41,943 bases of DNA, taken from NCBI GenBank assembly GCA_017936885.1, contig JAGBEO010000023.1:1-41943 (forward strand), given 5' to 3'. A program made the translations under genes and the position numbers. This DNA comes from Lachnospiraceae bacterium. GTDB taxonomy: Bacteria; Bacillota; Clostridia; Lachnospirales; Lachnospiraceae. Below, piece after piece: positions 1 to 41,943 of this stretch; position 1 is the first letter of the stretch, and each line of letters starts with the position of its first letter. The notes under the pieces are model-generated. The model worked only from the letters and a program-made list of their open reading frames with translations, was not told the DNA's origin and made no database searches.

Positions 1-100
1 ATAGGTACAACTCCTTTCTGGTGGATGGTTGATTGTTACTCGACATCTCAATTTTACCACAAACCAGTGAGGAGTTGTTTTATTTTGTGAAAAAAATAAT

Positions 101-137
101 CCCGTATTTATGCGGGTTTTGGCGTTTCGCAAACGCC
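101..137 (+). terminator. Terminator-like hairpin followed by a second hairpin
   Basis: A short stem (101-116, CCCGTA pairing with TGCGGG, one wobble) is followed by TTTT, as in an intrinsic terminator for a plus-strand transcript entering from the left. A second perfect hairpin (121-137, GGCGTTT, loop CGC, AAACGCC) follows directly. Positions 1-100 contain no gene. The minus strand near position 15 carries AAAGGAG, so a minus-strand gene may start just beyond the left edge. Confidence 0.5.
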
Positions 138-170
138 TATTAACCAAAATTATTGAAAGGAGACAATCTA

Positions 171-623
171 GTGAAAAGATTCCAAAAAATTCTATTCGCA
201 ATAATATCCTTGATTGTCTTCGCCTGTATTCTTTTCCTCGCCTCATGCCCGATCATCAATAATTACAGCGCCCAAAAAGTAAAAGATGACATATGCGCCA
301 TACCGCTCCCGAAAGCAACGATAAAACTGGAAGAAGTAAGCCGGGCAGGAAAGCTCGTAGGAAACGGTAACGGAATGCAGTTTTTTGGCGCCATTCTCCT
401 TGAAAGCGCTCTCTCATTAGAAGAACTGGACAAATACTATTCGCAATACCGGGATCATGATTGGAGTTATCTTGTAGAAAAACAGGATACCCAAAATATT
501 CAGGTTATCGAACATGGCACCCTCTCTTTTTCCTCAGATGTCAGTGACAAAAATTGCTATATCGTATATTCCTGGGGAGAAGGCATATCGCCGTTTGCCG
601 ATTTTGATTTAAGAGGGAATTGA
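171..623 (+). CDS. Small putative lipoprotein of unknown function
   Basis: A 150-residue protein. The GTG at 171 is chosen over the TTG at 153 because AAAGGAG (156-162) lies 8 bases before it and actually overlaps the TTG. The N-terminus is a basic MKRFQK followed by a hydrophobic stretch ending in LASC, a good lipobox, so the mature protein would be lipid-anchored at Cys26 or held by a signal anchor. The remaining ~120 residues contain no motif I recognise. The gene runs convergently into the nucleotidyltransferase and their 3' ends overlap by 15 bp. Export is inferred from the N-terminus and function is unknown. Confidence 0.75.
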   Translation: MKRFQKILFAIISLIVFACILFLASCPIINNYSAQKVKDDICAIPLPKATIKLEEVSRAGKLVGNGNGMQFFGAILLESALSLEELDKYYSQYRDHDWSYLVEKQDTQNIQVIEHGTLSFSSDVSDKNCYIVYSWGEGISPFADFDLRGN

Positions 624-1373
624 CTCTTTTATCAAACACATCATCTCAACCGCAAACAAACCGGCACTTTTCTCATCGGCTGTCATAACCCTGCTCGTTG
701 CGTAACATTCCAATGCATCGGAAATGAAAGCGTGACAAGGTATTGGTAAATGCGCAAGCCCCCACTTTCCGCCTTCTTCTTTGGAAAGATACAATCCGTC
801 CTGTAAAAATGCAAGAACCCTGCACAGATTAAGCGTAATATAAACAGGCTGCTCCATAATATCCGTCTCCGCATCTTCAATATCAGCGCAGATGCTATCG
901 ATGTAGTTTTCCCGCGGCACGGCGGCAAATACCTTTGCAATCTCTTCCCCATACAGCACAATTCCGTATCGGTTGATCATCGTAAAGTGCGCCGCTAAGT
1001 CTTTGTCTTCCCCCTTCATGTTAGCCACATAATCCTGCGGATCGTCATAAAACCACTGTAGATGCATCGGTGAAAAATGTAATGCAAAGGGTGTCGGGTA
1101 TACAAAAGAATCACAATATTTCCTTTTCACAACACTTATTTCCAATCCCTTTTCAGGTGCCTGTTGGTTTAAGTTGACAACACGCTTCATAAATTCCATT
1201 TTCTGGACATCGGAGATATCGTTCTCAATAATTACTATGAGATCAATGTCACTTTTGACCGGATTAAAACATCCCATAGCTAAAGAACCGTGTAAATAAA
1301 TCCCGGTCAACTGCTCCCCAATAATTTCTTTGGTCATGATCACAAATTGATCGATCAGGTCTTGATAAAACAT
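609..1373 (-). CDS. ANT(9)/AadA-like nucleotidyltransferase (DUF4111)
   Basis: A 254-residue protein of the aminoglycoside O-nucleotidyltransferase type. The nucleotidyltransferase signature is present: Gly-Ser at 29-30 and the metal-binding Asp-Ile-Asp at 42-44 within a GSLAMG...SDIDL pattern. The C-terminal half resembles the DUF4111 domain of AadA-type enzymes (TLNLCRVLAFL, GGKWGL). Family members transfer AMP to streptomycin or spectinomycin hydroxyls. The length matches AadA enzymes (about 250-260 residues). A good ribosome binding site (GGAGG) precedes the ATG. Whether it confers resistance cannot be read from the sequence, since many chromosomal homologues have unknown substrates. Confidence 0.85.
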   Translation of the reverse strand: MFYQDLIDQFVIMTKEIIGEQLTGIYLHGSLAMGCFNPVKSDIDLIVIIENDISDVQKMEFMKRVVNLNQQAPEKGLEISVVKRKYCDSFVYPTPFALHFSPMHLQWFYDDPQDYVANMKGEDKDLAAHFTMINRYGIVLYGEEIAKVFAAVPRENYIDSICADIEDAETDIMEQPVYITLNLCRVLAFLQDGLYLSKEEGGKWGLAHLPIPCHAFISDALECYATSRVMTADEKSAGLFAVEMMCLIKESIPS

Positions 1374-1463
1374 CCGTCAACCTCCAAGACATGCAACCTC
1401 TTTTTTATGAAAACATTTCATTCTCTCAAAATAATATTCCGGCATCAGATTCCAAAGCAAAAC

Positions 1464-1826
1464 CTACACAGACGTCCCGACTTCTATCAGATTGCCGTCC
1501 GGGTCATAGAAACGTATCACCTTCTGTCCCCATGCATGTTCCATAAGATGATTCACATACGTTATCGGTTCTTTATAATTCTCCAATTTCCTGGCAAAAC
1601 TCTCAATATCCGGTTCTTCAAAATAAAGCTCCGTAGCGTTATTTTGCGGGACAATATCCTTGTCTATCAAACTTTTCCAGATTGACGCATCCTGCAAAAC
1701 CAGTCCTTCCGTCAAAATGACATTCCCGTCATTATCTAAGATTACATCCAATCCAAACAGTTCTTTATAAAAAGCCTTGGATTTTTCTATATCTTCCACC
1801 ACAATTAAAACATTTTTTAATTTCAT
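1464..1826 (-). CDS. VOC (glyoxalase/bleomycin resistance fold) protein
   Basis: A 120-residue single-domain protein with the vicinal-oxygen-chelate layout: an N-terminal MKLKNVLIVVEDIEKSKAFY and a C-terminal FYDPDGNLIEV, where the Glu is usually the last metal ligand. Members bind a divalent metal and act as lyases, dioxygenases or drug-binding proteins. The substrate cannot be assigned. GGAGG lies just before the ATG. It sits between the nucleotidyltransferase and the MBL-fold gene, all on the minus strand with short gaps, so co-transcription is possible. Confidence 0.85.
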   Translation of the reverse strand: MKLKNVLIVVEDIEKSKAFYKELFGLDVILDNDGNVILTEGLVLQDASIWKSLIDKDIVPQNNATELYFEEPDIESFARKLENYKEPITYVNHLMEHAWGQKVIRFYDPDGNLIEVGTSV

Positions 1827-1881
1827 CAGAGTTAATCCTCCATGTCAGAGCAGTTTACTGCGCTCAGTATCATTTTTCAAT

Positions 1882-2694
1882 CTAAACTTCGATCACAAGC
1901 CCCGCATTTAACTGATGCACCATCTCTCCCAATTCTTCTTTTAATACTCTGTAAGAACGTTCTCCTGTACAATGTCCCGTATATATTTCTTTAACACCTG
2001 TATTCTTGATGTTTCTTGCCAGGTCACGCACTTCTGCTTCCGTTCTGTTATAGATATGAAAACCGCCTATCAATGCATAGATTGTTTGATTTGGATACGT
2101 TTTCTGCACTTCCTTAATGATATGATCGGCACCGCCATGGGAACAACTGTTGAAAACAACCAAACCTTTCTCTGTCTCGAAAACAAGACTTTGCTCATGT
2201 GAAAAATCATCCGACTTCCAGCCACTCTTTGTACGAATATACATATGATTTTTCCTTCCGATTTGATCCAGCCCAACAGTCTTGTGCGGGAGCAATGACA
2301 CTCCCTGGCATAACACAAAGTCACCTTCCGCCCAGATAATACGCTCCTTATTTGCTTCCAGTATTCCTTTCGGTATCCCTATATATTTATGGAAGATCCA
2401 TGTTTTTGCATAACAATTTTCCGCACTGCCCTTCCGCAGATAAAACCCAGCTTTTCCGTTATATGCAAAAAAGGCTTCCATGCCATCTGCATGATCATAG
2501 TGGGCGTGAGACAAAACAGCGTAATCTACTTCGTCGATTTTCTTGCCGAGTTTTTTGGCATTTTGGAAAAACAGATCCGATGCCCCTGTGTCAAGGAGTA
2601 TGTTCTTTCCCTGATACTCGATATAAATGCTCAGCCCCCATTCCCCACGAAGTTCACCCTTAGGAATGTTATCTACCAGTACCGTTGCTCTCAT
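1882..2694 (-). CDS. MBL-fold metallohydrolase
   Basis: A 270-residue protein. The ATG at 2694 is preferred to the GTG at 2721 because AGGAAGGG lies 7-8 bases before it. The dinuclear metal motif SHAHYDHADG is at residues 62-71, with further metallo-beta-lactamase-fold signatures later (NSCSHGG, GGFHIYNR, TGHCTGE). This arrangement matches the subgroup often annotated as 7,8-dihydropterin-6-methyl-4-(beta-D-ribofuranosyl)-aminobenzene-5'-phosphate synthase-like. The substrate is unknown. It is predicted to be cytoplasmic, with no signal peptide. Confidence 0.85.
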   Translation of the reverse strand: MRATVLVDNIPKGELRGEWGLSIYIEYQGKNILLDTGASDLFFQNAKKLGKKIDEVDYAVLSHAHYDHADGMEAFFAYNGKAGFYLRKGSAENCYAKTWIFHKYIGIPKGILEANKERIIWAEGDFVLCQGVSLLPHKTVGLDQIGRKNHMYIRTKSGWKSDDFSHEQSLVFETEKGLVVFNSCSHGGADHIIKEVQKTYPNQTIYALIGGFHIYNRTEAEVRDLARNIKNTGVKEIYTGHCTGERSYRVLKEELGEMVHQLNAGLVIEV

Positions 2695-2785
2695 AATTAT
2701 CCCTTCCTGACTTTTGATCACATTGCAGCCATTGCCAATAAAATCACCGCATATAAAAACATCTGGTTTAGGCTTTATTGATCTC

Positions 2786-3169
2786 TTAAACCGTAATCTC
2801 TATCTGATTATTCTCAATTCCGACAACACAGCTTTCATAATAACCGTCCCCAGTGACTCTCGGTCCGCTGATCACCTCGTATCCGTCAGCCTTCAACCAT
2901 GATGTAAGATCGTCTACCTTCTCCTTACTTCCCACAGAAAAAGCAATATGAATATACCCAGTTCTTTGCATTCTTTTTTCATCATCTGTCATTCCCGGCT
3001 TATTCATAATCTCCAGTCTTGCTCCGTCATCAAACGTCAGAAAATAGGAACGGAAATCTGTTTTAGCATTATGATATCCGTCATTCGCTTTAGCACCAAA
3101 ATATTTTTCAAAAAAGATTTTTGTATTTTCCAGATCATTTACATACATTGCCAAATGTTCTATTTTCAT
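2786..3169 (-). CDS. VOC (glyoxalase fold) protein
   Basis: A 127-residue VOC protein. The start at 3169 ([10 protein letters not shown]) is chosen because GGGAGAA is 7 bases upstream; a longer reading to 3193 has no such site. It shows paired beta-alpha-beta modules: [23 protein letters not shown] near the N-terminus, and [10 protein letters not shown] with a terminal NQIEITV that supplies the usual last Glu ligand. It is the second VOC gene within 1.5 kb, but the two are clearly different in sequence, so they are not a recent duplication. The substrate is unknown. Confidence 0.85.
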
Positions 3170-3240
3170 TTCGTTATTCTCCCATACCTTCAAAGCTATG
3201 TCCTAATTTTTCCCCTTATCGCTTTCTGTGCATCAACAGT

Positions 3241-3631
3241 TCACAAGACCGGACTGATCGCGGATGCAAATTCAAAAGCAATGTCTTTATGAGCAAATGT
3301 ACCGCCGTAACGACCTTTTTTAACATATAATCCTATTGCATTGGTCTGTTCGATCCATTCGGAAACACTGGGGGATAAAAGTTAATAGCCCAGCCTGTTT
3401 TTTAAAGTGTTCAGATTCGAACACTTTAAAATCCGGATTATAAATTTGTTCCCACGTTGACAGAAACTCTAAGGTTGCTCTATTTCTAAGCCAATTTCTT
3501 ACCACATCAGCCGCTCTCGAATTTACTGCTTTCACCGCAGCTATATCCGTGATACATATATAATCATCTCATTCTGCCCTCGATATTGTAACCGGCACAT
3601 CCTGTACCGTAATAATCCTATTATTCGGCAT
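3241..3631 (-). pseudogene. KilA-N domain protein, broken by a stop and a frameshift
   Basis: Reading from ATG 3631 (AGGGGAG upstream) gives MPNNRIITVQDVPVTISRAE, then TGA at 3569-3571. The same frame continues as DDYICITDIA and VVRNWLRNRATLEFLSTWEQ, a typical KilA-N DNA-binding domain. In the G5 run at 3370-3374, removing one base restores LLTFIPSVSEWIEQTNA, followed by GRYGGTFAHKDIAFEFASAIS, then TGA at 3241-3243. KilA-N proteins occur in phage and bacterial accessory DNA. Two lesions plus loss of the C-terminus make this a pseudogene. Confidence 0.85.
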
Positions 3632-3850
3632 CCGCACTCTCCCCTTTTTGGACAAATCTGACCTCCAACTCCATGTCAAGAGCCTCCGCCAATTTCGCAA
3701 GCACCTCAATGGTCGGTACATTTCTTTTGGCTTCAATATGATAAAAATCCCCCCTGCGCAATCACATATATATGCCATTACGCAAGGGAAACTCCTATTC
3801 AAGCACCATATTTACAATTTGCCTGACTCTTTCTATCTCATTTTTCTGCG
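3621..3850 (-). pseudogene. XRE-family helix-turn-helix regulator remnant
   Basis: The minus strand encodes NEIERVRQIVNMVLE, then an in-frame TAG (3795-3797), then LRNGIYVIAQGD. If one base is removed from the G6 run (about 3750-3756), the frame continues as FYHIEAKRNVPTIEVLAKLAEALDMELEVRF to a stop at 3621. The last part is characteristic of the C-terminal half of XRE/HigA-like repressors. No start codon or ribosome binding site is preserved, and the remnant begins straight after the MFS stop codon. Its end overlaps the KilA-N start by a few bases. The left limit (3850) is approximate. Confidence 0.7.
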
Positions 3851-3868
3851 TGCGATCGCACAAGACAC

Positions 3869-5173
3869 CTACTTTTCACATTCCGTCGCTTCCTGAAACG
3901 TATATTTCTTTAAAATCCGCCCGAACACCAGGCAAATCACAGTTCCCGCAACACCGAGAATAAACATCATCATTGCTGCCCCGGAACCTTTTCCAACGCC
4001 CCACAAAGCAGCTGCCAGTCCGTCGGCGGATACGCTTGCCATGAACGGCTCACATACCTTATCTACCATCAGCCCTCCGAGGAAGAAGCCGATCGGTATC
4101 GTAAAAAACTGCAAGGTATTTCGACAGGAATACACTCGCCCCTGCATCTCTACGGGAATCGTTGAGCGCAAAATAACATCCAGATTTGCATTCATAAGCG
4201 GCACCAAAAACCAGCCGATCAGCTGTCCCAGGCACCATAAAACCGGCGTTCTGCTAAAAGCCAGAAGGTAATTTTCTGTTCCTAACGAGATCAGCATGGT
4301 AACATATATGACTCTGACACGGTTTCTCGGAGCCGGAACCATTGTTGCAACCAGACTGCCTAACAAGGTTGCCACTCCCGCACAGGATGTCACAATGCCA
4401 AGCACGGTCTCTCCGCCGTTGTCTCTGGGAAGTACATACGCCGGAAGCACCGCATCAAAAGCAGAAGCCACCAGATTCACCCCCGCAAGAAACAGGATCA
4501 GCAAAAGAATGAGTCTGTTTTTCCGCAGATAATCCAGCCCGCTCTTAACCGACTCTGACATAGTCTCCTTTTTTGCCGTCTCTTCCTGCGCAATATCAGG
4601 AATCACGATAAAGAAACATAAGGTAACACATGCCAGTGCAAAGGTTGCCAGATCAACGCAGATAACCGCATCCATTCCCGCCATTGCAAATAATGTTGTG
4701 GCAAATACCGGATGCAGGATCGTAACCAACGAATTGGAAAATGACCGTAAACCACTGGTCTTTTGATAGTATTTCTTAGGCGTAATAAGCGTCATCGCCA
4801 CATCGCCCGCCGGCTGCTGAATGGTATTCATAAGCCCGTTGACGGCATTTAACAGATACATATGCCAGGGCATCAGTAAATCCGCCTTTAGCAGCATTAA
4901 AACCACAACAGTACAGCACGCGGCAAAGCTGTCACAGATCAGCATAACCTTTTTCTTATCCCACCTGTCACTTAATGCTCCCGCGAAAACGCTCATCACC
5001 ACATAGGGCGCATAATTGCAAATAGATAAAAGTGCTGTCTGCAAAGCGGAACCGGTTTTCTCATACAGCCATAAGGTCAGTGCAAAATTCGTCATGGCAC
5101 TGCCTAGCTGCGACAAAGACTGGGTGCTCCAGAGTAAAATAAAAGTCTTTAATTCTTTAATTGAGTTTTTCAT
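3869..5173 (-). CDS. MFS efflux transporter (macrolide-efflux-like)
   Basis: A 434-residue major facilitator protein with about 12 hydrophobic segments. It shows the motif-A-like loop GALSDRWDKKKVM between TM2 and TM3 and an N-terminus (FILLWSTQSLSQLGSAM) typical of the Mef/drug:H+ antiporter group. AAAGGAGC precedes the ATG. Upstream, 5175-5353 forms a structured leader with a short well-initiated peptide, so expression is probably controlled by attenuation or translational coupling. Export of an antibiotic is inferred from the family, and the compound is unknown. The downstream neighbours are gene remnants. Confidence 0.85.
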   Translation of the reverse strand: MKNSIKELKTFILLWSTQSLSQLGSAMTNFALTLWLYEKTGSALQTALLSICNYAPYVVMSVFAGALSDRWDKKKVMLICDSFAACCTVVVLMLLKADLLMPWHMYLLNAVNGLMNTIQQPAGDVAMTLITPKKYYQKTSGLRSFSNSLVTILHPVFATTLFAMAGMDAVICVDLATFALACVTLCFFIVIPDIAQEETAKKETMSESVKSGLDYLRKNRLILLLILFLAGVNLVASAFDAVLPAYVLPRDNGGETVLGIVTSCAGVATLLGSLVATMVPAPRNRVRVIYVTMLISLGTENYLLAFSRTPVLWCLGQLIGWFLVPLMNANLDVILRSTIPVEMQGRVYSCRNTLQFFTIPIGFFLGGLMVDKVCEPFMASVSADGLAAALWGVGKGSGAAMMMFILGVAGTVICLVFGRILKKYTFQEATECEK

Positions 5174-5174
5174 A

Positions 5175-5243
5175 TTAACTTTGCTCCTTTGATTTCATTT
5201 TCCGGCATTCGCCAAATGGATTCTTCACATCCGCCCGGCTCAT
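5175..5243 (-). CDS. Upstream ORF ending one base before the MFS start
   Basis: A 22-codon open frame begins at ATG 5243 (MSRADVKNPFGECRK...) and stops at TAA 5175-5177, one base before the MFS ATG. The MFS ribosome binding site lies inside its last codons, so translating it would place ribosomes over that site. Its own ribosome binding site is weak (AAGG close to the ATG). It may act as a coupling peptide. Translation is not demonstrated. Confidence 0.35.
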   Translation of the reverse strand: MSRADVKNPFGECRKMKSKEQS

Positions 5244-5259
5244 TGCCTTTTTAATCAAG

Positions 5260-5340
5260 TTGCAAAGTCTGAGGACTCCGGTCAATCACTGACCGTTACC
5301 TCCATGCAGCGTCCTCAAACCTTGCATGGAGCAGTTGCAA
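5260..5340 (-). promoter_or_regulatory. Attenuator-like leader with competing hairpins
   Basis: In the minus-strand leader of the MFS gene several pairings compete. GTTTGAGGAC (5311-5320) pairs over 10 positions with GTCCTCAGAC (5267-5276), enclosing a perfect hairpin CGGTCA/TGACCG (5279-5295). Alternatively TCCATGC (5324-5330) pairs with GCATGGA (5301-5307), which traps the GTTTGAGGAC arm in a loop. TTGCAA occurs at both outer ends (5260-5265, 5335-5340) and could close the structure. This is the layout of ribosome-mediated attenuators of antibiotic resistance genes. No strong T-tract is seen, so control may be translational. Confidence 0.6.
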
Positions 5341-5353
5341 TGCATAAAACCAT
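5315..5353 (-). CDS. Putative leader peptide MVLCIATAPCKV
   Basis: A 12-codon frame with an excellent ribosome binding site (AGGAGA at 5360-5365, 6 bases before the ATG) starts 21 bases after the stop of the ATPase remnant. Its last codons run through the TCCATGC arm and its stop lies inside the GTTTGAGGAC arm of the leader structure. A stalled or terminating ribosome would therefore choose between the two pairings, as in erm- and cat-type leaders. Function is inferred from position, and I do not recognise the peptide sequence. Confidence 0.5.
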   Translation of the reverse strand: MVLCIATAPCKV

Positions 5354-5373
5354 ATCTGTTCTCCTCTCTCTCG

Positions 5374-6911
5374 TTATTCAAACTTTCTGTCATACAACAG
5401 TGCCGCAATCAGCACCACAAAGCAAGACCCCGCATTATGTACCAACGCTCCCGTGGTAGGATTCAGTATTCCCGTCACCGACAAAACCACAGCAATGAAA
5501 TTGATGCACATGGAAAGTGTAATGCTGCACTTGATCGTTTCCGTGGCGTCGGAAAGCTGCTTCAAATACGGGATTTTGGAGATATCATCGCTCATTAAGG
5601 CAATGTCCGCGGCTTCTACGGCAATATCGCTTCCCATACTGCCCATAGCAACGCCAACACTTGCGGCTTTCAAAGCCGGGGCATCATTGACGCCGTCACC
5701 GATCATACATACGTTTTTGTTTTCAGCCTGCAGGCTTGTAATATTCTCAACCTTCTCTTCCGGCAGAAGCTCCGCACGGATTTCGGTAATACCAACCTGG
5801 CTTGCCAAATACGCGGCAGTCCTTTGGTTATCGCCCGTGAGTAATACTGTTTTGACCTGCATGGCAGTCATTTTGGATACCATGTTTTTCACTTCCGGGC
5901 GCACCACATCGGAAAGAGCGATCAGACCGAGACAACGCTCACGATCCGCAATGAGAATGGGTGCCTTTCCCTGGATACGCAGTTTTTCTAATGCAATAGC
6001 AACCGTATCTGTTATGACAATACCGTTCTCGACCAAAAATTTTTCATTTCCGCAGAACAGATCCCTATTATAAACTCTTGCAAAAATACCTCTCCCGGTT
6101 GTCATTTTAAAGTCATCGGATTCCCTGATCTCTACGTTGCGCTTCCGGGCACAGGAAACGATTGCCTTGCCGAGAGGATGCTCACTCTTTACTTCGGCAG
6201 ATGCCGCTAAGGATAACAACAAACTTTCGTCAATCGTTTCATCAAACGACAGAATATCACAGACTTCCAGCCTGCCATAGGTAAGGGTTTCCGTTTTGTC
6301 AAAGGCAATGGTATCCACCTTACCCATTTTTTCAAGCGCTTCCCCCGATTTAATAATGACGCCATGTTTGGTTGCCTGTCCGATGGCAGCCATAATTGCC
6401 ATAGGCGCCTTCTTATTTTCCGCTTCCTGTACCATACGAATAAGTTTCTGCAGCCCGGTAAAATGCGCAGAATGTCATCCCGGCATATTTCTTCAGCGGC
6501 TATCCTTTCCTCTTGCCCCTCTATGATCCTTCTGCCCTGTGTGGGTGTCAGACGAATGAGCTTTTTCAGACCTTTCTTAGCCCGGTCAGTGGTCATATCC
6601 TCAAGAATCGCGCCCAGCGCCATAATAAAAGCCACCTCGCCTGCGGCAAACAGATCGCCAATGGCGATAGCCGCAAACATGGCAATGGAGATCAGTAATG
6701 CCGATGAAACCTTGCTGATACCCGGATTATAGATGATTCTCCATATGGCAAGATACAAAAGCGGAACTCCACTGATGATGACTGCCACCCATGCAGGATC
6801 AACAGGCAGTTGTGCGCCCATCTTTGCCAGCCCAAAGCTTATAACCAGAAACACACCGCTGACCAGTGTTGCAGGAACACCGGCGAGTAAATCATTGATC
6901 TTCTTTAACAT
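5374..6911 (-). pseudogene. P1B-type heavy-metal ATPase remnant
   Basis: The frame starting at 6911 reads the first membrane segments and GEVAFIMALGAILED, then reaches RILPG. At about 6450 it jumps to LQKLIRMVQEAENKKAPM in another frame, losing about 50 residues that normally hold the actuator TGES motif. The next residues, AIMAAIGQATKHGVII, follow directly, so a second segment with the CPC metal-binding helix (about 55 residues) is also missing. The rest is well preserved: SEHPLGKA, TGDN, MIGDGVNDAPA, HNAGS. The phosphorylation motif reads DKTET instead of DKTGT. The product would be a Zn/Cd/Co-type exporter if intact, but it cannot be functional now. Confidence 0.9.
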
Positions 6912-7054
6912 TTGTCACACCCCACACTGAATGCTCTTATTGACAAAACACTGCATAATAAGATTATTATAAAACAATCTGTCCTGCATCTGTTACTATT
7001 TTATGAATTTAAATTCATACTTTCAAGATACAAATATTTCGGGCAGCTCTGAAC

Positions 7055-8828
7055 TTACCATGACATATAAATGGTATTCGTATCCTGCTTTAATCTCATA
7101 TCACTTGTATTAGTCGGATGATTACAGCCTCTGCACAGCGGCACGATGCAAACCACATCTCCGGCATTCAGCGTCCGGCTATGCTGATCATATAATACAT
7201 GTGCTCCATCAGCATTAGCGCAGCTGCCGCAGACAGCGCATGATGCTGCTCTTCCATTATTGCAAAGATCTTTCCAAAGCGAAATCCAGCTTTTATTTAC
7301 GACATTTCCCTGTATATCCACAAACTTATCACTGCCTGTACCCTGCGCATTGGAAATATAATTCGGATTCGCTGATAATAATTCTCCTACATCAAGAAAT
7401 TTCGAAGTAAAATTATAGGTTTTACCGTCTGCCTGCTCTACAAACAGTTCCCTACAATTCTTCCAAATAACACTCTTTACTTCCGGCGGATATACGATCA
7501 CACCGCCCAATACATAGGCTACCTTATCCTGCAGATCGGTTCCCATGGAAGGCATCGGCGCAGAGAGTGTGATGGTTGCCGTATTGCTTGACGTATCAAT
7601 CGTACAATTCTGCACACTGTAATTGTGTGTGGACGATGAAATTCCAAAACCGAAGAAATCAATATCCAACTCGCTTCTATGCGTAAAACATTCCGTTACC
7701 ATAGAGATATTTGCATGGGTAATCGTCATTGTGATAACCGGAACCTGACTGATGACAAATTCCTTCATACGGTTCACTTTCCCGTCCGCTCCAAATAATT
7801 CTTCTACTTTAAATTCATCGTTTTGAAGCTGATAACCGTTCACGTCTTTTCCTGTTTTATTTTTAATTTCATCTAACAGATTTTCGTCATACCAGCCTTT
7901 CATGCCATCTGCACTTGCCAGTGCCGGAGTCGCATCCAGCGTTGTTACTCCGCGATACTCCATGATAATTGACACTGTGGAAGACGAAGTAGTCAATGAA
8001 TTCAGCGTATATCTGGTGTCTGATTTGATGAAAAAACATATGGGCAAAGGAATCACAAATGCCGCCTGATGATCGATCGACAACGAACTCTGCGTCTCCG
8101 AAAAGTCAGAGAACTCAAGATCTATTGTCATCTTATTATCTTCTGCACTCAGTTCATTGTATATCTGATTTACATCCGCCGTACTGTACCCGACGGAATA
8201 ATTTGCTGCATCGATCTGTACCCCAGCGTTGCTTTTGGAGGGATTCTTCATATTATCAATGAGCTGCTTCACATAATTTATGGCATCCAGTTCCCTGCTT
8301 GTCATTTCAATATACTTTGCATTGTGGCTGAGAAATGTATTATACTGCGCAGCCAATGTCGGATATATATTCTGAAAGTCTTTATCCTCCTTATGTGCAT
8401 TCACAAAACCGATGATCTCGATCAACGGGTTCTGCGGATTCTGAATATCCCCAACCTCATCCTTGTATGCGCTGACAAGATCCTGTGAAGTAAGCATTGC
8501 TTCTGTTTTCAGTTGATCTAACGTACTCTGATTTCGAATACTGAAAACTCGTATCCGCCAAAATCTTCTGATACAGGGTTGAAAATAATTCTTTTCTAAA
8601 ACCAGCCTGTCCATCATCATCAAAAACGAGCATGGTATCAACATCCTGCAATGTTTTTTGATTGTAATACCCCATGCTACCATAAGTGACTCCCCAATGA
8701 AATCCCTGCGGCGCAACAACGGTCTTGAAATCTCCTTCCAATTTTGCCGCTAACAACTGATTGACCTTTTTTTCCAGTTCCGCACGAAATTCACTTTTTG
8801 CCATTTCGTTTGTTTCATTTTTCTTCAT
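7055..8828 (-). pseudogene. Unknown protein with C-terminal HNH-like zinc motif, frameshifted
   Basis: Two overlapping frames make one gene of about 590 codons. The first starts at ATG 8828 (AGGAGG 9 bases upstream; MKKNETNEMAKSEF) and continues to about 8535. The second runs from there to 7055. Removing one base from the TTT at 8532-8534 joins them as SFQYSNQSTLDQLKTEAM. The N-terminal part has repeated charged helices. The middle has beta-rich Ser/Thr stretches. The end has CAVCGSC, GAHVL, VVCIVPLCRGCNH, which resembles an HNH-type zinc site. There is no signal peptide. I do not recognise the family. The frameshift may be real or a sequence error. Confidence 0.6.
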
Positions 8829-9034
8829 AGACACAGTCCTCCTTTATCTTTGTAGTTTCATCACAATGCATACATTTGGATTTGTCAAGGTATTCCTGAA
8901 AAAAGATTTTGACAGCTATAAAACGCAAAATATTTGTTAATGTACTTCTTTTAAGCAACTATTTAGGTCATTTCTCCTTGAATGAAACCATAAAAAGGAG
9001 TACAATTTTATTAAATACGAGAGAAGGTATCAAT

Positions 9035-10438
9035 ATGTTAATGAAAAAAAATCAAACCAAAGAACTTATAAACTCACTTTCCGAATTGCAGGAAGCTAAC
9101 TATGCGCTTTCCAGTCAGCAACTGGCTGAAATTTATGAGCGTCTGCAAAACGGAAGACAGCAATTCGAAAAGATTCTGGAACAAAATATTTCTGCCGTTA
9201 TGCAGATCAGCTCATTAGATCTGATACTCCATCATTACACCGAAGATTTAGAGACCATCTCACGGAGCGTAGCAGATGCGACCAAAGCAATTCATTCTTC
9301 CTCCGAAGATACGTCAGGTGTGGCAGGCACTATTTCCAGCCAGCATGAGGAACTGACCAATACGATTATCGCAGCATCCGAAGAGTCCGGTAATGTCTAT
9401 AAGAAAATCGAAGAGGGACAAGGTGAACTGACCCTCATTAAACATTTATCCGAGAGTACCATTTCCGCCTCAGAAGAAATGCAAAGGGATATGGATCAAC
9501 TTGAGATGGTCATTGACCACATGAATGAAGTCATTGAAGGAATTAATTCTATTTCCTCACAGACCAATCTTCTTTCTTTAAATGCTTCCATAGAGGCCGC
9601 AAGAGCAGGGGAAGCCGGAAGAGGATTTGCCGTGGTTGCTGATGAAATTCGTAAATTGGCAGATGAAACCCAGACTCTGACAGGAACTATGGGCAACTTC
9701 GTAGAGGATGTGAAAAAAGCATCCCGGAAAAGTGTAGACAGCGTTGCCAGTACGATAGGTTCTTTGGAATCCATGACTGAGAAAATCGGACATGTATGGG
9801 CATTGAACGAAGAAAACCAAAAGCATGTTGCCAAAATCACGGATAATATCAGTTCTCTTGCATCTGTCAGTGAAGAAATCAGCAGTTCCATGGCAGAGTT
9901 GGAAAATCAGTCGAATGAAATTCAGGAAGAATGCAGAATCCTGTCTGATGATACCGAGAAACTGAGAGAACTCGGAATCCATGTAAAAAATTCGATAGAA
10001 CCGGTCGCAAATATTGAGACGACATTAGATGACAATGCCAAAATGATGGGTAAGATGTCCCAAGACGCTTTCTATGCCTTGGACAAAAAAGAGTTTGCAG
10101 GCTATTTGGACAGGGCCATCAATGCACATAAATTATGGCTTGTCAACTTGAAAAATATTGTAACAGGACGCACCATTCTGCCTTTGCAGTTAGATGATTC
10201 GAAATGCGGTTTTGGACACTTCTACTATTCCATTACACCGCAATACCCTGAAATCACCGATCTGTGGAATAACCTCGGCGCCAAACACAAAAAATTCCAT
10301 AATTACGGCTCTGACATCATCAGGGCACTGTTTGCGGAAGATTACAGCGGGGCTGAGCGCATGTATCAGGAAGCGGAACAATATTCTAAGGAACTGATTC
10401 ACGATCTGGAGGAAATGAAAGCCAAATTATCTCAATAA
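9035..10438 (+). CDS. Soluble methyl-accepting chemotaxis protein with CZB domain
   Basis: A 467-residue protein starting at ATG 9035 (GAGAAGG upstream). There is no membrane segment. The central coiled-coil has the strongly conserved signalling tip ([24 protein letters not shown] and [15 protein letters not shown]). The C-terminus is a chemoreceptor zinc-binding domain: His365 in NAHKLW, Cys391 in SKCGFGHF, and His418/His422 in AKHKKFH. CZB chemoreceptors are cytoplasmic and sense zinc or hypochlorous acid through the zinc-thiolate. It is divergent from the unknown HNH-like gene and convergent with the deacetylase remnant. Confidence 0.9.
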
Positions 10439-10451
10439 GAACGAATTAAGA

Positions 10452-10482
10452 GGGAGGCAGATAATTATTTGATCTGTCTCCC
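10452..10482 (+). terminator. Terminator-like hairpin after the chemoreceptor
   Basis: GGGAGGCAGAT pairs with ATCTGTCTCCC (one wobble) across a 9-base loop, 13 bases after the chemoreceptor stop. The tail GTTATGTTATTG is only modestly T-rich, so strength is uncertain. It can also serve transcripts from the right. Confidence 0.55.
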
Positions 10483-10504
10483 GTTATGTTATTGTACAGA
10501 TCCT

Positions 10505-10750
10505 CTAACTGCTGATCTGGCGCCCTTCATGATCCAAATGGTAATTATCCTTATAAATCAACTCTGAAATCGGGACTAATTCATATCCTTGGTCCTGCAA
10601 GGTCGTAATCAGGGTTTCCAGCGCATCCGCTGTATATTTAGCGCCGTTATGACATAAAATGATGCTGCCGTTTCCCAGATGTTTGTGCTGTGTTACGGTC
10701 TGGATGATGGAATCTACACCGTAGTCCTTCCAGTCGAGAGAATCAACATC
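10505..10750 (-). pseudogene. Displaced 3' end of the polysaccharide deacetylase gene
   Basis: This 246-bp segment encodes the last ~81 codons of a polysaccharide deacetylase, from VDSLDW to ...RQISS and the TAG stop. It matches 12914-13159 without gaps at 233 of 246 positions. All 13 differences are synonymous. The similarity starts exactly at the stop codon and ends at 10750, where unrelated AT-rich DNA begins. No start codon or upstream coding part is present. It keeps the junction with the convergent chemoreceptor, so it is probably the original 3' end of the resident gene. Confidence 0.9.
10728..10747 (+). other. Candidate attachment-site core, left copy
   Basis: The 20-bp sequence TTCCAGTCGAGAGAATCAAC is identical at 10728-10747 and 13137-13156. 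It lies at the gene-inner edge of the duplicated segment, where crossover should occur if the 3' end was swapped. It codes for the conserved VDSLDW motif. The assignment is by analogy with icd-type integration. Confidence 0.4.
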
Positions 10751-11028
10751 TGATACACTTGTAAAGTTAAATAGTGAATAGATTCCTTTCTTCTATATTG
10801 TTGTGGGGATTATATCAGAGAGAAAATGGGATTACAAGGAATATTTATTATTTGTTCCAGAAATTGATATTTAAGCTAGGTAACATCTTCATAGCATATA
10901 ATATCCTATTTACACTGTTATCACACTTTTCAAATTATGACAATTTAATTATGGTTAATTGGAAAATGAAAATGGCTTCGATTTTTTCAATGACATAACC
11001 GTTTGATTTGTCATCTTATTCGTTCCAT

Positions 11029-11670
11029 TTAACCCATTATGTTTCTATAAATTTCTTCTACTTCTTCAGGATTTGTTAAAAACCACTCTTTACCTGGAGA
11101 GTCCTTTATTTGTTTTTTTCTTAATTTCAAAATATTATGTATCGTTGCTTCTAGTGCTACCGAATTATTACATTTTATAATTAATGCAACATGTGGTTTT
11201 TCAGGAAAACAAGTTCCTATTTGAGAATAGATTCTTTGAAGAGGAGATCTATCTGTTCTACCAATCTTACATGCATAATAAGCACTTTTTTGTAAATGCG
11301 ATAATTCTTTATATGATTCATAATAATATAAATAAATTGAATTGTCTCCTTCTCCTATTATTTTATCAGCAGTATAAGTTTCCATCACTTCATCCACTGT
11401 AGTCTCAATTTTACAAATCTCTTTTTTAGAATAAGCTAAAGTCCATACACCATATCCTTTGTTCTTCAGCCCTTCATCCTTCAGCAAACTGCAAGCTTTC
11501 TTGAACACAGCCGCATAATCTTTATCTTCTATAATACCACCATTGTTTTTCCAATAATCACATATTGTATTTACTGCATTCTTTCTCTCAAATTGCTTTC
11601 CATCAAATAGCTCAATAAGTAAATCCTTAAACTCATTAGGTGTTAATTTTAGTCCTTGTATGTCTTTCAT
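11029..11670 (-). CDS. T5orf172 / GIY-YIG-like domain protein
   Basis: A 213-residue protein with AAAGGAAAAG upstream. The C-terminal ~100 residues match the T5orf172 (Mug113, GIY-YIG superfamily) pattern: SIYLYYYESY, then ACKIGRTDRSPLQRIYSQIG, VALIIKCNN, a conserved Glu in ALEATIHNIL, and GKEWFLTNPEEV. The N-terminal ~90 residues look helical and may bind DNA. T5orf172 proteins are found in phages and accessory islands, and nuclease activity is presumed rather than shown for most. It lies inside the repeat-bounded insert. Positions 10751-11028 contain no supportable gene. Confidence 0.7.
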   Translation of the reverse strand: MKDIQGLKLTPNEFKDLLIELFDGKQFERKNAVNTICDYWKNNGGIIEDKDYAAVFKKACSLLKDEGLKNKGYGVWTLAYSKKEICKIETTVDEVMETYTADKIIGEGDNSIYLYYYESYKELSHLQKSAYYACKIGRTDRSPLQRIYSQIGTCFPEKPHVALIIKCNNSVALEATIHNILKLRKKQIKDSPGKEWFLTNPEEVEEIYRNIMG

Positions 11671-11890
11671 CCTTCTATCTTTTCCTTTCAGATCAAAATT
11701 TGTACATGCAATCAGCCCTATTCAGTAAATAGTTTATAAAATTGTACCACAAGCAAAAGATTTATCATTCTAATTTCACCAATATTGCCATATCATGAGC
11801 AAACGTCAGATATTCGTTTTTGTACTTATGCTTAATCGAAAATTTGTTAATACAAAATCCATTTTTATCATTATTGAAGAAGTGAAAAAT

Positions 11891-11918
11891 AAGACCTCTG
11901 AATTTAATCATAGGTCTT
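11891..11918 (-). terminator. Intrinsic terminator of the GNAT operon
   Basis: On the minus strand AAGACCT and AGGTCTT form a 7-bp stem around a 14-base loop, followed by ATTTTTC. The stem overlaps the GNAT stop codon. From here to 11670 no gene is seen. Confidence 0.6.
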
Positions 11919-12495
11919 ACTCTATCCCAAAAATACTATATATATTATCATTGATCACTAAATACATTGGTGTGCATTTTCCCAATTCGTCATCTTCTTC
12001 ATAGGGTATTATAAATTCTGTTGCATCAACAAAATTTTTTCTTCTGTATAATTTTTCTCCATTCGCATTTGCCCTAAGAAAAATACCGGTAAACCCTATC
12101 GTTTTTGTTGACAATTCATATATATCCATCAGCAATATTTCAAAGAATACTGTACTATAGTATTTTTCAACGCCCAGCTTACCTGTCTTTGCCTTTTGAA
12201 ATGCCTTAGTAATCGCAAAGTATTTTATCTCTGCACATGATGCACTGAACATACAATTTGAATCTTCTTTTGAATAATATAGTGCTGTTGCTTTCAATGT
12301 AACAAAGGCAAATACTGTTGTTATTCCAGACTCTTCTTCATTCTCATCAATTAAAACATATGTAACTCCATTACCACTATTAGCACATTCTATTGCTTCT
12401 GCACTCAAAAAATCATTAAAGTCAGGATGCCCACAATCGAACTTATCCAAGACATCCTGACTTATATTCGCATTTGCCAATTCAACATATTTCAT
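11917..12495 (-). CDS. GNAT acetyltransferase, probable toxin of a toxin-antitoxin pair
   Basis: A 192-residue protein. The N-terminal FDCGHPDFNDFL resembles the F-x-C-G-x(3)-L-N-D-x-L start of TacT/AtaT-like GNAT toxins. It is followed by a core with FAFVTLKATAL, a beta-4-like EIKYFAI and a late GEKLYRRKNFV, where acetyl-CoA and substrate loops usually lie. TacT-type toxins acetylate aminoacyl-tRNA. The start ATG overlaps the TAA of the upstream small gene (TAATG), so translation is coupled. The toxin role is inferred from motif and operon order; it could also be an ordinary GNAT enzyme. Confidence 0.65.
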   Translation of the reverse strand: MKYVELANANISQDVLDKFDCGHPDFNDFLSAEAIECANSGNGVTYVLIDENEEESGITTVFAFVTLKATALYYSKEDSNCMFSASCAEIKYFAITKAFQKAKTGKLGVEKYYSTVFFEILLMDIYELSTKTIGFTGIFLRANANGEKLYRRKNFVDATEFIIPYEEDDELGKCTPMYLVINDNIYSIFGIE

Positions 12496-12683
12496 TAGTC
12501 ATTATCACCATTACACATTTTTTTCATTTTCTCGATATCAGAAGATGAAAAAATATCTCTTGATGCTGCACATTCATTCCAATATTCTTCTGTAACTTTC
12601 TGTGCGCACAATTCATTTAAAAATGATGATAACATACCCTTTTTAATAATTGTTGCTTCATTGGGTTTGATTGCCATAGCCAT
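12495..12683 (-). CDS. Small protein upstream of GNAT, candidate antitoxin
   Basis: A 62-residue protein (MAMAIKPNEATIIKKGML...) starting at ATG 12683, 8 bases after a perfect AAAGGAGG. A longer form from ATG 12725 (76 residues, AAGGTGG upstream) is possible. It precedes the GNAT gene in a TAATG overlap, as antitoxin genes typically do. It is acidic at the C-terminus and I do not recognise the family; it is not an obvious DUF1778 protein. A 26-bp inverted repeat upstream could be its operator. Confidence 0.6.
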   Translation of the reverse strand: MAMAIKPNEATIIKKGMLSSFLNELCAQKVTEEYWNECAASRDIFSSSDIEKMKKMCNGDND

Positions 12684-12757
12684 ATTTCCATCCTCCTTTG
12701 CACTTTTTTCCTTACTCTTATCCATATTATACCACCTTTTTATTTACTTTCATAGAT

Positions 12758-12799
12758 AGTATAATACCCAAACATCAAAGAAATAACTTTTTCTTTGAT
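12758..12799 (-). promoter_or_regulatory. Promoter element and operator-like palindrome of the GNAT operon
   Basis: At 12774-12799 ATCAAAGAAA and TTTCTTTGAT form a perfect 10-bp inverted repeat around TAACTT. A TATACT -10 candidate (12758-12763) follows on the minus strand, with a poor -35 (TTATTT, 17 bases away) that would overlap the palindrome. Overlap of palindrome and promoter suits autoregulation by the small protein or the pair. Positions 12800-12913 hold no gene. Confidence 0.5.
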
Positions 12800-12913
12800 A
12801 GTTATTGTACATTAAACGTTACAGAGGTGCAAGAAATTTTACATATAATATTCCTCCGTGTTATAAAGACACACATCTGTTTTTCAAATTTTCATATTAC
12901 CTCATGTTATTCA

Positions 12914-13159
12914 CTAACTGCTGATCTGGCGTCCTTCATGATCCAAATGATAATTATCCTTATAGATCAATTCCGAAATGGGCACTAATTCATATCCTTG
13001 GTCCTGCAAAGTCGTAATCAGGGTTTCCAACGCATCCGCTGTATATTTAGCACCGTTATGACATAAAATGATACTGCCGTTTCCCAGATGTTTGTGCTGT
13101 GTTACGGTCTGGATGATGGAATCTACACCGTAGTCTTTCCAGTCGAGAGAATCAACGTC
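12914..13159. repeat. Right copy of the 246-bp direct repeat
   Basis: This is the 3' end of the intact deacetylase gene, matched by 10505-10750 with 13 synonymous differences and no gaps. It probably arrived with the insert and replaced the original end. Confidence 0.9.
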
Positions 13160-13918
13160 CCACTGAATCGGATAATATCCACAGGCTTTTGCTGTTTTTA
13201 TGACATCATTGTCATAATCCCCATAAGGCGGACGGAATAGAAACATCTCATATCCGGTCAGTTCCTGCACCTTTCTATGTACTGCCATTAACTCTTCTTT
13301 GCACTCCTCATCGGAAAGCTGAGACATATTCTTGTGGTTCTCGCTGTGATTGCCCAGGTCATGACCGGCTGCCAGAATCGCTTTCACATCATCTGGGTAA
13401 GCTTCCACCCATCCCCCTGTCATAAAAAACGTCACCTTAACATTGTGCTTCCTCAAAATCTCCAAAATCGTAGCCGTATCCTCATTTCCCCAAGCCGCAT
13501 CAAAGCTGAGCGCCACCTGCTTTTTATCGGTCTCCACACAGTAAATCGGCAGTTCCCTGCCTCCTACCGTGTTGCTGACCGTAATAGAATCAGGAAGCAC
13601 TCTCGCCACCCCCTGGATCAGGGCTATCGTTGCTAACACAAACGCCGCCGACTTTACCGCCTGCATAATCACATTGCGATAGAAAACCTCCTTCTTTCGT
13701 TCTTCCTTCGTCTGTACTTTCTGCCCTTCACAGCTTCCGCCGCAATACTGGCCATATCCCCGTTGTTTTTCTCTCTCAGCATTCCATGCTTCCACCTGCT
13801 CACGCCTTGGCCATTGTTCCTCTTTCGTTCTGCCGTGCCTATCCGAAAACACCTGTCTTTCCAATTCTCCAAGTGCCAATTCGATTTTCTCACTCCATGA
13901 TTTCTGCTTTTTGGCCAT
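12914..13918 (-). CDS. Membrane-anchored polysaccharide deacetylase
   Basis: A 334-residue protein starting at ATG 13918 (GCAGGG upstream; MAKKQKSWSEK). Residues 1-80 are charged and cytoplasmic, with a CGGSC cluster. One membrane segment (about 83-107) precedes an extracellular NodB domain. Visible NodB motifs are SFDAAWG (138-144), the metal-binding GNHSENH (189-195), RPPYGDYD and DVDSLDW. Members remove N-acetyl groups from peptidoglycan or related glycans using a divalent metal. Its last 82 codons lie in the duplicated segment. It follows the membrane-protein gene by 84 bp, so they are probably co-transcribed. Confidence 0.9.
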   Translation of the reverse strand: MAKKQKSWSEKIELALGELERQVFSDRHGRTKEEQWPRREQVEAWNAEREKQRGYGQYCGGSCEGQKVQTKEERKKEVFYRNVIMQAVKSAAFVLATIALIQGVARVLPDSITVSNTVGGRELPIYCVETDKKQVALSFDAAWGNEDTATILEILRKHNVKVTFFMTGGWVEAYPDDVKAILAAGHDLGNHSENHKNMSQLSDEECKEELMAVHRKVQELTGYEMFLFRPPYGDYDNDVIKTAKACGYYPIQWDVDSLDWKDYGVDSIIQTVTQHKHLGNGSIILCHNGAKYTADALETLITTLQDQGYELVPISELIYKDNYHLDHEGRQISS

Positions 13919-14002
13919 AATAATACCCTGCACTTTTTTGTTACTAAAGTATATGCAGGGTATCTCACATTTTGTTATCAATTTTGCAGAAGGACATGCT
14001 TT

Positions 14003-14485
14003 CTATTGATCCCGTTTCATGCGTTCTAACTCATCCTCAATAGCACGTATCTTCCGGTCAGTATCATTAAGCCGCTGCTCCTGAATGCGCTGCGCCCTCT
14101 TCTCCTCTCCCCTTGTGGCGAAAAGAATTCTGGCAAGAAGCCCTGCCCCGCCGAAAATCAACACAAGAATCAGTACCCACTCATATAAAGTCATCCTCAT
14201 CAATGAAATATCTGTTGTCATGATAATCGCTACAATAATCAGAAAGACTCCGGCTGCTGTAAACACTTTCGACGGGAAGCTCCCTTCCGTGGCAAACATC
14301 CACACAATCCCTATGATAAACGGCACCATAATGAGTCCGTTATTCACATGAAAACCACCGATCCTCCATCCGTAACCGAACAATCCGGAAGACACCATAA
14401 CCTTCTGTGAAAATATAAATAATCCGGCCACTAACATAGCCAGTCCGGCAAGAAACTGCAATAACTCATTTTTCGCTTTTCTCAT
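14003..14485 (-). CDS. Four-segment membrane protein with coiled-coil tail
   Basis: A 160-residue protein with about four hydrophobic helices (roughly residues 8-28, 45-65, 72-90, 100-120) and a charged C-terminal helix (GEEKRAQRIQEQRLNDTDRKIRAIEDELERMKRD) likely to form a coiled coil in the cytoplasm. AGAGGT lies 7 bases before the ATG. It resembles LiaF/LiaI-type small membrane proteins only in layout, and I cannot assign a family. It is probably in one operon with the deacetylase, suggesting a role at the envelope. Confidence 0.75.
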   Translation of the reverse strand: MRKAKNELLQFLAGLAMLVAGLFIFSQKVMVSSGLFGYGWRIGGFHVNNGLIMVPFIIGIVWMFATEGSFPSKVFTAAGVFLIIVAIIMTTDISLMRMTLYEWVLILVLIFGGAGLLARILFATRGEEKRAQRIQEQRLNDTDRKIRAIEDELERMKRDQ

Positions 14486-14629
14486 TCATGCTACCTCTGT
14501 ATCTTTCCTTTTATTCGCTCAATCTTTCCCAGTATACTACTGTATTCTTTACATGCTTTTTCCAATCTTATCATGTTTTTTACAAAAATAAAAGGGATTT
14601 CTATTTCTTGCCAATTTCTTCTTTTACAC

Positions 14630-14657
14630 TTGACATTCCCATGGAAACCATTAAAAT
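14630..14657 (+). promoter_or_regulatory. Sigma-A promoter of the EIIC gene
   Basis: TTGACA (14630-14635), a 16-base spacer and TAAAAT (14652-14657) give a strong match to the housekeeping consensus. The start codon is about 125 bases downstream. The leader (14665-14785) includes a weak inverted repeat CAGTTAT/ATAACTG but no known riboswitch. The rest of 14486-14785 shows nothing further. Confidence 0.65.
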
Positions 14658-14785
14658 ATGATGTAATGTCACTGACAAGACAGTAGTCTTTACAGTTATT
14701 TCAGGCAATTGATAACTGATAATAAATCGATATCATGCTTGCTGTCTGCCATACATATCATACTACCCGAAAGGATATACATATC

Positions 14786-15835
14786 ATGAAAGAATTTTTA
14801 AAACGCAAAAACATTATCTTTTCCTTTAAAAGATACGGTGTGGAATGCTTAAGTGCCATGGCACAGGGTTTGTTCTGCTCTCTGCTCATCGGCACGATTA
14901 TTAAAACACTGGGACAGCAGTTGGGTATCGAATTTCTCGTAACCATCGGGACCTACGCCTCTGCGATGGCAGGTCCAGCCATGGCGATTTCCATCGGTTT
15001 CGCCCTGCAGGCGCCTCCGTTAGTACTTTTTTCGCTCGCTGCCGTAGGCGGCGCCGCCAATGAGCTGGGCGGTGCAGGCGGCCCGCTGGCTGTTCTGATC
15101 ATTGCTATTTTAGCTGCCGAATGCGGCAAAGTAGTTTCCAAAGAGACGAAAATCGACATTCTGGTTACTCCCTTTGTGACCATTTTCGTAGGTGTTGCCC
15201 TGTCAGCCTTATTGGCACCGGGAATCGGAACCGTGGCAAGCTCCGTTGGACAGCTTATCATGTGGGCTACCGATTTACAGCCATTCCTAATGGGTATCGT
15301 GGTATCTGTTCTGGTCGGCATCGCTTTGACACTTCCTATTTCATCCGCTGCCATCTGTGCCGCATTATCCTTAACCGGGCTTGCCGGAGGTGCCGCAGTA
15401 GCAGGCTGCTGTGCCAACATGGTAGGCTTTGCAGTTATGAGCTTTAAAGAGAACAAATGGGGCGGTCTGATTTCCCAAGGCATCGGTACTTCCATGCTGC
15501 AGATGGGAAATATCATGAAAAACCCCAAGATTTGGATTCCGCCCATCATAGCTTCCGCCATCACCGGGCCTATCGCTACCTGTGTCTTCCGGTTACAGAT
15601 GAACGGCACTCCTGTATCCTCCGGTATGGGTACCTGCGGTCTGGTAGGTCAGATCGGCGTTTATACCGGCTGGGTAAATGATATCGCTGCCGGAACCAAA
15701 AGTGCCATCACCGCATTTGACTGGATCGGACTGATTCTGATCAGTTTCATCCTGCCCGCAGTGATCTCTCTTCTGGCTGGCAATCTTTTACGCAAGATCG
15801 GCTGGATTAAAGAAAACGACTTAAAACTGGACTAA
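14786..15835 (+). CDS. Orphan PTS EIIC-type membrane protein (PTS_EIIC_2 family)
   Basis: A 349-residue, very hydrophobic protein with about 8-10 membrane segments. The start at 14786 follows AAAGGA. Gly/Ala-rich loops (GGAANELGGAGGPLAV, TGLAGGAAVAGCCANMVG, GTSMLQMGNIMKNPKIWIPP, GMGTCGLVGQIG) are typical of the stand-alone EIIC family PF13303. No EIIA or EIIB gene is nearby, so the phosphoryl donor and sugar, if any, are unknown. It has its own promoter and is monocistronic. Confidence 0.8.
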   Translation: MKEFLKRKNIIFSFKRYGVECLSAMAQGLFCSLLIGTIIKTLGQQLGIEFLVTIGTYASAMAGPAMAISIGFALQAPPLVLFSLAAVGGAANELGGAGGPLAVLIIAILAAECGKVVSKETKIDILVTPFVTIFVGVALSALLAPGIGTVASSVGQLIMWATDLQPFLMGIVVSVLVGIALTLPISSAAICAALSLTGLAGGAAVAGCCANMVGFAVMSFKENKWGGLISQGIGTSMLQMGNIMKNPKIWIPPIIASAITGPIATCVFRLQMNGTPVSSGMGTCGLVGQIGVYTGWVNDIAAGTKSAITAFDWIGLILISFILPAVISLLAGNLLRKIGWIKENDLKLD

Positions 15836-15901
15836 AGGCTATTTTTCAATACAAACCGTAACAAAATGTTATAAATTCATGAAAAAAACATATTTTACCC
15901 C

Positions 15902-15931
15902 TTTACAAATCCATAGAAAAACCGAGATAAT
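15902..15931 (+). promoter_or_regulatory. Likely promoter of the FliD-like gene
   Basis: TTTACA (15902-15907), an 18-base spacer and GATAAT (15926-15931) give a plausible sigma-A promoter about 105 bases before the gene's AGGGA site. A flagellar sigma-28 match was looked for; CCGAGATAA differs from the usual CCGATAA. Confidence 0.4.
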
Positions 15932-16044
15932 ATATATAGGATAATTCTGTTTTCAGCATACAGAATGAAACATTTTATCCTCATTCATTATCTATTCAAA
16001 TTACAGACACGGATGTCGATCATCATAACATGGAGGGATGAAAT

Positions 16045-16761
16045 ATGGGAATTAGTTTAAACGGATTAAATTCAGGTCTTGCAGACACTTATTCGACCTT
16101 ACTGGGTGGCAGCAGCTCTTCTTCCGGCATGGATGCGTCTTCGCTTCTTGCCGATTATGCTTCTATCAAAAACGGCAGTTACGGCAAGATGATGAAAGCA
16201 TACTACGCAAAAGCTTCTGCCAGCGAAGAGGATGACAGCGACAGCACTTCTTCCAAGAAAACAAGCAGCAATAAGGAAAAGGACGCTCTTACCGCTTCTT
16301 CTGCCAGCAGCGCTTACAAAGCTGCCGAGAAATTAGGCACTACAGAATTCAGTGAAGAGAACATTGACGAAGCATACAATGCGGTCTCCGATTTTGTGAA
16401 GCAGTATAACAGCCTGATTAAGAACGGTTCTTCCAGCAAAAACACTGCCGTGCAGAAACAGGCAGAGTATCTGTATGACACCATGTACAGCAATTATAAG
16501 CTTTTTGCAAAAGTAGGCATCACACTGAATACAGACAGAACCTTATCACTTGATGAGAGCACATTTAAAAAGGGCAGTACGGCTACCATGAAAACGTTAT
16601 TCAATGGTGCAAATTCCTTTGCAGATAAAGTATCTTACAAGGCCAGCCAGATGTATCGCTATGCCAATGAAGGAAAATCCGTAACCGCTAAGAACTATAC
16701 AAGCAGCGGTACCTACAGCACCACGAATACTACGGATTCTACAATCGACAGCGCGACATAA
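16045..16761 (+). CDS. FliD-like (flagellar cap C-terminal-like) protein
   Basis: A 238-residue protein with a strong GGAGGG 7 bases before the ATG. The N-terminus (MGISLNGLNSGLADTYSTLLGG) is followed by a Ser/Lys/Glu-rich linker (about 55-90) and a region like the FliD C-terminal domain: VSDFVKQYNSLI, LYDTMYSNYKLFAKVGITLNTDRTLSLDEST, LFNGANSFADKVSYKAS. Canonical FliD is about 450-700 residues, so this is a short relative lacking most of the middle. It has no signal peptide, as expected for flagellar-type export. No flagellar operon is nearby and the role is unknown. Confidence 0.7.
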   Translation: MGISLNGLNSGLADTYSTLLGGSSSSSGMDASSLLADYASIKNGSYGKMMKAYYAKASASEEDDSDSTSSKKTSSNKEKDALTASSASSAYKAAEKLGTTEFSEENIDEAYNAVSDFVKQYNSLIKNGSSSKNTAVQKQAEYLYDTMYSNYKLFAKVGITLNTDRTLSLDESTFKKGSTATMKTLFNGANSFADKVSYKASQMYRYANEGKSVTAKNYTSSGTYSTTNTTDSTIDSAT

Positions 16762-16848
16762 AGTCAGTCACCGGAACACTTTTTTACGCTTCTTTGATTC
16801 ATTAACAGCAATAATCAAGATTTTCTACACATAAGTGCAACATATAAA

Positions 16849-16890
16849 ACTCCTTGTACCAACTTGTAATCGGTACAAGGAGTTCTTTTT
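16849..16890. terminator. Strong bidirectional intrinsic terminator
   Basis: ACTCCTTGTACC and GGTACAAGGAGT form a perfect 12-bp stem with an 11-base loop, followed by TCTTTTT on the plus strand. It serves the FliD-like gene and, read the other way, lies just past the end of the isomerase operon. Confidence 0.85.
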
Positions 16891-16930
16891 AACCTTTTCT
16901 AAACTGCCTTCCGCAGTTTGAACCCACAGC

Positions 16931-18415
16931 TTATGCAAAAGGATTCTCTGTCGGATACGGCACGCTCTTAGGCTGATTATAACCGATCTCACTTACATCC
17001 ACGCCGATATATTTGAATACTTCATATAATGCCTTACCGTGATGTCCGAATGCCACTGCACCGTGATGAGGATAGTTCTTCTCAATCAATACGTGACGAT
17101 AGAATCTGCCCATCTCAGGAATAGCAAATACGCCGATACCGCCGAAGGACTTGGTAGCTACGGGAAGCACTTCACCCTCTGCCACATAAGCACGTAAGAT
17201 ATTGTCAGCGGTGCTCTGCAGACGATAGAATGTAATGTTACCCGGCACGATATCGCCTTCCAGAGTACCCTGTGTTACTTCTTCCGGAAGACTTCTTGCC
17301 ATAATCATCTGATATTCCATACTGCATTTGGACAGCTTCTTGGAGCATGTATTTCCGCAGTGGAAGCCCATGAAAGTATCTGTAAACTTGTAATCAAACT
17401 TGCCTTCGATAGACTCTTTGTACATATCCTTCGGTACGGAGTTATTGATATCAAGCAATGTTACGATATCATCGCTGACTGCCTCACCGATAAACTCGCT
17501 TAAGCATCCGTAGATATCTACCTCACAGGATACCGGAATGCCTCTACCTGTCAGACGGCTGTTTACATAGCAAGGTACGAAACCGAACTGTGTCTGGAAT
17601 GCAGGCCAGCATTTACCGGCGATTGCTACATACTCACGATAACCCTTATGCTCTTCGATCCAGTCAAGAAGTGTCAACTCGTACTGTGCTAACTTCGGTA
17701 AGATTTCCGGTTTATTATTGCCGGCACCCAGCTCTGCCTCCATATCCTTTACAACATCCGGGATACGAGGATCATTTGCATGTTTGTTAAACGCTTCGAA
17801 TAAGTCAAGTTCAGAGTTCTCTTCGATTTCTACGCCTAAGTTATAAAGTTGCTTAATAGGAGCGTTGCAGGCAAGGAAATTAAGCGGTCTCGGACCGAAG
17901 GAAATAATCTTTAAGCTGGATAATGCTGCGATAGCGCGGGCAATCGGTACGAACTCATGGATCATATCTGCGCAGTCCTCTGCATCTCCTACCGGATACT
18001 CAGGGATATATGCTCTTACGTTACGAAGCTTTAAGTTATAGCTTGCATTCAACATACCGCAGTATGCGTCACCACGTCCCTGAATCAGGTCGTTCTGGGA
18101 TTCCTCTGCTGCCGCTACGAACATCTTAGGTCCCTCGAAATGCTTAGCAAGAAGTGTCTCGGAAATCTCCGGGCCAAAGTTGCCAAGGTATACACAGAGT
18201 GCATTACATCCGTTGTCTTTGATATCCTTAAGAGCGTTTACCATATCGATCTCGCTCTCGATGATACATACAGGGCACTCATAAATGTCTTCTGCATCAT
18301 ATTTTGCCTTGTATGCTTCCACAAGAGCTTTTCTTCTGTTCACTGCCAAAGAAGCAGGGAAACAGTCACGGCTTACTGCCACGATACCAATTTTCACTTT
18401 TGGTAAATTATTCAT
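16931..18415 (-). CDS. L-fucose/L-arabinose isomerase family protein
   Basis: A 494-residue protein of the fucose/arabinose isomerase superfamily: an N-terminal sugar-isomerase domain (KIGIVAVSRDCFPASLAVNRR, CNALCVYLGNFGPE) and a C-terminal domain with CEVDIYGCLSEF, GFHCGNTC and HHGAVAFGHHG, which hold likely metal-binding Glu, Asp and His residues. Members interconvert aldoses and ketoses using Mn2+. It is the last gene of the operon xylulokinase - DUF4867 - isomerase. The pairing suggests a pentose or deoxyhexose whose ketose is phosphorylated by the kinase, but the exact sugar is unknown. GGAGGATAA precedes the ATG. Confidence 0.85.
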   Translation of the reverse strand: MNNLPKVKIGIVAVSRDCFPASLAVNRRKALVEAYKAKYDAEDIYECPVCIIESEIDMVNALKDIKDNGCNALCVYLGNFGPEISETLLAKHFEGPKMFVAAAEESQNDLIQGRGDAYCGMLNASYNLKLRNVRAYIPEYPVGDAEDCADMIHEFVPIARAIAALSSLKIISFGPRPLNFLACNAPIKQLYNLGVEIEENSELDLFEAFNKHANDPRIPDVVKDMEAELGAGNNKPEILPKLAQYELTLLDWIEEHKGYREYVAIAGKCWPAFQTQFGFVPCYVNSRLTGRGIPVSCEVDIYGCLSEFIGEAVSDDIVTLLDINNSVPKDMYKESIEGKFDYKFTDTFMGFHCGNTCSKKLSKCSMEYQMIMARSLPEEVTQGTLEGDIVPGNITFYRLQSTADNILRAYVAEGEVLPVATKSFGGIGVFAIPEMGRFYRHVLIEKNYPHHGAVAFGHHGKALYEVFKYIGVDVSEIGYNQPKSVPYPTENPFA

Positions 18416-18574
18416 GTTACTTATCCTCCTTTAACCGGGGTGACCGGTAATTTATATCTGCTTATTGGTTCCCTCATACCAATAGAAGATGCTTCCCAAA
18501 TCCACACATCCGTGTGATTTTCCAGCGGTTTCTTTCTGTCAGACTGCCGGGTTATTTACCGCAGGTACTGCTGC

Positions 18575-19198
18575 CTATTCCCTGATATCCAGATTCTTGC
18601 CCACCAGACCGATGTGCGCTCCTGCATCCAGACCGCCCTCCGCATGACCGATCAGCCACTTATTCTGTGCCGTAATCAGGGAGTCCTCCCAGCCATCGTG
18701 TGTCTCCGTAAGCGGATAGTTCGTGCCCTTCGGCAGTACGATACCTACCTTGAATCCGCCTTCTCCTGCACTGCAGGGTGCATAGTGCAGAGTCGTCGCA
18801 TAAATTTCTACCGCTGTTCCCGCAGGCACTAAGAATGCCTCCATTTTAGCAGTATCATAAGTAAAATCATCTGTAATATCCTGCTGCATTCCCACAATCA
18901 ATACCGCATCTGTTGCCGCCACATTAATTTCCGAGCTTCTGTGGTACTCTACGGCATTTAACTTATAATTATGTCCGTTGCAGTATCCTACCTCTATAGG
19001 AAGCTCGCCATACGTTCTTTTCTGTAATGCTTTCGCACTGTTTGTGGCTTCCAATGCTGCGATAGACGGCTCATAGGCAACTCCCTCCGGCAGCGGAGTC
19101 TCTTTCTTAATCGCCTCGATCAATTCTGAAAAATCAATTCCCTGTACCACTCTGCCGTATTTGCGGAATGCGGCATCTGTTATCTTTTTAATCTCCAT
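18575..19198 (-). CDS. DUF4867 family protein
   Basis: A 207-residue protein starting at ATG 19198 (GGGAGAGG upstream). It matches the DUF4867 type found in Firmicutes sugar operons: EVGYCNGHNYKLNAVEYHRSSEINVA near residues 65-90, then FLVPAGTAVEIYATTLHYAPC, a cupin-like strand pattern with His and Glu residues that could hold a metal, and FKVGIVLPKGTNYPL. The fold recalls ureidoglycolate-lyase/cupin proteins. The biochemical role is not established. Its position between kinase and isomerase implies an accessory step on the same sugar, for instance an epimerisation or mutarotation. Confidence 0.8.
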   Translation of the reverse strand: MEIKKITDAAFRKYGRVVQGIDFSELIEAIKKETPLPEGVAYEPSIAALEATNSAKALQKRTYGELPIEVGYCNGHNYKLNAVEYHRSSEINVAATDAVLIVGMQQDITDDFTYDTAKMEAFLVPAGTAVEIYATTLHYAPCSAGEGGFKVGIVLPKGTNYPLTETHDGWEDSLITAQNKWLIGHAEGGLDAGAHIGLVGKNLDIRE

Positions 19199-19267
19199 CG
19201 GTAACCTCTCCCTTCTATCCATGTGCTATTTTTAAATAGTTTCACAATTTCTTATAACAACTCCATC

Positions 19268-20743
19268 CTACTGAATCTTATCAAACAACTCCTTACAAGC
19301 AGGATAAATCTGCTTAAACTGCTGATATCTTGCCTCGTACTTCTCTACCAGCTCAGCCTTCGGCTCCACTGTATCTACTACCTTGACAATCTTCGCCGCA
19401 GCTTCCTCTACATTCGCATACTCTCCGCATGCCACTGCCGCTAACATTGCGCCGCCCATGGCAGGACCTTCTTCGCTCTCGATCACATCTACCTTTAAGT
19501 TCATGATATTGGCAATCATCTTTTTCCATAACGGAGACTTGGCACCACCGCCGCAGATCTTCGTTCTCTCGATCTTAATTCCCAAAGATTTAGCTACTTC
19601 TAAGGAATCACGGAGTGCAAATACCACACCCTCTAATACTGCCTGTGTCATATCGGCTCTGGTCGTATCCATCGTCATACCGATAAAAGTACCTCTGGCA
19701 TTCGGATTGTTATGAGGAGAACGCTCCCCCATCAGATAAGGCAGGAAATACACGTGATTCTCTCCCAGCTTGTCATCGGTGATATCTTTCTGCTCTGCGC
19801 CGTAATCCTTCGTGCCGATGATTTCATCCATCCACCACTTGTTACAGGAAGCAGCACTTAACATACATCCCATCAGGTGATAATGTCCGTCTGCGTGTGC
19901 GAAGGCATGCAGCGCATTGAACTTATCTACGCCGAATTTATTAGAGGAAATAAAAATGGTTCCGCTGGTACCCAGAGAGATATTACACATACCGTCTCCT
20001 ACCGTACCGGTTCCCACAGCCGCTGCCGCATTGTCACCGCCGCCCGCTGCAACCTTAACATTCTCCGGAATACCCAGCTCCTCAGCAATCTCAGGCAGCA
20101 CCGTACCTACTGTCTCGTAGCTTTCGAAAATCTGTGCAAGCTGCTCTTCCTTCACACCGCAGATTTCACACATTTCCTTAGACCAGCATCTGTTCTTCAC
20201 GTCAAACAACAGCATACCGGAAGCATCCGATACATCTGTACAATGTACACCTGTCAGCTTATATGCGATATAATCCTTGGGAAGCATGATCTTCTTAATT
20301 CTGGCGAAATTCTCAGGCTCTTTGTTCTTAACCCATAATACCTTAGGTGCTGTGAATCCCGTAAAGGAAATATTTGCCGTATACTCGGACAGCTTCTCTT
20401 TACCGATCACGTTATTCAAATAATCACATTCCTCCGTGGTTCTGCCGTCATTCCACAGAATCGCCGGTCTGATCACTTCATCCTTCTCATCTAAAATTAC
20501 CAGTCCGTGCATCTGTCCGCCGAAGCTGATTCCTGCGATCTGACTCTTATCCACATCTGCAATCAACTCCTTAATACCGGCTATACTCTGCTCATACCAA
20601 TCCTCCGGCTTCTGTTCTGACCAGCCCGGATGAGGAAAATAGAGCGGATATTCCTTCGATACGATATTCACGATCTTACCGTTTCCTTCCATCAGCAGAA
20701 GCTTTACGGCGGAAGTTCCTAAATCTACACCAATATAATACAT
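19268..20743 (-). CDS. xylB: Xylulokinase (FGGY family)
   Basis: A 491-residue FGGY kinase. The start at ATG 20743 (MYYIGVDLGTSAVKLLL) follows GGAGGG 7 bases upstream. The ATP-binding DLGTSAVK motif is at the N-terminus. GISFGGQMHGLVILD, WNDGRT, GGGDNAAAAVGTG and ICGGGAKSPLW follow in the family order, and the length is that of XylB. The expected reaction is phosphorylation of a ketopentose such as D-xylulose. With an isomerase that is not XylA, the substrate may be a different ketose. It is the first gene of a three-gene operon repressed from the divergent LacI-type gene. Confidence 0.88.
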   Translation of the reverse strand: MYYIGVDLGTSAVKLLLMEGNGKIVNIVSKEYPLYFPHPGWSEQKPEDWYEQSIAGIKELIADVDKSQIAGISFGGQMHGLVILDEKDEVIRPAILWNDGRTTEECDYLNNVIGKEKLSEYTANISFTGFTAPKVLWVKNKEPENFARIKKIMLPKDYIAYKLTGVHCTDVSDASGMLLFDVKNRCWSKEMCEICGVKEEQLAQIFESYETVGTVLPEIAEELGIPENVKVAAGGGDNAAAAVGTGTVGDGMCNISLGTSGTIFISSNKFGVDKFNALHAFAHADGHYHLMGCMLSAASCNKWWMDEIIGTKDYGAEQKDITDDKLGENHVYFLPYLMGERSPHNNPNARGTFIGMTMDTTRADMTQAVLEGVVFALRDSLEVAKSLGIKIERTKICGGGAKSPLWKKMIANIMNLKVDVIESEEGPAMGGAMLAAVACGEYANVEEAAAKIVKVVDTVEPKAELVEKYEARYQQFKQIYPACKELFDKIQ

Positions 20744-20837
20744 GCTTACCCTCCTATTATTCTTGTCCACAGTTCCAAGACCCGACTTAGAAATCAACAT
20801 TTCAATATGATTTCCCGGTCTGTGCTCTTCTCTCCGT

Positions 20838-20850
20838 GCACGTGCACGTT
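20838..20850 (+). promoter_or_regulatory. LacI-type operator O1 (xylB side)
   Basis: GCACGTGCACGTT occurs here on the plus strand and at 21027-21039 on the minus strand. It sits in the larger perfect palindrome CGTGCACGTGCACG (20835-20848), about +8 to +20 of the predicted xylB transcript, a classical repressor position. Confidence 0.7.
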
Positions 20851-20864
20851 GCTTTGTTAATTTC

Positions 20865-20893
20865 ATGATAATCTGTGTCAATTAGAAAATCAA
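20865..20893 (-). promoter_or_regulatory. Promoter of the xylB operon
   Basis: On the minus strand TTGATT (20888-20893), a 17-base spacer and TATCAT (20865-20870) match the sigma-A consensus at 4/6 and 5/6. The operator begins about 15 bases downstream. Confidence 0.6.
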
Positions 20894-20967
20894 GCCCTTA
20901 ATTTATTTTCGTAAATTTATACAAAATATATGTTTTCGAATTGTCACTTTCCACTTTTTCGGTATTT

Positions 20968-20996
20968 TTTACAAGTATTTTTAAATTTGCTATCCT
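20968..20996 (+). promoter_or_regulatory. Promoter of the LacI-type regulator gene
   Basis: TTTACA (20968-20973), a 17-base spacer and TATCCT (20991-20996). A second candidate, TTGACT (21050-21055) with TAATCT (21073-21078), is possible. If the first is used, the operator at 21027 lies downstream of the start site. The rest of the 20744-21233 intergenic region is AT-rich, with no further gene. Confidence 0.5.
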
Positions 20997-21026
20997 ATTA
21001 AAAACCCCATGTCCGGTTTGCCATTT

Positions 21027-21039
21027 AACGTGCACGTGC
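21027..21039 (-). promoter_or_regulatory. LacI-type operator O2 (regulator side)
   Basis: An exact reverse-oriented copy of the 13-bp operator at 20838-20850. The centres are about 188-189 bp apart, close to 18 helical turns, so a bound repressor could loop the intergenic DNA and silence both promoters. Confidence 0.65.
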
Positions 21040-21233
21040 CATTGAGCATTTGACTTACATGCCCCGTTATGCTAATCTTTATGTAGCAGACTCAGGAATC
21101 TCCTTGATTGATTCTTATTGACTGCCGCTGCTGCCTGAGCTCTTTCCGATTACATCCAAAGTGCTCCGGTACCAAAATCCAAACTGATAACAAACAACAT
21201 CCCCGAAAACAAACAGGGAAGGAGAATTCTGCC

Positions 21234-22250
21234 ATGGCGACTATCAAAGAAATTGCCAGCCTTGCAGGCGTATCGCGCGGAACGGTAGACCGTGTACTGA
21301 ACCACCGCGGTGCGGTTAATCCGCAGACCGAACAGAAGATCTTGGAAATCGTACAGGCTCTTGACTATAAACCCAACAAGGCCGGTATCGTACTTGCGGC
21401 CCAGAAGAAAAATCTAAAGCTGGGCGTTGTTCTGCTGGGTCTGTCTAACCCTTTCTATGATGATGTTTTAGTCGGCGTGCACAGTAAGGCTGCCGAGCTG
21501 GAAGGCTACAACTGTACCGTTCTGATCAGGCAGACCGAATACAGTTTGCAGCAACAGATGGACGCCATCGAAGAGCTCCTTCATGAAGGAATTAACGGGC
21601 TTGCCATCTCCCCTTATAACGACATTTCTGTCAGTGACAAGATCAACGAACTGTATGGACAGGGAATTCCCGTGGTCACTTTAAATACTGATATTGAAAA
21701 TTCCAAGCGCATCGCCTACGTAGGCAGTAATTACCGCCGTTCCGGCGAGGCTGCTGCCGGTCTTATGCACCTGATGACCAAAGGCGATGTCTATGTAGGC
21801 ATTGTATCCGGCTCCCGGAATGTCCTTTGCCACACGGAGCGTATTGCCGGTTTTCAGAATATTACACAATCTTATGAGAATATCAAAATCGTAGATACTA
21901 TAACCAACAACGATGACGAGATCGAGAGCTATGAGTTAACAACCAGGCTGCTTGCACGCCATCCTGAAATCAATGCACTCTATTTCTCTGCGGGCGGCGT
22001 TTATGGCGGCTGCCGCGCTGTGATTTCTGCCGGACGGAATACTAATATGACCATTATAACGAATGATATGGTAGATACCACACGGGATTTTATGGAAAAA
22101 GGACTGATTGCAGCCACCATCTGCCAACAGCCCTTTTTACAGGGATATAATCCTCTGAGCATTCTCTTTACTTATCTGACTACGGGAGAACTCCCTCCTG
22201 CTGAAAACAATTATGTCGATGTGGAGATCCGCATCAAAGAGAATCTGTAG
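21234..22250 (+). CDS. LacI-family transcriptional regulator
   Basis: A 338-residue regulator with GGGAAGGAG 9 bases before the ATG. The N-terminal helix-turn-helix (TIKEIASLAGVSRGTVDRVLNHRGAVNPQTEQKI) is of LacI type. The rest is a periplasmic-binding-like ligand domain (LGVVLLGLSNPFYDDVLVGV, AISPYNDISVSDKINEL, VTLNTDIENSKRIAYVGSNY, IITNDMVDTTRDF) of the RbsR/sugar-binding type. It is divergent from the xylB operon, with matched operators in front of both. It probably represses both and is released by the pathway's sugar. It is convergent with the GGDEF-EAL gene, with a 17-bp overlap. Confidence 0.9.
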   Translation: MATIKEIASLAGVSRGTVDRVLNHRGAVNPQTEQKILEIVQALDYKPNKAGIVLAAQKKNLKLGVVLLGLSNPFYDDVLVGVHSKAAELEGYNCTVLIRQTEYSLQQQMDAIEELLHEGINGLAISPYNDISVSDKINELYGQGIPVVTLNTDIENSKRIAYVGSNYRRSGEAAAGLMHLMTKGDVYVGIVSGSRNVLCHTERIAGFQNITQSYENIKIVDTITNNDDEIESYELTTRLLARHPEINALYFSAGGVYGGCRAVISAGRNTNMTIITNDMVDTTRDFMEKGLIAATICQQPFLQGYNPLSILFTYLTTGELPPAENNYVDVEIRIKENL

Positions 22251-23922
22251 GTTTCAGGAATTGCTCTTCGAACTGTTCTGCCGGAGAGGGTTTTCCAAAA
22301 TAATAACCCTGTATCATATCCGGATGAGTCTTCATCATTTTCTGAAGTTCGTCCTGCTGCTCGATTCCTTCCATACATACGGAAGATCCCAGACTGTGTG
22401 CCATATCAATCAGATGACTGATAATGTTATAATCGTGATCATTCTGCAAAGCCTGTACCACGAAGCTTCTGTCAATCTTGATTGTCTCCGCCTCTATTTC
22501 CTTCAGGTACCGCATATTAGAATAGCCGGTACCGAAATCATCCAGAGCAAGGTCTATGTTTTTATCCTTTAAATCTTTAAAGAGCTCCTTAATTCTGCTG
22601 TCGGTTTCTATATATCCGCTCTCTGTCAGCTCCAGCACCAGACTGTCCGGAGAAATCCCCACTTCCTGTATACATACTTCCACATCTTTCATCAAATCGC
22701 TCTTATGTACCTGTACATAGGACAGATTCACATGGATACGGAAATCCGGCATAATTTCTCTCCATTTTTTACAGGTTTTGGCTGCTTCCCACATCACATA
22801 TCTGCCCACCGGAATAATTAATCCACTCTCTTCAAGTATCGGTATGAACACAGCCGGTGAGACATTGCCGAATTCCTCATTGCTCCATCTAAGAAGCGCT
22901 TCCGCGCCTATCAGATGATAGTCCGGTGCAGCCACTATAGGCTGGAAAAACACCTGGAATCCGCTGAAATGATTATTCACATCACGACGCAGCGTCTTAC
23001 GAATATCCAGTCTTCTCAAATACTCATCATAGTTTGCTTTGTCAAACACAGACATCTGATTTCTGCCGTTGCGCTTCGCTTCGTTCAACGCAAATTCCGT
23101 CAGACGCAATGTTTCATCTGCCGTTTTATCCTGAAATTCACCCGTCAGAACACCGGCAGAGATCGTATAGAAACGGCTGTATTCTTTCTGTCTGACCGTA
23201 TGCCTGACTTTCTCTCTAATCCGGTTATAAACCGTCTCCGCATCCTTCTCGAAGGTTGCACTGGCATTCACAATCATAAATTCATCTGCCAGCAGCCGGT
23301 AAACATCAACGCTCTCATCTACCGTGGCCAAAATGCATTCCGACAGTTCCTGCAGCACTTCATCTCCGGCTTCAATCCCTTCCTTCTCATTGATTTCCTT
23401 AAAATTATCGATACCGATCCGCATCATATAACGAATGGACTGCGGATGATCCCTGAGACGTGACTCTACATCCAGACGCAGCCTGACTTCCCTGCGAAGC
23501 CCTGTCACATTATCTGCCTTCGCCTTCTTACCCAGCTCACTGACTCTTCCGATTAACAGCCTGTGTCCCTCCGGACCGACAACGACCGTTCCCTTACAAT
23601 TAATCCAGACTACTTTGCCCTTCCGGTCATACCAGCGATACTCCAGAGCGTGCGTATCCTGTTCCCCTGAGGTACACTTGATAATGTCCTCTTCCACTAT
23701 GGCATAATCAGAAGGATACACTACTTTCTTCAATACTTCCGTACAATTCTCAATCACTGTATCATCAAAAGGAAACCTCTTAGTTGCCTTCTCTGATATC
23801 ATATAGATATTCTCATTCAAGTCCATAATAAACAGATAAGAATCCGAAGCCTTCTGAATCACCTCTATCACAGAACTGATTTGTTCCAGGGACATTTTTT
23901 GTATTATATCCAGATAATCCAT
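22234..23922 (-). CDS. PAS-GGDEF-EAL protein, probable c-di-GMP phosphodiesterase
   Basis: A 562-residue protein starting at ATG 23922 (GGAGGAAAG upstream). The order is a PAS-like N-terminus (about 25-130), a GGDEF-type domain (about 138-295) and an EAL domain (about 320-560). The GGDEF signature reads LADEF at residues 211-215, so cyclase activity is unlikely. The EAL domain has EAL at 341-343, LTESGY, DDFGTGYSNM, KIDRSFV and EGIE, the usual metal and catalytic residues, so c-di-GMP hydrolysis is likely. There is no membrane segment. The degenerate GGDEF may bind GTP and regulate the EAL domain. Confidence 0.88.
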   Translation of the reverse strand: MDYLDIIQKMSLEQISSVIEVIQKASDSYLFIMDLNENIYMISEKATKRFPFDDTVIENCTEVLKKVVYPSDYAIVEEDIIKCTSGEQDTHALEYRWYDRKGKVVWINCKGTVVVGPEGHRLLIGRVSELGKKAKADNVTGLRREVRLRLDVESRLRDHPQSIRYMMRIGIDNFKEINEKEGIEAGDEVLQELSECILATVDESVDVYRLLADEFMIVNASATFEKDAETVYNRIREKVRHTVRQKEYSRFYTISAGVLTGEFQDKTADETLRLTEFALNEAKRNGRNQMSVFDKANYDEYLRRLDIRKTLRRDVNNHFSGFQVFFQPIVAAPDYHLIGAEALLRWSNEEFGNVSPAVFIPILEESGLIIPVGRYVMWEAAKTCKKWREIMPDFRIHVNLSYVQVHKSDLMKDVEVCIQEVGISPDSLVLELTESGYIETDSRIKELFKDLKDKNIDLALDDFGTGYSNMRYLKEIEAETIKIDRSFVVQALQNDHDYNIISHLIDMAHSLGSSVCMEGIEQQDELQKMMKTHPDMIQGYYFGKPSPAEQFEEQFLKPTDSL

Positions 23923-24154
23923 ATCTTTCCTCCATATATAAACGGCTCGCACATTGCTCATCGGAACACATTTATTTTTCTATCATACAAACCCTATATT
24001 TCCTTTTATTATACTAACTTTTCTTTATGCAGTCAAACTATTTAGTGTAATTTGACTATATTTTTGCAATTTTAGGAAAATATTTTATTAAAATATTACA
24101 ATTAATTTACATAACACAAAATAACCGCATGATTTAGGAACCAAAAATAAATTC

Positions 24155-24183
24155 TATACAAAATCTATGCTTTTTGATATACT
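24155..24183 (+). promoter_or_regulatory. Promoter of the carbamate kinase gene
   Basis: TATACA (24155-24160), a 17-base spacer and TATACT (24178-24183). The rest of the 341-bp gap 23923-24262 is very AT-rich and holds a 7-bp inverted repeat AGTCAAA/TTTGACT (24031-24057) of unknown role in the region upstream of the EAL gene. No gene is seen in the gap. Confidence 0.55.
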
Positions 24184-24262
24184 GGATTTATCTTGAAACG
24201 AATGAGATTTTCAAAGAAAATGATAGAAATCACAATATAACAGAGTCAGAGAGGTAATTCAT

Positions 24263-25201
24263 ATGAGTAAAAAGAAAGCAGTCGTCTCACTTGGACACGA
24301 GGCACTTGGTTATACAACACTGGAGCAATGGGATGCCGTTAAAGTAACGGCTAAGGCACTCGCTGATCTGGTGGAAGCTGATTATCAGTTGACCATTACG
24401 CACAGCAACGGTCCCCAGGTAAGCATGATCCACAAGGCGATGACGGAGCTTCGCCGTGTGTATATTGACTATACCCCTGCTCCTATGTGTGTCTGCTCCG
24501 CCATGAGTCAGGGTTATGTCGGCTACGATATCCAGAATGCACTCCGTGCAGAGTTGCTTAGCCGTGGTATTTCCAAGGCTGTCAGCACAATTCTGACTCA
24601 GGTAACCGTAGATCCTTACGATGAAGCTTTCTACGAGCCGACTAAGGTAATCGGCAGATATATGTCCAGAGAAGATGCGGAAACAGAAATAAAAAAGGGA
24701 AACTACGTGGTAGAAGAACCCGGCAAAGGCTTCCGTCGTGTGGTTGCCGCTCCCAAGCCTATTGATATTGTGGAAATTGATGCCATCCGCACCCTCGCCG
24801 ATGCAGATCAGGTGGTAATCGCCTGCGGCGGCGGCGGAATCCCCGTCATCGAACAGAATCACGTATTAAAAGGCGCTTCCGCTGTCATTGAGAAAGACTC
24901 TATCGCCGGAAAGCTGGCCGGAGATCTGATGGTGGACGAATTGATTATTGTGACCGGCGTACCTGCTGTTTATCATAATTTCGGTAAAGATAATCAGACA
25001 CCGATCAGCCGTATGAACATAGCTGAGGCTAAAGAGCTTATAACTCAGGGCGAATTTGAAGAGGGAACTATGCTGCCGAAGATCGAAGCATCTATCGCAT
25101 ACTTAGAGAAGAATCCTAAGGGCAGCGTACTGATCACTTCCTTAGATACGGTAGCCGATGCAATCAAGGGCAAGAACGGAACCATAATTACAGCTTCCTA
25201 A
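24263..25201 (+). CDS. arcC: Carbamate kinase
   Basis: A 312-residue amino-acid-kinase-family protein of carbamate-kinase length, with AGAGAGG before the ATG. Family motifs are present: THSNGPQVSMIH, PMCVCSAMSQGYVGYDIQNAL, ILTQVTVDPYDEAF, ACGGGGIPVI, AVIEKDSIAGKLA and EEGTMLPKIEA. The N-terminal nucleotide loop reads SLGHEALG rather than the common ALGGNAL. The enzyme makes ATP from carbamoyl phosphate in arginine, agmatine or purine/allantoin breakdown. No arcA, arcB or transporter is adjacent, so it is monocistronic here. Confidence 0.92.
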   Translation: MSKKKAVVSLGHEALGYTTLEQWDAVKVTAKALADLVEADYQLTITHSNGPQVSMIHKAMTELRRVYIDYTPAPMCVCSAMSQGYVGYDIQNALRAELLSRGISKAVSTILTQVTVDPYDEAFYEPTKVIGRYMSREDAETEIKKGNYVVEEPGKGFRRVVAAPKPIDIVEIDAIRTLADADQVVIACGGGGIPVIEQNHVLKGASAVIEKDSIAGKLAGDLMVDELIIVTGVPAVYHNFGKDNQTPISRMNIAEAKELITQGEFEEGTMLPKIEASIAYLEKNPKGSVLITSLDTVADAIKGKNGTIITAS

Positions 25202-25220
25202 GAGAAACAGGAACAACAAA

Positions 25221-25257
25221 AGGGCATATCCTCATGTGAAAGGATTTGCCCTCTTTT
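25221..25257 (+). terminator. Terminator of the carbamate kinase gene
   Basis: AGGGCATATCCT pairs with AGGATTTGCCCT (one internal mismatch) across an 8-base loop, followed by CTTTTAA. It begins 19 bases after the stop codon. Confidence 0.75.
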
Positions 25258-25321
25258 AATCTCTTTTTAACCACTTTTACCTTTTATCTTTCTTATTTTC
25301 AGGCTGACACATTCCGCATTT

Positions 25322-25780
25322 TCATCCTGTCTCCTGCAGACTTCCCAGCACCATACACAGAGCTCCGATCATGATACAGAAATCGGAAATATTAAATACA
25401 ATCCGCCTGACCGCCTGATTTTTCACCGGAAAGCTGACATAGTCCACCACATAATGTCTGCGCAGTCTGTCATAGGTGTTGCTGTAGGCACCGCCAAGCA
25501 GCAAAGCCAGGCCTGTCTTTAACAGTCTGCCGCCCTTGATACTGAAAGTCAGCAGGAAAACTACTGTCATCGCCAGCGTCAACAGCAAAGAAATAAGCGC
25601 AACCAACCCACTTCTTTTCTCTCCCGCATCCAGCATCGCACCTTTATTATGGTACTTGCGCAAAAGCAGTTTGCCGTTCAGCAGTTCTTCTGTTTCACCT
25701 TCCGTCCTTTTATCTTCGATCCGGTTCTTAATCCCCAAATCCAATAAAAAAATCAAAACCGACAATACCGCATATCTCAT
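25322..25780 (-). CDS. lspA: Signal peptidase II (lipoprotein signal peptidase)
   Basis: A 152-residue membrane protein with four hydrophobic segments. Both catalytic-Asp motifs are visible: GGAYSNTYDRLRRHYVVDYVSF (Asp in the YDR context, then VVDY) and FNISDFCI. The HNKGAMLD motif is the family's N-x-G-x-x region. The enzyme cleaves prolipoproteins at the lipobox Cys in the membrane. Several residues differ from the textbook consensus, so it may be a second or divergent copy. It lies downstream of the subtilase gene, separated from it by two hairpins. Confidence 0.8.
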   Translation of the reverse strand: MRYAVLSVLIFLLDLGIKNRIEDKRTEGETEELLNGKLLLRKYHNKGAMLDAGEKRSGLVALISLLLTLAMTVVFLLTFSIKGGRLLKTGLALLLGGAYSNTYDRLRRHYVVDYVSFPVKNQAVRRIVFNISDFCIMIGALCMVLGSLQETG

Positions 25781-25846
25781 GTTGACCGCCCTGTTCCTTT
25801 CTCAACTGCCGCTGTCTCTGACATCTTATCACCACAGCCTCCAACG

Positions 25847-25931
25847 GGAAGAACGCCCACGGCGTTCTTCCGGGAATGACTTAGTTATACTTAGACTGTG
25901 TTCTTTACAGTCTTAGTATAACTTCATTCCC
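25847..25931. repeat. Two adjacent long hairpins between subtilase and lspA
   Basis: 25847-25871 is a perfect hairpin (11-bp arms GGAAGAACGCC/GGCGTTCTTCC, loop CAC). 25872-25931 is a 60-bp inverted repeat whose arms (GGGAATGA..AGTTATACT.AGACTGT) match except for a 3-base bulge and one mismatch. The pair begins 3 bases after the subtilase stop. No T-tract follows on either strand, so a simple terminator is unlikely. It could be a small mobile repeat (MITE/REP-like) or a processing or structural RNA. Confidence 0.6.
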
Positions 25932-25934
25932 TAT

Positions 25935-27620
25935 TTAAAGGCGTGCCAGCGTCTCAAATGTCCCCGAAATATTCAGCTTACCATACCCCCAGCGGTTATC
26001 GGGATACATAATGCCTTCTTCCCGGACAGCCCCGCGGATAAAGTACCTCTTAATCGTCCGCGTCTCTACCAGAAACGCATTGCCCTCCACAATAGACCAC
26101 TCCATAAACTGTGCAATACAGCCTGCCGCCAGCGCTGCTGCCATACTGGAGCCGGTGCTCTCTCCAAGTGCCGTAGATACCTGTACGCCGGGTGCCGCAA
26201 ATTCCGGCTTTACCCTGTTATCCCTGGCAAATCCTCTGCCTGATTCCGGGAACCAATTTCCGTTAAACCCGTTATATGCGGAAACCGTAATTACTTTTTC
26301 CGCATTGGACGGCTCCGTCAGCGTCACATCCGGACTGGGTTCTAAGAACTCCACTTCCCCATCCAGAAACTCCGTGATCGGAAGCCACATATGGAAAAGC
26401 CCCGAAGTGCTTATCCTCGTGTTTTCCCTTTGTGAAACAATAATCCGCCAGATACCCGGAGTAGGATTCACAAAACGGAAAAAGACAAGTTCCTCGCCCG
26501 ATTCCCTTTCTACCAGAATCGCACTGACATAAATTACTGTCTTATCAAACACAAAAGAAAAAGGTCTGTCAAAGCCGCTCCTGAAATCAATCACGGCCGT
26601 ACGTTCCCCGCCGGGCGTCTGTACGATCAGATTATAGCTGTCCAGAGTGCTGTTCCACATTTCCATGCAGAACCCCGTAACCCCCTCAGCCACACGCACT
26701 TCCACCTGCTGCGGCACCGTATCCATGAAATGATGTCTTTTATCGCCTTCATTGCCGCCGCACACAATCACTGCCCTGCTTCTCTTAGCAGCTATGGAAT
26801 TCAGATACGAACCAAGCGGCGAACCTCCCGTATGGTTTCCCAGATTGGTTCCCATTCCAAGCACGATCACCACAGGACGTTCAAATACAATCGCCATCTG
26901 ATCCAGATACTTTACCGCTTCCATAATATCATTTTCCTGATAAGCAATGGCATCCCCGGCTACCAGATAGTAATCCCGCAGATATTGTTTTGCTTCTTTC
27001 AGCTTAACCACAGCAATATCTGCCTGAGGCGCAGCCCCCCGGAAAGTCAGTCCCATGTCCAGTACGCTGCCTGCCGCAGCAGATGCCATCGCCGTCCCAT
27101 GCCCGTTTTCATCGAAAGAGGGGACAATATCTAAGGGGTTCTCTGCCCGAAGCGCCCTGTTAATATCCTCCCGGGTATACTCCGTTCCGAAATCAAATCC
27201 GTCGGGCGGTGTTCCGCTTTGAATCGTCTGATCCCATATGGAAACAATTCTGCTGTTTCCTTCTTCATCTAAAAACGCATCCGCCTGATACCGGATTCCC
27301 GTATCAATAAAGCCGATAATAACGCCCCTGCCCTGCAGGGACAATGGCGGTCCCTGAATTCTGATATTTCCCATCGCTGTCAGATTTTCACTGTGAAAGG
27401 TCTGCATCAGACCATACAGCTTCGGAATCGCCGCATAACCATAATTTCCGATCGCAAGCGGCGGTGCTTCGCTCCTTCTTACATAGGCAAATCCATATTC
27501 TTCATTCAGCGTCCGAAAGCAAAAAGGGTGATTTACCTGTTCCAGAAAACGCTCCGGCAAGGTGTAATCCGCAATAATATCCGCATAATCATTGGATAAA
27601 ATTTCTTCTCTACAAGGCAT
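25935..27620 (-). CDS. S8 subtilisin-like protease (Csp-like)
   Basis: A 561-residue subtilase. The catalytic triad is Asp106 (GFIDTGI), His174 (ENGHGTAMAS) and the Ser of STGSSMAAA near residue 500. A large insertion between His and Ser (about residues 285-440, including a jelly-roll-like stretch with FDRPFSFVF and GIWRIIV) matches the Csp/CspB-like group of clostridia, which includes spore germination proteases. There is no signal peptide; the ~90-residue N-terminal part looks like a prodomain (PFCFRTLNEEYGFAYV). GGAAGGAA lies upstream of the ATG. The germination role is an inference from the family only. Confidence 0.85.
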   Translation of the reverse strand: MPCREEILSNDYADIIADYTLPERFLEQVNHPFCFRTLNEEYGFAYVRRSEAPPLAIGNYGYAAIPKLYGLMQTFHSENLTAMGNIRIQGPPLSLQGRGVIIGFIDTGIRYQADAFLDEEGNSRIVSIWDQTIQSGTPPDGFDFGTEYTREDINRALRAENPLDIVPSFDENGHGTAMASAAAGSVLDMGLTFRGAAPQADIAVVKLKEAKQYLRDYYLVAGDAIAYQENDIMEAVKYLDQMAIVFERPVVIVLGMGTNLGNHTGGSPLGSYLNSIAAKRSRAVIVCGGNEGDKRHHFMDTVPQQVEVRVAEGVTGFCMEMWNSTLDSYNLIVQTPGGERTAVIDFRSGFDRPFSFVFDKTVIYVSAILVERESGEELVFFRFVNPTPGIWRIIVSQRENTRISTSGLFHMWLPITEFLDGEVEFLEPSPDVTLTEPSNAEKVITVSAYNGFNGNWFPESGRGFARDNRVKPEFAAPGVQVSTALGESTGSSMAAALAAGCIAQFMEWSIVEGNAFLVETRTIKRYFIRGAVREEGIMYPDNRWGYGKLNISGTFETLARL

Positions 27621-27694
27621 TGCATATCATTCCTTCCACAAAAGGCTCACTTTATGATATGCTTTTTCCTTAATTCTGCTTTTGCATATATTCT

Positions 27695-29404
27695 CTAATA
27701 AGCATCCTGTCCGATCACTTTTAAGGAATCCGGATTTTCTGCCAGACTGCTTCTGATATCAATAATCGGCCCTCCGGTTCCCTCGATATATTCTCTCGTA
27801 ATCGTAATTCTGCCGATATTATCATCCTTGGGAATCTCGTACATAATATCCAGCATAAATTCCTCAATGATGGCACGCAGTGCACGCGCTCCGGTATCTT
27901 TCTCAAGCGCCTTCTCAGCGATTGCCTCTAGAGCCCCTTCGTCAAATTCCAGCTTGACCTCATCTAACTCCAGCAGCTTCTGATATTGTTTCAGGATCGC
28001 ATTGCGCGGCTCACTTAAGATTTTGACCATCATTTCCTTACTCAAACCTTCCAGCGTGAAGATAATAGGCAGACGGCCGATAAACTCAGGTATCATACCG
28101 AACTTCTTAATATCCTCCACGGTCACACGGCTTAAGATATTTTTTTCTTTATCGTACTTATCTTTCAATTCCGCATTATAGCCGATCGAAGTCTTCTTGT
28201 TTAACCGCTGTTTGATGATGTCCTCCAAGTCAGGGAAGGCCCCGCCGCATATAAAAAGAATGTTTCTGGTATTAACAGTCGCAAGAGGTACCATGGCATT
28301 CTTGGAATTGGCACCTACGGGGACTTCCACCTCCGCACCCTCCAAAAGCTTTAACATGCCCTGCTGCACCGATTCTCCGCTGACATCTCTGGAGGTGGTA
28401 TTCTTCTTCTTGGCAATCTTATCAATCTCATCAATAAAGATGATACCCTTCTCCGCTCTCTCCACATCATTATCGGCAGCCGCAAGCAGCTTGGAAACCA
28501 CGCTCTCAATATCATCACCGATATAGCCCGCCTCTGTCAAAGAGGTAGCATCCGTGATCGCAAGCGGCACATCCAAAAGACGCGCCAGTGTTTTCACCAA
28601 ATAGGTCTTTCCGCAGCCGGTAGGCCCGATCATCAGCATATTGGATTTCTCTATCTCAATCTCGTCCATGGTGCCTGTAGCAACCCGCTTGTAATGATTA
28701 TAAACCGCTACGGACATCACCTTCTTGGCATGTTCCTGTCCCACTACATAATCATCCAGCTTTGCCTTGATCTTATGCGGCGGCATAATATTCTTAATAT
28801 CAATCACAGGCGCTGCATTCTCCGCCTTTTTCTTTTTCTTCAGCTTCTGCTTGTTGGGAATTCCGCCGTCCCCCTGCAGATCCGCAAGATTAACAAAACT
28901 GATATTCGGAAACCCCTTACCGTTATTGAAATCGTTCATACCCGGCTGGTTCAGCATACCCTGATAGTCGAACTGGCTGACCGTATCCATAGTCTTATGC
29001 ATACAGTCATCACAGACACAGATATGATTCGGCAGACGGAACATCTTACCTGTCTTGCTCTCCGGCCTGCGGCAGATAAAGCAGACATCTTCATAATCAC
29101 TGCCGTTCTCCTCATCCTCCGATACCGTCACACACTCATCAGGCTCCGTATCCTTGCTTTTTGCCGCTTCTGCATCCGTCTCTTCCGGATTTGCTGCCTC
29201 TGCCTGTTCCTCTTCTGTTTTATCCCGTTTTTGTGACATACCTGTCACTTTTTTCTCTGTTTCCTGTGCTTCCGTTCCATGTTCCGTCTTTTGGCGGCGA
29301 AGGGCCTCTCTCTGTTCTTCTCCGTCCTCCAATTCCCGAAAATCCCAATTCTTCGTTTCTTTGTTATCCTCTGTATTTATGTCATCATACTTGTCGTCAT
29401 ACAT
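27695..29404 (-). CDS. ClpX-like AAA+ unfoldase with extended N-terminus
   Basis: A 569-residue ClpX relative, about 150 longer than ClpX. Residues 1-105 are a Glu/Lys-rich low-complexity region. A zinc-binding domain follows (C108-x2-C111 ... C131-x2-C134), then a ~60-residue linker with a Lys cluster (about 187-193), then the AAA+ core: Walker A GPTGCGKT (260-267), pore loop GYIGDD, Walker B IIFIDEID, and sensor GARALRAIIEE. The ClpP-binding loop reads IGY rather than IGF. It probably unfolds proteins, possibly for ClpP. It has its own promoter (29471-29499). The ribosome binding site is weak and the start at 29404 is less certain. Confidence 0.85.
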   Translation of the reverse strand: MYDDKYDDINTEDNKETKNWDFRELEDGEEQREALRRQKTEHGTEAQETEKKVTGMSQKRDKTEEEQAEAANPEETDAEAAKSKDTEPDECVTVSEDEENGSDYEDVCFICRRPESKTGKMFRLPNHICVCDDCMHKTMDTVSQFDYQGMLNQPGMNDFNNGKGFPNISFVNLADLQGDGGIPNKQKLKKKKKAENAAPVIDIKNIMPPHKIKAKLDDYVVGQEHAKKVMSVAVYNHYKRVATGTMDEIEIEKSNMLMIGPTGCGKTYLVKTLARLLDVPLAITDATSLTEAGYIGDDIESVVSKLLAAADNDVERAEKGIIFIDEIDKIAKKKNTTSRDVSGESVQQGMLKLLEGAEVEVPVGANSKNAMVPLATVNTRNILFICGGAFPDLEDIIKQRLNKKTSIGYNAELKDKYDKEKNILSRVTVEDIKKFGMIPEFIGRLPIIFTLEGLSKEMMVKILSEPRNAILKQYQKLLELDEVKLEFDEGALEAIAEKALEKDTGARALRAIIEEFMLDIMYEIPKDDNIGRITITREYIEGTGGPIIDIRSSLAENPDSLKVIGQDAY

Positions 29405-29470
29405 AATCCGTCAATCCATACCTTTCTGACATATATGTCATTTAATTTTCTCATCCTTCACACTAATCAT

Positions 29471-29499
29471 AGTATAAAAAGTGCATCCCCACAAGTAAA
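29471..29499 (-). promoter_or_regulatory. Promoter of the ClpX-like gene
   Basis: On the minus strand TTTACT (29494-29499), a 17-base spacer and TATACT (29471-29476) lie about 67 bases before the start codon. No CtsR- or CIRCE-type heat-shock operator was recognised nearby. Confidence 0.6.
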
Positions 29500-29601
29500 C
29501 ATTTTCTAAAATGAAACAGACCCCTGGAAATGCCGGTATTTAGTGAGATACTTTCGAACCTGATATTGCTACGTTTAGAACGTTCTTGCAATAAACAGGA
29601 G

Positions 29602-29625
29602 AAAGGCGGCCTTTCGACCGCCTTT
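29602..29625. terminator. Terminator-like hairpin after htrA
   Basis: AAAGGCGG and CCGCCTTT form a perfect 8-bp stem around CCTTTCGA. It lies downstream of the HtrA stop on the minus strand and is followed there by TTTCTCC, a modest T-tract. Confidence 0.55.
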
Positions 29626-29682
29626 ACCGTTATATTTTCATATAATAATCCACTTTTAGACTAATACACTGTTCTTATCGGC

Positions 29683-31158
29683 TTACTGTACCTTATTGCC
29701 CAGTGTCAGCTCTACCGTCTTCTCGCGGTATCCGCCTTCGCCTACTGTCATGACGGTAACCTCTACCGTCTGTCCCTTGGCATAGAATTCCAACTCTTTC
29801 TGCAGCGTATCCATGGAAGTAATCTTATCACCGTCAAATACCGTGATAATATCCCCCTTCTGTAATCCTGCCGCCTCCGCCGCCGTGCCTTCATATACCT
29901 GTGCGATATAGACGCCTTCGGGCATGCCGTAAGCTTCCGAAACTTCCGCTGTCACGCTGATGCCGGAGATACCCAGATAGCCTCTCTCGTCCTCAGCCAC
30001 TTTATTTTTCGTCTCTTTTAACATAAGATCCGCTATAATCGGGCTTGCTGCCGAAATCGGAATAGCATATCCCATGCCTTCAATGGCACTGCCGCCGATC
30101 TTATTGGAATTAATGCCGATTACCTCTCCTTTGACATTTAAAAGGGCACCGCCGGAATTACCCGGATTAATCGCTGCATCTGTCTGAATAAAGGTTCCGC
30201 TGGAGCCATCAGACAAATCAATACTTCTGTTAAGCGCACTGATGACGCCAAGTGTTACGGATTGTCCGTATCCAAGGGAGTTCCCGATGGCAATCGCCGG
30301 CTCTCCTACTACCAGGGAATCCGAATCGCCCAGTGTGGCAACCGCGATCTGCTCTAAGGTATCCTTTTCTATCTGATCAATCGGCACTGCAATAACCGCC
30401 AGATCCATATCCGCGTCAGTACCTTTTACGGAGGCCTCTGCCTCACTGCTTTCTACAAACTGAACCGTCAGCTTATCCGCGCCTTCAATAACATGATAAT
30501 TCGTAACAATCAAAAGCTCTGTATCATTCTGACCTACGATAATGCCGGAACCGCTGGATTCTCCATCACTGGAAATGGATTGTCCGTAAAAGGACATGGT
30601 TTCCGTATAATGATTGTTAATGGCTACGATGGAAGGCATTACATTATCTACCACCTCAGATACATCAGATACCACTGTTGTCACGGTCTCTGTCTTCTGA
30701 ATACCGGATGCCGTCTGCTGTGTCTCGTCCGCATCCTCTGCCACTACGGTTTCGGATTGTGCCAGCACTTCTTCTGCCTCAGTATCTGCACTGCTCTCTA
30801 CTGTCTGCGTATCGGCACGGTCCAGCATACCAGTAGCAGCTTCCACAATATACAGCCCAAGTCCTGCAAACAATCCGAAGAACAATCCCAATGACACGGC
30901 AAGCACTGCTTTCTTGAGATAACCACCGCCTTTGTGCGGCTTCTTCTCCTTCGGTTTCTTCTGGTTCATCTGTGTGTAATCATTAGGATAAGTATTCCCA
31001 TACTGATAATTTCCCGTGTTATTTTGATAGTTCGTATAACCCGTGTATGGATTCTGTGCGTTGTTCTGATAAGTCTGCGCACTGTTTTCACCTGTTGTCT
31101 GTGTGCCTGTATTGTTATGATTTTGATAATCGTTTGGATAATTATTATGATCGTACAT
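29683..31158 (-). CDS. htrA: HtrA/DegP-like serine protease with PDZ domain
   Basis: A 491-residue protein. Residues 1-65 are an Asn/Tyr/Gln-rich low-complexity cytoplasmic tail. A basic patch and one membrane segment follow (about 80-108), then an extracellular linker (110-160), a trypsin-like domain with His (VTNYHVI), Asp (DADMDLAVI) and Ser (NPGNSGGAL), and a C-terminal PDZ domain (GYLGISGISV ... AAEAAGLQKGDIITVFDG). This is the usual HtrA layout of Gram-positive bacteria, degrading misfolded proteins outside the membrane. A strong AAAGGAG precedes the ATG. CssR control is known for some homologues, but no site was recognised here. Confidence 0.92.
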   Translation of the reverse strand: MYDHNNYPNDYQNHNNTGTQTTGENSAQTYQNNAQNPYTGYTNYQNNTGNYQYGNTYPNDYTQMNQKKPKEKKPHKGGGYLKKAVLAVSLGLFFGLFAGLGLYIVEAATGMLDRADTQTVESSADTEAEEVLAQSETVVAEDADETQQTASGIQKTETVTTVVSDVSEVVDNVMPSIVAINNHYTETMSFYGQSISSDGESSGSGIIVGQNDTELLIVTNYHVIEGADKLTVQFVESSEAEASVKGTDADMDLAVIAVPIDQIEKDTLEQIAVATLGDSDSLVVGEPAIAIGNSLGYGQSVTLGVISALNRSIDLSDGSSGTFIQTDAAINPGNSGGALLNVKGEVIGINSNKIGGSAIEGMGYAIPISAASPIIADLMLKETKNKVAEDERGYLGISGISVTAEVSEAYGMPEGVYIAQVYEGTAAEAAGLQKGDIITVFDGDKITSMDTLQKELEFYAKGQTVEVTVMTVGEGGYREKTVELTLGNKVQ

Positions 31159-31288
31159 AAGCTTTACTCCTTTCCCTTTCGCTGATGTGATCAGTATAGC
31201 TGTTAATTGTGTTTAAACTGTGACAGCTTTTTATCAATTTTGTGTTTTTGCATCTGCACCTGATCTTCTGCTTTTGACCTATGAAAAA

Positions 31289-31327
31289 AGTATCCTGTAT
31301 TAACTTTTATGTTTCATACAGGATACT
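31289..31327 (-). terminator. Intrinsic terminator of glmS
   Basis: AGTATCCTGTAT and ATACAGGATACT form a perfect 12-bp stem with a 15-base loop. On the minus strand it ends in TTTTTTC. It lies 49 bases after the glmS stop codon. Confidence 0.9.
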
Positions 31328-31375
31328 AACAGCTTCAAATCATTCGGAAAATCTTCCATATACGGATTATTTCAT

Positions 31376-33202
31376 CTATTCTACAGTGACAGATTTCGCC
31401 AGATTTCTCGGTTTATCCACATCGCATCCTTTTCCTACGGATACATAATAACCGAATAACTGCAGCGGAATGATGGCCAGTGAATTGGCAAAATACGGGT
31501 TTGTTTCCGGAATATAGATGACGTAATCCGCCGCCTTCTCAATTTCCTTATTCTCTTCACAGGTTACCGCCAGCACGAATGCGCCTCTTGCCTTCACCTC
31601 AACCATATTGCTGATCGTCTTCGCATACAACTCCGGCTGGGTAGATACTGCCGCTACCAATGTCCCTTCTTCGATCAGGGAAATCGTACCATGCTTTAAT
31701 TCCCCTGCCGCATAGGCTTCCGAATGGATATAGGAAATTTCCTTTAGTTTCAAGGAACCTTCCAGGGAGATTGCATAATCGATACCTCTTCCGATAAAGA
31801 AGACATCTTTGGCACCAATATAGCGGTTAGCGAATTTCTGTATCTTATTCTTATTATTTAACAAAAGCTCAATCTGATCCGGCAGACATTTCAAATCACC
31901 CAGTAAAGCGGTAAAGGTATCCGTGTCAATCTCACCTTTGACCCTGCCAAGCTTCATAGCTAACAGATACAGTGCAATCAACTGTGCACTGTAAGCTTTG
32001 GTTGTAGCAACCGCAATCTCCGGGCCTGCCCAAGTATACATTACGTTATCCGCTTCTCTTGCTATGGAACTGCCCACCACGTTGACAATGCCCAGCACTT
32101 TAAATCCCCGCGCCTGAGATTCTCTCAAAGCTGCCAGCGTATCTGCCGTCTCACCTGACTGGCTGATCACCACTACCATAGCTCCCTCTTCCAGAATAGG
32201 ATTACGGTAACGGAATTCAGATGCCAGGTCTACTTCCACAGGAACCCGCGCCAACCCTTCAATCACATATTTTCCTGTCATACCGGCATGATAAGCGGAG
32301 CCGCATGCAACGATATGAATCTTCTTGATGGCCTTTAATTCTTCATCGGTCATATTCAGCTCTTCGATCACAATATCGTTATCCTTGATACGGGGCATCA
32401 GGGTATCTGTCACAGTCTTTGGCTGTTCGTACATCTCTTTTAACATGAAATGCTCATAGCCTGCCTTCTCAGCCGCATTGGCATCCCATTCAATGGTTAC
32501 GGGCGTCTTCTTGATTTCTTCTTCATCTACCGTATAGAAATGCATGTGATCCGCACGCAGCCGCACCACTTCCTGATTATCCACATAATAGACTTTCCTC
32601 GTATATTTCAGGATCGCCGGTACATCGGAAGCAATAAAGCAGCCATCCTCATTCTGCCCCACAATCAGCGGAGAATCTTTTCTGGCGGCAAAAATCTGAT
32701 CCGGGCAGTCTGCAAAAAGAATTCCCAGTGCGTAGGAGCCCTCCACTCGGTGAAGCACCTTGGTGATTGCCTCTAAAGGATTGCCTTTATAATAATAATC
32801 CAATAAATGTGCCAATACCTCGGTATCAGTCTCGGACACGAACTGATATCCTTTATCGGTAAGCATCTTCCGAAGCTGGATATAATTCTCAATGATACCG
32901 TTATGTACCACCGTAATCGTCTCTGCCGCATTAAAATGAGGATGCGCGTTGGTATCGCTCGGCACGCCATGGGTCGCCCACCTGGTATGTCCGATACCGC
33001 ATACGCCGGGCATCGTCTCACCGCCGTGGGTCAGATTCTCCAATACTTTTAATCTTCCCACTGATTTCGTGATATTAATCTTCTCACCGTCATAGATTGC
33101 CATACCGGCCGAATCATAACCACGGTACTCTAATTTCGATAATCCGTCTAAAATAATGGGGGCTGCCTGTTTGGTTCCTATATACCCTACGATTCCACAC
33201 AT
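31376..33202 (-). CDS. glmS: Glutamine-fructose-6-phosphate aminotransferase
   Basis: A 608-residue full-length GlmS. The N-terminus, MCGIVGYIG, exposes the catalytic Cys after Met removal. The glutaminase domain has EYRGYDSAG, GHTRWATHG and NGIIENY. Two SIS domains follow (VACGSAYHAG, SQSGETADTL, then GRGIDYAISLEGSLKLKEISYIHSEAYAAGELKHG), with the terminal KSVTVE. It makes glucosamine-6-phosphate for UDP-GlcNAc and wall synthesis. It starts 49 bp after the upstream glycosyltransferase, with a good AGGAGG site. That gap is too short for a glmS ribozyme, unlike in many Firmicutes. Confidence 0.97.
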   Translation of the reverse strand: MCGIVGYIGTKQAAPIILDGLSKLEYRGYDSAGMAIYDGEKINITKSVGRLKVLENLTHGGETMPGVCGIGHTRWATHGVPSDTNAHPHFNAAETITVVHNGIIENYIQLRKMLTDKGYQFVSETDTEVLAHLLDYYYKGNPLEAITKVLHRVEGSYALGILFADCPDQIFAARKDSPLIVGQNEDGCFIASDVPAILKYTRKVYYVDNQEVVRLRADHMHFYTVDEEEIKKTPVTIEWDANAAEKAGYEHFMLKEMYEQPKTVTDTLMPRIKDNDIVIEELNMTDEELKAIKKIHIVACGSAYHAGMTGKYVIEGLARVPVEVDLASEFRYRNPILEEGAMVVVISQSGETADTLAALRESQARGFKVLGIVNVVGSSIAREADNVMYTWAGPEIAVATTKAYSAQLIALYLLAMKLGRVKGEIDTDTFTALLGDLKCLPDQIELLLNNKNKIQKFANRYIGAKDVFFIGRGIDYAISLEGSLKLKEISYIHSEAYAAGELKHGTISLIEEGTLVAAVSTQPELYAKTISNMVEVKARGAFVLAVTCEENKEIEKAADYVIYIPETNPYFANSLAIIPLQLFGYYVSVGKGCDVDKPRNLAKSVTVE

Positions 33203-33251
33203 GTTCTTAGTCCTCCTGTTTTTCTATATCCCTGTTTACTTTACTTCTTAG

Positions 33252-34268
33252 TTATCTGACAGTTCTGTCAGCAATCTCCTGTTCAGAGCGCCCATACCCT
33301 TTCGTTGCATCAATCCTGCTGCCGGCTTTGATCAGATTATCCTGTCCCCAGTATTCTTTATTGGACGACAGAGCAACCACCAGCTTCTTCGGTATCTTAC
33401 GATAATTCTTACCCAGCAGATAGCCCATATATTTAAATCCGCTCTGACAGATCACATGAGGTATCTCTCTCTTCTGTCCCTGCTCCTTAAGATAGGCTAT
33501 GGTCTGCCGCACCAGTCGTATTCCTTCTGACTCCGATGGGTATCCGGCGAACACTTCCGGATGATCCGCCTGGGAAACACCCAGATCAAAATTCCTATGG
33601 AATTGCTCTTTATTCGTATAATTATGAGAATGATAGACCCGTGCATCTGCCGCATAGGCAATCCCGTATCCGACTTCCACCGCTTTCGCCGCATAAATCA
33701 TGTCTTCATTAAATATCGTATGTTTGACAAATCCGCCTAATTCATCGAAAATCTTCCTGTTATAAGCGGCACAAACGTTGGAACAAAAAAACGTCTTAAT
33801 GCCCAATGTTTCCAGATCGTCCTTCGTCTTAATACAGGACTGCTCAGGATAGTTAAAGCTTCTGGTAAATTTCTCCACAAAACTGCTCTCTTCATGCGGC
33901 ATCTGTCTGGCATATGCCACGGCAGCTTTCCCGCTGCGTATCGGCTCAAGCAGCTTCTCCACCATATATTCGTCAGCAGGTAAGGCATCTTGCGTCATCA
34001 TGATAAAATAGTCGGCATTCGAATATTTCACACCACGGTTTCTTGTTCTGCCGTGATCAAATTCTCTTTTCGATATGTGCTTCACTACGATGTTATGATA
34101 ATCCTTTTGATAAGAAGCACCATAAAGCAACCGATCAAAGTATTTCTGCTCTGTATTCATAACGATAATCTGACCAACCGGCACACTCTGATGCTCCAGT
34201 CTTCCGATTAATGTTACAAACTTTTGGTCCGGCTTATAGGCGGGGATGATAATATCTACTTTATCCAC
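33252..34268 (-). CDS. GT2 glycosyltransferase (rhamnosyltransferase-like)
   Basis: A 338-residue GT-A fold enzyme: VDIIIPAYKPDQKF at the N-terminus, GRTRNRGVKYSNADYFIMMTQDALP around the usual nucleotide-sugar and metal region, then FCSNVCAAYNRKIFDELGGF and FNEDMIYAAKAVEVGYGIAYAADARVYHSHNYT. The pattern follows RfbF-type rhamnosyltransferases, but donor and acceptor cannot be fixed. There is no membrane segment. It is followed 49 bp later by glmS on the same strand and separated from the LCP gene by a terminator. Confidence 0.85.
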   Translation of the reverse strand: MDKVDIIIPAYKPDQKFVTLIGRLEHQSVPVGQIIVMNTEQKYFDRLLYGASYQKDYHNIVVKHISKREFDHGRTRNRGVKYSNADYFIMMTQDALPADEYMVEKLLEPIRSGKAAVAYARQMPHEESSFVEKFTRSFNYPEQSCIKTKDDLETLGIKTFFCSNVCAAYNRKIFDELGGFVKHTIFNEDMIYAAKAVEVGYGIAYAADARVYHSHNYTNKEQFHRNFDLGVSQADHPEVFAGYPSESEGIRLVRQTIAYLKEQGQKREIPHVICQSGFKYMGYLLGKNYRKIPKKLVVALSSNKEYWGQDNLIKAGSRIDATKGYGRSEQEIADRTVR

Positions 34269-34339
34269 GCTGTTTTCCTCCGTTTATGTTTGCTGCGGCG
34301 AAACCGCCAGATTCCGCCCAATCACTCTCTTATTATATA

Positions 34340-34366
34340 AAAGGGGCCTGCAAAACAAGCCCCTTT
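34340..34366 (-). terminator. Intrinsic terminator of the LCP gene
   Basis: AAAGGGGC and GCCCCTTT form an 8-bp stem around an 11-base loop, with TTTTATAT following on the minus strand, 16 bases past the LCP stop codon. Confidence 0.8.
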
Positions 34367-34382
34367 GCTCTTTATTTTTTCA

Positions 34383-35606
34383 TTAATCCGTTTTTTTCAA
34401 ATATCCGTTGGTATCCTGATAGATCTGCTCGCTGCATTTCTTAACGGCAGCTGACGGTTCATAATCATTGTCATCAAACAAAAACTGATGCAGCCACTTA
34501 ACATTTTCTTCCAAATTCGTAGGAATGACGCAGGAACCCTTAGACCCGATCGTACCTGTAGTACGCATGTCTTCTGTAGGGAATCCGCCGGTCTCCGAAA
34601 TATAATAAGTGTTCACATTGCCAAGCATCTCTACAATCTCCGACAGATCAAGAGATGTATAAACTTCGCTGAATACAGAATTCGCTGTCTCCGTCAACTG
34701 CGGCAGGGATGCTTTCTTGGCCTGATCCGCTACTGCTGAAAGCACTTCACGCTGTCTCTCTGCACGCTTGAAGTCATCTCCGGCAGTATAACGGATACGA
34801 CAGTATCCTGTTGCCTGTAAACCATTTAACAACTGGTATCCCGTAGATGAGACGGGTGTATAGGATCTCTTCAGATCCTCTGCGATACACAACTGGTAGT
34901 TATTCAAATGGCTGATCTCTGCATCATCTACGTCAATATATACACCGCCCAATGCATCAATAGTATCGGTAAGACCCGCAAAACCGACCGTAACGAAGTC
35001 CGTGATATTCAAATCCAGATTCATGTTCAGCATACTGATTGCCTGCTCCGGTCCGCCCTTCGCATAAGCCGAATTACATTTATTATAAGAATCATTGCTC
35101 AGGTTCAAATAAGTATCACGATATACGGATACCAGCTTACACTCTCCCGTATCCTGATTGATGGATGCAATCATAATTGTATCACTTCGTGTATTCTTCG
35201 TCAGGGCACCGGTAGTGGAATCCACACCAAAGAGCGCAATGTTGCGGTAACCCTTCATGGTCGTCTCCTGCGCTTCCATAACCGTGTCGTTGATTATGAT
35301 ATCGCCCTCATCCAGATCCACCTTACCGCTCTTCGTACCGGACATAACTCCATACAGGAAAAATACCGCCACAATCAAAACAATAATCTCTACCACGAAA
35401 ATAATAATTCTTCTGCGCTGTTTCTTCGCCTGTGCTTTCTTACTCATCTTTTTGCCGGATGACTTGCCGCCGGATGATTTCTTGCCGGATGGCTTACTGC
35501 CGGATGATTTCTTACCGGTGGATTTCGCACTGCCGCTTTTTGAAGAAGATTTTTTCTTCGGTCTTACTTCGTCTTCAATATATTCATCATCATAATTTCT
35601 AGCCAT
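34383..35606 (-). CDS. LytR-CpsA-Psr (LCP) family protein
   Basis: A 407-residue protein. Residues 1-65 are a Lys/Ser/Gly-rich cytoplasmic tail containing five tandem pentads such as SSGKK. One membrane segment (about 66-88) precedes the extracellular LCP domain: NIALFGVDSTTG, TRSDTIMIASINQDTGECKLVSVYRDTYL (conserved Arg and Asp), GGVYIDVDDAEI, and RIRYTAGDDFKRAERQREVL. LCP enzymes transfer glycans from polyprenyl carriers to peptidoglycan. The glycosyltransferases around it suggest it attaches their product. It has a sigma-A promoter at 35708-35735. Confidence 0.92.
   Translation of the reverse strand: MARNYDDEYIEDEVRPKKKSSSKSGSAKSTGKKSSGSKPSGKKSSGGKSSGKKMSKKAQAKKQRRRIIIFVVEIIVLIVAVFFLYGVMSGTKSGKVDLDEGDIIINDTVMEAQETTMKGYRNIALFGVDSTTGALTKNTRSDTIMIASINQDTGECKLVSVYRDTYLNLSNDSYNKCNSAYAKGGPEQAISMLNMNLDLNITDFVTVGFAGLTDTIDALGGVYIDVDDAEISHLNNYQLCIAEDLKRSYTPVSSTGYQLLNGLQATGYCRIRYTAGDDFKRAERQREVLSAVADQAKKASLPQLTETANSVFSEVYTSLDLSEIVEMLGNVNTYYISETGGFPTEDMRTTGTIGSKGSCVIPTNLEENVKWLHQFLFDDNDYEPSAAVKKCSEQIYQDTNGYLKKTD
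35454..35528 (-). repeat. Five 15-bp tandem repeats in the LCP gene
   Basis: GCCGGATGATTTCTT-like units recur at 35454, 35469, 35484, 35499 and (diverged) 35514, each 15 bp. They encode the pentads STGKK, SSGSK, PSGKK, SSGGK, SSGKK in the cytoplasmic tail. Being in frame, copy-number change would alter only tail length. Confidence 0.8.
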
Positions 35607-35707
35607 ACTTGTACTCCCTTATTTCTCGACAAAATCAGAAGCAAATTCTGTCATATATTTTCTCACATCTTGACCTAAAAGGCAAGTTTTAGTGTACATC
35701 TTATAAG

Positions 35708-35735
35708 ATTATACTACATCTTGATATAATTGCAA
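35708..35735 (-). promoter_or_regulatory. Promoter of the LCP gene
   Basis: On the minus strand TTGCAA (35730-35735), a 16-base spacer and TATAAT (35708-35713) give a full -10 match, about 100 bases before the start codon. Confidence 0.7.
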
Positions 35736-35782
35736 CCTGATTACTGTTTCTTCAAAAAGTCTTAATAAATGTTAGTATTTCA

Positions 35783-37192
35783 CTAATATGCATTTTTATT
35801 GATAAATCCCTTGAAAATTGTCAGGAACATAATCTTAATATCAAAAGACATCGTCCAGTTTTCAATATAGAAAATATCATATTCAATTCTGCGCTTAATA
35901 GATGTATCGCCGCGATAGCCGTTGATCTGCGCCCATCCGGTAAGTCCCGGTCTGACCTGATGCTTAACCATATAGCGGGGAATCTCCTCCTTGAATTTCT
36001 CAACAAACTGCGGGCGTTCCGGTCTCGGTCCCACCACGCTCATATTTCCTTTTAAAATATTAAATAACTGCGGCAGTTCATCAATGCTTGTCCGACGCAG
36101 GAATCTGCCCACCTTCGTGACACGGGGATCATCCTTGGTCGTCCAGCCTTTCTCTTCCACAGACGGCTTCTGCACTTCCATGGTACGGAATTTATACATT
36201 TTAAAGGGCTTATTGTGAAGACCGATACGCTCCTGTTTGAATATAATCGGTCCCCTGGAAGTAGATTTAATGGCAATTGCCGCTGTCAGCATAACCGGTG
36301 ATGACACAATCAGGCCGATCAAAGCCACAACAATGTCCACAAAACGCTTCGCGCACCAGTTCAAAGTATTCGTCAACGGCACATATCGGATATTCACCAC
36401 CGGAAGCCCCATCAAGTCCTCTGTATAAGGCTTGCTTGGAAACAGACTGTTATAATCCGGAATAAATTTGGTGTGTACGCCTGACTTCTCACACAAATCC
36501 ACAATATGTTCCAAATGGTCATAATCTTTCAGGGAAAGCGTAATCGCGATCTCATCCAGCTTGTTCTCCGGCAGAATATAAAGCAGATTTTCAATCGTTC
36601 CTACCACCTTAACTCCCTTATAAAGAGTGCCTCTCGGAACGCTGTCATCCAAAATTCCCCGTACCACATACCCCCACTGGGGATTAGAGTTAATACGGTT
36701 GATATATTCCTCCGCCGCCCGTGAATAGCCCACCAGAAGAATATATTTCAAATTGTAGCCCTTTTCCCGAGCATACTGGAGAAGGATACGGATCAAAGAA
36801 CGTCCCAGTGTAGTGAAGACAATATTGATTACAAAGAACATTGCCATCATGGAACGCGAGAAATGATTCTGGGAGATTAAGTACCACCCCGCCATCAACA
36901 GGATCAGTCCTACCGTATTCGCCTGAAAAATATTGAGTATTTCATATTTATGAACGGTAGCCCGCTTGGGGGTATACAGATTAAAAGAATAATATAAGAT
37001 CAAATAACCCGGCACAATAACGTAAAGCATCTGGAAATATGTGCGCATAGAAAGAACACCGACAGTAGGGTCGATGTCTGAAAACGGGCTGGCAAACTTC
37101 AAATACCAGGCTAACATATAGGATGCTGCCACTATAATCGCATCCAGCACAACGTGCAGTCTGTTAAAATATTTCTGGTTATCTTTGATCAT
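35783..37192 (-). CDS. Polyprenyl glycosylphosphotransferase (WcaJ/CpsE type)
   Basis: A 469-residue protein starting at ATG 37192 (AGAGG 8 bases upstream). About four N-terminal membrane helices (15-130) and a CoA-binding-like Rossmann domain (YILLVGYSRAAEEYI, GILDDS) are followed by a fifth helix and the bacterial sugar transferase domain: KRFVDIVVALIGLIVSSP, FKQERIGLHNKPFKMYKFRTM, RFLRRTSIDELPQLFNIL, GPRPERP, and RPGLTGWAQINGYRG. It transfers a hexose-1-phosphate to undecaprenyl phosphate, the first step of an exopolysaccharide or wall glycan. It follows two GT2 genes on the same strand. Confidence 0.93.
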   Translation of the reverse strand: MIKDNQKYFNRLHVVLDAIIVAASYMLAWYLKFASPFSDIDPTVGVLSMRTYFQMLYVIVPGYLILYYSFNLYTPKRATVHKYEILNIFQANTVGLILLMAGWYLISQNHFSRSMMAMFFVINIVFTTLGRSLIRILLQYAREKGYNLKYILLVGYSRAAEEYINRINSNPQWGYVVRGILDDSVPRGTLYKGVKVVGTIENLLYILPENKLDEIAITLSLKDYDHLEHIVDLCEKSGVHTKFIPDYNSLFPSKPYTEDLMGLPVVNIRYVPLTNTLNWCAKRFVDIVVALIGLIVSSPVMLTAAIAIKSTSRGPIIFKQERIGLHNKPFKMYKFRTMEVQKPSVEEKGWTTKDDPRVTKVGRFLRRTSIDELPQLFNILKGNMSVVGPRPERPQFVEKFKEEIPRYMVKHQVRPGLTGWAQINGYRGDTSIKRRIEYDIFYIENWTMSFDIKIMFLTIFKGFINKNAY

Positions 37193-37383
37193 TCTTAAGC
37201 CTCTATGCTTACCGGACAATTACAGTATTCTTATATCTTCGCAATCGCTTTACAGCATTTATCTCTATCATTTCATTTCTGATATCCAACTACAACCAAA
37301 AATCTCAAAATCATTAATATATATCTTACAATATTTCAGCAAAAAGCACAACCACAGATTATACAGGCGGCAGACTGCGGTGT

Positions 37384-38364
37384 TTAACCAATAAGCCGAT
37401 ACCAGAGATTCCGCCACAATTCAAGCTGTATTCTCACATAATTGGCCAAATGTTTCGTCTGAAACCGCACTTTATGCATTCTTCCTTCCGCCGACACACA
37501 CAGTGCAGCCCCCCTCCACAGACCTCTGATATAGTTTCCTCCGTAACCTTTCCTGATAAAAAAGAGTGTCTTGATTCCAAAACCGGCAATCAACAGCGGA
37601 AGATTCAGAAGGATTAGCAGTAAGGGCATATTCTTATAGATCAGATATACGCTGTTCTTGGAAGTTAAATCTACTTTAAACTCATTGTATCTTGAACCCG
37701 AAGAACCGCTTCCGGCATGATATACTACCGCCTCCGGAATGTAAATATTATGATAGCCATGGATTCTGGCACGATACCCCAGATCAATATCTTCTAAATA
37801 AGCAAAATGATTCTCATCCAGCAAGCCGATCTCATCAAATATTTCTCTTCGATAGATGGCAGCGCCGCCGCAGGCGGCAAAGATGTTACGCATCTTCTGA
37901 TATTCCTGTTTCGGTTTGTCCTTACCCAGAGCAAAAGCCCATCCCAATGCGCAATAATAGTCTCCCGCATCATCGATCAGCTCCGGATGATGGAGATTCA
38001 GCATTTGGGCAGAGCCCGAGAAAATACCCGTATTCTTCTGCAGTGGTTTCTCCAAAGCCCGAACGAATCCCTTCTCTGCCTCTGTGTCGTTATTTAATAA
38101 GATAACATATGTTGTTTCGCATTGTTCAATCCCCCGGTTAACTGCTCCGCAGAAACCATAGTTATGATCCAGACGCAGCAGTTGCACCTGGGGAAATTTC
38201 TTTGCAACCACTTCCGGACTTCCGTCCGTGGAACCGTTGTCCACCACAAGAATATGAGCCGGCTCGCCTTCCAGACTGGCAAGGCACTTCTCGATATACT
38301 TCATGCCGTTATAGTTTGGTATAATAATAGTGGATCGTATCTGTGTACTCATCTTTCCTCTCAT
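37384..38364 (-). CDS. GT2 glycosyltransferase with C-terminal membrane part
   Basis: A 326-residue GT2 enzyme: TIIIPNYNGMKYIEKCL, ILVVDNGSTDGS, NYGFCGAVNRGIE, the metal-binding LLNNDTE, and FAYLEDIDLGYRARIHGY. A hydrophobic segment (about residues 245-270) and a basic tail follow, as in membrane-associated rhamnosyl/galactosyl transferases. The ATG at 38364 overlaps the upstream gene's stop (ATGA), favouring coupling. An ATG at 38352 behind AGAGG is an alternative start. The sugar and acceptor are unknown. Confidence 0.88.
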   Translation of the reverse strand: MRGKMSTQIRSTIIIPNYNGMKYIEKCLASLEGEPAHILVVDNGSTDGSPEVVAKKFPQVQLLRLDHNYGFCGAVNRGIEQCETTYVILLNNDTEAEKGFVRALEKPLQKNTGIFSGSAQMLNLHHPELIDDAGDYYCALGWAFALGKDKPKQEYQKMRNIFAACGGAAIYRREIFDEIGLLDENHFAYLEDIDLGYRARIHGYHNIYIPEAVVYHAGSGSSGSRYNEFKVDLTSKNSVYLIYKNMPLLLILLNLPLLIAGFGIKTLFFIRKGYGGNYIRGLWRGAALCVSAEGRMHKVRFQTKHLANYVRIQLELWRNLWYRLIG

Positions 38365-39803
38365 CTATCACCCGAAATAGTTAGTGCCGGATTCCATAAC
38401 ACCCGGTATTTAAGTTTTGCTGCTGCCTGACCAAGTTCTAAGCTCAGCTTGCGGTATCCCGCTTCGTCACAGTTTAATCCGGAAACATCCGCAATTCTCA
38501 CATCCTGTAATCCATGCTTCGTCTTTACCCGAATCCTTTTCTCCTGATAAGGAAGTCCTGTGATCTGTGTAAAAACAGGCTGCAGTTCTGTTCTAAGCTG
38601 CATACATCGGATATCCACTGCCGCGCAGTCCTGCTTCAGCACCGCCTTATGGGCAGCGCCGCCGCTGTATTCCTTGTGAAGTCCTTCGAAAAGGCACTCC
38701 CCGTGATCGCCATAGGCTCCCGCACAGATCCGGCGGTGTCTGTCCAGTATCCTTCCGCCCACAATTCCCACATCCTTCCTGACTGTCAGGATATCCGGGA
38801 GATAAGAAATATCGTAGAATCCCAAATGCAGGCTATGCTCCACGGCCACGTTCCACCCCTGTTTCTCACAAAATGCGGTTAATGCCGCTTTGCCTGCTTC
38901 GTAAGCATATGTTTTACTGGCTGTATTTTCCGCCGTAGAATCCGCATGGCAGCGCCAATGATAGAGGATGTGCGGAATATGGGCAATTGCTTCCTGCCAT
39001 AGTCCGGGATCATGCCGCTTCTCTGCGGCTGCCTGTCGATACAGACTGTCCACAACCTGCAGCACCAAATCATAATCCTGTGCTCCGTCATACTCTCCAC
39101 GCAATTTCAGACGTTTCATCAGTCCTGCTTCCACCGCCATAAAGTGGCAAATATAATTATTGGATAAAATTAAATCTAAATTAAATTCCTGTTTTCTATG
39201 TGGTGACACATATCTTTGAGCCGTCTGATCGTATTTATCTTCGTCTGAATAAATCAATGCCGGAGTCATATGATGTTTCGCAGATTCATGGATTTTACGT
39301 GCCATATAATATAACGCATCAGGTGTTATGAAATCATCATGATCCAGCAGCGCAATATAGTCTCCCGCCGCCAGGTCAATTCCGGCATTGGTATTGCCGG
39401 AAATACCCTTATTTTCTGTTAAACGCCTGTATTTCATGCGGGCATCGCCCGTTTCTTTCATAATTTCCTGTACAACCCGTGCTACACTATCGCTGCTGCC
39501 TGCATCTGCAATGATCAGTTCCCATTTACGGTAACTCTGTCCGCGCACGGAATCAATCATTTCCCGTAAATATTCTTCTTTCGTTTCATAAGCAGGTACC
39601 ACAATACTAAAAAGATATGGATAGTCTGCCGTCTCTTTCCACTGTGCCCTCAGTGTCTCTTCTGTCGGCCTTCGATAAATATAATTGTCCTTTTTTTCTT
39701 CTTCAATGCGCTCTCTGGCAGCATAATAAGCATGGCTGATTCCGTTTTTCTTAATATAATTCACTGTTTTTCTTACATTGCTTCTCTTCAATATTCTACC
39801 CAT
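38361..39803 (-). CDS. GT2 glycosyltransferase
   Basis: A 480-residue protein starting at ATG 39803, 7 bases after GGGGG; the ATG at 39809 is too close to that site. The N-terminal ~65 residues are basic and helical. The GT2 domain then shows FSIVVPAYETKEEYL, ELIIADAGSSDS, NKGISGNTNAGIDLAAGDYIALLDHDDFI and IYSDEDKYD, with a C-terminal ~170-residue extension. This two-part form resembles rhamnan- and capsule-type transferases. It is translationally linked to the next GT2 gene by ATGA. An envelope-glycan role is inferred from the neighbours. Confidence 0.87.
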   Translation of the reverse strand: MGRILKRSNVRKTVNYIKKNGISHAYYAARERIEEEKKDNYIYRRPTEETLRAQWKETADYPYLFSIVVPAYETKEEYLREMIDSVRGQSYRKWELIIADAGSSDSVARVVQEIMKETGDARMKYRRLTENKGISGNTNAGIDLAAGDYIALLDHDDFITPDALYYMARKIHESAKHHMTPALIYSDEDKYDQTAQRYVSPHRKQEFNLDLILSNNYICHFMAVEAGLMKRLKLRGEYDGAQDYDLVLQVVDSLYRQAAAEKRHDPGLWQEAIAHIPHILYHWRCHADSTAENTASKTYAYEAGKAALTAFCEKQGWNVAVEHSLHLGFYDISYLPDILTVRKDVGIVGGRILDRHRRICAGAYGDHGECLFEGLHKEYSGGAAHKAVLKQDCAAVDIRCMQLRTELQPVFTQITGLPYQEKRIRVKTKHGLQDVRIADVSGLNCDEAGYRKLSLELGQAAAKLKYRVLWNPALTISGDR

Positions 39804-39892
39804 TGCCATGCCCCCTTCTTTTCCTATATTCCCTTAAAATTCTGTTTCTAATAGCAATTTCCGCCTTTTTCACTTCTCCTGCCATATGGAAA

Positions 39893-39915
39893 TCGCCCTG
39901 CTCATCGCAGGGCGA
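39893..39915 (-). terminator. Terminator-like hairpin after the phosphoglucomutase gene
   Basis: TCGCCCTGC and GCAGGGCGA form a perfect 9-bp stem around TCATC. It lies about 30 bases past the phosphoglucomutase stop. The following minus-strand bases (TTTCCATATGG) are weakly T-rich. Confidence 0.6.
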
Positions 39916-39944
39916 CTGATCCTATTTTAATCTCATTGATCATT

Positions 39945-41666
39945 CTATAAATATGCTTTGAGATCTTCTGTCAACTGACTTAATTTCGCCTCAGCATCCT
40001 CAAGGCTTGTGCCTTTCACACCCATGTAGAACTTGATCTTAGGCTCTGTTCCCGATGGACGTGCGCAACACCAGGAATCATTGGTTAAGTCAAAGTAAAG
40101 TACATTAGACTGTGGAAGCCCTGTCTCGCCCTCTGCTCCGGTCTCAAGATTCAGAGTCTTGCCTGTTGTGTAATCTCTGAATTCTTTAACCTTCAAATCT
40201 CCGAAGTTCTTCGGTGGATCATTTCTGAGCTTATTCATAATCTCTTCAATCTGCTTCGCACCGTCGATACCCTTCATGGTAATCGCATACTGGCTCTCTT
40301 TGAAGTAACCGTATTTCTCGTATAACGTAATCATCTGATCCCATACAGTCTTACCGTTCTTCTTACACCATGCAGCCATTTCACACAGGCACATAACGGC
40401 TACGATAGCATCCTTGTCTCTTGCGTGAGTACCTGCCAGACAGCCATAGCTTTCCTCTAAACCGAATACATAGTTGTTGGAGCCGCTCTGCTCGAATAAC
40501 TTGATCTGTTCTCCGATAAACTTAAAGCCTGTCAGCACTTCGATGAATTTTACATTATAATCATCAGCAATCGCACGCGCCATGTTGGTTGTAACGATGG
40601 TCGTAACCAATGCTGGGTTAACAGGCATTGTACCTGTAGCTGTTCTTTCTCTTAAAATATACTCCGCAATCAGCATACCTGACATATTACCGGTAAACGG
40701 TACATACTCACCGGACTTAGTATCCAGTGCATAGATACCCAGTCTGTCTGCATCCGGGTCGGTTGCCAGTACGATATCTGCATTTTTCTCCTTAGCAAGC
40801 TTAAGTGCCAGTGTAAATGCCTTCGGATCTTCCGGATTAGGATATTCCAGTGTAGTAAAGTTCGGATCAGGCATTTCCTGCTCAGGAACTACATATACGT
40901 TCTTGAAACCAAGCTCGGAAAGGATTCTTCTGACCGGCACATTACCGGTACCGTTAAACGGAGAATATACGATCTTCATATCCTCTGCCATCTCTTTGAT
41001 CATTTCCGGATGGATGATCTGCTTTTTCAGTTCTGCCATGTACTTATCGTCAATCTCTTTACCGATCACTTCGTAAAGACCTGCCTTCAAAGCTTCGTCC
41101 TTATCCATGGTCTTAACGGTATGATAATCCGTTACATTATTAACCTCTGTGATGATTTCCTTGTCCTTAGGGGCAGTAACCTGGGCACCATCCTCCCAGT
41201 AGCACTTGTAACCGTTATATTCCGGCGGATTATGGCTTGCCGTGATTACAATACCGGAGATACATCCCAGTTCACGCAGTGCAAAGGATAATTCAGGAGT
41301 AGGTCTTAACGCATCGAATACATACGCCTTGATCCCGTTAGCAGCCAGACATAATGCTGCTTCATCTGCAAATTCGGGAGACATTCTTCTGGAATCGTAT
41401 GCGATCGCAACGCCCCTCTGCTCGCCGCCCTGTTTCTTTATGTAATTAGCCAGACCCTGTGTAGCTTTACGTACCGTATAGATATTCATACGGTTTGTGC
41501 CGGCGCCGATCACGCCGCGAAGTCCGCCTGTACCAAATGCCAGATCCTTGTAGAAACGATCTTCGATTTCTTTCTCATCATTTCTGATTGCCAGAAGCTC
41601 CTGCTTGGTCGCATCATCGAAATAAGAATCTTCCAGCCAAAAGTCAAATTGTTCCTTATACCCCAT
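39945..41666 (-). CDS. pgcA: Phosphoglucomutase/phosphomannomutase
   Basis: A 573-residue alpha-D-phosphohexomutase of the long Gram-positive PgcA type. The catalytic phosphoserine loop is TASHNPPEYNG (about residues 142-152). Other signatures are FGTGGLRGVIGAGTNRMN, YDSRRMS, the metal loop DPDADRLG, the sugar-binding GLEESYG and the phosphate-binding RPSGTEPKIKFY. It interconverts glucose-6-phosphate and glucose-1-phosphate, feeding UDP-glucose and the glycan genes downstream. A GGAGG site precedes the ATG. The promoter is at 41749-41777. Confidence 0.95.
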   Translation of the reverse strand: MGYKEQFDFWLEDSYFDDATKQELLAIRNDEKEIEDRFYKDLAFGTGGLRGVIGAGTNRMNIYTVRKATQGLANYIKKQGGEQRGVAIAYDSRRMSPEFADEAALCLAANGIKAYVFDALRPTPELSFALRELGCISGIVITASHNPPEYNGYKCYWEDGAQVTAPKDKEIITEVNNVTDYHTVKTMDKDEALKAGLYEVIGKEIDDKYMAELKKQIIHPEMIKEMAEDMKIVYSPFNGTGNVPVRRILSELGFKNVYVVPEQEMPDPNFTTLEYPNPEDPKAFTLALKLAKEKNADIVLATDPDADRLGIYALDTKSGEYVPFTGNMSGMLIAEYILRERTATGTMPVNPALVTTIVTTNMARAIADDYNVKFIEVLTGFKFIGEQIKLFEQSGSNNYVFGLEESYGCLAGTHARDKDAIVAVMCLCEMAAWCKKNGKTVWDQMITLYEKYGYFKESQYAITMKGIDGAKQIEEIMNKLRNDPPKNFGDLKVKEFRDYTTGKTLNLETGAEGETGLPQSNVLYFDLTNDSWCCARPSGTEPKIKFYMGVKGTSLEDAEAKLSQLTEDLKAYL

Positions 41667-41748
41667 TGTATTGCCTCCTTGTTTTATTGTTATTAGTGTT
41701 TATTCCATGCCCGCCACGGAATAAATTACAAGTTAATCAATCGATATT

Positions 41749-41777
41749 ATCTTAGCATACAACTGAGGATATCGCAA
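41749..41777 (-). promoter_or_regulatory. Promoter of the phosphoglucomutase gene
   Basis: On the minus strand TTGCGA (41772-41777), a 17-base spacer and TAAGAT (41749-41754), each 4/6 to consensus, lie about 83 bases before the start codon. Confidence 0.5.
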
Positions 41778-41863
41778 ATTATTTTCATAAGCGTGATCTC
41801 TCGGCAACCTTTATAATTAAATCGTGGATTAAAGCAAAGGCGCGCAATGCTTGAAAGTAAACG

Positions 41864-41885
41864 ATTTTCCGAACGTTCGGAAAAT
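41864..41885. promoter_or_regulatory. Perfect 22-bp palindrome, operator-like
   Basis: Each half is ATTTTCCGAAC and the two halves meet at the centre of AACGTT. It lies 28 bases before the ATG of the gene entering at the right edge. Its size and symmetry are like TetR-family operators. Confidence 0.6.
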
Positions 41886-41912
41886 ATCACGAAAGGGTAA
41901 AGGTACATAAAT

Positions 41913-41943
41913 ATGGAAAAGGTAAATTTTGAAATTCTTATTG
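41913..41943 (+). CDS. Start of a truncated gene at the window edge
   Basis: ATG at 41913 opens MEKVNFEILI and runs off the window. AAAGG about 9 bases upstream and a second AAAGGG support translation. It is divergent from the phosphoglucomutase gene. The palindrome just upstream suggests that it is autoregulated or repressor-controlled. Ten residues are too few to name a family. Confidence 0.55.
   Translation, partial: MEKVNFEILI

Follow-up and report, generated by a model that had tools for sequence, protein, structure and literature searches.

The window (the whole 41,943-bp stretch of DNA that was analysed) carries a 2.4-kb insertion in a polysaccharide deacetylase gene, at codons where related genomes carry large serine integrases, and it holds a whole gene together with a stranded second copy of the gene's 3' end. 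The site is empty in a close relative, the two gene ends diverged under selection, and one end of the insert is common to elements in other species. We consider it fairly likely that a serine-integrase element split the gene, that the gene end of a relative restored a whole gene, and that the integrase was lost and cargo of toxin-antitoxin type was left in place.

Duplicated 3' end of the deacetylase gene

The target gene, its two 3' ends and the neighbouring DNA are located as follows.

12914..13981, minus strand: polysaccharide deacetylase gene (PdaB/NodB type), whole, a 355-codon ORF, the target gene (Polysacc_deac_1, E-value: 1e-36)
12914..13159, minus strand: right copy of the 3' end, in use by the whole gene, 94.7% identical to the left copy
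10505..10750, minus strand: left copy, the host's old 3' end, stranded and directed towards the chemoreceptor gene (alignment; synteny with the empty site in L031)
8909..10438, plus strand: chemoreceptor gene, native neighbour of the left copy (ORF, family search, synteny with L031)
12804..12905, minus strand: DNA directly past the stop codon of the right copy, 92% identical to the DNA after the deacetylase gene in G103 (L033), whose contig stops there

Compared with the PdaB model TIGR02764, the deacetylase scores 218.8 bits, which is below the cut-off of 237.4. The last 246 bp of the gene are present twice in direct orientation with an offset of 2409 bp (12914-13159 and 10505-10750), and the 246-nt alignment of the two copies is free of gaps and 94.7% identical. 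The copies differ in 13 codons and all 13 differences are synonymous, which confirms by alignment what a sequence-only reading of this DNA had reported; clear similarity ends at the deacetylase stop codon, where that reading had also set the boundary of the repeat. The codon immediately upstream of the repeat differs, being Trp in the gene and Ser in the left copy.

For random change in this 246-bp stretch, the expected synonymous share is 24.4% (with transitions weighted 2), which gives p = 1e-8 for 13 of 13, and chance is not an option as the source of the pattern. When the state common to at least three of four close relatives in register was called old, five of the changes were derived on the right copy, three on the left copy and five were unassignable; the three on the left copy are all silent, though this copy has no start codon of its own. 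As all 13 changes are synonymous, both copies diverged while coding, and as silent changes also fell on the copy that lacks a start, against an expected share of 24.4%, the two ends diverged in different genomes. The earlier proposal that both copies had been selected as functional genes in different genomes, with a gene end of outside origin, is thereby borne out.

By their deacetylase genes, the closest relatives are G057 and G103. Starting 12 bp past the deacetylase stop codon, the DNA of G057 (locus L031) is 81% identical to the window from position 10504 down to the chemoreceptor gene. Because the gene end in G057 is continuous with DNA that in the window lies past the left copy, the 2.4-kb arrangement is an insertion, and because the site is empty in G057, the left copy is the host's old gene end. 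This synteny agrees with the sequence-only reading, in which the whole gene uses the right copy and the left copy is stranded facing the chemoreceptor gene, and it provides the empty, single-copy site for which that reading had suggested looking in relatives. The direct orientation of the copies would also suit a tandem duplication within the genome itself, involving no mobile DNA. We regard such a duplication as extremely improbable and effectively refuted by the 13 synonymous changes out of 13 (three of them on the start-less left copy), the AT-rich spacer, the empty site in G057 and the common element end described below.

Content of the insert

The following features lie between the two gene ends.

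12495..12725, minus strand: 76-aa ORF, candidate antitoxin by position only (no significant family)
11917..12495, minus strand: 192-aa GNAT-like protein, candidate toxin (PDB 6g96 acetyltransferase, E-value: 0.005; plasmid relatives)
11029..11670, minus strand: 213-aa protein with a T5orf172/MUG113 (GIY-YIG type) domain (Pfam E-values: 9e-12 and 6e-10)
10752..10841, minus strand: element end (P arm) abutting the stranded end, common to elements in other species

The spacer has a G+C content of 28-33%, compared to about 41-50% in the flanks, and three of its ORFs (of 76, 192 and 213 aa) look like genes. Family searches of the spacer ORFs (Pfam, PADLOC and other profiles) identified no recombinase in the insert, and the cargo is thus AT-rich and free of a recombinase, as first described; hits weaker than those given here were set aside. 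The similarity of the 192-aa protein to PDB 6g96 is weak and covers residues 18-78 (FDCG..L..FL), and Pfam gave no match for this protein. Its relatives occur in three plasmid records (best 29% identity, E-value: 2e-8), two of which are annotated as N-acetyltransferase (E-values: 2e-3 and 9e-3). At 1e-10, it had no match outside the source genome (G000) in 250 family genomes, one other genome among them being of the same genus. The GNAT-like protein and the adjacent 76-aa ORF are a candidate toxin-antitoxin pair. The 213-aa protein was assigned by PADLOC to the candidate defence family PDC-S57 (E-value: 9e-5) and has a relative in G112. The GNAT-like protein, the G037 integrase (see below) and the deacetylase all lacked relatives in a scan of viral contigs by peptide patterns, by which only close relatives are detectable. 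A promoter-like site is present in the P arm; such sites are no commoner than in shuffles (16 versus 15.8).

The deacetylase gene as an insertion hotspot

A deacetylase search of 98 relatives gave matches in 85 at 1e-40, and 77 genomes of the genus were searched with residues 150-355 of the protein. In a by-eye tally among these 77, the gene is split at about aa 166 (site A) in at least 14 genomes and at aa 190-207 (site B, with two crossover points, B1 and B2) in at least 13, and stranded ends at aa 277 (site C, that of the window) are found in at least 15. At least 37 of the 77 genomes bear a trace of insertion by the same tally, which counts one-sided sites (such as those in G001 and G003) and leaves out G043, where the gene is broken at about aa 311. 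SpoIVA is present in 71 of the 77.

Where both ends of a split gene lie in one locus of a genus genome, the gap contains a large serine recombinase (14/14). Where a whole gene is accompanied by a stranded end, the interval contains no integrase (10/10 genomes: the window, L011/L041, L018/L043, L035, L038, L058, L059, L061, L083 and L107, with copies of one genome counted once; L083 and L107 contribute short or weak pieces, and the piece in L018/L043 is internally gapped). This pattern bears on an event of the e14/icd type, in which the inserting element would always have had the replacement gene end and would since have lost its integrase. The outcome of such an event would be identical, namely a whole gene and a stranded old end; that no locus examined has an integrase between the two makes it very unlikely. 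An e14-type tyrosine element was rejected on the basis of the serine integrases at the site in relatives and the lack of a recombinase in the insert.

Integrases at site C

Large serine integrases are found at the window's codons in G037, G039 and G058. Resolvase, Recombinase and zinc-ribbon domains were identified in the integrase of locus L131, and two scanned site-C integrases of relatives are serine types with Resolvase and Recombinase domains. Counting the query itself, six matches reach at least 49% identity to the L131 integrase, and all of them are at site C. A seventh match (45%), G000:C10, is encoded in the window's own genome at a different locus. This protein was rejected as the insert's enzyme, as its gene sits elsewhere, near a Mob_Pre gene, and as it falls on a side branch of the recombinase tree; it may still act here.

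With an alignment (A1) of seven integrases and a threshold of 1e-80, matches were obtained in 86 of 392 genomes. At 21 of the 29 loci examined across the order, the integrase adjoins a deacetylase fragment that ends or starts at aa 275-286, and such a fragment is lacking at the other eight (the 29 are non-own loci; L219, one of the 21, is also in alignment A1). When 48 recombinases were placed in a tree, the site-C integrases grouped in one half, away from the enzymes of sites A and B; this half also holds nine members without an adjacent deacetylase gene (the eight loci above and the G000 protein). Terminase and portal genes lie approximately 11-15 kb past the site-C integrase in G432, where the other half of the deacetylase gene is absent from the 38 kb covered. 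One deacetylase gene, in G479, is interrupted twice, at sites A and C, and the stretch covered ends before the last part of the gene. At 1e-40, integrase relatives in two phage records (32-35% identity) and seven plasmids (up to 39.5%) are all distant.

These integrases are the larger, recombinase-bearing versions for which the sequence-only reading had proposed a search. Because the recombinases of relatives are serine types and the integrase-bearing forms split the gene, the comparison with e14 in icd made in that reading holds for the outcome (a whole gene and a stranded old end) but not for the enzyme, and the mechanism is not supported.

Attachment site and common element end

The predicted crossover positions in the window are as follows.

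13152..13153, minus strand: putative crossover dinucleotide GA of site C in the whole gene, codons D-S-L-D-W (from the junctions of split genes)
10743..10744, minus strand: the same putative GA, at the junction of the element and the stranded end (from the junctions of split genes)

The window's site C reads CAGTGGGACGTTGATTCTCTCGACTGG, and the sequence varies among relatives. Like the elements with a site-C serine integrase, the insert lies at the D-S-L-D-W codons. It also has an element end in common with such elements: six congeneric genomes carry ends that match the left end of the insert, with 79-83% identity over 71-72 bp in G003, G016, G037, G039 and G058 and 77% over 108 bp in G041. 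These matches directly adjoin stranded 3' ends in all of these genomes except G016, where the match is at a contig end. Matches to the insert at 1e-8 were obtained in nine of the 77 genus genomes, which, beyond the six with a P arm, are G000 itself, G103 (right flank) and G112 (GIY-YIG gene). A profile built from four P-arm ends (including that of the window) places the P arm directly against the stranded end wherever a locus has both, except in L172, which has a partial match beyond the stranded end.

The genome is in 36 contigs and the contigs of several relatives break near the site, as might be expected if the arrangement were an assembly artefact joining two strains. This explanation is highly improbable and was rejected because other genomes show this architecture in assembled form, with cargo of its own, and because in these the P arm joins the stranded end at an identical base.

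Three of the genomes with the P arm (G037, G039 and G058) also have a site-C integrase, but the end and the integrase are on different contigs in each. In G058, the integrase contig shares genes, at 78-93% identity, with the DNA that precedes the P arm in G037 and G003. The separation of P arm and integrase on different contigs makes the link between them weaker, which these common neighbour genes partly offset, so that our assessment is unchanged. The P arm of G030, in which both gene ends and an integrase are in one locus, belongs to another family than that of the window. A second P-arm family is on one contig with a site-C integrase in G112, approximately 18 kb apart. No site-C integrase was found in G003, G016 or G041 in the integrase search of the genus genomes. 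As the insert has no integrase, the window unit is a remnant or a dependent form and not an autonomous site-C member.

Whole-gene loci in other genomes

The whole and stranded gene ends are 94.7% identical in the window, 94.3% in G114, 96.2% in G106, 92.8% in G025 and 96.2% in G009; in G010, the whole end is 94.6% identical to the nearer stranded copy and 88.2% to the farther. The ends (whole versus nearer stranded) therefore differ by 3.8-7.2% in six loci and never by zero. In-frame comparisons gave 13 silent and 0 changed codons for the window, 10 and 3 for G114 and 8 and 1 for G106.

Other genomes carry different cargo at the same site, as the sequence-only reading had expected of an insertion. 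Cargo of toxin-antitoxin or abortive-infection type at such loci includes ParE/Phd, ParE/RelB, PIN, HepT with a nucleotidyltransferase, DUF3990 and Abi_2, and other kinds are an AMP-binding enzyme (G114), a phosphorylase-family protein (G106), a redox-type protein (L058) and a metallo-hydrolase (L110). Three loci are stacked: G010 has three copies of the gene end, G114 has two P arms and a truncated second gene end, and G112 has three P arms (two of them partial) and one recognisable stranded end. The remnant in G009 is 1.37 kb in length, carries an Abi_2 gene and matches the end of a longer G023 element at 97.4% identity. It starts within a 304-aa ORF, 54 bp past the restored stop codon, and to judge from its sequence is visibly a truncated form of the longer element.

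Origin of the whole gene

We propose that the D-S-L-D-W codons serve as the attachment site for a clade of large serine integrases, and that an element of this clade inserted in the window's deacetylase gene and cut it. Later, a closely related strain would have supplied the 3' end that completed the gene, through one-sided homologous recombination that removed the integrase side of the element; loss of this side may also have followed the restoration. What remains would be the other side of the element (the GNAT-type toxin-antitoxin candidate, the GIY-YIG protein and the P arm), followed by the old stranded gene end. Recombination with one-sided homology is known from natural transformation. 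Because the integrase-bearing forms split the gene and the whole-gene form in G009 is visibly a shortened form of a longer element, the replacement end was probably added after insertion, without being part of the inserting element. We infer the clade of the lost integrase, the late arrival of the new end and the one-sided recombination from these comparisons.

Several observations are awkward for restoration of a split gene. The insert has neither an integrase nor a P' arm, and its enzyme is assigned via about 90 bp of common end, which in G037, G039 and G058 is on a different contig from the integrase. Three of the genomes with this end (G003, G016 and G041) gave no site-C integrase in the genus search, the P arm linked to both gene ends and an integrase in G030 is of the other family, the integrase relative in the window's own genome (G000:C10, 45%) is at another locus, and nine clade members have no adjacent deacetylase gene. 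The event would be reconstructed from MAG assemblies, which may hide or break copies. Finally, the recurrence of a compact order (gene end, toxin-antitoxin genes, P arm) and the stacking in G010, G114 and G112 look more like ready-made units.

It is possible, though we think it less probable, that a unit of gene 3' end, cargo and P arm is itself mobile, being inserted at site C as an integrase-free circle by the integrase of another element. After every insertion the gene would be intact and its site could receive a further unit, in the manner of integron arrays. The stacked units, the cargo of toxin-antitoxin type in several species, the P arms common to units with different cargo and the related integrase in the same genome all argue for this, but the G009 unit is a shortened form of a longer element and some cargo is of another type (the AMP-binding enzyme of G114 and the phosphorylase-family protein of G106). 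Stacking and repeated toxin-antitoxin-type cargo suit such a cassette system about as well as they suit restoration. In addition, the site of the unit would be P.B', and passages of PMC3783163 report that, when a directionality factor is lacking, serine integrases cannot make efficient use of attR-type sites; as such sites would be poor partners, we prefer restoration. That there is a natural serine-integrase cassette system, in which serial units (deacetylase 3' end, toxin-antitoxin module and P arm) enter at one codon site, restore both gene and site and form arrays downstream of a sporulation-type gene, seems to us unlikely.

Comparison with known systems

One gene is the landing site for several serine integrases (A, B1, B2 and C) in about half of the species examined of one gut genus, and site C is used across families of the order. 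These loci supply ready sets of integrase, attP and attB, and a case for studying how hosts recover a split gene.

In e14 and phage 21, which insert in icd by means of a tyrosine integrase, the element brings its own gene end together with the integrase. As in the window, the new 3' end makes a whole gene and the old end is stranded; in contrast, no tyrosine integrase lies beside the replacement end and the insert has no recombinase. In integron arrays, units are added serially at one site, often with toxin-antitoxin cargo and with the newest beside the fixed gene, using attC and the tyrosine integrase IntI. Units of the window's type resemble these in their serial arrangement at one site and their toxin-antitoxin cargo, but here the common part is the gene end and P arm.

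Among the literature titles listed, none reports that a deacetylase gene serves as landing site at several att positions, or describes remnants with a second gene end. The word "deacetylase" is absent from the main texts of PMC10083194, PMC10747680 and PMC5595907, and the tables of the integrase survey PMC10083194 may list such a target. Serine integrases that use the 3' region of rlmH are a known kind, and so are serine-recombinase elements interrupting sporulation genes, as described in parts of PMC6222049, PMC10747680 and PMC5595907. SCC and ECC elements use Ccr serine recombinases and the 3' region of rlmH (PMC6222049, in part). Like the elements at the window's site, they combine large serine recombinases with direct repeats, a target close to where a conserved gene ends on its 3' side and, in some composites, several att sites. 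They differ in that the target here is a deacetylase gene and not rlmH, that the recombinases are presumably of a family other than Ccr, with none in the insert, and that the forms with an integrase interrupt the gene well upstream of its end, while the whole-gene forms bear about 80 codons of gene end.

The elements that intervene in sporulation genes, such as skin (sigK), SPbeta (spsM), vfbin (spoVFB), gin (gerE) and yin (yabG), are described in parts of PMC10747680 and PMC5595907. The likeness lies in serine recombinase elements splitting genes of spore formers, and the deacetylase resembles PdaB at the below-cut-off score given above. Unlike in skin-like elements, several integrase types here use three regions of one gene, and there are whole-gene remnants with a second gene end. 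Restoration of genes split by skin-like elements occurs by excision in the mother cell, which the already whole gene of the window would not need; the elements described here are known from sequence alone. If the deacetylase acts in sporulation, its split forms would be candidates for regulated excision in uncultured spore formers.

Further insertions and possible insertions in the deacetylase gene

In genome G479, the polysaccharide deacetylase gene is split at site A (approximately aa 166), and a GerA-type spore germination gene and its neighbours (L249, 3055-7108) lie between the two pieces, within the inserted DNA. In G043 (L139), the deacetylase match stops at approximately aa 311, where it adjoins a further serine recombinase of a different type, and this position is perhaps a fourth target region.

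In three loci (L040, L045 and L055), the deacetylase gene is directly followed by a block that matches the DUF3990 region in L041 and L043, two loci that carry a whole deacetylase gene and a stranded 3' end. No stranded end was found in L040, L045 or L055. L040 retains a partial P arm (the element end that adjoins the stranded end), which suggests old insertions in which the second gene end has decayed.

Genes in the window and a flank in G103

Two pairs of overlapping ORFs are present in the window:

5374-6911, - strand: ORFs of 353 aa and 234 aa
7055-8834, - strand: ORFs of 554 aa and 125 aa

In a family search, the 353 aa ORF contained a HAD hydrolase domain and the 234 aa ORF matched no family. 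The two look like pieces of a single gene with a frame break and a missing middle, encoding what we take, from its DKTETLT motif, to be a metal-transporting ATPase. Neither ORF of the second pair matched a Pfam family at 0.001; these may represent a single gene split by a frameshift. In G103 (L033, 7005-7249), approximately 130 bp with repeats that appear hairpin-like by eye are inserted in a flank that otherwise matches that of the window.

Integrase relatives and Rep-like proteins

A relative of the integrase associated with site C (approximately aa 277, the site used in the window) is encoded at a different locus of the window's own genome (G000:C10, L163), with a Mob_Pre gene nearby. Among the small integrase elements in the deacetylase gene, that of L131 encodes a protein (5296-6549) with Rep_OBD and RNA_helicase domains, and that of L132 encodes a protein (7393-8496) with weak, below cut-off matches to Viral_Rep and RNA_helicase. 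Both proteins resemble the Reps of small circular DNA replicons.
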